A stretch of DNA of 64,000 bases from Xestospongia bergquistia (taxonomy: Eukaryota > Porifera > Demospongiae > Haplosclerida > Petrosiidae). The notes beneath the pieces were generated by a model, which worked only from the letters and a program-made list of their open reading frames with translations, made no database searches and was not told the origin of the DNA. Shown one piece after another: positions 1-64,000 of the stretch. The stretch spans positions 15,272,446 through 15,336,445 of the forward strand of contig OZ014411.1 in the NCBI GenBank assembly GCA_963965975.1, read 5' to 3'. Position numbers and translations under genes: made by a program. Each line of letters starts with the position of its first letter. Position 1 is the stretch's first letter.

Positions 1-375
1 TTACTTAATAGGAAATTGCATTTTACAAAACCTCCATAGTAACCATACAGTAAAATCTACAACCATTTAATATTTTATCCTTATAATGCAGTATTATGAT
101 AGCACTCTGTTGACTAATGATGTGAGGTATAATGATTTTGTGTTCTTTGTATTTTAGAATCTTTTCCATGGCAATTGTACGGAAGCTGCAGACAAACATT
201 CCAATTCCTATTTCTCCTTCGTGCATTTGAAAAATTAATTATGGACCCTTTATAATTATTTTGGCTTCCATATGAATAGACAGATATTCCGTTTAAACAA
301 ATACGAGGTTTCATGTATGTCATTTTCCTGTTTTAGCACGAGGTTGGTTAGTTTGTTTGTAAACAGATTGTTAGC

Positions 376-2519
376 ATGGACCCTGAATTCAGGGAATCTT
401 TAGTCATGAGAGGTGTAAAACGAGAAAGTATAGATTTGCTTGAAAAAGAAGATATACTTGGAGAAAAACAATTTTTTCAGCTTCATATGGATGATCTTAA
501 ACTGTTTCTTGATAGAGGAATAAACATTGTACAATACTCAATCATTGCTAGGCTCTGGGAAGAAAAAATGAAAGGTATATTTATATACAAATAGCAACTT
601 GACATTATGAAGTCTTGTATCTTATATGTTGTAGTTACTAGAGATACACCTGGCTTGGGTTCTGATATTAGCAGTACCAATGGGACAAGTGATGATGGCA
701 CAAGTATGTAAAAGTAATTATAATTGCTTGATTATGAAGAATTAAGGTAAACTCTCAAGACAAGAGCTGTTTGAATCATTTCATGCTAAAATGAGAACAA
801 TCAAGTCTAAAAAGTACAACCAAGAACTTTTTCCTATGAAGTCTTGTGTAAAGAAATCTGAAGAAAAGCAAATTAATTGCTGTAAGTAGTACTAATTACT
901 AATTTACATGCAGTCATATCCTGTAGGCAACTGTTGTAGTTTGTGACCAATCAGAACAAAGAAAGAAGAGTATAGAGTAATAAAAAATTTAGTAGCACAT
1001 ATGTATAAAAGCAACTGCCAGTCTAACTCAAGACCAGTCAGTACAAGTATTAAGTGTTCGGAAGTATCGCTATTCAGTTTGCAGTGTTCCTTCTCGAGAT
1101 CTAGAAATGGCAGAATACGTTGTGGTATACGAAAGCGAGGCGGATATCCATGGATTGAGATAGACCTCGACGAAGATAATAATTTAGCTATCGAAACAAT
1201 TTGATCACAGTTCGGCCCCTGTTGCAACGGACTGTATTTTTATAATGCAGACACCGGAAGAAAGAGAGGTAAAGTTAGATCTTAAGTCATATGCATTATG
1301 TCCTATTTTGTCTTACAATGTTTATACTTTGTCTATCCTTGCACACTTGACCTATTACGTATTTCAATGTTGTAGGATTAATGGCTCAGGAAAGTGGTTG
1401 GTGTAACATCATTAAATTGTTCGTTAAGAAAAGTGAACCTGTGCATACGATCGTGAAGGAAGACCACCAGCCTAGGTCTCCTGATGAATCTGTAGTTAAT
1501 CCAGTCTCCTCAAAATGTTAGCTATACCAACATTTCATGCATATCATATATACTTGTTCTTCCTTTCGGCACACAGTGATTTTGACAAAGAAAGAGCTAC
1601 TAAATTTTATTAAGCTGAAAGGGAACCAAAATTGCCCCTCAGCTCTTTTAGCTCGACAGAAGTGGAATGAGCTTAATGGGATCATTAGAAGAAAAGTCCA
1701 TGAGATGGAAGTGAGAGGAAATGCTTATTTATATAATTGTAGAATTTAATACTTCTTAACAAACTCTATAGTGGAAAGGAAGTGGGGAATTCAGTGTATG
1801 CCAAGGGACAACAAAAGAGGACAGCTTAACAAATTGTGCTCTAAGGGAAGAAGTACTAAACTCAAGTGAAGTTGACTCTCGACTAAGAACATTCACATTA
1901 GAAGATGGCCACACATTAGAAATCCACAGACCCTGCGCTTCTGCCAGGATTCGGCAATGTCTAAATGACATGAAGAGAAATGCAACTGTGAGTTATTATA
2001 TTTTAGTTGCTTTAAATAAACCTTGTAACTTTAAATAATTTTATGTTACTTAGGCCAAAGAAAATGTATCAACAAATGAAGAAAGATCTGTATGTATAGA
2101 TGCATTGTCACACATGCAAACATAGTCTATTCTTTGCTATAGGACATACCAAAAAGAAGAAAAACAGCAGACACTCCTGATGTGGATGCTGATAGTGAAG
2201 AAGAACAAGAAGAGGAAGACAACAATCGATGGTTAGAAGACATAATGAAGAATCAGACCTGGAGGACAGCTAAGAAGTAATTTTATACAAACATACAAAT
2301 AGATCATGCTGAAAACACTTGCACTTGGCAAATAATAACTATTATACTTTTTATATTATACTGTTTTTGATAGGATCGATAGGAGAAAGTCATATTTGAA
2401 GGAAAACGAACGTTTAAATAGAAAAAAAGCAACTACGCCAAAGAAAATAAAAGGAGAACTCTTAGTGCATATTACTTACTTTAGTTTTATTTTTATCAGT
2501 TTTCATTTTTTGTCTAAAT
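376..2519 (+). CDS. Uncharacterised multi-exon gene with SAM-like N-terminus
   Basis: I do not recognise this gene as a whole. Exons by splice sites and phase: 376-574, 635-703, 747-881, about 1085-1267, 1376-1516, 1577-1710, 1772-1987, 2054-2089, 2143-2276, 2374-2519. The first four join in phase 1. The start is the ATG at 376, reading MDPEFRESLVMRGVKRES. The first 65 residues look like a SAM-type helical bundle (inferred from the helix and leucine pattern, e.g. HMDDLKLFLDRGI). A Ser/Thr/Gly linker follows, then a basic segment, a segment around FGPCCNGLYFYNADTGRKR, a helical segment LTKKELLNFIKLKGNQN, and an acidic/basic C-terminus (SEEEQEEEDNN, then KKATTPKKIKGE) suggesting a nuclear protein. 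An in-frame TGA at 1201-1203 interrupts the fourth coding segment, so this copy may be inactive or mis-spliced in my model. Function unknown. Confidence 0.5.
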
Positions 2520-4140
2520 GATTTAAAATTTAAGAAAACTAACAATTCAATAAAGCTACCTTAAACACCTTTGGAAAGTGAAAAGCTGAAAAAGATGCTA
2601 AAAGGCAAAGAAGCTAGCTAGACAAAACATAAGCTGAATCAGTAGTACATTTCTTGAACTTATGTAGTTGTGATAGATAACTTATTGAATCTTTATTAGA
2701 ATATGATAGAATATTTACTTAATATTATTTAGTTCATATTTATATAATTGATTTAATTAACCAGTTCAATCCAACATTGATCTTAGATTGTAAGATGCAC
2801 AGCATCTAGTTGATACTTCAAATAGTGATTCTAATTGGTTACATATATGCATATGTATAAATCAATTTTTAAATTTTCAATCGAAAAATCAATTGTAAAG
2901 TCTATGCCATTTCTAGAACCTATATGTAGTATAACATTAGTTAGAAACAGAGTCATTTCACATACTTTAAGAAATCCGTTACTATTTCCTGCAACAATGA
3001 TTTTTGATCCCTAAAATAAAAAGCAGAGATTTACATGGAAACAGTTATTTTTAGAGATTGAAGAAGACGAGTTAATCTATTGTTACTTGACGTGTATCAA
3101 TATTGTGTCCTTTACTTTTTTAATGCATACAGCTGATACAAATTCTTTTTGTGCATCATGATCATTTGCAACAGGCTAAAGAAAACAGATAATAAAGACT
3201 TGACAGTGTCATTCAATAGGATTAATTGACTAAGTCTATTTAAGATTTTCCCATTAACAATATAATGTAATGTACACTAAATATATACTTCTTATTAATC
3301 AACTTACTAAAACACTTCTTGGGATTGTGAACTTATACTTGAGTATAGGTTGACTTACATATTTTTGATAAACATAAAAAGAGTTGTTTTCTGATCCTAA
3401 CAGATCAGACAGTGTGTCATATATAAACAAATGTTACTTCATACCACAAGCAATATATCCATTGTTAACAGATAGTCCGACGAATTTACTTTCATTGGTG
3501 TGACTTTTGTAAATTCTTTCACAGGTTCCTTTATCAAGATTCCAAATTTTCAGTTCACCATCTATTGAGCTATGAGAAGTACAATTTATTCATCAACTCA
3601 GCTAGCTAGACATCTTTACACAGTAATAGTAACTTACGCTGAGACTATAACTCCTTATCATTAAGGTACTAACACATAGGAAACAGCCTTTTTATGACCT
3701 CTCAAGGACAATACAGGCTTTGAAAACATTCTTATATCCATCAACCTAATTATACAATCTGCAGAAATGATACATAACTTTGTAGATTGCAATTAAAGCC
3801 ACTATGATTATAGTAATTAAGCTATTTTCTGATGGACAGTTACATAGCATATGCATTCTCTTACCAGTACTGGCATATCCCAGATAATGTCTATTGTTAG
3901 GTTGAAATCTCACACAACAGATATTAGCTTGTGTAGGTTGAGACTGAACACTATGGTTTAATGTTAAATGCCACAGTTTAAGAGAACAGTCATCACCCCC
4001 AGAAGCCAAGAGAGATGGGTCATAGTTATTATAATGTATCAACCATACCCTTTTCTCATGCTCCTAAATAGTAGAATGATATGCTCAATAGTAATATACC
4101 AGATCCTCATTCTTTGGATTGAGGAAGTACTGAGAGGTTA

Positions 4141-4184
4141 GTATTGTTATGTCTTTCATTGTTTAATGAAAGACATAACAATAC
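4141..4184. repeat. Perfect 20-bp hairpin
   Basis: GTATTGTTATGTCTTTCATT is followed by a 4-base loop (gttt) and its exact reverse complement. It lies in an intron of the COP1-like gene. It may be a small fold-back element; no target duplication is evident. Confidence 0.85.
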
Positions 4185-4462
4185 TACAGCATGCTGTGGG
4201 TAATACCATACTTAAGCCACAGAAGAGGATGGACACAAATTATACTGACCTGATATGTGTGAATGGATGTGTTCTAGTGAGTATCCCAAATTGATAATAT
4301 ACCACCAAAATCACTAGCTGCTAACTGTTGCTTATAATAAGGATTATGGGCTACAGAACCAAAACAGAAGTATATTGTTCCTCCTCATTGATACTACATG
4401 TATATCAATTCCTATCTACTGTTGACTATGTTATATGGACATAACAACAATTTTATGTTCAA

Positions 4463-4512
4463 AGCATATCATACACACACACACGCACACGCACATGCAC
4501 GCACACACGTAC
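4463..4512. repeat. CA-rich simple repeat
   Basis: An imperfect run of ac/gcac dinucleotides, in the same COP1-like gene region. Confidence 0.8.
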
Positions 4513-7198
4513 ATATCACATACCTAATTTTATCATGACATCTTTGTCTATTAATTCCAACTCTCCATTAAGTTTTTCTTATTCCTACAAACCACAACAA
4601 AAATGCCAAATTGAAAAAAATAGCACATTAACTCCATTTACGTACATGAAGTTTCCTTTTCTTAGCTTTGGTCAAAAATTCAGTATATGTCTTTTCAGAT
4701 ATTATTGCCTGCTCCTAAACAAAAGTAGTTTGTCATGAAAATGAGCATGGTAAAATTAAACCTTTGTGTCTACTGTCTAGTTACTTATTCACTAAAACCT
4801 AAGATTACATTATCAGAAGTACTGGATCATATCAAAACAAACTACAATTTGCTCATTGATAAAAGATCACCAACAGAGTATTCATAATCCTAGTTTCATA
4901 TCCAGATTATTTAATTATCTAGATACCACATTACATTCTGACACAAGTAGGGACTAGGTTAATACACACTATCACACTATACTAGTGTGTATGACTTAGA
5001 GAGCTCTACAAAATATAAGGGCAAGTTAATGAAGGGTGTGGTTTTAAAGTGATGTTGGCATTACATAAGAGGTTCTGAGAAGATAATGTAGTCCCCTTAA
5101 AATTTCATGCCTCTATTATAAAATTTGTTGAGGCAACCCCTATTAATTCATCTATAAATTATAATCCAGGTATACTCAGTTTAGAGGAGCTATAGTAATA
5201 TTTCCATATGCCAATATGAGAGAGTGTTATAGTCGTTATGTATATGGAATGAATATTGAGACATAATTCTACATTACCTTCTTAACTGCCTGGTTTGTGA
5301 TGTCCAGTTGATGTTTTAAATGATCCAAGTCTATTGGAAAAACATATATAATAAATATATGAATAAATAAATATATAAACAATTACATAATACATTCTCG
5401 TAATCATATTGTATTTACCACGAGGATTTAAACAGTTTGTCAGCCGAAATATTTCTCTAATAGCTGGTACACCCTATGGGAGAGAAAAAAAATCTTATTT
5501 ACTCACATACACTGATTAAATTGTCAGTTGCCTATTTATGATGTAATATGTTATGTCATTGCAAAAACACACATCAACAAAAATATATACCTACATAATT
5601 ATGATATTGATCATCAATTAACACCTTATAAGATATATTTTATTTTCAATGTGACTAACCACTAGGGTGTGAGCTTCCTTTGAATTCATTTTGACAATGT
5701 CATTTACTGCAAGAGAATTAATGAATATTTAAGTTATTATATTATGTGCCAAGTAATAGTATTAGCAAAACAGGTGTTGACAAGTGACAATATTATGATA
5801 TCTCCTCCATACAGAAATATTTATAAACTTTGTAATTTATAACTAACATGAGAAATTTGGGACAACAAATCCAACTTGAGAGGTGAGAGTAGCTTTACAC
5901 AATGGACACTCTGCCCTTTCAGCCAAGACTCCTTTATACAGTCATAACTACAAAGAGAAAATAAGCATGATAGTGTTATAAGCATACAATGGAACTTGCC
6001 TAGTACATACACGTGATAGTATGTACACCTGAATAGACTGTACACAAGCACTGTAACATAATCTTCAATAATGCACCATACAAGTGGAACTTGCCTAGTA
6101 GATACACATGGTAGCATGCACACCCAGATAGACTGTACACACATGCACAAGACTTGTTATTTTAATGGTGATGGCAACTTCAAAGAAGGCCATACCTTTA
6201 CATCAAAAACTGGACATCATTGCTAGCATCGAGAAATGTAAGAAGCAAAAATCAGCCTATTAGCGACTAAGCCTCATCAAGACAACCCTGAACATAATCT
6301 GGAGAAACAGGGAGAGTCTTAAGCGCAGCTTGGGATCCTCCAATTTCAATACCAATTGCAAGCACTTTCATTTCTCAAGCCAGATGCTGTTTTCCTCCAG
6401 TGGTTTAAACAAGCAAGGAGTAACAACATATCCATCATTGGCCCTTTACTCATAAAGAAAGCAAGATCACTGAGCAGATCCCTTGGAGATGAATCCTTTG
6501 TGGTGTACATTGTGACTGCATGTACAGTATACACGTGCATAATTACATTGTTTAGCATTAAATTACATTAATAGTTAGTAAGAACCTTGCTCTGTAAGTA
6601 CTTTTTTTATTATATACTTATTCAACTATAGACTAGAAAATATAACAAAAGGCAAGGGAATACTAAATTAAAGTTAGTGGTTCATTGACAAGTGTCATGA
6701 ATTAAGAATAACTTTTCTTTTTAAGCAGAAGATATCACTATGTAAACATGTCTAGTTACATATTTAATGTTAAATTTAATTATTATCTCCTTTTTTGGAT
6801 TAATAACTCTACATATACAACATCACCATCTCATGATAACAAGGCCTTACCACGTAATATTGTCAGAGCCAATTTGATCAGCAGATTCCATGGTACTACA
6901 GTGTAAGAAGAAATGGTACTGCATAATAAATGTATAGCAACTAACACTGAGATAAATGTTATGTATTTAAACAAACAGAAAAAAAGACATCTGCTTAAGC
7001 TTGTTGACATTTGCAAATCCTGGCAATTTATTATAATGAATCATAGCTCTTTTATATGCAGGATTTAACTTACATGAAAAAAGTAGAAAGTCCACACATA
7101 GCAAAATAGTGTATTAGCTCATCTCTTGAATATTCAGAGGAATTCATAAGAGGAGACATAGGAATGTCACTGAAAATAGCAAGCTCTGTACTAGCCAT

Positions 7199-8096
7199 TG
7201 AATAGAATTAAAATGTAAGCACATGTTAAAAATGGAAATTTGAAATAAGAAAAGCCTAGTAAAAATTAGAAATGGCGCACATGCCAAGGATAGGATAAGG
7301 AAAAAGGAATTGGAACTCACCAACTTGGTCGTTAATTGGAATTGGAACCATCAAGTGAGTCTTTAATTGGAATTTTCAAAGGTACGCGAAGAAATTGGAA
7401 ATAGAAATGGAAAATTAGAATTGGATTGTCCGTCTGCATCTTCCGTACAATTGTGTCAGCATCAAGACTCAAGAGAATATTGTTATGTTGTGTTCTAAAG
7501 GTACTACCAAACTATGTGAATGTATTAACAATACTTGTCAAGTATACCATAATATCAATACACAATGACAGTCTCATTATTTTAGAATAATCTGTTCATA
7601 TTGTCATATGATTCAATCTTTTCTTTTTTAATCAGTGCTAGTCTCCTTTTGTTGACAATATTGTCTATGTATACTAGACAGTGATAGAGACTATTATCCT
7701 GAAAATATATTGACTTCTTATACTAACAATAACACAGATTACTATTACATTAAGTTCTAACATCAACATTGTAATTGATGTTACATTTGTCATGCTTATA
7801 GTAGGATAACCGTCTATAATCCTGATCAATATCAGTCACCAACATTTGCCATGTAAGATGAAATGAACCAATCTCTCACTAGTTACTGTTTTCTACTTAT
7901 AGTATCTTCTCTGATTGTTCCTTTATATTAGTGCTGTGATAGCTGGGGAATAATATGGACTAGTATACTTTTAGGTGTAACAGATAGACAACTTTGTCCT
8001 GAACAACCTGATATATTATATATATATGAAAAACAGTCAGTGAATTCTATTGTTTTCTTAATTAATGATATAATGTTTCAATGTTTGTTGTTGTAG
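7199..8096. other. Intergenic, possibly upstream exons of the adhesion GPCR
   Basis: Short, partly cysteine-rich reading frames on the plus strand (for example around 7440-7560, with CSKGTTKLCECINNTC) could be EGF-like upstream exons of the receptor that follows. I could not chain them with splice sites. Short repeats of ggaattgga occur at 7300-7425. Confidence 0.3.
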
Positions 8097-11000
8097 GATC
8101 AGCTACACGTACTTGTATTAAAGTGGATACATGGAGTGATCCTAATGTACTAGATTGTTTGCCTGTTGAATACCAGAATTACTTAAATCAGGTATTTATT
8201 GAGGAAGTAAAAGAGCTATAGTTTGCTTTTGATTATTAGGTTAATGATATCTTCTCCTCTAATGAAAGTTTTGAAGTGCAATTGTCTCAAATTTCCCCAG
8301 TCATTTCAAATTTAGCAGATACCACTGGACAAACATTGCCAAACCAAATTTCTCTTCTACCTGCTTCTATAAATGCCACTAACTACATTATCAATGGTGT
8401 TACAGACTTACTTTTTGATAGTTTGGATGATGATACTGCTAATATAACTGAATCTGCTGTTGATTCTTTGGTATGTCTATAATTTTTCTAGAGTTGATTC
8501 TATCAATTATTTTATGGAATATATGGGATATATTTAACAATCTTTTAAACAAGAATAATACAATTGGTTGGAACCAATTACAGAGTGTGAGTGAATATTA
8601 ATTATTACTTCAATCATGTCCACTTATTGTATAAAGTCTTCAAGAAACACAAGTCTTGGAAGTAATGTTTTTCTTCATAATGCTGAGAGGTATGGTCTGT
8701 ATTTTGCACTGTCCAGAAATGACACTGTTACAAGAAGACAAAACATTGGTTAGTATATCATACTCAGTACTGAAAGTCATGAAGCTTTATGATATCCAGC
8801 AGACTGTGTAAAATGTTATGTGTGCAACATGTTGATGAGAACCTATTACAACACATAGTCCTTTGAAAAATATCTTTTTATATATGATTTTAGCTATCAG
8901 AACTAAACAATATGCTGTGTCCAAAGGTTTATCTTTGATATTTCCCCAACCTGGTGACCTTGACAACACATCATTTATTGACAGGACAGCTTATGTTAGC
9001 TTTCCTATCAAGTTATTATCTGAAAGAGCAAAAGGTAAACAAGTTGTTTTATGACAACATCTACATTTCTGAACTATATCCTTGCTATAGATACAGGCAG
9101 TGTTTCAGTAGTTAGCATTCTCTTCCAAAACTTGGATGATTTTCTTGAAACAGCACAAAAAAATAAAAGGTGCTGGTCAAGTCAGTATTCATGTATATAT
9201 TTTTTTCTAATAGGAATAATACTCGTCCTGGATCTATACTCTGGTCTGGCCAAGTTTCTCAATTGACTGGTAGCACTAACACCCCTATCAGCATCACCTT
9301 TAGTGTAGACAATGTGAGTTATGATCTATTCTTTCTCAATTTCCCCATTTATAAAAATATCTTCTTTTTTACACAAAGTATAAAAATATCTCTCAATACA
9401 TTTGTGTCTACTGGAATAAAAGGTGAGTTTTCTCATAATGATATATTTTTAACTAGCATATACACACATGTACCTGTAGTATACAAGGATGGTCAAGTGA
9501 TGGTGTAGAAACTACAGGATATTTCACTGACTCTAATGGGCAAACATTGGTTAACTGTGAGAGTTTCCATTTAACAGCTTTTGCTGTGCTCGTTGATGTA
9601 TCAAGATCTGTTCATGTAAATGAAATTAAAAAAAAAACTATAGTTAACTTTTACATATATTGTATAATATAATAATATAATTATCTTAAAGTGAGAAAAC
9701 ATTCCACAAAAATATTAACACTTCTTTTAATTTCATTACAGCAAACCAGTCCAACAGCACTCAAAGTGTTGTCATACATTGGTTGTGCTATTTCAATTGT
9801 CTGTCTTATTATCACAGTAGTATTCTTTGCTATCCAAGCGTAAGAATAAACTTAAAAAATCCTATATTGCTAATCACACAGTGATATTTTTGTCTTACTC
9901 TAGGAAAAAACTCTTTACTTCAGTACATTTCTTTGTTCACTTAAATCTTGCTATTTCATTTTTATCTGCATACTTTATCTTTGTTGTTGGCATAGAGACA
10001 GCTAGAGGAAGTCAGGTAGAATATCATGTAATAATGATAAATAAGCCATTCCATTACAGGGAGGGTGTGCTTTTGTAGCAGCACTTCTTCATTATTTCCT
10101 TCTTGCTTCATTTTGTTGGATGTTATGCGAAGGTGTAATGTTATATCTTATGTTCGTAGTGGTGTTCTCGACTTTGGCTAAAAAATGGTGGTTCTTTTTA
10201 TTACTGGGATGGCGTAAGTCCTAGAAAATTTAATATCATAAAATTGTAACAGTTTTGCATGTAGCTACATACTAGCTTGAAAATACAATTACATATTTGT
10301 ACTGTTTTTTAGTCACTCCTATTTTGCCTGTCATAATTGGTCTTGCTGCTGGTCATAGTGGATACAGTGTTAGAAGTGAAGAAGGGGACATATTATAGTA
10401 ACTCCTTATAACACTAGACTTCTGATATATATATGTTATTTATTCTAATAGTTGCTGGCTTTCATTGGATAATGGAGTTATTTGGGTCTTTGTAGCTCCA
10501 ATGATTTTCATTATCATAGTTTGTTAATATATCAAATGATGATGTGTCATTTTTCTTTATTATATAGATCAATATTGTATTCTTAATTTTAGCTCTAGTT
10601 CGCATATGGAGAACAAGAAATAGTCTACATACTCGTCAATCAACTGAACAAAAAGGAAACACAAGACAAATACCTCTGTAAGAAATTCCATACTTCATTG
10701 ACAATAATTTATAACAATGGAAATTTAAAATTATTTATCTGTTTATTATACAGGAGTGTACTTAAAGCATCCATCATTTTGTTACCACTATTGGATCTAA
10801 CTTGGTTGTTTGGGCTGTTGGCAGTAAATGAAAACACCTCATTTTTTGCATGGATATTTACCATATTGAATAGTTTGCAAGTAATGATAATATTTTCTGT
10901 CTATTATCAACATCCTATTAACTAAATATTATAGGGTGCTGCAATCTTTTTCTTACATGTGGTACGAAGTGAAAAGGTATGGTCTAAGGTCTCACCTCAA

Positions 11001-11249
11001 CTCAAATGGATGAAAGATAGACTAACTCTGAAAACATTATCTTATAAGATTGTAAGTAAATCTACTCAATTGTATATAGTATATATTTTACTTGCTTTAT
11101 CTTAACTATAGACATCTAGAGAGAGGCAGTCAGCACTGAAAGATAGTAATAAGTATGGATCATCTCTTAGTGAAAGTACATACAGTAATGTGTACATATG
11201 TACTGATGACTATGAAAGCTCTTGCAGACAATTGCATGAGAGTTCATGA
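8097..11249 (+). CDS. Adhesion G-protein-coupled receptor (HRM-like, GAIN/GPS, 7TM)
   Basis: A cell-surface receptor of the adhesion (B2) class. Exons: 8097-8191 (HRM-like, RTCIKVDTWSDPNVLDC), 8240-8470, about 8595-8745, 8894-9034, 9091-9169, 9214-9313 (GAIN domain), 9488-9615 (GPS, CESFHLTAFAVLVD), 9742-9839 (TM1), 9904-10015 (TM2), 10060-10213 (TM3 with CWMLCEGVMLYL), 10313-10397 (TM4), 10452-10518 (TM5, CWLSLDNGVIWVFVAP), 10568-10677, 10754-10880 (TM6, DLTWLFGLLAVNENTS), 10935-11051 (TM7, ILNSLQGAAIFFLHVV across the junction), 11112-11249 (tail, TGA at 11247). All junctions have GT/AG and keep frame. The GPS keeps the HLT autoproteolysis site but lacks the second cysteine of the usual C-x-C pair (Ser instead). 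The TM4 exon uses the donor at 10398, otherwise a TAG follows. The true N-terminus is not defined. Confident of family, not of ligand. Confidence 0.9.
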
Positions 11250-11397
11250 CAATGTATTATTCCATACTAGCCTTACACTTTAGAGTTGAGGAATGTTTAA
11301 GTCTGACACTAGGGAACAGCATAATAATTCTATAATAATAATGTATGAATGCGGATGTTGTGAAAGCAAATGCAAATGTCACTAAGAGCTTCTGTAG

Positions 11398-11670
11398 ATG
11401 ATCACCTATATTTTTATAGCTATACTAAAGGTTTCTTCCACCGATGAGAAAAGTGATCCTTCTATGGAAGATTGTCATATTACTACTTCTGTGGTATTAT
11501 CTAGTGTGTCTGATCAACCTGAAAAGGTTCCTCCAAAAAATAGTAATGATCAAGAGGTGAGAGCCAGACAAAAAGAAAACAAAGGATTTGGATCAGTGGA
11601 AGTACACAACAAGATTGAAGACAGTGAGAAAATTATTAGCAAATCTTTCAAAGATAAAAGCACTGTTTAA
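11398..11670 (+). CDS. Possible alternative last exon of the adhesion GPCR
   Basis: An open stretch of charged, Ser/Lys-rich sequence (SSTDEKSDPSMEDCH to SKSFKDKSTV, stop at 11668) follows a plausible acceptor (atactaaag) at about 11430. It starts shortly after the receptor's stop, has no domain I recognise and could be an alternative cytoplasmic tail. An AATAAA lies near 11946. It could also be a chance frame in 3' UTR. Confidence 0.4.
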   Translation: MITYIFIAILKVSSTDEKSDPSMEDCHITTSVVLSSVSDQPEKVPPKNSNDQEVRARQKENKGFGSVEVHNKIEDSEKIISKSFKDKSTV

Positions 11671-12039
11671 TTTTTAAAATGATCCTTTGGTTATTTTCAA
11701 TTTGTGTATTTTGTGAAGATAGTCTATTCTTAGTGATCATTGATTATATATATTTTATGTTGTTGATGTAACAATGTTTAATCAATGAATCAATGTACAA
11801 TGTACATTATTATGTTAATACTAACTAAAAGTCATACAAAAAACTTTTAAATAATTAGGAATGTAATTGTCATTTTTATATAGAAGTAAGTACAGGATTT
11901 GTGACACTATTGTGTAGTAATCACTTTTTTAAAGACAAAGATAACAAATAAAGTAGACTGAAGTGGTTATATATTTTTTCTCTTTACACTCTTATCTAAT
12001 GTAATATTTTATAAGAAAAGACATAATATACTATGAGGT

Positions 12040-12137
12040 AAGTTTGAGGGAGAGGACCTTGCTATTTTATTTTGTTTACAAAGCTTATGGCCTACGTCAC
12101 TCCATCAACTTCGAGCAAGGTCTTCTCCCTCAAACTT
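12040..12137. repeat. Inverted repeat, 23-bp arms
   Basis: Arms 12040-12062 and 12115-12137 match at 22 of 23 positions (AAGTTTGAGGGAGAGGACC and its complement), with a 52-bp spacer. It may be a small MITE or a structured 3' region downstream of the receptor gene. Confidence 0.75.
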
Positions 12138-12425
12138 CTTTGATAGGAGGGGCCATTGCTAAAGTAAGGGAGAGGGAGATCAGATGTCAGACCTCCACAA
12201 AAAACTATTATCTAGTTATCTAGTCTCTGAAGTCTTAATTCATCCTTAACATCCACAGATAAATAGAAACTACTGTTTGTTTGTTTTCTTAAAAAATATT
12301 ATTACTTTTATACATATGGCTCTCTCTCATCTGTTACCAACAAGATTTGATGCTGGACAGCTACATAATGGATGGACGAACATTTGAATAGATCATGAAT
12401 GAATTTGTCCATCCTTTAAAAGGAG

Positions 12426-12479
<54 letters not shown>
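12426..12479. repeat. (AT)n microsatellite
   Basis: A pure ta/at dinucleotide run of about 54 bases. Confidence 0.95.
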
Positions 12480-12483
<4 letters not shown>

Positions 12484-13577
12484 TGGTGACAATATCAAGC
12501 CTGTCTACTTATTTTTTTATTTGTCCATGCATCTATTTGTACAGATATATTATTAATTTAATGTACCCATGGATCCTTTTGTACCATAAAATTAATTACA
12601 TTCATCAATTTCAATGTGGGAGCTTAAAAGTGTCCAATTTAATTTTGTTTTGGTTTCAATATTAATAAGTGTACAACGAGAAAGATGGACATCAAACATC
12701 ATAGACATAACCAAAATATATGACAGCCAACTACTGTATAAATATAGCATTTAATCAAAGTAGCTGCATTCTTATACAATATATACATCCAACATTCATA
12801 ACTACACAATGAAACTAGAGATGATATAAATAGTGCAACTATATGAACATTCTACATCTGTATTATTTAGACTTACAACCAACAATCAGGCAAAATCTTT
12901 TGAAGGAATGGGGGCTTGCAAAAAAGCCTATTACAAATGATAGAAATCATTTTTAAAAATAAGGAATGATTTAATAAACCTTGTGGAATAAAATGACAAA
13001 AATAAGACAATTGACAGTTGCTGCTGTTAAAGTTCAGCTGAAGATGTTGTATTGGTGGCAATTGAATTTGTCATTAATAACAAACACCTTGTGGGTTATT
13101 ACTGCCAAAGCATGCAAACATGAACCAGCTGAAGCAGCTATTACTCCAATGAAATATGTGAGATCGTAGCGGTGACTAAAGTAAAGAATCACTTATCTTA
13201 TTAGAGAGTTACATTATTGTAATATATCTCTGTAGATTAAAATAAAAAATACTTGATAAAGCAGCTTACAACTCAAAATTTTGAATCAGCAACAGTCCTT
13301 TTCTAGTAATCAACAACAGCACAAGCTCTTGTTATGGTTGCTTTCAAAAAAGCCGTTGAATCAAGCAGAGCAGGAACAATGAAAGAATTAATTTTGCAGT
13401 AACCAAAGTTACTGTTACTGTGCATGTTGTATGATATAAACTAGTTATTGTAAAAAGCAATAAATAATATGAGAATTCCTTTCTACAGAAATCATGTCCA
13501 AATATTGAGAGATTTCAAGAAGCTTTCAGTATAGACATTTACAACCTTGTTTAGTAATACATGACTGATTTTACAGA
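12480..13577. other. No gene recognised
   Basis: Only short frames without domains. The stretch 13260-13400 is CAA-rich on the plus strand and reads as Gln-rich, but has no splice context I can support. Confidence 0.4.
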
Positions 13578-16348
13578 TAGTATGGATAGTTTAACTATCT
13601 AACTACTCTGCTGTTAACTCTATTAAGTCCACCTCTCTCTCCTTCAAACCCAGTTCATTAAAAATCTTACATTTCAATACTAGAAGTCTTCTACCTAAAT
13701 TAGATGATCTTGCTCTTATATGTTCCTCTTCCTTCCCTGATATTGTTTGTATTTCTGAGTCCTGGTTGTCTCCTGACATTTCTGACAATGATCTCTATAC
13801 CTAACTATCACTATCACTGTGTTCATAAAAATTGCTCCCGCCATTGTGGTGGAATAACTGTTTATATTAAACCTTCACTTTCATTCAAAGTAATCCCATC
13901 CATATTGAAACCTTGAACTCATCCTGCTCTCTGTAACTATTCATTCAAGCTTGGCTCTTTCTATTGGTCTCCAAGTGATAAATGGATCCCTGGACATCTT
14001 AATCGATTTCTTAACCTCTCTAAACCATGATCATACGAAAAAATTTTTTCTTACTGGTGATTTTAACATAAATTTTATGAGTTCTTCTCCCCTTCTAACC
14101 AAACTTCTTGACTTTACAATTCCATTGATTTTTCTCAAGTTGTCAAAGAACCTACTCATTATTCTTACTCAAGTACACCATCAGTTATTGATCTTATTTT
14201 TGTTCTTTCAAAATTGTCATGTCTTTTTTTTGTTCTTCCTCCATTGTCTTCTTCAGATCATAATTCATTATTGTTCATTGTCCCTTTGAGACAACAATAC
14301 AAACCATCCTCTAAGAACCTTCGTAGTATTTGGCTTTATAGTAAAGGTGACTTTAAAGCAGCTACTCTAATCGTCTCTTCTCTCCCCTGGGACTCTCTCT
14401 TATCTTCTATTGATGTCAATTACTCTTGCTCCATGTTTAAGGAAATCTTTATTTAAGTAATGAATCGCACCATCCTATCTAAATTAGTGGCTATTAAAAA
14501 TTCACCACCCTGGGCTAACAACCACCTCCTTTCTTAATGTATTTACAAACTTAATGCTGTATTCACTAAAGCCAAAAGAGCTAAATCATCATCTCTGATG
14601 TCTCAATATCGCATTTGTAGAAACAAAACACTCTCCTACCGACATCATTTGAAATCTACCTTCTTTCACAAGCTATCCTCTTCTTCAACTTCCAAGGACT
14701 TCTGGTCTCTCTTTAAAAAATTGAATAAGAAGTCTTCCTCTATTCTCACTTTATCCTTTAATGGCTCCTCAGCTACCACAATTTTACCCAAAACTAATAT
14801 GATTAACCAAATCTTTCGTAATTGTTTCAATCTATCTGTTCCTCACCTTTCCTCAGCTTCTGGTGACTCTGGTACCTCTGAAGAATGTCCATCTTATCTT
14901 TTATGCTCCAACATCGAAGTTGCAAAGCTCCTTCTTTAGATTCCATCTAATACTTCTACAGGTCCTGATGATATTTCAGCTCATATGTTAAGAGAAACTG
15001 GCTATTCCATTTCATCACCACTTACTTCTATCTTTAATTTGTTGATTAAGTCTGGTATCTTTCCTGACGACTGGAAAAATTCTCATATTATCCCTATACC
15101 AAAGCACTCTTCAGCTCCATCTTCTCCCACAGGTTATTGCCCCATATCTCTACTACCACTTATCAGCAAGGTCCTAGAAAGACATATTATTAACTGGTTA
15201 CTGGACTTTTGTCAGACTCATAATCTTTTATCTGATTCTCAATTTGGTTTTAGACCTGGTCATTCCACAAATTCTGCCCTGATCACTTTCACAAACTCAT
15301 GGTTTACTCAGCTGGATAAAAGTTACTTTATCCATGCAATTTTTTTTGATCTAACTAAAGCATTTGACTCAGTTCCACATCAACCCCTTCTTGATGTACT
15401 TTTTTCACTTGACATTCCTCATCACCTTACGGTTTGGCTTCAAAGCTATCTCACACTTTGATCTCAGCAGGTTGTTGTTGATGGTCTTCTAAGTCTACTG
15501 TCCTATCTGGTGTTCCTCAAGGCTCGATTATTGGACCACTTCTCTTCATTTTGTACATGAATGACATATTCCAGTTATCTTTCTCCTCAAAATCATCCAT
15601 TATCCTATATGCTGATGACATCCTCCTATTGTGTCCCTTCAAATCATACTTTGAATTTTCACTTGCACAATCTAATGTTAATATTCTCTCTTCCTGGGTC
15701 AAATCTAAACACCTAACGATTAATCACTCAAAAACCAAATACATGATCATTTCCAGGAAGTCTCTTACATCCTTTACTGCTCTTCCTTTTCTTCACCTTG
15801 ATGGATCACCTCTTGAATCATTTAAGTACCTAGGTGTTACTCCAACCTCCAACCTCTCCTGGTGTACTCACATCAAAAATACCTGTTCCAAGGTCAAGGA
15901 ACTGCTTGGCTGCATCTATCATCAATTTTACACTAACTCTTCTTCTGTTCTTATCAAATTGTATTTGACATTAATGCTCCCCATCCTTATGTACAGCTCC
16001 TCTGTTTGGGATCCATATTCCATTCCTAACATCAACAAATTGGAAAAAGTTCAACACTTTGCACTAAAACTTTACAGTAAAAATTGGATCCCTGATTATC
16101 TTCTACTTCTACAACTCTTTAATCTTCCTTCTCTATCCTCTCGCAGAACAACATCCAAGCTTGTTCTTCTATGCAAGTTTATTTTTAGTAATCTCTACAT
16201 TCCTGCTGGCTCTTTTTCATTTCAAAATCAGTCCTCTTATACTTCACGTTCTTCCCACCCATTAAATCTTAATCTGCCTTTCTCAAGATATTCTACTACC
16301 CTCTGTATTATGACAATTCTCTTATATATAAAAAATCACAACAGTTAA
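13578..16348 (+). mobile_element. Non-LTR retrotransposon (LINE), CR1/Jockey-like, inactivated
   Basis: Encodes the usual order of endonuclease then reverse transcriptase, broken by stops and frameshifts. Endonuclease pieces: FNTRSLLPKLDDLALIC near 13670, ISESWLSPDISDND, GGITVYIKP near 13850, and SSDHNSLLFIVPL near 14255. Reverse-transcriptase motifs: GPDDISAHML (14965), PISLLPLISKVLERHI (15140), SQFGFRPGHSTNSAL (15237), FFDLTKAFDSVPH (15345), VPQG (15510, other frame) and the catalytic ILYADDILL (15605). The C-terminal region runs to 16348. Breaks include a TAG near 14939 and frameshifts near 13790, 13915-14200 and 15460. The clade call rests on motif wording only. No poly-A tail or target duplication was seen. 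It lies between the adhesion GPCR and its decayed copy. Confidence 0.9.
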
Positions 16349-16384
16349 ACAGTAATAACAGAGATAGATCAGTAACATGTATTC

Positions 16385-16489
16385 ACTCTCTAGATAGAAG
16401 GGAGATGTAGTGTGATTGATTACCTATAATGTATTGTGGTTATCTATGTAAACTGTTGTTTACTGAGCATGCATAGTTATCTAGAGAGT
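16385..16489. repeat. Short inverted repeat between LINE and GPCR copy
   Basis: ACTCTCTAGATA at 16385-16396 and its complement at 16478-16489 bracket about 80 bp. It may be a small fold-back element or chance. Confidence 0.4.
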
Positions 16490-16493
16490 AAAC

Positions 16494-17572
16494 ACACAAA
16501 GTATGCAAATAACTCTCAATACATTTGTGTCTACTGGAATAAAAGATGAGTTTTCTCATAATGATTATGTTTTCAATTAGCATAAACACACATATGCCTG
16601 TCTAGTGATGGTGTAGAAATTATATAAGATATTTTATTGACTGTAATGGACAAACACTGGTTAATTATAATTACTTTCATTTGAGAACTTTGCTGTGCTT
16701 GTAACAATGTTGATGTATCACAATGTGTTCATGTAAGTGAAATTCAAAAATACAGTTAACTATTAATATTACATACATTATATAATATTATAATATAATT
16801 ATCTGAACAATGAGAAATATTTCACAAAAATATTGATACTTTTTTTAACTTCATTACAACAAAAAATCTAACAGCACTCAAAGTAGTGTTATACATTGGT
16901 TGTGCTATATCAATTGTTTGTGTTATTATCTTTGCTATCCCAGGATAAGAATAAACTTAAAAGAGACCCCATATTGCTAATCACACACAGTGATACTATC
17001 ATCTTACTCTAGGGAAACACTCTTCACTTCAGTACATTTCTTGTTCATATAAATCTTTCTATTTCATTGTTATGTTCATATCTATTTTTGTTGTTTACAT
17101 AAAGACAGCTAGAGGAAGTCAGGTAGAAAATAACATGTAATAATGATAATTAAGTCATTGTTCTTTTGTAGCAGCACTTCTTTATTACTTTCTTTTTGCT
17201 ACATTTTGTTGACTGTTATATGAAAGTGTAATGTTATATATATCTTATGTAAGTAGTGGTGTTCTCAAGCTTGACTAAAACATGGCCGTCATTTTTACTA
17301 CTGGGATGATGTAAATACTAGGAAATCCAATGTCGTAAAAAATGTAATAATTTTGTATGTAGCATGTACCAGCTTGAAAATACAATTACATATTTGTACT
17401 TTTTTTAGTCACTCCTTTTTGCCTATCATAATTGGTCTTGCTGCTGGTCATAGTGGATACAGTGTTAGAAGTGAAGAAGGGGACATATTATAGTAATTTC
17501 TTACAACACTTCTGATACATATTATGTTATTTATTATAATAATTGCTGGCTTTCATTGGGTAATGGAGTTAT
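16494..17572 (+). pseudogene. Decayed partial duplicate of the adhesion GPCR (GPS to TM5)
   Basis: Aligns throughout with 9385-10490 of the intact receptor, introns included (for example tctcaatacatttgtgtct at both; GGTCATAGTGGATACAGTG in the TM4 exon). Exon reading is lost. The GPS exon has stops, the TM1 donor is changed, the TM3 exon reads a stop where the intact gene has CWMLCEG, and the acceptor before the TM5 exon is mutated from AG to AT. Homology ends near 17572, inside the TM5 exon, where a somatomedin-B exon begins without a gap. The absent first half indicates a truncated segmental copy. Confidence 0.85.
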
Positions 17573-18535
17573 TTGAGCCTTGTGAATGCTGTCAAACAGG
17601 TTGTCAAGGACAACCAAATGATTGTTATTGTGATGAGTATTGTTTAACAGTTCTTGATTGTTGTAGAGATATATACAAATTTACCAGTTGTGGATCAAGT
17701 ATGTCAAATAAAATTATGCATGATTTCATTTTTGTTAATAAATAACATAATTGTTAAAATAGCAAATGTATAATTCATTGTCTAATTTTACTTTGTATTT
17801 ATTAGGAAATGGATCAGATTGTGTTCATGGAGATATACGTTTGCAGGAAATTACCAATAATTGGCCATTGACAACAATTGATATTTGTATATTTGGATTT
17901 TGGGAGCCAATATGTGGACAGTTTTGGAATGAAAGTGATGTTCAATTTATATGCTCCTATTTGGGGTTTACAGCAATATCAGGTTTGCATACTAGAGCTA
18001 CTATTAGTAATACAATATAATATAATTCTCTTATACATGCAGGAAGTCTAACAAATGTGTCAGTCATGCCATCACTCAATAATACTTACACATTACAATG
18101 TATTGGGAATGAAACATTTATCACTAGCTGTATAATTGAGCGTGTCAAACAGTGTTCTACAAGAGCTCCTTCTCTCTATAGTAAGTAATGAGGCAGTATA
18201 GTAGTAATTTAACACTGTATATACTCTTAGATATGTGTCCCAAAGGATGTATAAATGGAAACTGTTCAGCTGTACATACTTGTTCATGCTATTTAGGTTG
18301 GACTGGTGACACTTGCAATGAAGGTATATAATATTAGTTCTAATAAACATGTGATATATTGTTTATAGATATAAATGAGTGTGAAAATCATGGAAGTCAT
18401 ATTAATGATGAGAGTACTTTTTCTGGCAATGATAAAGGCAGATGTGACCGATATGTATTAATACAAATTGCAGTTATTATTGTGATTGCAATGTGGGATA
18501 CTTATTAGCTTGTGATAGCTTTTAATGTGAAAGTA
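17524..18535 (+). CDS. Somatomedin-B / SRCR / EGF receptor, 5' part
   Basis: An extracellular multidomain protein. Exon 17524-17698 opens with MLFIIIIAGFHWVMELFEP, a signal-peptide-like stretch, then a somatomedin-B domain (GCQGQPNDCYCDEYCLTVL, DCCRDI) with its Cys pattern. Exons 17806-17982 and 18043-18180 form one SRCR domain (GDIRLQEI, ICIFGFWEPICGQFW, VQFICSYLGF, then LQCIGNETFITSC). Exon 18231-18323 is an EGF module (CPKGCINGNCSAVHTC, GWTGDTC). An exon from 18370 begins a calcium-binding EGF (DINECENHG). All junctions are phase 1, typical of shuffled extracellular modules. The last EGF is broken by a one-base shift near 18450, after which CINTNCSYYCDCNVGYLLAC continues in another frame. 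The gene may therefore be recently damaged, or an unseen splice repairs it. Confidence 0.75.
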
Positions 18536-18659
18536 ATTTTGTATGAAATAGGTTATACCAGCAAATATACGTTCATGATATACATTGAGGGATTTAATAT
18601 AATAATTATATTGCATGATAAACTACATAGATACAATAATTATTACTTATACACTGCTG

Positions 18660-19100
18660 AAATAATTAGGTTATTTTAGCCAATTCATGCACATTTGGAT
18701 TGCACACATCAATACAAACTACTTTGAAGTGCATATATGAATTTCATAGTAACATTCCTAGTTCAGTATCTCATCATCAACTTCTATATCCATTCCATAG
18801 TACATTTAATACATTAGTAATGAAAACAGTACATGGTGTTTAATTTATTGCATCAAATAACTTGCTATGTATATATAACTTTACTTGTGTCAAAATATAT
18901 TAGTTAAATCAACAATTAATGTTTACAGGAATTATTAGAATACAAAACACACTCATATAGATTAATGTAAACTGTCTGGTAATAAATCAACTATAACATG
19001 TGAACATAACTGTGTAAACATAACAGTGAGTTACTATTGCCAATGTTATTAAGGATACAGTGTATTGCCTGATCAACATTATTGTGAAGGTGAAGTTTTT
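18660..19100 (+). pseudogene. Decayed EGF-like modules of the SMB/SRCR gene
   Basis: Fragments reading SYYCQCY, stop, GYSVLPDQHYC near 19025-19087, and a partly repeated stretch at 19330-19430 (caactataacatgtgaaca occurs twice). They resemble EGF modules with stops and lie between the intact modules and the tail exon below. Confidence 0.45.
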
Positions 19101-19524
19101 ACTGACCTGAATGAGACATTAAAAGTGAATACAAGTCAAATTGACATAATTTTTTAAGGATTTACATAACACATGTCAATTGTAAAGTTACCACTCATAA
19201 TATGTTGTTATTTGGTAAAGAATTTGTTAATATATAGTTAACACAACTTTTCTTCCTTACATTAGAAATCACAGTGAATTCACATCCATTATTTACACCT
19301 GAATTAACTATACTCAGCACAACATCAACAAGTGTGTTGATTTCCATAATTGGTAATAAATCAACTATAACATGTGAACATGACTGTGTAAACATAGTAG
19401 TGAGTTAACATTGTCACTGCTATTATGGATACTCCAACATTGTTTTGAAAATGTAGTCTTTATTGACTGTATGAGTTATTAGCAATATTTTAATACATAC
19501 AACACAAGTTGATATAATTATTTA

Positions 19525-19971
19525 GTATTTTTATCCGTCATTATTTGTCCCATCATTTGTATAACAATATATCAATACAAATCAAAAGTGAAGAGCAGTG
19601 TTACATCTATTGAACTTAATGGAAGACTGTCAAATCATTACGATACAGAAAACAATCATAACCCAACTACCACTATATCCAATAAACATAATGGGATTGA
19701 CATTAATCCATATGTTGAAGTCAAGGTCGGCTCATTGGTATATGATGAGATTAACCCATACAGTAGAGATTGTACAAGAACATGGAATCGTTCATATGTA
19801 CAATCCAGTAGATATAATGCTGATAGCATTAATATACCTACTGATGTAGGTAGTGAGGATAAAATAGATTTATCTGAAAACCCTTCATATTTATGGTGTG
19901 GTAGACATAACAATGTAGTCAGAGATACTGATGAACCAACATACATAAACCTAGAGGGACATCAATTTTAA
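19525..19971 (+). CDS. Membrane segment plus tyrosine-rich cytoplasmic tail (last exon of receptor)
   Basis: An open frame with a hydrophobic stretch (FLSVIICPIICITIY), a basic stop-transfer (QYKSKVKSS) and a tail of about 125 residues ending at TAA near 19969. The tail holds tyrosines in SH2-binding-like contexts: NPYVEV, LVYDEI, INPYSRD and EPTYINLEG (the last fits Y-x-N). The layout suits the C-terminus of a single-pass receptor, and the upstream SMB/SRCR/EGF exons are the natural partner. The link is inferred from position because intervening exons are decayed. AATAAA near 20075 suits a 3' end. Confidence 0.6.
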   Translation, partial: VFLSVIICPIICITIYQYKSKVKSSVTSIELNGRLSNHYDTENNHNPTTTISNKHNGIDINPYVEVKVGSLVYDEINPYSRDCTRTWNRSYVQSSRYNADSINIPTDVGSEDKIDLSENPSYLWCGRHNNVVRDTDEPTYINLEGHQF

Positions 19972-20540
19972 ATCCATTATATCTAATATCTCGTCAACAT
20001 GATGAAGACAGTATTGAGCTTTACTCTTACTACAATGTTGTATAATTGTTTCACTTTGTATGCTGACATTTTGAATAAAAACAAAGTATGATAAAGTCTT
20101 AAATATTTGTAGATATTATTTGATTTCTAAAGTAACAAGTTATGATTTTTAAATCTTATTATGTGATTTAATTATGTTTATTAAATCTATTTTGCTAGAT
20201 GTATACTAAGTGTTTAAAAAAGGAAAACATACAAAATGTTCTCTAGTATATCACAATTGTTAATGTGTCAACATGTTAATAATAATTGAATATACTAAGG
20301 CAAAAGTCTTTTTCATTTGAGACTGATAATCATGTTGCACATTACAAGATACTATTAGTTGAAGTTAAGATGCTTGCAGTACTGCTAATATTGTACAATG
20401 TTTACACATATACATATCATCTACATGTTCTAATAATTCCAAATAAGGAAATGTTTTACATGAATTTGTTTAATATCTCCTTATGAACTATTGTCATCAA
20501 CAACAGATGTCTCAACTGGTGGTTGTATGTTTAGAATGAA
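19972..20540. other. 3' flank, no gene seen
   Basis: AT-rich sequence with no domain-bearing frame. Confidence 0.4.
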
Positions 20541-21206
20541 AGGTATTTGAACCTTTTGTAGCTCCTCTAATGTCAGAGTTTGATTTGAGTCACTATGACA
20601 ATAATAATGATAGACATCTGTTTCATCATATATTATTACATAAATATCAGTCAAGACCATTTTTTACTAATCTTTGCTTATTATTATACTGAGTTGACTA
20701 CTAAAAAGAACAAAAAATATAAAGGATTTTATAATTTATGCAGCTAATATGTATAATAATGCATATCTAATAAGACTACTTTGATTAATTAACTTTAATC
20801 ATTTAGTATCATAACTATAGTCCTAATTACACCAAAATATCATTGACAATTATTAATATGATAATATAGATATACCCAACAACTCATGTAATTTCAGAGT
20901 AAAGAGTTATTTTTTATTGTTTTTTACCTGGAATTCTGTAGTATAAAATATTTATTGTGTTCTGTTATTATAATACAGGAGAATAAAGACATAAAGCTTC
21001 TTCCCATTTCCATAAAAAATTGCCTAATTAAATCAGCATAGTAGTTGTTAAGTATCTATCAACAACCAGTATTATGTCTGTTAACAGTATATATAGATAT
21101 ATTGAACACAACATTGAAGTCCTTGATGACAATGGGATGTTAATCCAACTTGTATTCTTAACACTCAAGCTAACCTGTAGTTACCTCAAGTATCTGGTAC
21201 TTTTAG

Positions 21207-21435
21207 TTCTAACACAACAGTCAATGAAGGTGGTAGCAATGTTATATCATTATCATATGCTACTAGAATAGAGTGTGCTACAAACTACTATCAGTCAGAC
21301 TGTTCTATGTACTGTATACCAACTAATGATAATACTGGACATTATACTTGTGATACTAATGGTAACAAGATCTGTTTACCAGGATATACTAATACAAGTA
21401 ACAACTGTCTTGATAGTACTTTTAACAATCCTTGA
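21207..21435 (+). pseudogene. DSL domain exon (Delta/Jagged-like ligand), copy A
   Basis: After an acceptor at 21205-21206 an open exon reads IECATNYYQSDCSMYCIP, then GHYTCDTNGNKICLPGY. This is the DSL pattern of Notch ligands (C-x3-YYG/Q, GHYTC-x3-G-x3-C). It ends in TGA at 21433 without a donor. Upstream, CNPTCILNTQANL is followed by TAG. It looks like a relic of a Notch-ligand-type gene. Confidence 0.65.
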
Positions 21436-21603
21436 GATTTAGTGATAACATTTTTGTCTTCTCATTGTTATAAATTTACTGATATATATTAGTAAATTGT
21501 GCATTGTTAATTCTATTTACTAAGGGAGTATTTTACTTATAAACATTAGTTTTTGGATAGAATAATTACTACTTAAAGCTTTTTTTTAATTACATAATTT
21601 TAG

Positions 21604-21880
21604 ATGTACAGTAATGTTTATTTTAGTGGTTTGGAATTTATTTGGCTATCATTAATAGGTGCAATAATTTGTAAAAAGGTTGTCAACCCAGTTGGAGGTT
21701 ATTGTGAACAATCTGGAAGATGTCAATATCATAGTAGTTGGTCTGGTATTACTGCAGTATGCCAATGCAAACTATATGTCAAAGTGGTGCTTGTGCTTAA
21801 AATGATGGATGGACTGGAGTAATCTGTACTCAACCATTATGTCATCAGAAATGTAATCCAATTAGAGAACGATAGACTCA
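21604..21880 (+). pseudogene. Delta-like EGF1-EGF2 relic, copy A
   Basis: GYCEQSGRCQYHSSWSGIT matches the first EGF of Delta/Jagged ligands (GYC-x2-P/S-G-x-C), and a second frame continues with CQSGAC, stop, NDGWTGVIC, CHQKCNP. The frame change and stop show decay. It follows the DSL relic in the order found in Notch ligands. Confidence 0.6.
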
Positions 21881-22189
21881 TCATATTCCCTAAATCATAA
21901 ACATTTAACTACACACAACTGCCAAACATGAAATTACATTTTTGATGCGTCATGAAAAATTGCTGAAATTAATACATACTATATTGAATTTTTTTAAAAT
22001 CACTAAGTATAGTAGATGTAATTAATAGTAGGGTTAATGTACATGTAGGTATATAATATATTGTACAACTAACTGACAGTACTATAGTGTAGAACTTTGA
22101 TTATTTAATTGCTGATGTCAGCAATATTACTATGATTATATTATAATAGAGTTTTATTGATAATAATATATTACTGAAGTATTCTAAAT

Positions 22190-22785
22190 GGGTACTGGAT
22201 CATGATGAAGTTAAAGGAGTTAAAATATTTATTGACTGACTTCATAAAGACAAAGGACATGTACAATTAGAACATTCTATAGTACTTGAAAAATTATCAC
22301 CATATGTTTAAGCTAGTGTACTTTACTTAGAACACTGAACTAGAATTGAAGGTAATAATGTATTATTAATACTAATATGTCATTTAATAAGTCTAGTACA
22401 TTGATAATATATGCATTACTAATATTACAGTTATACTGTCTGTTGTTATGTTGTCTAGGATGAGGTCTTTCATACTCGTTTTGGTATGTTGTATTTAGAA
22501 AAAGTATTAAAGTTGAAAGAAGAGAAGAATACCAAAGACTTGAAAGAGACCAGGTATATATATAAATATTGTTAATGTATTTTACATGCCACTTAATAAG
22601 ATAACCATTTGAAAATCAGTAAGATCAGTCTAACATTACTAATTATCGTATTTATTATTTGAGAGGGCAAAACTACAGAGTTTTCTTGATAAAATAATCT
22701 AGTTATCGTGCCTCCTTTTTATTAAATAGAGTTCAAGACACTGACTTATACAACTAGTGGTACTTGGTCTCTGAATAATAATTAT
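22190..22785 (+). pseudogene. TGFBRAP1/Vps3-like (CORVET subunit) relic, copy A
   Basis: Three exon relics: about 22190-22355 (DHDEVKGVKIFID, then LEKLSPYV, stop, ASVLYLEH), 22459-22553 (DEVFHTRFGMLYLEKVLKLK) and 22666 onward (AKLQSFL, then frameshift). The wording follows the C-terminal half of TGFBRAP1, the metazoan Vps3 subunit of the CORVET endosomal tether (compare its EVGVQVFT, YLEHLV, HTHLAVLYLDEVL, AKLRRLLQ). Stops make it non-coding. Confidence 0.65.
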
Positions 22786-22819
22786 TTGAATAAATCAAAT
22801 TATTGTTATAATTGCTATA

Positions 22820-23210
22820 CATTTTATTTTAATTGTTATGTGATATCATGTCATGTTTAAGTTAATTGTATGATTTTATTAAATAAAACAAAATTGTTAA
22901 ATTCTTTGCATTACAGCAGCAGCATATGCAAACACATGACTTGTTTTCCAGGTACAAGCCTGACAGGGCAGGTTGTCTTAGCCACCCCACCCACACATTT
23001 AGCTCAATAAAAATTTAACTGATATCAAAGTACACTTATTATGCATATTATTTTGATCAGGAACAGTTTAGCTCAATATCTATATATACAAAATAACAAT
23101 ATGCTGTCAGATTATTGGTTCTTGGTTGCTAACCATTGTAGGAGTGTTTATATAAATGTGTCTATTAGTGCATAACTTTCCTCTATTTTCTAAATATATA
23201 TATATATATA
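22820..23210. other. Unrecognised spacer of the tandem unit
   Basis: No gene recognised; matched by 27260-27640 in copy B. A short more GC-rich block (aagcctgacagggcaggttg near 22958) is conserved in both copies. Confidence 0.4.
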
Positions 23211-23382
23211 TAGAACAGAATTAAAGGACAAAAGAACAGAGCTCTCGCTGTGTTGCTCTTACTCCGAGTTTCACGCGTTATGCGATCGTCAGACAGCTGT
23301 CTGACGATCGCATAACGCGTGAAACTCGGAGTAAGAGCAACACAGCGAGAGCTCTGTTCTTTTGTCCTTTAATTCTGTTCTA
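23211..23382. mobile_element. Perfect 172-bp palindrome (fold-back insertion)
   Basis: Two 86-base arms, exactly complementary with no loop, centred on CAGCTG at 23294-23299. Outer ends read TAGAACAGAATTAAAGGAC. It sits inside a (TA)n tract and copy B has only (TA)n here, so it was inserted after the duplication. About 55 bp of further non-repeat sequence to its right (aacccgctctgtctaaacga) is also absent from copy B. Confidence 0.95.
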
Positions 23383-23435
23383 ACCCGCTCTGTCTAAACG
23401 ACATCGAGCACTCTTCAACAGACTTAGATACTTAA

Positions 23436-23436
<1 letters not shown>

Positions 23437-23494
<58 letters not shown>
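23437..23494. repeat. (TA)n microsatellite
   Basis: A pure dinucleotide run of about 56 bases, next to the palindrome insertion in copy A. Confidence 0.95.
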
Positions 23495-23496
<2 letters not shown>

Positions 23497-23640
23497 CATG
23501 CAAGAAGAATATATCAAGTCCATAAAAACATACTATCAAATGAAGAAGGAAGAAATTATCCATGGTCAATTAATATAACTTGTAAAGTAACACAATCTAA
23601 AGATTTATTGATTTAATTATGCCACCTTATATAATTTGTC

Positions 23641-23890
23641 TTGACTAAAATGATAATGGCCATTAAAATACTACATTATTTCAACAAATTTTTATTCCAC
23701 TGTGCAAGCCAAGTGATCTATAATTGTTTTGGACGAATTTATTTATTTATTTGTATGTTTACTCTTTTTGTTTTATTATATTGCTGTATGGAACAATTAA
23801 AAAAGAGACAAATGAAATTAAACCAGATCCTTTAAATGTCCACTGGCTTCTTTCTCTGTTTGCATTTCTTGTATTTTATAGCTATTAGTC
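23641..23890 (+). other. Hydrophobic reading frame of the tandem unit, copy A
   Basis: Encodes a hydrophobic stretch (IYLFICMFTLFVLLYCCMEQ). I do not recognise it. It is truncated relative to copy B (27855-28100) by a frame difference near 23800, and may be one exon of a membrane protein or a chance frame. Confidence 0.3.
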
Positions 23891-24229
23891 TTACTTAGAC
23901 ATTAATGCTAATTATAAAATAGTGTAGCTCTAGTCATTGTTTCATTGTAAAGTTGGTATATTTCAAAACAATTATAGGATGATTTCTTTCAAGTATAATT
24001 ATTGTTTTAATTATTTATTATTATGTTAACCATCATAATTGATGATGACACATTTCGTCACTGCATAATAAATTAATCAATTGATTGTTAGCATACAACA
24101 GATAAATTGGTCAAAAGATAAAAATGGACATAGAAACAAACTAAGTTACACAAGAGAAACAATAGGAACATGGGAGTGGTCTTAGATTTAAAGAAACTAT
24201 AATCATAATGTCATCTATTCATTTATTAG

Positions 24230-24415
24230 CCACATTAGCTCTAATAGGTATTAGTCATCTCAGGATAAAGTGATCATGAGCAGCTACAGAGTTGAAACAT
24301 GATGATTAGGAGATGGAGATAAATTCCCACTAGAACTCAGTGCATACATGTCTTGATTCTCTGATAAAATAGATTTATTCATTCTACCATTTCCATCCTC
24401 TTCTAATTTTAATTT
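24230..24415 (-). pseudogene. Tail exon of the ankyrin-ZU5-death family, in copy A
   Basis: Minus-strand frame reading LEEDGNGRMNKSILSENQDM then SPSPNHHVSTL. The same tail occurs at 28440-28630, 30250-30440 and, degenerate, at 62850-62960, each time just downstream (minus strand) of the ankyrin-ZU5-death gene or its relics. Confidence 0.45.
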
Positions 24416-25083
24416 TATTAAGGTATTTGAACCTTTTGTAGCTCCTCTAATGTCAGAGTTTGATTTGAGTCACTATGACAATAATAATGATAGACATCTG
24501 TTTCATCATATATTATTACATAAATATCAGTCAAGACCATTTTTACTAATCTTTGCTTATTATTATACTGAGTTGACTACTAAAAAGAACAAAAAAATAT
24601 AAAGGACTTTAATAATTTATGCAGATAATGTGTATAATAATGCATATCTAATAAGACTACTTTGATTAATTAATTTTAATCATTTAGTATCATAACTATA
24701 GTCCTAATACCATAATATCAATGACAATTATTATCATGATTATATAGATATACCCAACAACTCATGTGATTTCAGACTGAAGAGTTATTTTTTATTGATG
24801 TTAAACTGCAATTCTGTAGTATAAAATATTTATTGTGTTCTGTTATTATAATACAGGAGAATAAAGACATAAAGCTTCTTCCTGTTTCTATAAAAAATTG
24901 CCTAATTAAATCAGCATAGTAGTTGTTAAGTATCTATCAACAACCTGTATCATGTCTGTTAACAGTATATATAGATATATTGAACACAACATTAAAGTCC
25001 TTGATGACAATGGGATGTTAATCCAACTTGTATTCTTAACACTCAAGCTAACCTGTAGTTACCTCAAGTATCTGGTATTTTAG

Positions 25084-25312
25084 TTCTGACACAACAGTCA
25101 GTGAAGGTGGTAGCAATGTTATATCATTATCATATGCTACTAGAATAGAGTGTGCTACAAACTACTATCAGTCAGACTGTTCTGTATACTGTATACCAAC
25201 TAATGATACTACTGGACATTATACTTGTGATACTAATGGTAACAAGATCTGTTTACCAGGCTATACTAATACAAGTAACAACTGTCTTGATAGTACTTTT
25301 AACAATCCTTGA
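25084..25312 (+). pseudogene. DSL domain exon, copy B
   Basis: Same length (229 bases) and nearly the same reading as copy A (CSVYCIPTNDTTGHYTC), ending in TGA at 25310. One base is missing just before the acceptor relative to copy A, which would not matter if the exon begins after the AG. Confidence 0.65.
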
Positions 25313-25483
25313 CATTTAGTTTAATAACATTTTTGTCTTCTCATTGTTATAAATGTACTGATATATATTAGTAAATTGTGCGTTGTTAATTCTATTTAGT
25401 AAGGGAGTATTTTACTTATAAACATTAGTTTTTGGATAGAATAATTACTACTTAAAGCTTTTTTTTTAATTAAATAATTTTAG

Positions 25484-25760
25484 ATGTACAGTAATGTTTA
25501 TTTTAGTTTTTTGAAATTTATTTGGCTATCATTAATAGGTGCAATAATTTGTAAAATGGTTGTCAACCCAGTTGGAGGCCGTTGTGAACAATCTGGAAGA
25601 TGTCAATATCATAGTGGTTGGTCTGGTATTACTGCAGTATGCCTATGCAAACTATTTGTCAAAGTGGTGCTTGTGCTTAAAATGATGGATGGACTGGAGT
25701 AATCTGTACTCAACCAGTATGTCATCAGAAATGTAATCCAATTAGAGAACAATAGACTCA
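25484..25760 (+). pseudogene. Delta-like EGF1-EGF2 relic, copy B
   Basis: Counterpart of 21604-21880 (GRCEQSGRCQYHSGWSGIT) with the same frame break and stop, so the damage predates the tandem duplication. Confidence 0.6.
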
Positions 25761-26079
25761 TCATATTCCTTAAATCATAAACATTTAACTACACACAACT
25801 GCCAAACATGAAATTACATTTTTGGTGTGTCTTGAAAAATTGCTGAAATTAATACATACTATATTGATTTTTTTAAAATCACTAAGTATAGTAGATGTAA
25901 TTAATAGTAGGGTTAATCTACATGTAGGTATATAATATATTGTACAACTAACTGACAGTACTATAATGTAGAACTTTGATATTTTCTATGATTATTTAAT
26001 TGCTGATGTCAGCAATATTACTATGATTATATTATCATTATAATAGAGTTTTACTGATAATGATTTATTACTGAAGTAA

Positions 26080-27220
26080 TGGGTACTGGATCATGATGAA
26101 GTTAAAGGAGTTAAAATATTTATTGACAGACTTCGTGCAAAGGACGTGTACAATTAGAACATTCTATTGTACTCAAAAAATTATCACCATATGTTCAAGC
26201 TAGTGTTGTTTTAGTTAACTATAACTAATACTAAAATATTTTTAGTAGAGAGTAAAAATTTTAGTTAACTATAACTAAAACTATAACTAATATTTTTTTT
26301 CAAACGTTACTATAACTATAACTAAACTAAAATTAAAACTTTCCTTTGAACTATAATCAATACTAAATTAAATAGACTCAATTATATTAGTTATTAACCA
26401 CATAGAATGTGTAAAGCAATTAACATAATTATCATGTTAGGTAGTGCATGCTTGAGTTGTTTGTGCTCCATGCATGAGTGATTTTCTAATTAACTAGAAA
26501 GAATGTAGCTAGTATAGCAGCTGGCCCTGGTAGGCCAAGAGCATGTGCATAAATCACCATTGAATAACTAACTACATAATATCTTTCAACTAAAAACTAC
26601 TGTTAAACATGACTATAACTAATACTATAACTAAATTAAATTTCACATTAATACTTTAACTAATACTAAAACTAAAAATAAATTTTACCTTTCACTATAA
26701 CTAAACTAAAACTAAGCACCTTATGTGTACTAAAACAACACTAGTTCAAGCTAGTCTATTCTATTTAGAACACTTAATACATGAACTAAAATTGAAGGTA
26801 ATAGTGTATTATTAATACTAATATGTCATTTAATAAGTCTAGTAAATTGATAATGTATGTATTAATAATATTACAGGTATACTGTCTGTTGTTATGTTGT
26901 CTAGGATGAGGTCTTTCATACTCGTCTTGGAATGTTGTATTTAGAAAAAGTATTAAATTTGAAAGAAGAGAAGAATACTAAACACTTGAAAGAGGCCAGG
27001 TACATATATAAATATTGTTAATTAATTTTACATGTCACTTAATAAGATAACCATTTGAAAATCAGTAAGATCAGTCTAATATTACTAATTATCATATTTA
27101 TTATTTGACAGGGCAAAAATACAGAGTTTTCTTGAAGAATCATCTAGTTATTGTGCTTCCTTTTTATTAAATATAGTTCAAGACACTGACTTATACAACA
27201 AGTGGTACTTTGGTCTCTGA
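26080..27220 (+). pseudogene. TGFBRAP1/Vps3-like relic, copy B, split by a MITE
   Basis: Exon relics 26080-26200 plus 26744-26800 (one exon interrupted by the MITE at 26201-26743; LKKLSPYVQAS then LFYLEHLIHELKLK), 26905-26999 (DEVFHTRLGMLYLEKVLNLK) and 27112-27220 (AKIQSFLEESSSYCASFLLN, stop TGA at 27218). Copy B is better preserved in the third exon than copy A. Confidence 0.65.
26201..26743. mobile_element. hAT-like MITE with 8-bp target duplication
   Basis: Terminal inverted repeats TAGTGTTGTTTTAGT (26201-26215) and its complement (26729-26743). Flanked by the 8-bp direct repeat GTTCAAGC at 26193-26200 and 26744-26751. Copy A lacks the insert and shows a single pre-insertion site. The interior is built largely of degenerate taactataactaaaact repeats and has no gene. 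The 8-bp duplication and TAGTG ends fit the hAT superfamily. Confidence 0.88.
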
Positions 27221-27634
27221 ATAATAATTATCTGAATAACTCTTATTATTGTTATAATTGTTATACACTTTATTATAATTGTTATGTCATATCATGTCAT
27301 GTTTAAGTTAATTGTATGATTTTATTAAATAAAACAAAATTGTTAAATTCTTTGCATTACAGTAGCAACATATGCAAACACATGACTTGTTTTCCAGATA
27401 CAAGCCTGACAGGGCAGGTTGTCTTAGCCAGCCCACCCACACATTTAGCTCAATAAAAATTTAACTGATATCAAAGTACACTTATTATATGCGTATTGTT
27501 TTGATCAGGAACAATTTAGTTCAATATCTATATATACAAAATAATAATATGCTGTCAGATTATTGGTTCTTGCTTGCTAACTATTGTAGGGGTGTTTATA
27601 TAAATGTGTCTATTAGTGCATAACTTTCCTCTAA

Positions 27635-27639
<5 letters not shown>

Positions 27640-27698
<59 letters not shown>

Positions 27699-27704
27699 GT
27701 ATAT
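27640..27704. repeat. (TA)n/(TATG)n microsatellite
   Basis: A dinucleotide run ending in gtatgtatgtatg, at the copy B position matching the palindrome insertion site. Confidence 0.95.
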
Positions 27705-27854
27705 AATGTCATGCAAGAAGAACTATATCAAGTCCATAAAAACATACTATCAAATGAAGAAGAAAGAAATTATCCATGGTCAATTAATATAACTTGTAAA
27801 GTAACACAATCTAAAGATTTATTGATTTAATTATGCTACCTTATATAATTTGTC

Positions 27855-28100
27855 TTGACTAAAATGATAATGGCCATTAAAATACTATACTATTTCAACA
27901 AAGTTTTATTCCACTGTGCATGTCAAGTGATCTATAATTGTTTTGGACAAATTTATTTATTTGTTTGTATGTCTACTCTTTTTGTTTTATTATATTGTTG
28001 TATGGAACAATTAAAAGAGACAAATGAAATTAAACCAGATCCTTTAAATGTCCACTGGCTTCTTTCTCTATTTGCATTTCTTGTATTTTATAGCTATTAG
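27855..28100 (+). other. Hydrophobic reading frame of the tandem unit, copy B
   Basis: Reads a hydrophobic helix (IYLFVCMSTLFVLLYCCMEQ), a polar stretch (LKETNEIKPDPLNVHW) and a second hydrophobic run (LLSLFAFLVFYSY) before TAG. Two helices around a polar loop suggest a membrane-protein fragment. Family unknown. Confidence 0.35.
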
Positions 28101-28439
28101 TCTTACTTAGACATTAATGCTAATTATAAATTATTGTAGCTCTAGTCATTGTTTCATTGTAAAGTGGTATATTTCAAAACAATTATAGGATGATTTTTTC
28201 AAGTATAATTATTGTTTTAATTATTTATTATTATTTAACCATTATAATTGATGATGACACATTTCGTCACTGCATAATAAATTAATCAATTGATTGTTAG
28301 CATACAACAGATAAATTGGTCAAAAGATAAAAAATGGACATAGAAACAAACTAAGTTGACACAAGAGAAAAAACAACAGGAACATGGGAGTGGTCTTAGA
28401 TTTAAAGAACCTATAATCATTATGACATCTATTCATTTA

Positions 28440-29240
28440 ATAGCCACATTTGCTCTAATATGTATTAGTCATCTCAGGATAAAGTGATCATGATCAACTG
28501 CAGAGTTGAAACATGATGATTAGGAGATGGAGATAAATTCCCACTAAAACTCAGTGCATGCATGTCTTGATTCTCTGATAAAATAGATTTATTCATTCTA
28601 CCATTTCCATCCTCTTCTAACTCTAATTTTATTTCTATGACTGTCATCTGATTCTAGAGAAATTAATTGTCATATTAACTAGTTCATCATTAATATCAAT
28701 GGTATCACTACCTCATGCAAGAAAGTGTGGTACAGAACTAATAATATGTGGTACATATGCAACAATATCTATATGCAATATATATTAGCCTTATCACAAA
28801 TATTAGGATGTCCATTATGTTGTAAGAATAACTAGACTATCTCAGTATGACCATTATTTTGAGGTTCTATGTAGAAAATGTAGAAACAGCTAACAAGCTC
28901 AACATCAGGAGGGAGGATGATATCGGACTCTTTTAATGAGACCACATTGACTTCAGTTTTGACTTCTTGCCTTACCTCCACTGATGATGGTGGAATGACT
29001 ATCTTGATTCCATACTCTGGTTTCTCAAAAACTTGCTTTTCATTGAGGTATCAATATTCCATTTAGACACATCTTCCAAAAATAAATAATACCAAATCAA
29101 ACAAGTAGGAGTACTACATAGTTGTTGTTTAATACCTCATCTAGATTTAGATTGTACTTTGAGAAAAGACTAACAATTCCATCCTTGCCTGTGTTCATCT
29201 AATGGAGTCTTACCCTTATCATTCATAATAGTCATGTTTT
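28440..29240 (-). pseudogene. Decayed ankyrin-ZU5-death paralogue fragment
   Basis: In the same orientation and nearly the same wording as 32560-33230 of the main gene. It contains a decayed ankyrin exon (near 28790-28880), the start of the ZU5 exon (28900-29070; the stretch matching VIPPSSVEVGQEVKTEV has changes and a lost base near 29050) and part of the preceding ankyrin exon (29120-29240). It is fused at about 28633 to the family tail exon of tandem copy B. Confidence 0.7.
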
Positions 29241-29592
29241 CTTTTTATTGAGTGACACATGAACAAATGTTAAATATTATGTAATACACTTGATGTACAT
29301 GTATGTACACACCTTCATTGCTGGAGGCAACTACAAGGTTCTTATCATCATTTGAAGTGCCTGTATCTACGGTTTGTAGGCTATACATGATGCATTATAC
29401 CTATATAGTTATATCTATTATTACTGTAGGTATTGGAGAATTAAAAGTGGTAATCACTTGACCTATGTAGTGACATAGGAAATGGTAATAAATATAATTT
29501 TTGGTATGGTAGAGTGTACTATATTAGCAAAAGGAGTATACTTTCTTATATACATGTGTCTTATAACATGTTTTAGAGGTCTATATATGCTA

Positions 29593-29691
29593 TATAAACC
29601 TGCCAATGAAGGAATTTTTAAAAGATAATGGCCAAAAGCCATAGTTCTGAGGGTGCTATATTTTTCAAAATTCCAAGTTGGCAGGTTTATA
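29593..29691. mobile_element. Small MITE with 14-bp inverted ends
   Basis: TATAAACCTGCCAA at 29593-29606 and its complement at 29678-29691 bracket about 70 bp. A related, more degenerate element (cctgccac ... aattggcaag) lies at about 29755-29826. A TA target is possible. Confidence 0.7.
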
Positions 29692-30249
29692 GAATGCATA
29701 TAGTTTGAGAAACATGATATATAAGATATAACTTATGATAAGATTTATACTAACCTGCCACTATTGCTCTATCATAAAGCATATGGCCATCAAGCAATAT
29801 CTTTTCAATTCTCAAATTGGCAAGCTTTAAATGTGTATGGACCACTAGTAGTAACAGAACTGATAAAGCCTGTCATCAGGTTCATATAAACCTGTTGCTT
29901 AGATGATTAAAAAGAAGGAACTACCTGCTTTTATATTATAAGGTTCTGTATTTTAAAATATTAATCAGCTAGGAGGTCTATATCTGCTATATAGAACTGA
30001 CACTGACACTCCTTCAAATGTTTGTCATTATGATATATGTTAACCAATAGCTCAATTGATAATAATTACATCTTTTGTCACTACGCAATGAAATAATCAA
30101 TTGACTGTTAGCACTTAGGTCAAAACAGACGTGGAAAAAAAATAATTAAAGTGGACACATGAGAAAGAAATGGGTATATGAGTTGTTTTAGATCTAATAA
30201 TCACAACTCCATCTATCCATCCATTAACAACATCAACTCTAACAGGTGT

Positions 30250-30440
30250 TAGCTGTCTCTTTGGTATAAAATGATCAGGAGCAATTGCAGAGTTGATACA
30301 GAAGGATTAAGATCCTATGGAGATGACTTGTGTCCAGTGTTAAGTGCATCCATGCCTAGAATCTTTGACACAGTAGATTCGCTTATTTCACCATTTTGCA
30401 TCCTCTCTAATTTTAATCCTATTTCTATGTCAAGTCCATC
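30250..30440 (-). CDS. Possible C-terminal tail exon of the ankyrin-ZU5-death gene
   Basis: Minus-strand frame IEIGLKLERMQNGEISESTV then SKILGMDALNTGHKSSP followed by a stop. Related copies exist beside the paralogous fragments. If used, it lies downstream of the membrane-segment exon at 30597-30782. Confidence 0.4.
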
Positions 30441-30596
30441 ATGTATATTATTATTGTAGTTTATATGTCTGTAATATATTTCCTATGTCGTAACATAAAG
30501 TATAATTCATTCTTGGGTGTAATTTCAAAAAATAGTTTTGTCTCAGAATAAAATCAAAAAGTAAACAAAATCAATGTGCAAAACTAAGTCCACACT

Positions 30597-30782
30597 CTAG
30601 TTTATTGCTATGTATATAAAATAGGCTATGACAGGAACAACAATGGTTATCAACAGTAGTATAAACCAGCTACCTAGTGAGTAAAAAGGAACATATAACT
30701 CATCCACATATCCAGAGAATTCACTCAAAAGAGCAAAATTATAATTTAACTGCATTCTATCATCAGATATAAGTGATAGCAC
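30597..30782 (-). CDS. Possible membrane-segment exon downstream of the death domain
   Basis: Reads LLSEFSGYVDELYVPFYSLG then a hydrophobic helix (SWFILLLITIVVPVIAYFIY) and TAA. A degenerate counterpart follows the death-domain relic at 63110-63200, so it belongs to the family. The death-domain exon has its own stop at 30948, so this would be an alternative ending. Not certain that it is used. Confidence 0.4.
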   Translation of the reverse strand: MLSLISDDRMQLNYNFALLSEFSGYVDELYVPFYSLGSWFILLLITIVVPVIAYFIYIAIN

Positions 30783-30947
30783 AAATTAAATCAAAATAAC
30801 AAAAATTTTAATGTAAGATACTTAATTTTCCTATTAACATTATAGCTATATAGTTAAACCTTTTATCACAGTAGGTATTTGTTGAACTCGAGGAGGAGAA
30901 TTAAAAGTGGTAATAACTTGACCTATAAAGTGACATAGGAATAATTG

Positions 30948-31525
30948 TTAAATAACTGTACACTTTTTAACTTTACCAGGTTGATAAGAAGAGAGATATT
31001 CATTCCTGATATCAGGTTTTGCTAAGAATTTATACATCTTCTCAGCTACTACTTTCTTTTCTATAGGTGGCTCCTTCACAACGGTGATAATCTTTTTCCA
31101 AGACACTTCACATGTTCTTTTATCTATCCACACCTGAAGGACTTCTGAGAGTTTTGTGGTATTATATGCCCCATTATATTCAGCAGACTTTATATCACCA
31201 TAACACACATCAAGTTGTTCACCAATAGTTTTCCACGTGTATCTAATTTTGTGAAGTAGTGTCATCAGGTGCTTTTTCTTGGGCTTTTTACCTAATAATG
31301 AGAAAATATGAAAGATAATTCGATTCATTCCATGACAAAAACATCCATTAACTTGTAGATTGCATAACTCACATAATAGTTCATCAGATATTCCTAATGG
31401 ATTTGATGAGTGCATATGGATAAAAGGAGGACTACCAGTGGAATTAGGCTTGCTGGCAGTAATAGTAGTAGTGATTGAAGTAGTGTTGGTAGAATTAACT
31501 GTATTAGCAAAAGGAACACACATTT
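30948..31525 (-). CDS. Death-domain exon of the ankyrin-ZU5 gene
   Basis: Contains a Thr/Ser-rich linker (NSTNTTSITTTITASKPNS), a basic patch (KKPKKKH) and a death domain: LLHKIRYTWKTIGEQLDV, a six-helix pattern through WKKIITVVKEPP to KMYKFLAKP. The W-x2-IG-x2-L core is typical of the fold. The acceptor is probably at 31526-31527 (tatatag). Stop TAA at 30948-30950. Confidence 0.75.
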
Positions 31526-34500
31526 CTATATATCACTTCAGTTTTTTGAAAAAGCCCTGGTAATGTTTATAACATTAAATTAAAACATGAATACATTCTA
31601 TCTTTAACATCACTCACTTGTTGTCTCCTGATGTTGTTGCAAATCATAACTAGGAATTACCAAACTCATCTCTAGACTTTTTCCTTTAAAAGTAAGCTCT
31701 AGGTCAGAGAAATTCTCCTTTTTTGAGCAAGAGACCTTAAATGTTAAGCATGGTAAGGCAGAGTCTGGTTGACATAGATCAATGAGTTTCCTAGAAAGCT
31801 TAAAAAATACAAATATAGCTTCACATTAACATTGACATTACTTGAAAAGGATTCATCAATGGTTTAATGTCATAATATTTGTTAGCATTTGTAACTTCAT
31901 TAATATCAGGATCAAGGAAAGCAACTGGATCTCTCCTTTTCCAGTTTTCAAAACGTTTCTCTGTGTTCACTCTCTAATATAGACAAATAAACACGTATAC
32001 AGTGGTGATATAGTGTTGTAGTTCTCTTTCTGTAATGTCTACATACCTCAAGAAAAGGTCCAAGATTTTTTGTGACCACTGCTTGTATTTCCCAACAAAA
32101 CTCCATCATCTCCTTGAAAAATACTGTCATCATATAACTGTGATATGGCTGGCGAAATAGAACAGCTTTTATTTTTTGGATGACACCAATGAGACAAAAA
32201 TCAGAGATTTCTGCAACACCAGAATTGTCGTAAGGATTGAACGCTTGGTCATATTCAGTTGGTAGCAGCTCAAACTTGTAAGGTGATGGCCCTTTAGCTC
32301 TGATAAATGCTAGCTGTTTACTTTCCTTATGTGACCTGAGCTCAACATTATGTTGAAGATAAAGGTTAATAGGCCTGATGAATTTTCCAGTTGTTTTAAT
32401 CTGGTAGAAACAACTAACAAGCACAACATTAGGTGGGAGGATGATCTCTGACTCTTCTGGTGCAACTACGTTGACTTCAGTTTTGACTTCTTGCCCTACT
32501 TCCACTGATGATGGTGGAATGACAAACTTGAATCCATAGCCTTGTTTCTCAAAAACTTGCTCTTCATTGAGGTATTCAATATTCCATTTAGACACATCTT
32601 CCAAAACTAAATAATAACAAATCAAACAAGTAGAAGTACTACATAGTTGTTGTTCAATACCTCACCTCTTTTTGGATTGTACTCCTTGAAAACTCTGGAA
32701 ACTTCATCCTTCCTTTCGTCACAACATTCATCTAATGGAGTGTTACCCTCATTATTTTTAATAGTCGTATCTGCTTCTTGAAATAGCAATGATTGTATAA
32801 CATTTATATGACCTTCCTTGGAGGCAATATGCAATGCAGTATTACCATCCTATTTAAAATTAGACTAATCAATAAAAGAATTTATGGATTGATTGACCTT
32901 GTTACAAATATTAGGATCTGCATGATGATGTAAGAGTAACTGGACTATCTCAGAGTAACCTTCTCTTGAGCTACAATGCAGAGCTGTCATCTGATTCTAG
33001 AGGAATTAATTGTCATATTAACTAGTGCATCATTAACATCAAGTATGGTACAGAATTAATAATATGTGGTACATATGCAACAATATCTATATGCACTATA
33101 TATATTGGTCTTATCACAAATATTAGGATATCCATTATGTTGTAAGAATAACTAGACTATCTCAGTATGACCATTATTTTGAGGTTCTATGTAAAGCTAC
33201 TATCTGATCCTAGAAAAATTAGTTGTTATAAGTCACTTGTAGGATTCATGCAAATATGGTAGAATCTTACAAATGGGGTAGGCAAATGGTCTGGCAATAT
33301 AGTGCAGATTTCTGCCTAACATATAACTTATTTGCAAATACTTTTATCTTCTACCAGTAATCAGAGTAGAAACCATTAAGCCAATTATTGTATAGAGTTT
33401 GTTACTGTTGGAAGATAAGGCATTAAATCTAACCTATCAATGTCAGAACTGAACTATCATGTCAATTGAACTAGCTGATCTTCTCATTAATTGTTGATTC
33501 TACAGTAATCCACTCAATAAGCTATATTAATTTTAAGTACTTATGCACATTTCTTTGTATTCATGCACTAGTAGGAACTAAAATTGTAGTATTAATATGT
33601 TCTTTCAGTCAGCCAAAAAAATCTATCTGTTTCTGCATTTTACCTAAACAGGAGGTTGCCTTATGCACTAGAACACTAAAGGATATCTCTCAGCAGTGAG
33701 ACACCTACAGGTAACAACTAAGAACTCTCAAGCTGTTTTGATTTAGCCATCATGCTAAGATGCATTAAAATACAAAAACAAATAAAGCAGGACTGGCCAC
33801 CCAGGAGAAAACTCCTATTGATGACAACATTGAAGTGCTTCCTCAGCTTTAGGCAGGCAGCATGTATTGCTCAATAGGTATACATGTCACAGCTTCCAAA
33901 TTCCAAAGAGGGTCAGTCACTACCTGCTTAAATGATACAATTCTTCTAAGTAGTATTTAGTGTAACTTTTATCATCTATCCTTGTAATTGACTTACGCTT
34001 TGAGACATGCTCCGTCACTTGGACTAGACTTTGTTATGATGATGTTTCCAAGCTTAAAGTGCAGCAAAAAAGCTCTCTGAAGTACTAAGTCATCAAATTC
34101 CTTTGAAATGCCAATTTGTAATATTGAAAAGAAATCAGTTCTAAAATTAACCAGCAAGTCTAACTTTGCCTTTAAAGCCATGACAATAGTAGTGAAAAAA
34201 AGACTATTATATTGTCTACTTTAAAACAGTTTGCTGTGCATTTTTATGATGTTTTACTATTTCTTAGAAATGTCAAGATCACACAAACATAATTAAAACA
34301 TAATTAATGCCTTTCACATAAAGCTTTATTTTTTACCCCAATAGATATATATATAAATGTGTGTGTGTGTATGTACATACCACATAGTCCTAAATGACTG
34401 CCTAATATATATGTAGTGCACATTTGATTGAGGGTGATACATTTTAATGTTTGCAATAGTGAAATATCCAAATATAGTAGTAATACAGTGTCTAAAAGTG

Positions 34501-35973
34501 AGTATATATGATAGAGATTCTACTGTATGGTCACATATATAATAAAATGCAAGAAAGCTAATTAGAAAAAAAGAAATATAGTACATCAATAAGAGAGAAA
34601 GAAGCAGTCAATCATAATTAACTTTAATAACTGACAATCTGCCACTGTCTGCATAGAAAATTTTTTTTATCTCTAGCAAAAAGCTACAATCATACTTCCA
34701 GTCACAACCACACCTAATTAATATATCACATGAAAGTCAATAGAAAGCATAATTAAGTAGTCCCTATAACAGCCACTGTACACAAACTTTTTTTTTCAGA
34801 AAATATTGATAGAAGTTGACATTTCATATTGGACTTTCACTCTAAATATTTTGTGCGTGCACTTAATTGACTATTGAAAAAGTTTATGAAATTTGTGATA
34901 ATATATATCCATTCATCCATAAATAAATATATATATATATATATATATTAATGAAAAAGTGATCTCTATCCATCATTTGGAGTAGTACAATAGGAATAAG
35001 TAGGAATATTAGTTAATACACCTGTTGAAAAAACTGCAATCTTTTCAAATTTTTTTTTTTTAAATGTATCCTCATCTTATTTTGGTATGCACTTGTTTGT
35101 GATATTCTTAAGGAAAATAATTTAATTTATATCATGATAGTATTGATGGATGGAGTTAAATTTTATCATCAATTTTATAGACTTTGTCATAAAACATAAT
35201 TATTATATATACTAAAACTTACTTTATTAAGAAGATCTAGATTAGGTCCCTTCTGGGTTAAAATTGAAACTATATCTTTGTGTCCCTTCTTTGCTGCTAA
35301 CAAGACTGGAGTAGATCCCACCTAAATATATTATAACAACTCCATCCATATGCACTAATAGATGTATCACAACATTTGTACATTATTTACATTACAAACC
35401 TAGACAATGTGTTGTATCTAGTCAAGAAAGTATCAAACTTACTCAATAGGTATACATGTCACAGCTTCTAAAGAGGAGTAGCAACTACTTGCTTATATGC
35501 TACAATTCTTTTAAGTAGTTTTTACTGTAACTTTTATCATCTGTCTTCTTAATTGACTCAAACTATGAGACATGATGAATCACTAGGACTAAACCTTGTT
35601 ACCTTGATAGATTTAACATTTCCAAGGTTAAAGTACAGCAAAAAAGCTTTCTAAAGTCCTAAGTCATGAAAGTCCTAAGAATTGTCAATAATTAATATTG
35701 AAAAGGAATTGGTTCTAAAATTAACCAACTAGTTTAACTTTGCTATCCAAGCCATGTCCAATAGTATTGAAAAAAGGATTATAATATTGTCTACTTTAAA
35801 ACTTTTGCTGTTGATGTTGTGTATTTTTATCTTGTTTTACTATTTCTTAGAAATGTCATGATTACACAAACCACAGTGCTAATACATATCATTATTAAAT
35901 CATAATCATTGCCTTTCAAATATAGCTTGACTATTTTACGATGACACACACACACACACATATATATATATAC

Positions 35974-36024
<51 letters not shown>

Positions 36025-39000
36025 CACACAGAAATCAGCTCTAAAATTAACCATCAAGTCTAACTTTGCCTTTAAAACCATGTCAATAGTAGTAAAAAAA
36101 AGACTATGATATTGTCTACTTTAAAACAGTTTGTTGTGCATTTTTATGATGTTTTACTATTTCTTAGAAATGTCAAGATTACACAAACATAATTAAATCA
36201 TAATTAATGCCTTCTTTATTTTTTATCACAATAGATATATATAAGTGTGTGTGTGTGTATGCACATACCACACAGTCCTAAATGACTGCCTAAGATATAT
36301 GTAGTGCACATTTGATTGAGGGTGATACATTTTAATGGTTGCAATAGTGAAATATCCAAATATAGTAGTAATACAGTGTCTAAAAGTGAGTATATATGGT
36401 AGAGATTCTACTGTATGGTCAATATGTCATAATAATAAGATGCAAAAAAGCTAATTAGAAAAAAGAAATGTAGTACATCAATAAGAGAGAAAAAAGCAGT
36501 CAATCATAATTAACTTTAATAGCTGACAATCTGCCACTATCTGCATTGAAAGAAAAAATTTTATCTCTAGCAAAAAGCTACAATTATACTTCCAGTCACA
36601 ACCACACCTAATTAATATATCACATGGAAGTCGATAGGAAGCATAAGTAAGTAGTCCCTATAACAGCCACTGTACACAAACTTTTTTTTCAGAAAGTATT
36701 GATAGAAGTTGACATTTCACATTGGACTTTCACTCTAAATATTTTGTGGGTGCACTTGAATTGACTACTGAAAAGGTTTATGAAAGTTGTGATAATATAT
36801 ATCCATCCATCCATTCATATATCAGGCCTGGGGTCAATTACATTGCAATATAATCTATTACTATTACTATTAGTTCAAAATTTTTCTATTACTATTACTA
36901 TTAGTATTATTGGCTGAATTTATAGTAATATATTACTATTACTATTACTATGAAGTCTATTACTATTACTATTACTTCACAACATGGTTAAGATTTTGTA
37001 ATTTGTATTTAAGAAATTAAATCAAGCAGTTGTAACATCACTAACATGTCCATTGCATTTTATGGTGATTAGTTTGCTATACCTTGCTAACTGATCAGAG
37101 AGTCAGAGACATATGCTAAATTGCTAACTAACACAACATAGGACTAAACAGGAATGTAATAGAGATGTAATATACTTTCCTTTCTATTACTTCTATTTGT
37201 TATCTTTATAGATTTTTTCATGAAACATAATTACTATGTACATGAACACTTACTTCGTTAACAAGACCTAGATTGGCTTTTTCCTGGGTTGAAATTGAAA
37301 ATAAGTCTTGGTATCTCTTCTTTGCTGCTAATGTGACTGGAGTAGCCTCCTAAATATATTATAAAAACACTCTATATATGCACTAATAGAATGTATCATA
37401 ACATTTGTACAATATCTACTGTAACAATAATATCATCAAGACAAAGAAAACTTTAATAATTCTATATAGTGTATAGTCTATAATAGACACACCATATAGA
37501 ATTGTTGACAATACATTATGAATGTAAATTTGACACTTGACACTAGCAAAAGCTATTTATTATTTTGTTGCATAGAGGATAGATCTAGTTTCACTGACAA
37601 AGACAATCATCTTTTTTCTCGCATCTTTTTTTATCACAAACACTTAAACACCTTTTTCACTGAAAGTATATTCAATGATTACTTTCTTACTTTTAGTTAA
37701 ATCTTACTCAAAGATGTTGAGCTATATATTTTGTTATGCTTTACTTTTTTTACACAAATCTGAAGAGGTGTACCTAGTGTTTGGTCTAGTCTTAAATTAT
37801 TATAGTATCTATGCTATGTTTAGTTAATATGTGTTCACAGATGTAGATTAAGCATTAGAGTAAAACCTACTCATTCTCATGATCTGAATTACCTTAGTGA
37901 TAACATTGATATCAGCTCCATGGTTGACAAGTACTTCAACAATGTCTGTATGTCCTTCATAACTTGCATAATGAAGGGCTGCCCAGCCTTCCTAATATAG
38001 AAACAAGCAAACAATCAACTATTAGACTGCTAACACATTACAATAACGCTACAAACATATATAGACCCCAAAAATATCTAAATAGTTAAATCTTTACAAT
38101 TTATCAAGATGTATCAATTTATTACAAGTCAATCATTATTTTTTAAGAAGTCTTTTTAAAGGTATTGCCATTAATTTAATGAAGATCAAGATGATTTAAG
38201 TACATATAGTGCAATATAAGGGCTTGGAATATGAGAATGAGACACAAAGATATAATCATTACGATATAGTTAAGCAAAAACTTGCTAATAAGAAATATAC
38301 CATGTAACTCTTAATAGCACTTTACTTATCAATTATTGTCATGACTCTGTCAGTACATTCTGCACATATTTACTATAATAACCAACATTACCTGACTGAT
38401 AATTATATCTCACTAGCTATAGCTTATTAATAGTCTACATATTGGAAACAAACAAGGCCACTTTAATAATGACTTGCTAACAATACCACTAAGCTTACCA
38501 AGTAGAAGTGACCGATATATTGGTATTGTAATCATACTGAACATTAAAATGCTCAATTATGTGTAAATTTATAAATCCACAATACCACTTGATAAGCCTT
38601 TTAGTACAACACCATTACAAATTCTTTTCAAAGAAAATATTAAGCTAAGCAAGCATTCTTTTGTATGACCTTGATTGTTATATTATGTGAGTGTTTAAAT
38701 TAATTGTTAACAAATTGATGATATTGTGATTTTTATCATTGTTTGGTGTCCAATAGAATAAACAGGGAAATTGTTTAAAGCATATTTAATAAAATTTACA
38801 ATTTTTTTATAGTATTCTAAAAATGTTTTGTATCCCATTCCATTCCTGGTATTCATTTAATTTGAACTTTATTACAACAGTATTATAATTGATGACTGTA
38901 TTGTAAGAAAATTGATTTGGACATCATCTTCATATATAGAGGGTTAGTAGTATAAGATACACAATAAACACTTACTCCATTAACAATGTCTAGATTAGCT

Positions 39001-42000
39001 CCTTTCTTGGTTAACATCAAAACAATATTTTTGTATTCCTTCTTTGTTGCTATTATAACTGCTGTAGATCCCTCCTAAAGATATAAAAATCTCATAATTG
39101 GTAGCCAATAAACTACAAAACAACTTGCACACTATCTACAGTAACATTTTTTATTACTTATTACATGAGTACACTAATAACATTACAAATGTAACCAACA
39201 TTAAGAAGTTAAACAAACCACACTCAACAACTCTTACAATAGTGTCATTAATATAAATAACGCTCTTGTGTACATAAATATACACAGTCATTACTTCAGA
39301 ACAGACATATTTTTGCACAATTATCAGAGTAACATCTAATGAAGACACCATAAAAATTAGAGGTGATAACTTAATCATAAACAGGAAAACAAAAAAATAT
39401 TGCTTTAAAAAATGACAACATTGTATTTAAGAAATTAGACATTGTTATATTAACAACATTTATACTGTAAATAACATTATGATGACAAGAACTTACAGCA
39501 ACACAAATGTGTATGGAAAAACAATTGAGTTAACAAAATGAATACAATGCATTGAATGAATTTAGAAATAAAATTACATTATATCACACCTACCATCTAT
39601 TGTAATGTTAAAGGAAACATCCAGATGACAAGTTATTGTAACATAAACAATAATGAAAGCAAAAAAGATTAAAATAGATGCAATCACAAAAATGCATTAA
39701 ATAAAATTAAAATTATATTACATTATGTCAAACCTACCCCCTATTGTAATGTTAAAGGAAACATCCAGATGACAAGTTATTGTACCATTAACAATAATGA
39801 AATCAAAAAATTAAAATAGATACAATCACAACAATGCACGAAATAAGATTAAAATTATATTACATTATGTCACACTTACCTCATACTTGTATTAGATTAT
39901 AGAGTTAAAGAAACATCCAGATGACAAGTTATTGTACCATAAACAATAATGAAAGCAAAAGAGATTAAAATAGATACACTTACTTCAGACTTGTATTAGA
40001 TTATAGAGTTAAGGAAACATCCAGATGACAAGTTATTGTACCATAAACAATAATGAAAGCAAAAAAGATTAAAATAGATACAATCACAACAATGCACGAA
40101 ATAAAATTAAAATTATATTACATTATGTCAAACCTACCCACTATTTTATTGTTAAAGGAAATATCAAGATGACATGTTTTGTACCATAAACAATAATGAA
40201 AGCAAAAGAGATTAAAATAGATACACTTACTTCATACTTGTATTAGTTAAGGACACATCCAGATCACAAGTTATTGTGCCAAAAACAATAATGAAAGCAA
40301 AAAAGATTAAAATAGATACAATCACAACAATGCAAAGAATGAAATAAAAATTATATTATATTATGTTACACTTACCCCCAACTTATATTAGATTATAGAG
40401 TTAAGGACACATCCAGATGACAAGTTATTGTACCACAAAAAATAGTGAAAGCAAAAAGATTAAAATAAGAGTTAGAGTAAAACATGCTCATTCTCATGAT
40501 CTGAATTACCATAGTAACAACATTGATATCAGCTCCATGGTTGACAAGTACTTCAACAATATCTATATCTCCTTGATAACTTGCAAAGTGAAGGGCTGCC
40601 CATCCATCCTATTATAGAAAAAACAAATTAATTATTAATTAGACTACTAAACACAACAACAACCAAAGTACAAACATACACTGACTGCAAAAAAGTATCT
40701 TGTGTTATATTCTCCTATTTGTCATTATATATATCATAGTCATCATCAAGTAAGTCGATTGTACATTTATTATTAATAAATTTTCTTTTTTAAAAGAAGT
40801 CTTTGTACAGGTATTCTCATTAATTTAGTGAAGATCAAGATGCTTTAAATTAAATATAGTGTAATGTAAGGGACTTATAAATAAGACGTATACATAAAAT
40901 TATTAGAATTTAAGTCTACAATATTAAGCAAACAGTCCAGCAAAAGCAATATTTCATATCATGACCTTGACTGTTATATTGTATGAGAACTTAAATTAAT
41001 TATTAATAAATTCATAAAAACATTTATATTATGCCATCCAATAAGAATAAATAGGAAAATTGATTACACCATATGTTATAAAATTTGTAAATTTTGGTAA
41101 TATTATAAAACGTTTGTACACTGATCCAATTCCAGTATTCATTTATTTTCACGTTCTTAAAAAAATAATTCCAGTTTTATCATAAGAGTATTGTAACAAA
41201 TGACTATCTTTTAAGGAATATTGACATTTTATCTTCAGTTAAAAGGCTTTGTAATACAAGATATGTTATGAACACTTACTGCATTGACAAGATCTAGATT
41301 AGCTCCATTCTTTGATAAAATTAAAACAGCTTTTTTGCATCTATTCTTTTCTGCTAACATAACTGGTGTAGATCCCTCCTAAATATATAATAACAACCCC
41401 ATAAAAATTATGTTAGGCAATACACTACAACATAACAGTGCACACCATCTCTAGTAACATTAGTTTATATTTATTACATGTGTATACCAGTAACATTACT
41501 TACATAAATAACATTGCAAAATATCAGTCACTTTTATGTCAAAAAAAGCCACAAAGCCACTCTCAACAACTTTTACAATAGTGTCATCAATACAAACAAC
41601 ATTCAAATATATACATAGTCATTACTTCACAATAGACATGTTTTGTCAGCATAACATTATATAAATAAAAATTTGACATTTCATTGTAGTCTATGATCGT
41701 AAAAAATTACTTATTTCTTAGTAGTATAGAAGAAGAACTAGCATTCCTTACAAACTTGTAAGAGACACAATCACATGACAAGTAATAAAGCACCAAACAT
41801 TTGGAAACAAAGAAAAGATTAAGCAGACACGAATGTGTTGAATAAGTTTCAACAAAAAAATAATAAAGTACTCAATTGACAGCACTGTATTGCATACAGT
41901 TAAAAATTATACAAAATTGTTGCTATATATATTTGGTATGCTTTACTATGTTTACAAAAATTTGAAAACAGTATGAATGTTCAGGTGTAGTGTTGCTTCC

Positions 42001-45000
42001 TTGTTAATGTAACAAAATTGTAGTAAATATATGTTAATCTAGTATTATTATATTTATGCAATATCTAGTTGATATTTGTTTACACATGCAACTTAAATAT
42101 TAGAGTAAAACATACTCATTCTCATGATCTGAATTACCTTGGAAACAATATTCATATCAGCTCCATGGGTGACAAGTACTTTAATGATGTCTATATGTCC
42201 TTGATCACTTGCATAATGAAGGGCTGTCCAGCCTTTCTATTAAAGAAATGAACAAAGAATAACCTTTTAATTAGACCACTAAAACACTACAATAATATTC
42301 AAACATTATGGAGAGACATTCCTTCTCTAAATTTAATTAATTGCATTCTCTGTCTATTAGTTTTTGCTAGTAGGAAAATGTTTGCTGTCATGTTCTACCA
42401 GGATGGTAGCTCCAATGTGAATACATCATTCAACTGTTTTCAGTACATAATATTCTTTGATCTGGCAAACTTGAGTATAGGTTATTTGTGAGGATTTTTT
42501 GAGAGTAATATTCTTTCTGATTTTGTTTTGGTTCCCACTAGTTGTGCTTGTATCTTTTTGAGATTTATAAGGTTCCTCCTGTACAATCTTCAAAGTGTCA
42601 TCCAATATTTCATTTTCATTTAAAAAAACATACAGGTAGCTGTTTTTCGCCTTGGGTTGGTAGACGTTTTGTTCATAGCTCTCTTAGGACAAGTACTGGA
42701 CTGTGGCTGTACAGAATTGAAAGCAGCAAAAATGCAACTATTGGGGGATCTCATTAACCACAGTAGCAGGTGAGTACAACAGTGCAATTGTTTTGGTTGC
42801 ACAATCTTTTTGACATATTATTGGATGTGTCATTGAACTTCTTAACTAAACCAATTACACATAGGACGATAATGGATGAATATGAGCTGTTGAAATCTTA
42901 GGAACTGAGATATTCCGTCACGCATTCTGAGACAAACTGGGTAACCATGTCACCTTAGTTTTTTTTGGTAAACCTAATCAACATATTTCTTAACCAGTGC
43001 TTCTGCTACAACTTCTGGGCTGATTTTTAAAAGGCATAGCCTCGGGGTATCTTGTAACATAATCTACCGAGGTGATTATGTAATGGTGACTATGAGGATG
43101 GTGTATTTGGCCTACTATATCAACTGCAGCTTTTTTGAAGGATATATGAATTGGTGGTATTTTAGTGGGACTTTTGGAACATTTTATTATGTATTGTTTT
43201 CAGACAAATATCACAAGTTTACAAAAAGTTATTACACCTCTTTTTATTCCCTGCCTCAAGGAAATATTCTGAGGGTCTTGCAGGTGATATTTCTGACAAA
43301 CCAGATGACAATTGATGATGGAGTTAATGGACCATTTCTATCATTAGATGACATAATGCCATAGGTACTATGACTATGTGGAGAGATATGATGCTGTCCA
43401 CTTTTGTATGTGCAAATATTCAGTAAAGAATGCCTATTTTTCTTTGAATACACTATCTACTCCACTTTGGTTTGGAATTGACAGAACAGTTCATTGTAAT
43501 TTTGATGTGATTTGTCCTCAGATAATAACTTTATAAGCATGTCCTTTTTCTTTGGATATGTCATCCTGTAAAGGCACTGTAGATGGAGCAAGAGGTTGAT
43601 ATTTTGCCTTATGGTTTAGGCCATCAGGAGCTCTAATTCCATGGGTATTACTACCTTTATTGATGTCATAGACAAACATAGAGTTTTGACATCTACAATA
43701 AGATAGGCTGTGTCAACTTTGATTTTAGACAATGTGGTTCTCTGTATGATGTTGTCAGTCAGGAGCACATAAATGAATTTACTGGTATATTTTGTCATTG
43801 CTCACAAAGGCTTTCTTTACTTCAATTCCACTGCAACCAGTGGCTCTCAGGGTATCAATACTTATGTCTCCAATTCTTACTTTCTCTACTGACATTTTGC
43901 CAATGAAATAAAGTTGTGGCTGAATACAGGCACTGCTTACCAGTAGTAATTTTTTTCTACATGTTCATTGTCTGTTATACTTGACTTTATCTATTCTTCT
44001 GTTGAAAAGTTGGAAGGCTCTATTTGTACAAGGCAACTAGCGCATATCTCAATTTTTTTTGCTTTCTTTGAGGTCATTTTTTCCTCCATCAAGTGAGGCA
44101 TGTGTTTGTTCCACAAAATTTATTTTCAACTACATATAATATTGTTATTATAAGAAAGGTGTATATTGAGTTCACAAACAAACACTAAATTATGATAATA
44201 GTATAATTCAAAGAAAAATACAAAGTTAAAGAAGTCATCCTTCATATTATGACTTTGACTATTATATTTGTGTAAGCACTTGACTTCATTATTAATAAAT
44301 TCATAAATTGTGATTTTTTATAACCTGCTGATATCCATTAAGTAGGAAAATTGATTACTGCACATGTTGTAAATTTATATTTTTTTCTAAAATTTTAAAA
44401 AATGTTTTGGACACTATTATAATTCCATTATCAGTTGTCTTTCACATTCTTAAAAAATTAATTTCAACCTTTATTATAGCAGTATTGTAACTGATGACAC
44501 TCTTTTAAGAAAAAATTAATTACATTTTATCTTCAGTTGTATAGACTTTGTCATATAACATATATACATGAACACTTACTGCATTAACGATGTCTAGATT
44601 AGCCCCTTTCATAATTAAAATCAGAACAACATCCTTGTGTGCCTTCATTACAGCTAACAAAACTGGTGTAGATCCCACCTAAATATATAATAATAACCAA
44701 ATAATTGTCAGCAATATAATATATTCTAAGTTTGCACAATACTACAGTAATATTTTTTTATATGTATTCTATTGGTACAGTAGTAATATATACAACATAT
44801 ACAACATTACAAAGTATTACATTGATACACAATTTGATATTATCATCTTATGAAGACACCATACAAATTAGAGGTGATAAATTAATCATAAACATGAAAA
44901 CAAAAAAAATATAGCTTTAAAAAAATGACAACAATGTATTTAAGAAATTAGACATTATTATATTAACACCAATTATACTGTAAAGGACATTATGATGACA

Positions 45001-48000
45001 AGAACTTACAGCAACACAAATGTGTATGGAAAAACAATTGAGTTAATAAAATGACTACAATGCATTGAATGAATTTAGAAATAAAATTACATTATATCAC
45101 ACCTACCATCTATTGTTAAAGGACATATTCAGATGACAAGTTATTACAGTGAAAACAATTTGGAAGCAAAAAAGATTTAAATTAATAAAATCACAAAAAT
45201 GCATTGAATAAAATTAAAATTATATTGCATAATGTCAAACCTACCTCCTATTGTAATGTTAAAGAAAACATCCAGATGACAAGTTATTGTACCATAAACA
45301 ATAACAAAAGCCAAAATGATTGAAATAGATACAATCAAAACAATACATTGAATAAAATTAAAATTATATTACAATATGTCACATTTACCTCATACTTGTA
45401 TTAGATTATAGAATTAAGGAAACATCCAGATGACAAGTTATTGTACCATAAACAATAATGAAAGCAAAAAAGATTAAAATAGATACAATCACAACAATGG
45501 ATTGAATAATATTAAAATTATATTACATTATGTCACACCTACCCACTATTGTAATGTTAAAGGAAACATCCAGATGATAAGTTATTGTACCATAAACAAT
45601 AATGAAAGCAAAAAGATTAAAATAGATATAATCACAACAATGCATTGAATAAAATTAAAATCATAGTACATTATATCACACTTACCAAATACTTAAATCA
45701 GATTATAGAGTTAAGGAAACATCCAGATGACAAGTTATTGTATCATTAACAATAATGAAAGCCATAAATATTAAAATAGATACAATCACAACAATGCATT
45801 GAATAAAATTTAAATTAAATTATATTATGTCAAACCTACCCCCTATTGTAATGTTAAAGGAAACATCCAGATGACAAGTTATTGTACCATTAACAATAAT
45901 GAAAGTCAAAAAGATAAAAATCACAGCAATGGATTGAATAAAATTAAAATTATATTACATTATGTCAAACCTACCCCCTATTGTAATGTTAAAAGAAACA
46001 TCCAGATGACAAGTTATTGTACCATAAACAATAATGAAAGCAAAAAAGATTAAAATAGATACAATCACAACAATGCATTGAATAAAATTAAAACAATACT
46101 GCATAATGTCAAACCTACCGACTATTGTAATGTTAAAAGAAACATCCAGATGACAAGATATTGTACCATAAACAATAATGAAAGCCGAAAAGATTAAAAT
46201 AGATACAATCACAACAATGCATTGAATAAAATTAAAATTATATTACATTATATCACATTTACCTCAAACTTGTATTAGATTATAGAAGTAAGGAAACATC
46301 CAGATGACAAGTTATTGTACGATAAACAATAATGAAAGTAAAAAAGATTTAAATAAATACAATCACAACAATGCATTGAATAAAATTAAAATTATATTAC
46401 ATTATGTCAAACCTACCCCCTATTGTAATGTTAAAGAAAACATCCAGATGGAAAGTTATTGTAACAAAAACAATAATGAAAGCAAAAAAGATTAAAATAG
46501 ATACAATCACAACAATGCATTGAATAAAATTAAAATTATATTACATTATGTCAAACCTACCCACTATTGTAATGTTAAAGAAAACATCCAGATGACAAGT
46601 TATTGTACCATAAACAATAATGAAAGCAAAAAAGATTAAAATAGATACAATCACAACAATGTATTGAATAAAATTAAAATTATATTACATTATGTCAAAC
46701 CTACCCGCTATTGTAATGTTAACGAACACATCCAGATGACAAGTTATTGTACCATAAACAATAATGAAAGCCAAAAAGATTAAAATAGATACAATCACAA
46801 CAATGCACGAAATAAGATTAAAATTATATTACATTATGTCACACTTACCTCATACTTGTATTAGATTATAGAGTTAAGGAAACATCCAGATTACAAGTTA
46901 TTGTACCATAAACAATAATGAAAGCGAAAAAGGTTAAAATAGATACAATCACAACAATGTATTGAATAAAATTGAAATTATATTACATTATGTCACACTT
47001 ACGTCAGACTTGTATTGGATTATAGAATTAAGGAAACATCCAGATGACAAGTTATTGTACCATAAACAATAATGGAAGCAAAAAAGATTAAAATAGATAC
47101 AATCACAACAATGTATTGAATAAAATTAAAATTATATTGCATAATGTCAAACCTACCGACTATTGTAATGTTAAAAGAAACATCCAGATGACAAGTTATT
47201 GTACCATAAACAATAATGAAAGCAAAAAAGATTAAAATAGATGTAATCACAACAATGCATTGAATAAAATTAAAATTACATTACTTTATGTCACACCTAC
47301 CCGCTATTGTAATGTTAAAGGAAACATCCAGATGACAAGTTATTGTACCATAAACAATAATGAAAGCAAAAAAGATTAAAATAGATACAACCACAACAAT
47401 GCATTGAAGAAAATTAAAATTATATTACTTTATGTCACACCTACCCACTATTGTAATGTTAAAGAAAACATCCAGATGAAGAGTTATTGTACCATAAACA
47501 ATAATGAAAGCCAAAAAGATTAAAATAGATACAATCGTAACAATGCATAGAATAAAATTAAAATTATATTACATTATGTCAAACCTACTCGCTATTGTAA
47601 TTGTAAAAGAAATATCCAGATGACAAGTTATTGTACCATAAACAATAATGAAAGCAAAAAAGATTAAAATAGATACAATCACAACAATGCATTGGATAAA
47701 ATTAAAATTATATTACATTATTTCACACCTACCCCCTATTGTAATGTTAAAGGAAACATCCAGATGACAAGTTATTGTACCATAAACAATAATGAAAGCC
47801 AAAAAGATTAAAATAGATACAATCACAAAAAAGCATTGAATGAAATTAAAATTATATTACATTATGTCACACTTACCTCATACTTGTATTAGATTATAGA
47901 GTTAAGGAAACATCCAGATGACAAGTTATTGTACCATAAACAATAATGAAAGCAAAAAAAGATTAAAATAGATACAATCACAACAATGCACGAAATAAAA

Positions 48001-51000
48001 TTAAAATTATATTACTTTATGTCACACCTACCACCTATTTTAATTTTAAAGGAAACATCCAGATGACAAGTTATTGTACCATAAACAATAATAAAAGATT
48101 AAAATAGATACAATCACAACAATGCACGAAATAAAATTAAAATTACATTACATTATGTCAAACCTACCCCCTATTGTAATGTTAAAAGAAACATCCAGAT
48201 GACAAGTTATTGTACCATAAACAATAATGAAAGCAAAAAAGATTAAAATAGATACAATCACAACAATGCATTGAATAAAATTAAAACAATATTGCATAAT
48301 GTCAAACCTACCGACTATTGTAATGTTAAAAGAAACATCCAGATGACAAGTTATTGTACCATAAACAATAATGAAAGCCAAAAAGATTAAAATAGATACA
48401 ATCACAACAATGCATTGAATAAAATTAAAATTATATTACATTATATCACACTTACCTCATACTTGTAATAGATTATAGAGTTAAGGAAACATCCAGATGA
48501 CAAGGTATTTAACCATAAACAATAATGAAAGCAAAAAAGATTAAAATAGATACAATCACAACAATGCATTGAATAAAATTAAAATTATATTACATTATGT
48601 CAAACCTACCCGCTATTGTAATGTTAAAGGACACATCCAGATGACAAGTTGTTGTACCATAAACAATAATGAAAGCAAAAAAGATTAAAATAGATATAAT
48701 CACAACAATGCATGAAATAAGATTAAAATTATATTACATTATGTCACACCTACCCCCTATTGCAATGTTAAAGAACATATCCAGATGACAAGTTATTGTA
48801 CCATAAACAATAATGAAAGCAAAAAAAGATTAAAATAGATACAATGACAACAATGCATTGAATAAAATTAAAATTATATTACATTATGTCACACCTACCC
48901 CCTATTGCAATGTTAAAGAACATATCCAGATGACAAGTTATTGTACCATAAACAATAATGAAAGCAAAAAGATTAAAATAGATACAATCACAACAATGTA
49001 GAAATAAAATTAAAATTATATTACATTATGTCAAACCTACCGGCTATTGTAATGATAAAGGTAACATCCAGATGACCAGTTATTGTACCATAAACAATAA
49101 TGAAAGCAAAAAAGATTAAAATAGATATAACACAACAAAGCATTGAATAAAATTAAAGTTATATTGCATAATGTCAAACCTACCGACTATTGTAATGTTA
49201 AAAGAAACATCCAGACGACAAGTTATTGTACCATAAACAATAATGAAAGCGAAAAAAAGATTAAAATAGATGTAATCACAACAATGCATTGAATAAAATT
49301 AAAATTACATTACTTTATGTCACACCTACCCGCTATTGTAATGTTAAAGGAAACATCCAGATGACAAGTTATTGTACCAAAAACAATAATGAAAGCAAAA
49401 AAGATTAAAATAGATACAACCACAACAATGCATTGAAGAAAATTAAAATTATATTACTTTATGTCACACCTACCCACTATTGTAATGTTAAAGAAAACAT
49501 CCAGATGAAGAGTTATTGTACCATAAACAATAATGAAAGCAAAAAAGATTAAAATAGATACAATCGCAACAATGCATTGAATAAAATTAAAATTATATTG
49601 CATAATGTCAAACCTACTCGCTATTGTAATTGTAAAAGAAACATCCAGATGACAAGTTATTGTACCATAAACAATAATGAAAGTAAAAAAGATTAAAATA
49701 GATACAATCACAACAATGCATTGAATAAAATTAAAATTATATTACATTATGCCACACCTACCCCCTATTGTAATGTTAAAGGAAACATCCAGATGACAAG
49801 TTATTGTACCATAAACAATAATGAAAGCCAAAAAGATTAAAATAGATACAATCACAAAAAAGCATTGAATAAAATTAAAATTATATTACATTATGTCACA
49901 CTTACCTCATACTTGTATTAGATTATAGAGTTAAGGAAACATCCAGATGACAAGTTATTGTGCCATAAACAATAATGAAAGCAAAAAAGATTAAAATAGA
50001 TACAATCACAACAATGCATGAAATAAAATTAAAATTATATTACTTTATGTCACACCTACCTCCTATTTTAATGTTAAAGGAAACATCCAGATGACAAGTT
50101 ATTGTAACATAAACAATAATGAAAGCAAAAAAGATTAAAATAGATACAATCACAACAATGCATGTAATAAAATTAAAATTATATTACATTATGTCAAACC
50201 TACTAGCTTAATCAATATATCTATCTATCATAATAATAACTTATAAAACAAAAGAATAGAAATGTATCACTTCAATAAAGAAGAGACAAACACTTTCCTA
50301 TTTATTTCATACTCAATAGGAGATAGATACATGTAGTCACTATGGCAAACACTTTCCACAATGCTGAATTATTGAATCTGAATTACCTTAGTAAGAACAT
50401 TGATATCAGCTCCATAGGTGAGTAACACATCAACTATGTCTGTATGTCCCTTATAACTCGCATAATGAAGGGCTGTCCATTTATTCTATTGGAGAAACAA
50501 ACAAACCATCAACTGCCAAATAATAAACACAGTAAAATAATAGTATAAACACACACAAACTCAATAAAATTATTAAGCTAGCACATATCCACTGTTTAGC
50601 CAATACTAGAAAATTATTAACTTAAAAATAATAGTTCAGTTAATGTTCGCAAGTTCTTAGTAATTTAGAATACAAAGGAATTTAATAGTAACTAAAGTGA
50701 TGGTGTTCTTCATATTCAAACAAATTCAAACTATCTATTTCGTTTATATTTTCTTGAACAATAAATAAAGTGGACTTACTGAATCTGTAGCATTTACATT
50801 AGCCCCTTTTGAGATAGCATCTTTTACTCTAAACAAATCTCCTTCATTAGCAGATTTAATTAAAAAGTTATTCTAAGGCAAAAACAAAAACAGTAATTTT
50901 AAATATACTTACAAATATATTATTAGCAACTTGTTGAAGAATTTATTCAATGATAATTAAAGTTACAAACTGATTTAGTAATTAAAGTTTATTTATTGAA

Positions 51001-52600
51001 TATTAAGAGAAGCACATTTGATGTATTGACATTGTTTGACATAAATGTTATAATCTCAGGTTAAAAAACAGGTTTGCATCATTAAATTACTTTGTTTTAC
51101 ATTTGACATATCAAGAACCTGTGACAATAACTTGACAGATATTCCATACAAATGATGTTCCATAATAGATAACTTATACAGTACTGATATTATTAGTATT
51201 ATGTATGTATTTTATAAATTGCAAAAAACCCTGTGAACTGTATACAGTGTCTTAAAACAACAATGACTAAGAAAATAAACACAACACCAATGGTTCAAAA
51301 AACTCAAATGTAAGGATATTAATTCATTAGTCAAATTACTGATAAATGTATAACTTTGAATAGTGGTTTAGCTAGCACCTTTAAATGGTGAGATTTAATT
51401 TGAAAAAGCAATAATATTAATTTTATTGCAATGTATTGTGAAGCTAAGATATCAGTTGGTCTAAGCTATGCACAGGGAGAAATTGTACAGTAAATAAGGT
51501 ATAGTAGTGGACTCTGTCACAGCATTGGTGTACATATTAACTAGGAATGATTAATATTGAGGTAATAGTGATTATAAAACTTTCTAGTAATTACATAGTC
51601 CTAAAGTTGTCAATGTCTTGGCTACAATGATTGGGTCATAAATCAATGTTTTCTATATAGTCATGTCACATTATAGCACTCCTTACTGAACAATAATAGT
51701 ACAGTTAATTTGAGCAAAGCTTATACTTATAACAAATAAAATCAGAAGACAGCAATTTAAAATATACAGTAATTGTCAGCTTAAATTATTATAATCAGCT
51801 ATCTCTAGTATTAACACTACACTACTCTTGTATCAACTTTTACAAACTACAAGTTTTAATGTGAATTCATGTCTAGTGTACACAAGTAATTTGTGTTTAT
51901 GGATTTGAGGCAACTATTATACTCATTTATGATCAGGTCCCTTCACTGAAAAAAAGCTTATATAGTATTCTCTATTTAATATTATGTGACTGTTTACTAT
52001 AATTATGCTTAAAAGTACTTCAAACATTGTCAACATGATGTTGTCTACAAGAATGTCAACAGTGATTAGAGGCCATGGGCAGTGAGTATGGAATACTATT
52101 TGTTACAAAAGGTGGTATTCTAAACCATATGACCCTGATATACAAGGTGACATTTGTAACACTTATATAATGCAAACATTACCCCTTAGCACATGTGCAT
52201 TGTATAGTTAACTATATTCACAGCTAGATACTAGATGCTAAACCTGAAACTGAAACCCAAAACTCTAAGCAGGCAAATGCCACTTGATACACATAGTGCT
52301 TTTTCTCACAGCAACAACAAAAGTTGTGCTGTTGAAACTTTATTGTCCTTTTGCAATAAATTACATTCAATAATATATCATAATAATATGTCATGTGCAA
52401 TAGGTATTCAAGTGCCTCATGTTGTACCGTGGACCCATTGTGCAACCAGCTGTGATTTTCTTTGATTATACACTCTTGAGGGTCTTTGTTCTTCTGTACA
52501 GATTGATCATTGTTATGTGAATACTTACCACAACCAAACAGAATGACAATAGATATAAAGGTTTCTCAGATTGCCAACTTGCTGCACTGAAAGAACTCAT
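30948..52600 (-). CDS. Ankyrin-repeat / ZU5 / death-domain protein (large gene)
   Basis: A cytoplasmic adaptor-type protein combining ankyrin repeats, a ZU5 module and a death domain. The start exon 52600-52529 (MSSFSAASWQSEKPLYLL, 24 codons) has a GTAAGT donor. Ankyrin exons, all phase 0: 50872-50780, 50485-50387, 44678-44580, 42236-42138, 41378-41280, 40608-40510, 39074-38976, 37991-37893, 37349-37254, 35321-35223, 32996-32898, 32849-32666. Most are exactly 99 bases (one 33-residue repeat). They alternate between type B (GWTALHYAS, IVEVLVNHGADIN) and type A (GSTPVLLA, LTKKGANLDIVN); a B exon is missing between 37254 and 35321. ZU5 exon: 32606-32047. Linker exons: about 31968-31841 and 31790-31620. 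Death-domain exon: about 31525-30948, stop TAA. The 37349 exon is one codon short. Introns reach 5.7 kb. All exons are open, so the gene is probably functional. Confidence 0.85.
32047..32606 (-). CDS. ZU5-domain exon of the ankyrin gene
   Basis: Opens LEDVSKWNIEYLNEEQ, then the ZU5 core (GYGFKFVIPPSSVEVGQEV, ILPPNVVLVSCFYQIK, FIRPINLYLQHNVEL, ISDFCLIGVI). ZU5 modules pair with ankyrin repeats and death domains in ankyrins and UNC5-type proteins. Acceptor at 32607-32608, donor GTATGT at 32046. Confidence 0.75.
33105..33230 (-). pseudogene. Decayed ankyrin exon inside the main gene
   Basis: Minus strand reads NNGHTEIV, stop, LFLQHNGYPNIC: an ankyrin repeat with an in-frame stop lying in an intron upstream of the 32996-32898 exon. 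A twin copy lies at about 28790-28880. Confidence 0.6.
33870..36830. repeat. Duplicated intron sequence in the ankyrin gene
   Basis: 33870-34200 matches 35440-35760 and 34134-34940 matches 36034-36830 (offset about 1.9 kb; for example agtatatatgatagagattc against agtatatatggtagagattc). These record tandem duplication of ankyrin exon-intron units. The A exon at 35223-35321 lies between the repeated blocks. Confidence 0.75.
35948..36023. repeat. (CA)n/(TA)n microsatellite
   Basis: A run of ca then ta/cata repeats within an intron of the ankyrin gene. Confidence 0.9.
36826..37000. repeat. (CTATTA)n-rich block, possible transposon fragment
   Basis: Begins CAGGCCTGGGGTCAATTAC, resembling a hAT terminus, followed by repeated ctattactatta hexamers. 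No matching inverted end was found, so the element call is tentative. Confidence 0.45.
39590..40480. repeat. Intronic satellite array, small (about 7 units)
   Basis: Units of about 104-155 bp sharing CATCCAGATGACAAGTTATT and caataatgaaagcaaaaaag. Lies between the type-B exon at 40510-40608 and the type-A exon at 38976-39074. The leading flank (39330-39590) is duplicated before the large array at 44820-45090. Confidence 0.9.
41379..42137. other. Ankyrin-gene intron with one satellite-like sequence
   Basis: Between A exon 41378 and B exon 42138. One degenerate stretch near 41755-41830 (acaatcacatgacaagtaat, then aaagaaaagattaa) resembles a single satellite unit. Confidence 0.35.
42640..44110 (-). 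mobile_element. Ty3/gypsy-type LTR retrotransposon relic
   Basis: Minus strand, in an intron of the ankyrin gene. Order 5' to 3': retropepsin-like remnant near 43900-43600 (IDTLRATGCSGIEVKKAF; the catalytic D-T-G is changed to A-T-G); H2C2-type integrase zinc region near 43250-43190 (TCDICLKTIHNK); integrase core pieces near 43100-42800 (VDYVTRYPEAMPFK, TQFVSECVTEYLS, LVKKFNDT). Multiple stops. The protease-to-integrase distance is too short for reverse transcriptase and RNase H, so that part is deleted. No LTRs were identified. Dead element. Confidence 0.7.
45090..50210. repeat. Intronic satellite array, large (about 35 units)
   Basis: About 35 counted occurrences of the CCAGATGACAAG core at spacing of mostly 142-155 bp. 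There are two unit types: about 144 bp with ctattgtaatgttaaagg, and about 154 bp with acttgtattagattatagag. Higher-order structure is visible: 47160-48080 repeats at 49190-50110 (offset about 2.03 kb), including the private variant ccagatgaagagtt at 47470 and 49500. Lies between the type-B exon at 50387 and the type-A exon at 44678. Confidence 0.93.
50490..52528. other. First introns of the ankyrin gene, otherwise empty
   Basis: Apart from the ankyrin cap exon at 50780-50872, I see only AT-rich sequence without domains or repeats. Confidence 0.45.
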
Positions 52601-52619
52601 CTCAACTGCTGTAAAGGAA

Positions 52620-55220
52620 CAATAACAACACAACGACAGTCATCCAGTGGCAAGTTATGCAGTAGGTTGTTTTCTGTAAGATTTAAGTGCCCAGACAGCA
52701 CCCAGTGCTCATACAGGGTAAAACAGTAATGTTCCCAGAGCATTCAAATCTGTTGATGGATCCTAAGAGATTAGTGGCATATAGTGGAATTCTGTAATAG
52801 CTCCTATTGTATTCACTCTTTGTGGTCATTTGGAGAGGTTAACTCACAGTGATATTCACAAAGTGAACATAATTACCTAATGCTTAATCTCACTTTGCAC
52901 AGAAGTTGTTTTTGCGGAAAGTTGCCTGACACAGTTGTGATGGATGGAAAGTGTATAATGATACTTTCCTGCATTAAGCAGCATTAACCATTACTTGCAG
53001 TGGTCCAATATTAACACTATCCTATATTCAAAGGACTTCAGTCTAAACATTGTCTTGAGTGTGCTTATGGAGACACAGAATGCACAGTTGTCTCCAGGGA
53101 CCAGATCTGACCAGCAGGAAATTTATCGAACAGTCCATTTCTAAGCTGGTGGACAGTAATAAAGGCAAGCTATTCAAAAGAGTTATTTCATTTTGGTTTC
53201 TGTCCTGGATCACCAGAATACAGGTACCTATACACATGCTTAAGGTCCCGTAAAGTGTCTCAAAAGATAAATGAATGAGTCCCCACAAGAAGGTTTGGAG
53301 AGCATAAAATTGCTGAAGACTAAGTGAACTACTTCACCTAATGTGGTGTAGTGATTTGTGGGTACAAATTGAATTCACCATCTCACTTGTTTTTTTCACT
53401 TTATGACTATTGTTATTTGTTGCAATTTCTTTCATAAACAAAACTAGAATGACAAAAATCTCATAGGCCAATTAACAAGTAGACTGTGGCCAATCAGCAT
53501 AACATTAATGGCATGTAGTGTAGGGCACTGCCATCACTTCCAGCTGGTAATTGAATAGACAGAAGGGATGCACATACTGAAGACCTCACACAGCTTCCTG
53601 CCCCATTGATTAATGCAGAAGGCAACAAAATTCAATACGTCAGTGACATCACTAAACTTTGAAGGATAGTAGCAGGAAATATTGGTTTCCTATCCAGACC
53701 AAACCATGGCCCTGTGCATCCTGTAAGGTATAAGATCAAGCTTCTACATTGGTCTGGACCTTAAACTACAACCCTTATTCCCTAGCCATCTCAGCAGGGA
53801 CAATCCTCAGCCAGTCAGTGAGTTTATCTAGAATGAATTGAATGAGGGCTGTATGGTAAACCACTTACAATGAGCAACAAGCACAAGTTCCTACTTGGCA
53901 TTACCAATAAAAATCATGCAATACGCATCAACCTGAGAAATACAATATTACCACAGATTTGTTGTCTCCTAGGGTCATAGTATAAATAATGCTATGTATC
54001 TAAACCTCTACAATTTAAGTTACATAAGGGTTGATAGGCACATGAATTGGTGGTGCAGATGGGTAGATGATCCCAACTGATAAGTTATATAGATTAACAT
54101 CAATACTAGTGTAATGGTCTATCCTAAAGGCACCTTATCAAAAACAGTTGCTATCCTTGCTTGAGCAACTATAGCATGCATACATGGTCATTTCTTAGAT
54201 GCACGATTGACTTCTCAGAAGTTGTTCATGAGCTGCTCTACAAGATGAGACTCAACATTGACTTCAGGGCTGACTTAGTATGGTGGACTCTGTTCATAGA
54301 AAGTTGGATAAGAAAAGTAATGGAATAAGCCTTATATCTTGTTTAGGTACATCAAGCCCTTCATTGACTGTGCAGTCAGATGCATCAGACAACAGGGAGT
54401 GTAATAGAGTGTGATACCATAATGGTATGAGGTACAGTGGGATGAAAAGTGGCTTTCAGCTATAAAATCTTTAAAGGAGGTCCTCAGAGTCATAAAATTG
54501 TGTTGTTCAAAAGTCACAATTAAAAAGCTATTTCTGTTACTACAAGGGAGAAGTTAACATGACTACTATTGTTGACTCCATGTCTTCAAGTAAAGCTTCA
54601 CCTGGTTCTTATCGATGCAATATCTTACCATATAAGCATAGAACTGCTCCATCTACTGTCAGACACTCAAGTCTAATGGCTCAGTCAGGACTGGAGGCAT
54701 TTGTTCACCACTTTTACACCAAAATTGTTTAGAAGACTGAACAGTTGTATTGTTCAGGATAAGACTACAGTACTACAGAATGTTCTGTCACATCCACAAT
54801 TTCAATGTATTACCATTGAGCTCAGATGTATTATGCATGTATGCGTCATTTTCAGCTAAGAATTGGTGAAACACTCCTCTATTAAATCCTATTTATCTGA
54901 GCTACTCAATTTCCAAATATCCGAAGGCCATTCTGACCTATGTCAAAAACTATTTGTATAGAGAATGTTGGATTATGTATTACAGGGCACAAAGCACTCA
55001 CAAGTGTGTCTAACATAAAAACGAAAACCCCTCAACATTTCAGATTAGATTAAATGCCTCAAAGACTGAACCAGTAGTTGATGTGTTTATTGTCCAAAAA
55101 ACATGATTTTTGTGCCTTATAACTGCCTTTGCAAAATAACGCCAGGGTCCAATGGAACAGCTCAGAAACAATGTTGTCCTGATAAATATCAGAACTATGT
55201 CAAATGAAAGGTTTGTGTTT
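52620..55220. other. No gene recognised, probably old transposon debris
   Basis: Composition is less AT-rich than the flanks and many short frames occur on both strands, but none gives a convincing domain. A decayed retroelement is possible; I could not place its motifs in a consistent order. Confidence 0.35.
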
Positions 55221-55226
55221 GAATTG

Positions 55227-55550
55227 TAGTTAACCTCGCTGTGCGTGGGCGCAGAGCAAGGGTTACTGTAGTCTGTCAGTGTGTCTGTGAATCTGTCTGT
55301 TACCCGGGCAAATGGCTTTGAACTGCTTTAACTCGGCAAATACGGCACTGGTAGCCACCAAACTATAGTGGAGGGTAGCAAAATTTCTGTACTTCTAAAG
55401 AATACTGCCAAAAGGAGCGTTAAACGAACAAAAAGCTTTAAAAGTCCGAAAAACCTTTGAAAAAAGCACAGCTTTTTAAAGTGAGAATTCTTGCAAAAAT
55501 ACTTCTTTGGAAAGTTATGACAGCTTTACTAACTTTTGGCAAACTAGACC
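55227..55550. repeat. Dispersed repeat, copy 1
   Basis: Begins taacctcgctgtgcgtgggc and continues with gttacccgggcaaatggctt. Matches 57620-57990 in the same orientation with small indels. GC content is higher than the surroundings. Mobile origin is likely; class unknown. Confidence 0.85.
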
Positions 55551-55589
55551 TTAATTGTAAAATCATCCTAACTTGATTAAGTGTATTAT

Positions 55590-57540
55590 TGTTGATGAAA
55601 GGGGCTATATTTTCTAAGTACATTAATTTATGAAGGCTATGGTCGTACAAAGTATCAAGATTGGAACATCTTCTTAGCAGGCCTATTTTCATTGTTTGTC
55701 TCATTCTTGATTACGAGAAAAGCAGTAACAGTTATGATGTAAACAAAACCAGTTATGCCTGCGAAAACGCTAAATATCACCTTTCGACAATATCAGCCAT
55801 CCGTACTATCAGGAGCGCATGAGCGTCGCGAAGGAGCGTCAAACTGCCATTATATTAACCATTGTCGAAACACTGTCAGGGATTATTCCATATAAGGAAA
55901 ATACACTTAAGTACCATAAGTACTGTTAAGTACGTGAGATGGAGCAATGAACATAATTACAATCATCAATGATGAGTAAAATGAAAAAACTAAAAAAAAG
56001 AAAGAAGTTATGTACATCGAGAAACATTTAAAAGAATTAGACTTGGAGGTTAAGGAGGCTTTTGTCATTAAAGAGGTGGAAAAAGTTGAACAACATATCT
56101 CTTTATTCACCTGTGTTATTAAAACCTCCTTTTGATATTAAGGTAAATATTATCTGATATTATAACATTATTAATACAATGAACAGTTACTACATCTTTC
56201 AGTTGCATGCACGGTTTACATTTCAAATCAAGTTTTCATATAAAGATTGGTGCATTTCTATAATCTGCACGGTGATGCCTCAGCTTGTCATGAACACTTC
56301 CTCTAGTTATAACTGCACGTCTGGCAATTCAGTGATGATAATTGACCTGAGGTGGCGTGCTTCACTTGGCTAAAGAAAGTCTCAACTGCGCTACCATTGA
56401 GACGTACTGGATATATTGTGTACCCTGAAATGTCCCATTTGTTCAGCCATTTGTGGGTCCATTGACAGAGTCGGCCGCTGTTTTCGTGTAAAAGGGACTT
56501 CCGTGTCTTCAGAAGGTCGCTTGGCCATCTTCTCTTAAATTTATCTATTTAAAGCACAGAGATTACAGCCCAGAAGCTATTAAAATGCAAAACACTTCGC
56601 AGTTATGTCCATATATGGACATACATTCTAAGCCTTGATTCGACAACAAAGGGAGTTTGACGCTCATGCGCTCCTGGTACTATCATGGACTATAATAGTT
56701 AGACTGTTTGGTATATAAAGAATTTCACTGTATATAAAACAAAAAAAGTAGGAATCTTGGATGACTTCAAGTAATCAGACATAACTGATGAACAAATAAT
56801 TTTTAGAATATTGTGTTCAACTGGTATTCATGTTCACAACTTAAGCTTAGACATATTATTCACTCTATTAATCCAATCATTACTGGTATGTGTTGACACC
56901 AAAAGATCAATAGATGTATCATATTATGTTGTACCTTGACCAATGGCTCTCTGGCATATACGTATGTTCATCAGTTATAACATACAGCCCTTTCTATAGT
57001 TGACATGATATACAATTGTAACTGATTTTCAACTATTTTCTAACACAAACTCGCCTTTTTACTTAACCTTACTTACATCACTATGAAATCAATACTAGTT
57101 CACATATACAAGTCCCAAAATTTTTGAACCACTATTCAAAATTTTACAAAATGCGCTTTTATTATTTTGCTTTTAGATGGAAACCATAAACTTGTTCAAT
57201 AATATGTGGGGTGATTGAAACTATAACAATGCCTCTGTCAAAGCTGCACTTCTGCATGTATCTCCAGCTTTATTTTATAAAAGACAAGAGAGTAATCCAT
57301 GGCATGATGTTTTTAATGCTATAACACAATTTTTTAATATATTCTACTCTTTTTACAAAGAAGACATTCTTAATCATCTATTGAAAGTCACTTGTTTGCT
57401 ATACATAGTGTTTGAATTGATAATGATCAACAGATGTTGTTGTTACAGAGAGTATGAATCAGTGCCACTTACTATTACAACTAGTAAATGAACCACCTCA
57501 AAAATCTTCAAAATATGGCATTGATCTGTATACTTAAACA
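55590..57540 (+). pseudogene. Integrase-like transposase gene relic, copy 1
   Basis: Matches 60150-62560 outside the insertions (for example ctttcgacaatatcag at both). Readable remains include RLFG-type sequence near 56705 and DGNHKLV near 57178. Much of the coding region is missing around the inserted element at 55810-56676. See copy 2 for the family assignment. Confidence 0.5.
55810..56676. mobile_element. DNA transposon (MITE-like) with 18-bp inverted ends
   Basis: CAGGAGCGCATGAGCGTC at 55810-55827 and its complement at 56659-56676. Flanked by the direct repeat GTACTAT (55803-55809 and 56677-56683). The left end carries a 13-bp internal duplication. The CAG start and 7-8 bp duplication suggest hAT-like. 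No transposase seen; one short frame inside (56179-56373) has no known domain. Confidence 0.75.
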
Positions 57541-57619
57541 ATAAAAATAAGAAACACGTAGAGTTTAATTTTACAAAGGATTATTTAGAGAGAAAAATTG
57601 TATAAAGTTTGGAATAATT

Positions 57620-57990
57620 ATTAACCTCACTGTGCGTGGGCGCATAGCGAGGGTTACTGTAGTCTGTTCAGTGTGTCTGTGCGTGTGTCTGTTACCCGGG
57701 CAAATGGCTTTGAACTGCTTTAACTCCGCAAACAAAACACTGGTAGCCACCAAACTATAGTGGAGTCTAGAAAAACTTGTGTACTTCTTAAGAATACTGC
57801 CAAAAGGAGCGTCAAACGAACAAAAAGCTTTAAGTCTGAAAACCTTTGAAAAAAGCACAACTTTAATCTCAGTGAAGACTCCAGAATTCAATAAAACCTC
57901 CTGCATACAGCTTATGACATTTTCCAACTTTTTAAAATGAGAATTTTGGCCAAAATACTTCTTTGGAAAGTTATGATAGTTTTACTAACT
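57620..57990. repeat. Dispersed repeat, copy 2
   Basis: Partner of 55227-55550 (taacctcactgtgcgtgggc). It has an additional block at about 57865-57925 (ctcagtgaagactccagaat) absent from copy 1. Confidence 0.85.
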
Positions 57991-58385
57991 TTTGGCAGTT
58001 ATCTTTTTCGATACATTGAGCGCAAACTAAAAATACTAGTACTATAGCTGTCATTGGAGAGTCACTAACTTATACTAAGAAGCTGGAAAGTATTGGACCT
58101 TTTGTCAATTAGAGTACAGTAGACGCACTAAACGGCTAAGCTTTTCCCAAGAGAAATGCTGAGTCATCAATAATCATCTTGCGCATCACGTGATTTATCT
58201 TTTGTCTTCACTTGAGGAGAATAAAGAAAGTCTCTGGATAAGACCACACCAAGCTTAAGCACTGCAGTGCATTTCATTGATTATTGAAATTAGAGGGACT
58301 AAATATTAGAATAATTACAGTATACTATATATAGAGTAGCTAAATGGAATTCTCAATTACACACGAATGTGCATAGAAGACAAGA

Positions 58386-59710
58386 AAAAAAAGGAATTGG
58401 AATGTCTGCTTCTGTAGAAGCATGACTCATCTAATTCTTACAGTTTCTTATTATAATATTCATAAAGTGATTGATATTTTGTAAGATTTCTTTTGACAAC
58501 CTTTGATCAAGATTTTGGAGATAAGCAGCAGACTAATTTTGGACATATCATATTCCATCGGTCACACCAAACTCTCCATTTAACAACAAGGCTATGCATA
58601 CATAAAGAAAAGCTATAAGAGTGACTGAAGCATACAGTTTACTCTCTTAGAATCAAGCATCAGCAAAATGTATCCAATTTGGTTGGGTTTATGACTTTGG
58701 CTGTGCATTCTTATGTCTGCCCTCAGCTTCCATACCAACTAGGTCATTAATAGGAATTTCCAAATACACAAAGGTGTGTGAAAGAAATAGAAAATGGGAA
58801 TTAGAACATTTGTTCTCAGCCTCTGTAGAAGCAAGACTTCTTATTCCTACAGTTTCTTACTATAATATATATGAAGAGATTCATATTTCTAAGAATTCTT
58901 TTAACAAGCCTCGGATCAACATTTTGTGGAAAAGAGATAAGCAGTAGACTAATTATGGTCATATCAAATTTCATACGCATGAGGCACATCAAACTCTCTC
59001 TACTCAACAACAAGGTTATGTATACATACAGAAACGCTATAGTGTCACTGAAGTATACAATATATTTCTATTTACTAACAAATGGTCAATTCAATAAAGA
59101 AGACTAATTCTACACAAAAATATAATTAGGCATTGAAATGGTTAATAAATTGCTACTAATCCATCTGTTTGTGAGTCAATTTAAAATGGGTTGTGCAACA
59201 AGGGTTACGAAAATAGTTCACCTTGTGTCCAATTACATGATGGTTTGTGAAAGTAATAAAAAAATGGGAATTGAAACATTTGTTCTCAGCCTCTGTAGAA
59301 GCACAAATCCTCTTATTCTTACAGTTTCTTACTATAATATATATGAAGAGATTAATATTTTCTAAGAATTCTTTTAACAACCCTCGGATCAACATTTTGC
59401 AGAAAAGAGATAAGCAGTAGACTAATTATGGTCATATCAAATTTCATATTCATGAGGCACATCAAGCTCTCTATTCAACAACAAGTTTATGCATACATAG
59501 AGAAAAGCTCTTAATGTGACTGAAGTATAAAATATATTTCTATTTACTAACAAATGGTCAATTCAATAAAGAAGACTAAATCTACACAAAAAATATAATT
59601 AGGCATTAAAATGGTTAATAAATTGCTAATAATCCATCTGTTAGAGAGGCATTTTAAAATGGGTTGTGCAACAAGGGTTACAAAAATAGTTCACTTTGTG
59701 TCCAGAGCCC
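58386..59710. repeat. Three tandem copies of a 410-470 bp repeat
   Basis: Starts near 58386, 58780 and 59250. Shared landmarks: ctctgtagaagca at 58812 and 59283 with a variant at 58404, and ataagcagtagactaatta. Copies 2 and 3 are very similar; copy 1 is more diverged. No coding potential seen. Confidence 0.8.
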
Positions 59711-59939
59711 ACTAGTGAATGGGTATGTGGTATGAGACAAAAAAACTAGATAGAATAATACTTAGGCTGTAATGAATAAGATATTTATTAATATGAATAA
59801 TAAACAATAGCATGTGGTAATATTATTGGTTATTAGGAACTATTTTAATGTTCATGAAGTGATACATAAACTATCTAACAAAGTAGGCTGAATGTTCTAA
59901 GTCCTTTCATGTTACTTATGACAAAGTAAGAAACAGCAA

Positions 59940-60060
59940 TATTGTAAACTTACCATAGTTTATGAATAACAGCTCATATGCGAGAACACAAGGACAGCAA
60001 ACGTTATAGTCATCCAATTGAAGAACAACAAAGTAAAAACTAAAGGCTGTCACGTAGAGT
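59940..60060. repeat. Direct repeat flanking transposase copy 2 (left)
   Basis: taccatagtttatga followed by related sequence (ctcatatgcgagaacacaag) recurs in diverged form at 62607-62690. May mark the ends of an old element containing the integrase-like gene. Confidence 0.45.
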
Positions 60061-60635
60061 AAAGGTAGTGATACGACACGCATTGACACGCATGCGCAGT
60101 ATTTTATGCATCAATTTGACGCATGCGTAAAGGTTTCTCAAAGGTCGAGCAACGTATCAAGAATGGAGACATCTTTTTGGGAGGCATGTTTTCATTGTTT
60201 ATCTGGTTTTTGATTAGAAGAAAAAACTGTAACAAACAATCTAAACAAAGCAAGCTCTGTCTGCGAGAACGGTAAATCACCTTTCGACAATATCAGACGT
60301 CCGTACTTTGATGACTGAGTCAAAAGAAACATCTGTCAATACAAGTATTGTTCAAGATATAGAAGTATTGACTAAAAAATTAGCAGACATGATCTCCACT
60401 TTAAAGGGTAACTTCAGTCATTTTTTAACATATTTTTTAAATTGTATATTATCAATGTATTATACTTGAAAGTCACGATTCACGCCTTGTTAGCTAAAAA
60501 AGATTTGTAGTGTCGCAGTACAACGTTCATGAAAACGCCGGAAACGGAACAGTAGCGGCCATTTTGAAAAACACTTCCTGTTTGAGGCGTGGTGATCTTG
60601 TGACGTAGATGGGGGAACCTTGTGAAGACTGAAGA

Positions 60636-61010
60636 ATGGGAAAGCGGTGTGTAGTAACTGGTTGCAGCAACACTCACAAGGATGGAGTGAGTCTGTTTAA
60701 ATTTCCCTCGGACAAAAAGTTGCGAAGAGAATGGATAAGACAGGTCCAACGAACTAGAGCCAAGTGGAAGGACCCAGGCGAATATTCTTGTGTGTGTAGT
60801 GCACATTTTGCTGAAGACTATTTCCAAGCCATATCTAGTATGTGCCAGAAAGTTGGCTTAAAGATGAAGCAAATGCTGAAGCCAGATGCTGTGCCAACTA
60901 TATTTCCCAGACCTTCTGATACTAAAATTCATAAAAGAGTATCTTCAGCATACAAAAAGAGAGAACACATAAGAATGTGTTTAATAGTAGATAATTATTG
61001 TGTTTTTTAA
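60636..61010 (+). CDS. THAP-type zinc-finger protein
   Basis: 124 residues with a full C2CH THAP domain at residues 1-90: MGKRCVVTGC gives the first two ligands (Cys5, Cys10), then FKFPSD, a conserved Trp at 33, C-S-A-H (Cys54, His57), and the closing AVPTIF motif at 85-90. THAP domains bind DNA and occur in P-element and Kolobok transposases. The start is the ATG 17 bases inside the left inverted repeat. After residue 95 the tail is basic (HKRVSSAYKKREH) and ends at TAA with no further domain, so a transposase C-terminus is missing or on an exon I cannot find. Confidence 0.88.
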   Translation: MGKRCVVTGCSNTHKDGVSLFKFPSDKKLRREWIRQVQRTRAKWKDPGEYSCVCSAHFAEDYFQAISSMCQKVGLKMKQMLKPDAVPTIFPRPSDTKIHKRVSSAYKKREHIRMCLIVDNYCVF

Positions 61011-61054
61011 GTACTATCATCCTTAGCAATTAATGAACCTAGCACTGCCATGGT

Positions 61055-61499
61055 AAATAATAGTTATGTACAGTGCATGTTTGATGCTACTGTAGGATAT
61101 AGGATTATACACTCAACATCCTCTGATTTTTTTTTCTTGTATTTCAGGAGTTTCGCAACAGCACACACACTCCAAGTTAGTTGGCATCATCACACAGTGC
61201 CCACAAACACACCTGGAGAAAACAGATTGCTTTATGTACAGATATGATTTGCTTTGTGTACTTACCAGTCCGTATTACCAAGCCTAGAATTATCCTCCAG
61301 ACTGGAATGATCTGATTCATTGTCTGAAGATTGACTATAATCTTATAGTAGCTTCTGGCTCATACATGAATGGCCTAACAGAATTTACACGAACTGGTTC
61401 CGAATCGATTTCTTCGTTTTCCTCAAAATCATACGAAGAATATGACATCTCCAGATCTCCAGTTTCTTCTTCAGAAGCAATTGATGAATCGTCAGACAT
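61055..61499 (-). CDS. P2X7 C-terminal (ballast)-like cysteine-rich protein, two exons, damaged
   Basis: Minus strand. Exon 61499-61266 starts MSDDSSIASEEETGDLEM, is acidic, contains RPFMYEPEA, then SSLEDNSRLGNTDW, ending at a GTAAG donor. Exon 61212 downward follows a tctccag acceptor in perfect phase: W-C-V-C-G-H-C, then MMPTNLECVCCCE, then ECIILYPTVASN. The pattern LGNTDWC-x-CG-x-C, MPT, EC-x-CC and EC-I is that of the P2X7 receptor's C-terminal cysteine-rich domain, which also exists as free-standing proteins in invertebrates. Damage: a frame change near 61325 after EPEAT, and one in a run of nine A residues near 61135; a stop follows. No ion-channel part is present. Confidence 0.72.
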
Positions 61500-62699
61500 G
61501 CTTTTACACGTGGAATCGTTCCCCCATCTACGTCACAAGATCACCACGCCTCAAACAGGAAGTGTTTTTCAAAATGGCCGCTACTGTTCCGTTTCCGGTG
61601 TTTTCATGAACGTTTTACTGCGAAACTACAAATCTTTTTTAGCTAACAAGGCGTGAATCATGACTTTCAAGTATAATACATTGATAATATACAATTTAAA
61701 AAATATGTTAAAAAATGACTGAAGTTACCCTTTAAGGGAACTAGAAGACAGGTTATTGACGGCAAATATCACAACAAAATCACTTACTTTTAGAGATGTG
61801 CTACTTGAAGACAATAGACTTATCTTGGACTAAAATAGCTAGACTGTTTGGTAAATCAAGAATGTCACTGTCATGAAACAAAATGAAGCTGGAATTTTGA
61901 ATAACATAACTGATGAAGAACTAGAAGAGAATGTTTGTGCATATGGCATAAAAAAGGATATGCCTAATTTAGGAAACAAATAATTTTTGGAATGTTGTCT
62001 GGTCTTCATGTTCAATGATGTAGGCTTAGACATGTTATTCACTCTGTTGATCCAATCAATACTGCTATGTGTTGATGCCAAAAGATCCATAGATGTATTT
62101 AAATTATGTTGTACGTATACCTGGACCAATGGCTCTTCAGCATATAGGCATGTTCATCAGTTATAACATACAGACCTTTCCATCAACATTGTGGACATGA
62201 TAACTATAACAGATTTTCAACTATTTTCTAACACAAAATTATCGTTTTTCTTAATTTTAATTTATGTTCACATATTTCAAATTTATAGAACCACTAATCA
62301 AATTATTACAAAATTTTGATTAAAATTATTTTGCTTTACATGGCAACCATAAACTTGTTTGGTGAGAGATTGTCATACATGGTTGATGACTTCAAGGATG
62401 ATTGTATATGCTCTGACATTCCATTATTACACTGCCTCTGTGAAGGCTATGCTTCACATGTATTTCCACCTTTATTGCATCAAAGACAAGAGGATAATTC
62501 ATGGCATAATCTTTTTAATACTGTAACACAATTCTATTATCGCATGTTCGATTCTTTTTAGAAGAAGGCATTCTTAGTCATGTTGCAATATATAGCGGGC
62601 ATTTGCTTACCATAGTTTATGATAACATCTCATATGTGCTAAAATAAGGACAGCAACCATTATGATTGTCCAATAAGATTAAACGAAAATAGAAGAAAC

Positions 62700-64000
62700 G
62701 TTGTCACGCGAATCGATGCCCATGATTTCACGAGTAATTTGATGGGCGTTACAGTAACGATATCTGCACCAATTGGACATTAACATAGTTAGCTGTTAGT
62801 TGTCTCCTTGTTACAGTGAGCTAAGTTAAAAACAAAAGAATTAGAAGATGAAGAACCTCCATAGTTCAGTGCAGTCTTGTTTCTCTGATACAGTAAACTT
62901 GCTTACTCTACATTTCATCCTCTATACTATTATTTCAATGACAAATCAATGAAGTACATCATTACAGTTCATATTTCCATATTATTTTTAATTACTATAT
63001 CATCACATAGAGTATAGAAATCACTTTTTTGTGTTAAGTCTTCAAAGAGTAGTTCTTGATCATGACACAAGAATACAGTCTTAAATTCAAGGTGCATGCA
63101 AAATTAAGCCCAGACTTATCAACAATAATGGTTCCCAACATCAATACAGACCAGCTATCTTCCTTTCCTAGTGAGAAAAAAGAATATCAATCTCATCCTT
63201 ACATGCAGGCAGTGTATTAAGAAAAATCAAAAATATGATTCAACTGGATTCCAAGATCAGACATAAGTGATCATGATAGCACTTATTTATTTAAGGAAAC
63301 GATGTTTAAGATAAGATACATAATTATTGGAGATTATAAATGGAAAGAACACAAAAGTGTACATCTTAATTCTGTACTTTAAATGTAATAACAAACCTGT
63401 TTCTTCCATATTAAGCTTCTCTGAAGATATCAAAGTGGTTTCTAAAGAGTTTATTCTAGCTGTAGTAACAGTTTGATCTACGTGTATATACAAAATTTCA
63501 TTGTTAAAAGGTGACTAAAAGATTTTTATCATCATTTTTAAGTTCATGGAACTAAATTGTGTAGCTTAAGTATGGTGCATATATACTTTAAATACTGTAA
63601 AACCTGTTTTGTAATACTAATGCTACTGAAGTGATTTTGGTAGAGGTAACTACATGATTGCTATTATCATCTGAAATAAATAGAAATAGCATCAGGTTAA
63701 AATGTAAATGATAATATACCTATTTGTAATCACTTGACCTATAGAGTGTGACAGCAACAATTGATAAAGATTTTTTCAATTTACCATGTCAATTAAAAGA
63801 GAGAAATTCATTTCTGATCTTAGGTCTTGTTAAGAATTGATATATCTTCTCAGTTACTCTACATCATCTTCTATAGGTGGGTACTCAACAACAATGATGA
63901 TCAGCATTCTCCAAAAAAACTTCATAATTTCTCTTAATTATGTAAACTTGCAGAACTTCTAAGATATGCTATATTGTATTTAGCAGACATCATATTACCA
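62700..64000 (-). pseudogene. Decayed ankyrin-ZU5-death paralogue, 3' end (runs off window)
   Basis: Minus strand. 63790-64000 matches the death-domain exon of the main gene at 30980-31200 (ttctcagttactctacatca against ttctcagctactactttctt; gcagaacttctaagatat against gaaggacttctgagagttt). 63110-63200 matches the membrane-segment exon and 62850-62960 the tail exon. Frames are broken by indels. The same order of pieces as in the main gene shows a segmental copy whose 5' part lies beyond the window. Confidence 0.65.

Follow-up and report, generated by a model that had tools for sequence, protein, structure and literature searches.

What kind of element lies at positions 60405 to 61731 of the window, the 64,000-nucleotide stretch of Xestospongia bergquistia DNA analyzed here, and how complete are the two genes that face each other within it? 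A sequence-only reading had described a compact Kolobok-like element with two unrelated inward-facing genes, one for a THAP zinc finger and one for a P2X7-C-like domain, between inverted repeats that would act as twin promoters. Our analysis indicates, with a probability of roughly 0.92, that the element belongs to the Kol0 lineage of Kolobok DNA transposons and is a non-autonomous copy shortened by internal deletion. The earlier observation is partly confirmed and its interpretation partly supported; the main features of the finding are real.

Structure and insertion site of the element

Reading of the window identified a TTAA-flanked element with near-identical inverted repeats of about 214 bp. 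An inverted-repeat search recovered arms at 60401-60618 and 61518-61735 that are 98% complementary over 218 nt including the TTAA, as had been claimed. The termini read AGGG...CCCT, and the left end is TTAA-AGGGTAACTTCAG. The left terminal inverted repeat, with terminus AGGGTAACTTCAG, occupies 60405-60618 on the plus strand, and the right one occupies 61518-61731 on the minus strand. The target-site duplications are the TTAA at 60401-60404 and the TTAA read in the window at 61732-61735. A query made of the joined flanks, holding a single TTAA, matched two uninterrupted paralogues with an empty TTAA site, at C1:15712065 (98%) and C1:15835124 (95%). Together with the 98% arms, these paralogues agree with the suggestion of a recent insertion.

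The surroundings of the insertion (60280-61870) form a low-copy repeated stretch, with kin flanks at C1:15.25, 15.33, 15.53, 15.71, 15.79, 15.84, 16.60 and 17.59 Mb and further, shorter matches elsewhere on C1. Elsewhere in the window, 59000-59704 contains a direct repeat with a spacing of about 472 nt between copies; its three blocks measure 116, 81 and 39 nt and are 93%, 95% and 87% alike, respectively.

The THAP reading frame is most likely a transposase exon

On the plus strand, an open reading frame of 125 amino acids (60633-61010) matches the Pfam THAP family over model positions 1-87 of 87 (E=6.6e-21). Its ATG at 60636 lies 17 nt inside the left repeat, and the ATG of the opposing gene lies 18 nt inside the right repeat, in keeping with the earlier description of starts about 18 bases inside. 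The translation from 60636 to 61010 contains an AVPTIF box; THAP is a usual motif of Kolobok transposases, and the box is reported there (PMC6004289). The THAP frame had been taken for one of two unrelated genes, which now appears mistaken. Because transposase-like segments follow THAP on the same strand at three loci (L020, L027 and L041), we consider it most likely the first exon of a Kolobok transposase, present in the window without the catalytic part.

At L020, THAP is accompanied by a 170-amino-acid transposase-like segment and three exon segments of KolX, the name given to the Kol0 accessory protein (PMC9587614). L027 holds THAP, further transposase-like segments and a convergent KolX. 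L041 also holds THAP and further transposase-like segments, and a search for KolX at this locus found none. The L041 core gave two Pfam matches, both sub-threshold, to MULE (1.9e-4; 22.2 bits against a cut-off of 27.6) and to a Mutator-like family (1.1e-3). It contains YDIWH, a candidate for the DxxH (C/DxxH) motif common to Kolobok, MuDR, P, hAT and Dada transposases (PMC9587614). No transposase segment exceeded the Pfam cut-off among those of L020, of L041 and the four segments scanned alongside the L041 core. Those four matched no transposase family in Pfam, the L020 segment matched Zn_ribbon_ZPR1 alone (E=0.0036), and a 211-amino-acid segment of L041 had no PDB match at E<=1. The L020 segment also matches two other loci (three further rows of matches), and the L041 core matches four other places in the host genome.

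In L020, the stretch that separates KolX from the right arm contains an open reading frame of 81 amino acids (L020:5635-5880, minus strand), which resembles part of another transposase by eye and matched no Pfam family above the cut-off. At a separate THAP locus (L048, G000:C7:1904300-1909300), two THAP copies lie within a 1,062-nt perfect inverted repeat.

The opposing gene is a broken KolX remnant

The gene on the minus strand reads M-S-D-D-S... from its ATG at 61499. The ORF list and family alignment place exon 1, the acidic N-terminal part, at 61266-61499. It is followed by an intron at 61265-61213 (GTAAGT...CTCCAG), whose GT and AG are kept in 6 of 6 aligned family copies. The 5' part of exon 2, at about 61212-61105, carries the P2X7-C-like cysteines CVCGHC...CVCCC of the P2X7 ballast zinc-cysteine segment; it was delimited with the ORF list, the L020 alignment and the family alignment, and is cut by the deletion. 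The sequence-only reading had reported that both reading frames and the splice phase match. This did not hold: exon 1 carries a 10-nt insertion relative to L020, L022, L023 and L024, so that the frame from the KolX ATG meets a stop at 61337-61335 and does not reach the donor at 61265. The insertion is common to the window and L021. In exon 2, a run of A is one base longer than in L021-L024 and equal to that of L020, and the last KolX exon is deleted. The convergent THAP and P2X7-C-like exon pair is thus present as described, but the element holds one THAP exon and a KolX remnant, not two intact genes. Because an exon is lost and the frame is broken, it is very unlikely that the product of this copy would form a folded ballast domain.

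The KolX exons of the window had no Pfam match at E<=1, and the cysteine exon had no PDB match at E<=10; the P2X7 identity of this remnant rests on its longer relatives. Open KolX frames match Pfam P2RX7_C at L042 (2.2e-11) and L043 (5.8e-10), and the L043 frame matches P2X7 chains in the PDB (best E=2.2e-5), P2X7 being the sole molecule matched among the four sequences listed. In the AGGGAGGGTATC family (L042:2640-3053, L043:2735-3145 and L044), a single open frame of 134-138 amino acids spans KolX exons 2 and 3, and the three compared KolX segments of L042 are free of gaps and stops.

KolX of Kol0 Kolobok families is reported to match residues 476-595 of human P2X7, and P2X7 is proposed there to have arisen through fusion with KolX, with Kol0 also in sponges and cnidarians (Kojima & Bao 2022, PMC9587614). 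The earlier suggestion that such elements could have spread the C-terminal domain of P2X7 is not new; that paper published it in 2022. The ballast domain had been described across animals by Rump et al. 2020 (PMC7016195), whose abstract and sections 11 and 14 name no transposons; the same paper shows an Ixodes open reading frame with a "TAHP" domain, which we take as THAP, ahead of the ballast part. A full-text search for P2X7 and Kolobok together returned PMC9587614 and a review (PMC9319628). A search of viral contigs for a KolX relative gave 7 pattern matches, 0 of which were confirmed.

Family copies and the origin of the compact form

We searched the host genome (G000; 146 Mb, 21 contigs) with the repeat, a check that had been proposed with the earlier reading. 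The repeat of the window family is represented by 11 arms at six places, and KolX sequence adjoins it at all six, as the claimed linkage would predict. When the genome was scanned for the terminus pattern with at most 3 mismatches, 11 sites matched, of which 10 belong to these copies; the reversed control pattern matched 4. The two near-identical copies, at C1:15251852 (L021) and C1:15527482 (L022), have flanks in common with the window, alike at 98.9/99.3% and 97.2/95.0%, respectively. To judge from these flanks, they are segmental duplicates of one insertion, not separate insertions. Apart from the place in the window itself, the remaining ones are C1:639910 (L020, 3,173 bp), C1:17138632 (L023, 1,763 bp) and C2:13035716 (L024, one arm).

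Alignment by blastn paired the window element with positions 1-712, 2180-2562 and 2967-3173 of the L020 element. The 1,467 bp of L020 between the first two aligned blocks, which hold the 170-amino-acid transposase-like frame and more of KolX, are absent from the window. The corresponding junction lies at 61098-61104 and is flanked by L020 element positions 712 and 2180. On this alignment, the small size of the window element is the outcome of an internal deletion. L020 is itself damaged, with its THAP frame shifted and the KolX start codon absent. L023 has a THAP frame with one stop and all three KolX exon segments; a transposase segment was looked for there and not found. At L042, L043 and L044, no THAP match was detected, and KolX was kept together with an open reading frame resembling the C-terminal part of the L027 transposase (59% over 34 residues for L042; the L043 and L044 frames are alike). 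The loss of differing parts in different families looks like ordinary internal deletion.

THAP and KolX are linked across the host genome

KolX-like sequence was searched for twice, and merging of hits within 700 bp left 49 places; 88 THAP places remained after merging. These counts are lower bounds. THAP lies within 3 kb of KolX-like sequence at 21 of the 49 places, and all 21 pairs are convergent. By chance, about 0.3 of the 49 KolX places would be expected within 5 kb of THAP. When three segmental duplicates are counted once, 19 linked places remain. The claim that THAP and P2X7-C-like genes are physically linked on a mobile element is therefore supported.

The other 28 KolX-like places have no THAP within 3 kb. 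Six of these were fetched (L024 and L042-L046): L042-L044 are the elements without a THAP match, and L024 is cut at its THAP end. KolX and THAP comparisons covered L024, L042, L043 and L044, and the check for repeats alone covered L045 and L046 and the THAP loci L047 and L048. Repeats bound 18 of the 25 loci L020-L044, with TTAA at both ends in 16 of the 18 (the exceptions are L023 and L026); for seven (L024, L027, L029, L033, L036, L037 and L041), repeat bounds could not be placed. Most of the transposase-like sequence sits in L027 and L041, two of these seven. By their termini, the 18 bounded elements fall into five families.

Class assignment and alternative explanations

The Kolobok class proposed earlier is supported. 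The TTAA duplication is present at both ends and corroborated by the uninterrupted paralogues, and the AGGG...CCCT termini have the 5'-RR / YY-3' form, here beginning AG; both fit Kolobok as described in PMC9587614 and PMC6004289. The window frame encodes THAP with the AVPTIF box, and the second protein, which marks Kol0, is KolX with the P2X7 ballast segment, broken in the window and matching P2RX7_C and P2X7 in the open frames of relatives. In the longer relatives, long terminal inverted repeats enclose a THAP-bearing transposase gene and a convergent gene for the KolX accessory protein. Of this layout, the window copy retains the two repeats, the first exon with THAP and the 5' portion of KolX; the transposase core and the 3' portion of KolX are lost. 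We infer that transposase supplied in trans moved it by its repeat ends. If it is produced, the leftover THAP peptide may retain the ability to bind these repeats. Weighing against the class assignment are the transposase segments, none of which passed the Pfam cut-off, the seven loci that could not be bounded, L027 and L041 among them, the negative search for KolX at L041, and the 28 KolX-like places with no THAP nearby.

A piggyBac-type transposon would use a TTAA target site as well, and a few piggyBac families have KolX-like C-terminal parts (PMC9587614). Nevertheless, we regard this assignment as very improbable: the termini start with the purines AG, in AGGG, and 5'-RR termini are the difference between Kolobok and piggyBac given in PMC9587614; exon 2 has CVCGHC...CVCCC, whereas the piggyBac proteins of that paper are without most of the conserved cysteines; and THAP is a usual motif of Kolobok transposases in PMC6004289. 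Chance capture of two host genes, THAP and P2X7-C-like, between unrelated repeats might seem plausible from PMC7016195, which treats ballast genes as host genes for short proteins across animals. It is already contradicted by the recurrence of the convergent pair at 21 places and in five repeat families with TTAA, and we give it practically no credence.

An unlikely explanation, although the least so of these three, is that the compact pairing of THAP and KolX is a functional unit, kept for the expression of both, perhaps as repressors or helpers of transposition acting in trans, for which truncated P-element products offer a comparison. Several families contain elements in which THAP adjoins KolX and no transposase segment was detected, and all five comparable F5 copies have an open KolX first-exon segment. 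Ratios of non-synonymous to synonymous differences (N/S), from counts pooled over copy pairs with L046 left out, were 0.41-0.81 in seven of eight segments. However, the eighth segment has 9 non-synonymous and 0 synonymous differences, the pairs are non-independent, and the ratios are partly inherited from an intact ancestor. The ratios fit both selection on compact copies and such inheritance and do not separate the two. Moreover, several copies contain stops or frame shifts, KolX of the window is broken, and deletion gave another product too, that of L042-L044, in which KolX accompanies the transposase-C-terminal-like frame without a THAP match. We favor the internally deleted Kol0 transposon over all three.

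A partly conserved block near the inner ends of the repeats

We aligned the arms of 17 elements from the five families (F1 to F5). Their middles differ, and a block near the inner end is partly common. In the window arms, the block lies at arm positions 158-206 and contains, in order, GCCATTTT, TTCCTGTT, AGGCGTGG and TGACGT. The left copy (60558-60606, plus strand) is a candidate promoter of the THAP/transposase gene, and the right copy (61530-61578, minus strand), which has the same motifs in the arm alignments, is a candidate promoter of KolX. In a scan of the arms for single motifs, run without a shuffle control, the window's family alone showed all four clearly in its representative. The third motif is missing from F3 and the first from F4; in F5, the first and third occur only in mismatched form (1 and 2 mismatches, respectively), and within F2, L035 is without the first two and L026 has GCCATTTT. 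The best place for the full TGACGTCA in the window arms is near the outer end, with 2 mismatches; the inner end shares TGACGT only.

With block limits (135-215) chosen after the alignment was seen, the inner similarity of F1 and F2 was reached by 0 of 300 shuffles in either arm set. Of the family pairs, F1-F2 and F2-F4 were strongly similar in both arm sets and some others moderately so; similarity was absent for F2-F3 and F3-F4 in both arm sets and for F1-F4 and F1-F5 in the left. The middle stretch reached z of 2.2-2.7 in 4 of 20 family comparisons. F4 is the best natural test of retention, since its two arms have diverged: their inner parts match with z=9.4 (0/300 shuffles) and their middles weakly with z=1.8 (20/300). 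In a test of 8-mers, with each arm set of one representative per family (the window element, L035, L034, L032 and L043) compared with shuffles, the common 8-mers in total (26 per arm set; shuffle means 17.6 and 21.1, maxima 41 and 36) were not above shuffles, nor were those in all five families (1 and 2; means 1.2 and 1.9). GC-rich 8-mers alone stood out, modestly: each arm set had 3, where the shuffles averaged 0.17 and 0.26 and reached 3 at most.

The block is retained in both arms, close to the start codon of either gene, which is compatible with one promoter per gene. There is thus some support for the repeats as twin promoters, a claim upheld weakly by the partial recurrence of the inner block across five families. 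Alternatively, the block may be a transposase binding site. We tentatively propose, at slightly under even odds, that a host-type core promoter (GCCATTTT - TTCCTGTT - GGGCGTGG - TGACGTCA-like) is maintained in duplicate in Kol0 elements, close to the inner end of each long repeat. One homogenized promoter, present as two copies, would then drive coordinated expression of the transposase and KolX; the repeats would be long largely for that purpose, convergently with MuDR, and hosts would inherit a movable promoter pair. Host factors that could bind the motifs are, we presume, YY1, ETS, KLF/SP and CREB/ATF. The 200-bp repeats of MuDR are described as promoters for mudrA and mudrB (PMC8224964). 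The word "promoter" is absent from the main texts of PMC9587614 and PMC6004289, and promoters in Kolobok repeats were not a topic in the titles and abstract beginnings of the full-text matches listed. The promoter-like block in both arms may be a new part of the finding.

Relation to known systems and other host sequences

The closest described elements are the Kol0 Kolobok families of the Kolobok-1_XT type (PMC9587614), which the window element resembles in TTAA, 5'-RR termini and KolX with the ballast segment, and from which it differs, as a deletion derivative, in that the core of the transposase and the 3' portion of KolX are missing. The Xenopus T2-MITE and XKol elements (PMC6004289) are non-autonomous Kolobok relatives with TTAA, AGGRR termini and a transposase THAP with the AVPTIF box; unlike them, the window element has retained remnants of coding sequence. 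PMC6004289 does not use the word KolX in its main text. In maize MuDR (PMC8224964), the repeats promote a transposase gene and an accessory gene, and non-autonomous derivatives share the repeats. MuDR differs in belonging to the MULE superfamily, with other proteins, and its promoter role is stated there, whereas here we infer it from sequence. The ballast domain of P2X7 and NANOR-like proteins (PMC7016195) is the same zinc-cysteine domain as in KolX; there it is fused to a channel or encoded by a gene taken as the host's, whereas here it belongs to a transposon accessory gene.

The window element itself is a decayed, non-autonomous member of a known lineage, and the P2X7 link is already in print. 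Coming from a probably early-branching animal, the present data lend independent support to the published view that the C-terminal domain of P2X7 originated in a transposon protein. They also make the linkage of THAP and KolX countable genome-wide, and the partly conserved inner block provides a specific, testable proposal for how both Kol0 genes may be expressed.

The searches of G000 also revealed two COX1-like fragments with stops (C6:3154917-3155898 and C6:3199148-3200446), which are probably nuclear mitochondrial DNA. COX1 on contig C21 has a 538-amino-acid frame that is open under code 4, with TGA at 12 codons and AGA 7 times; code 4 suits sponges and cnidarians.
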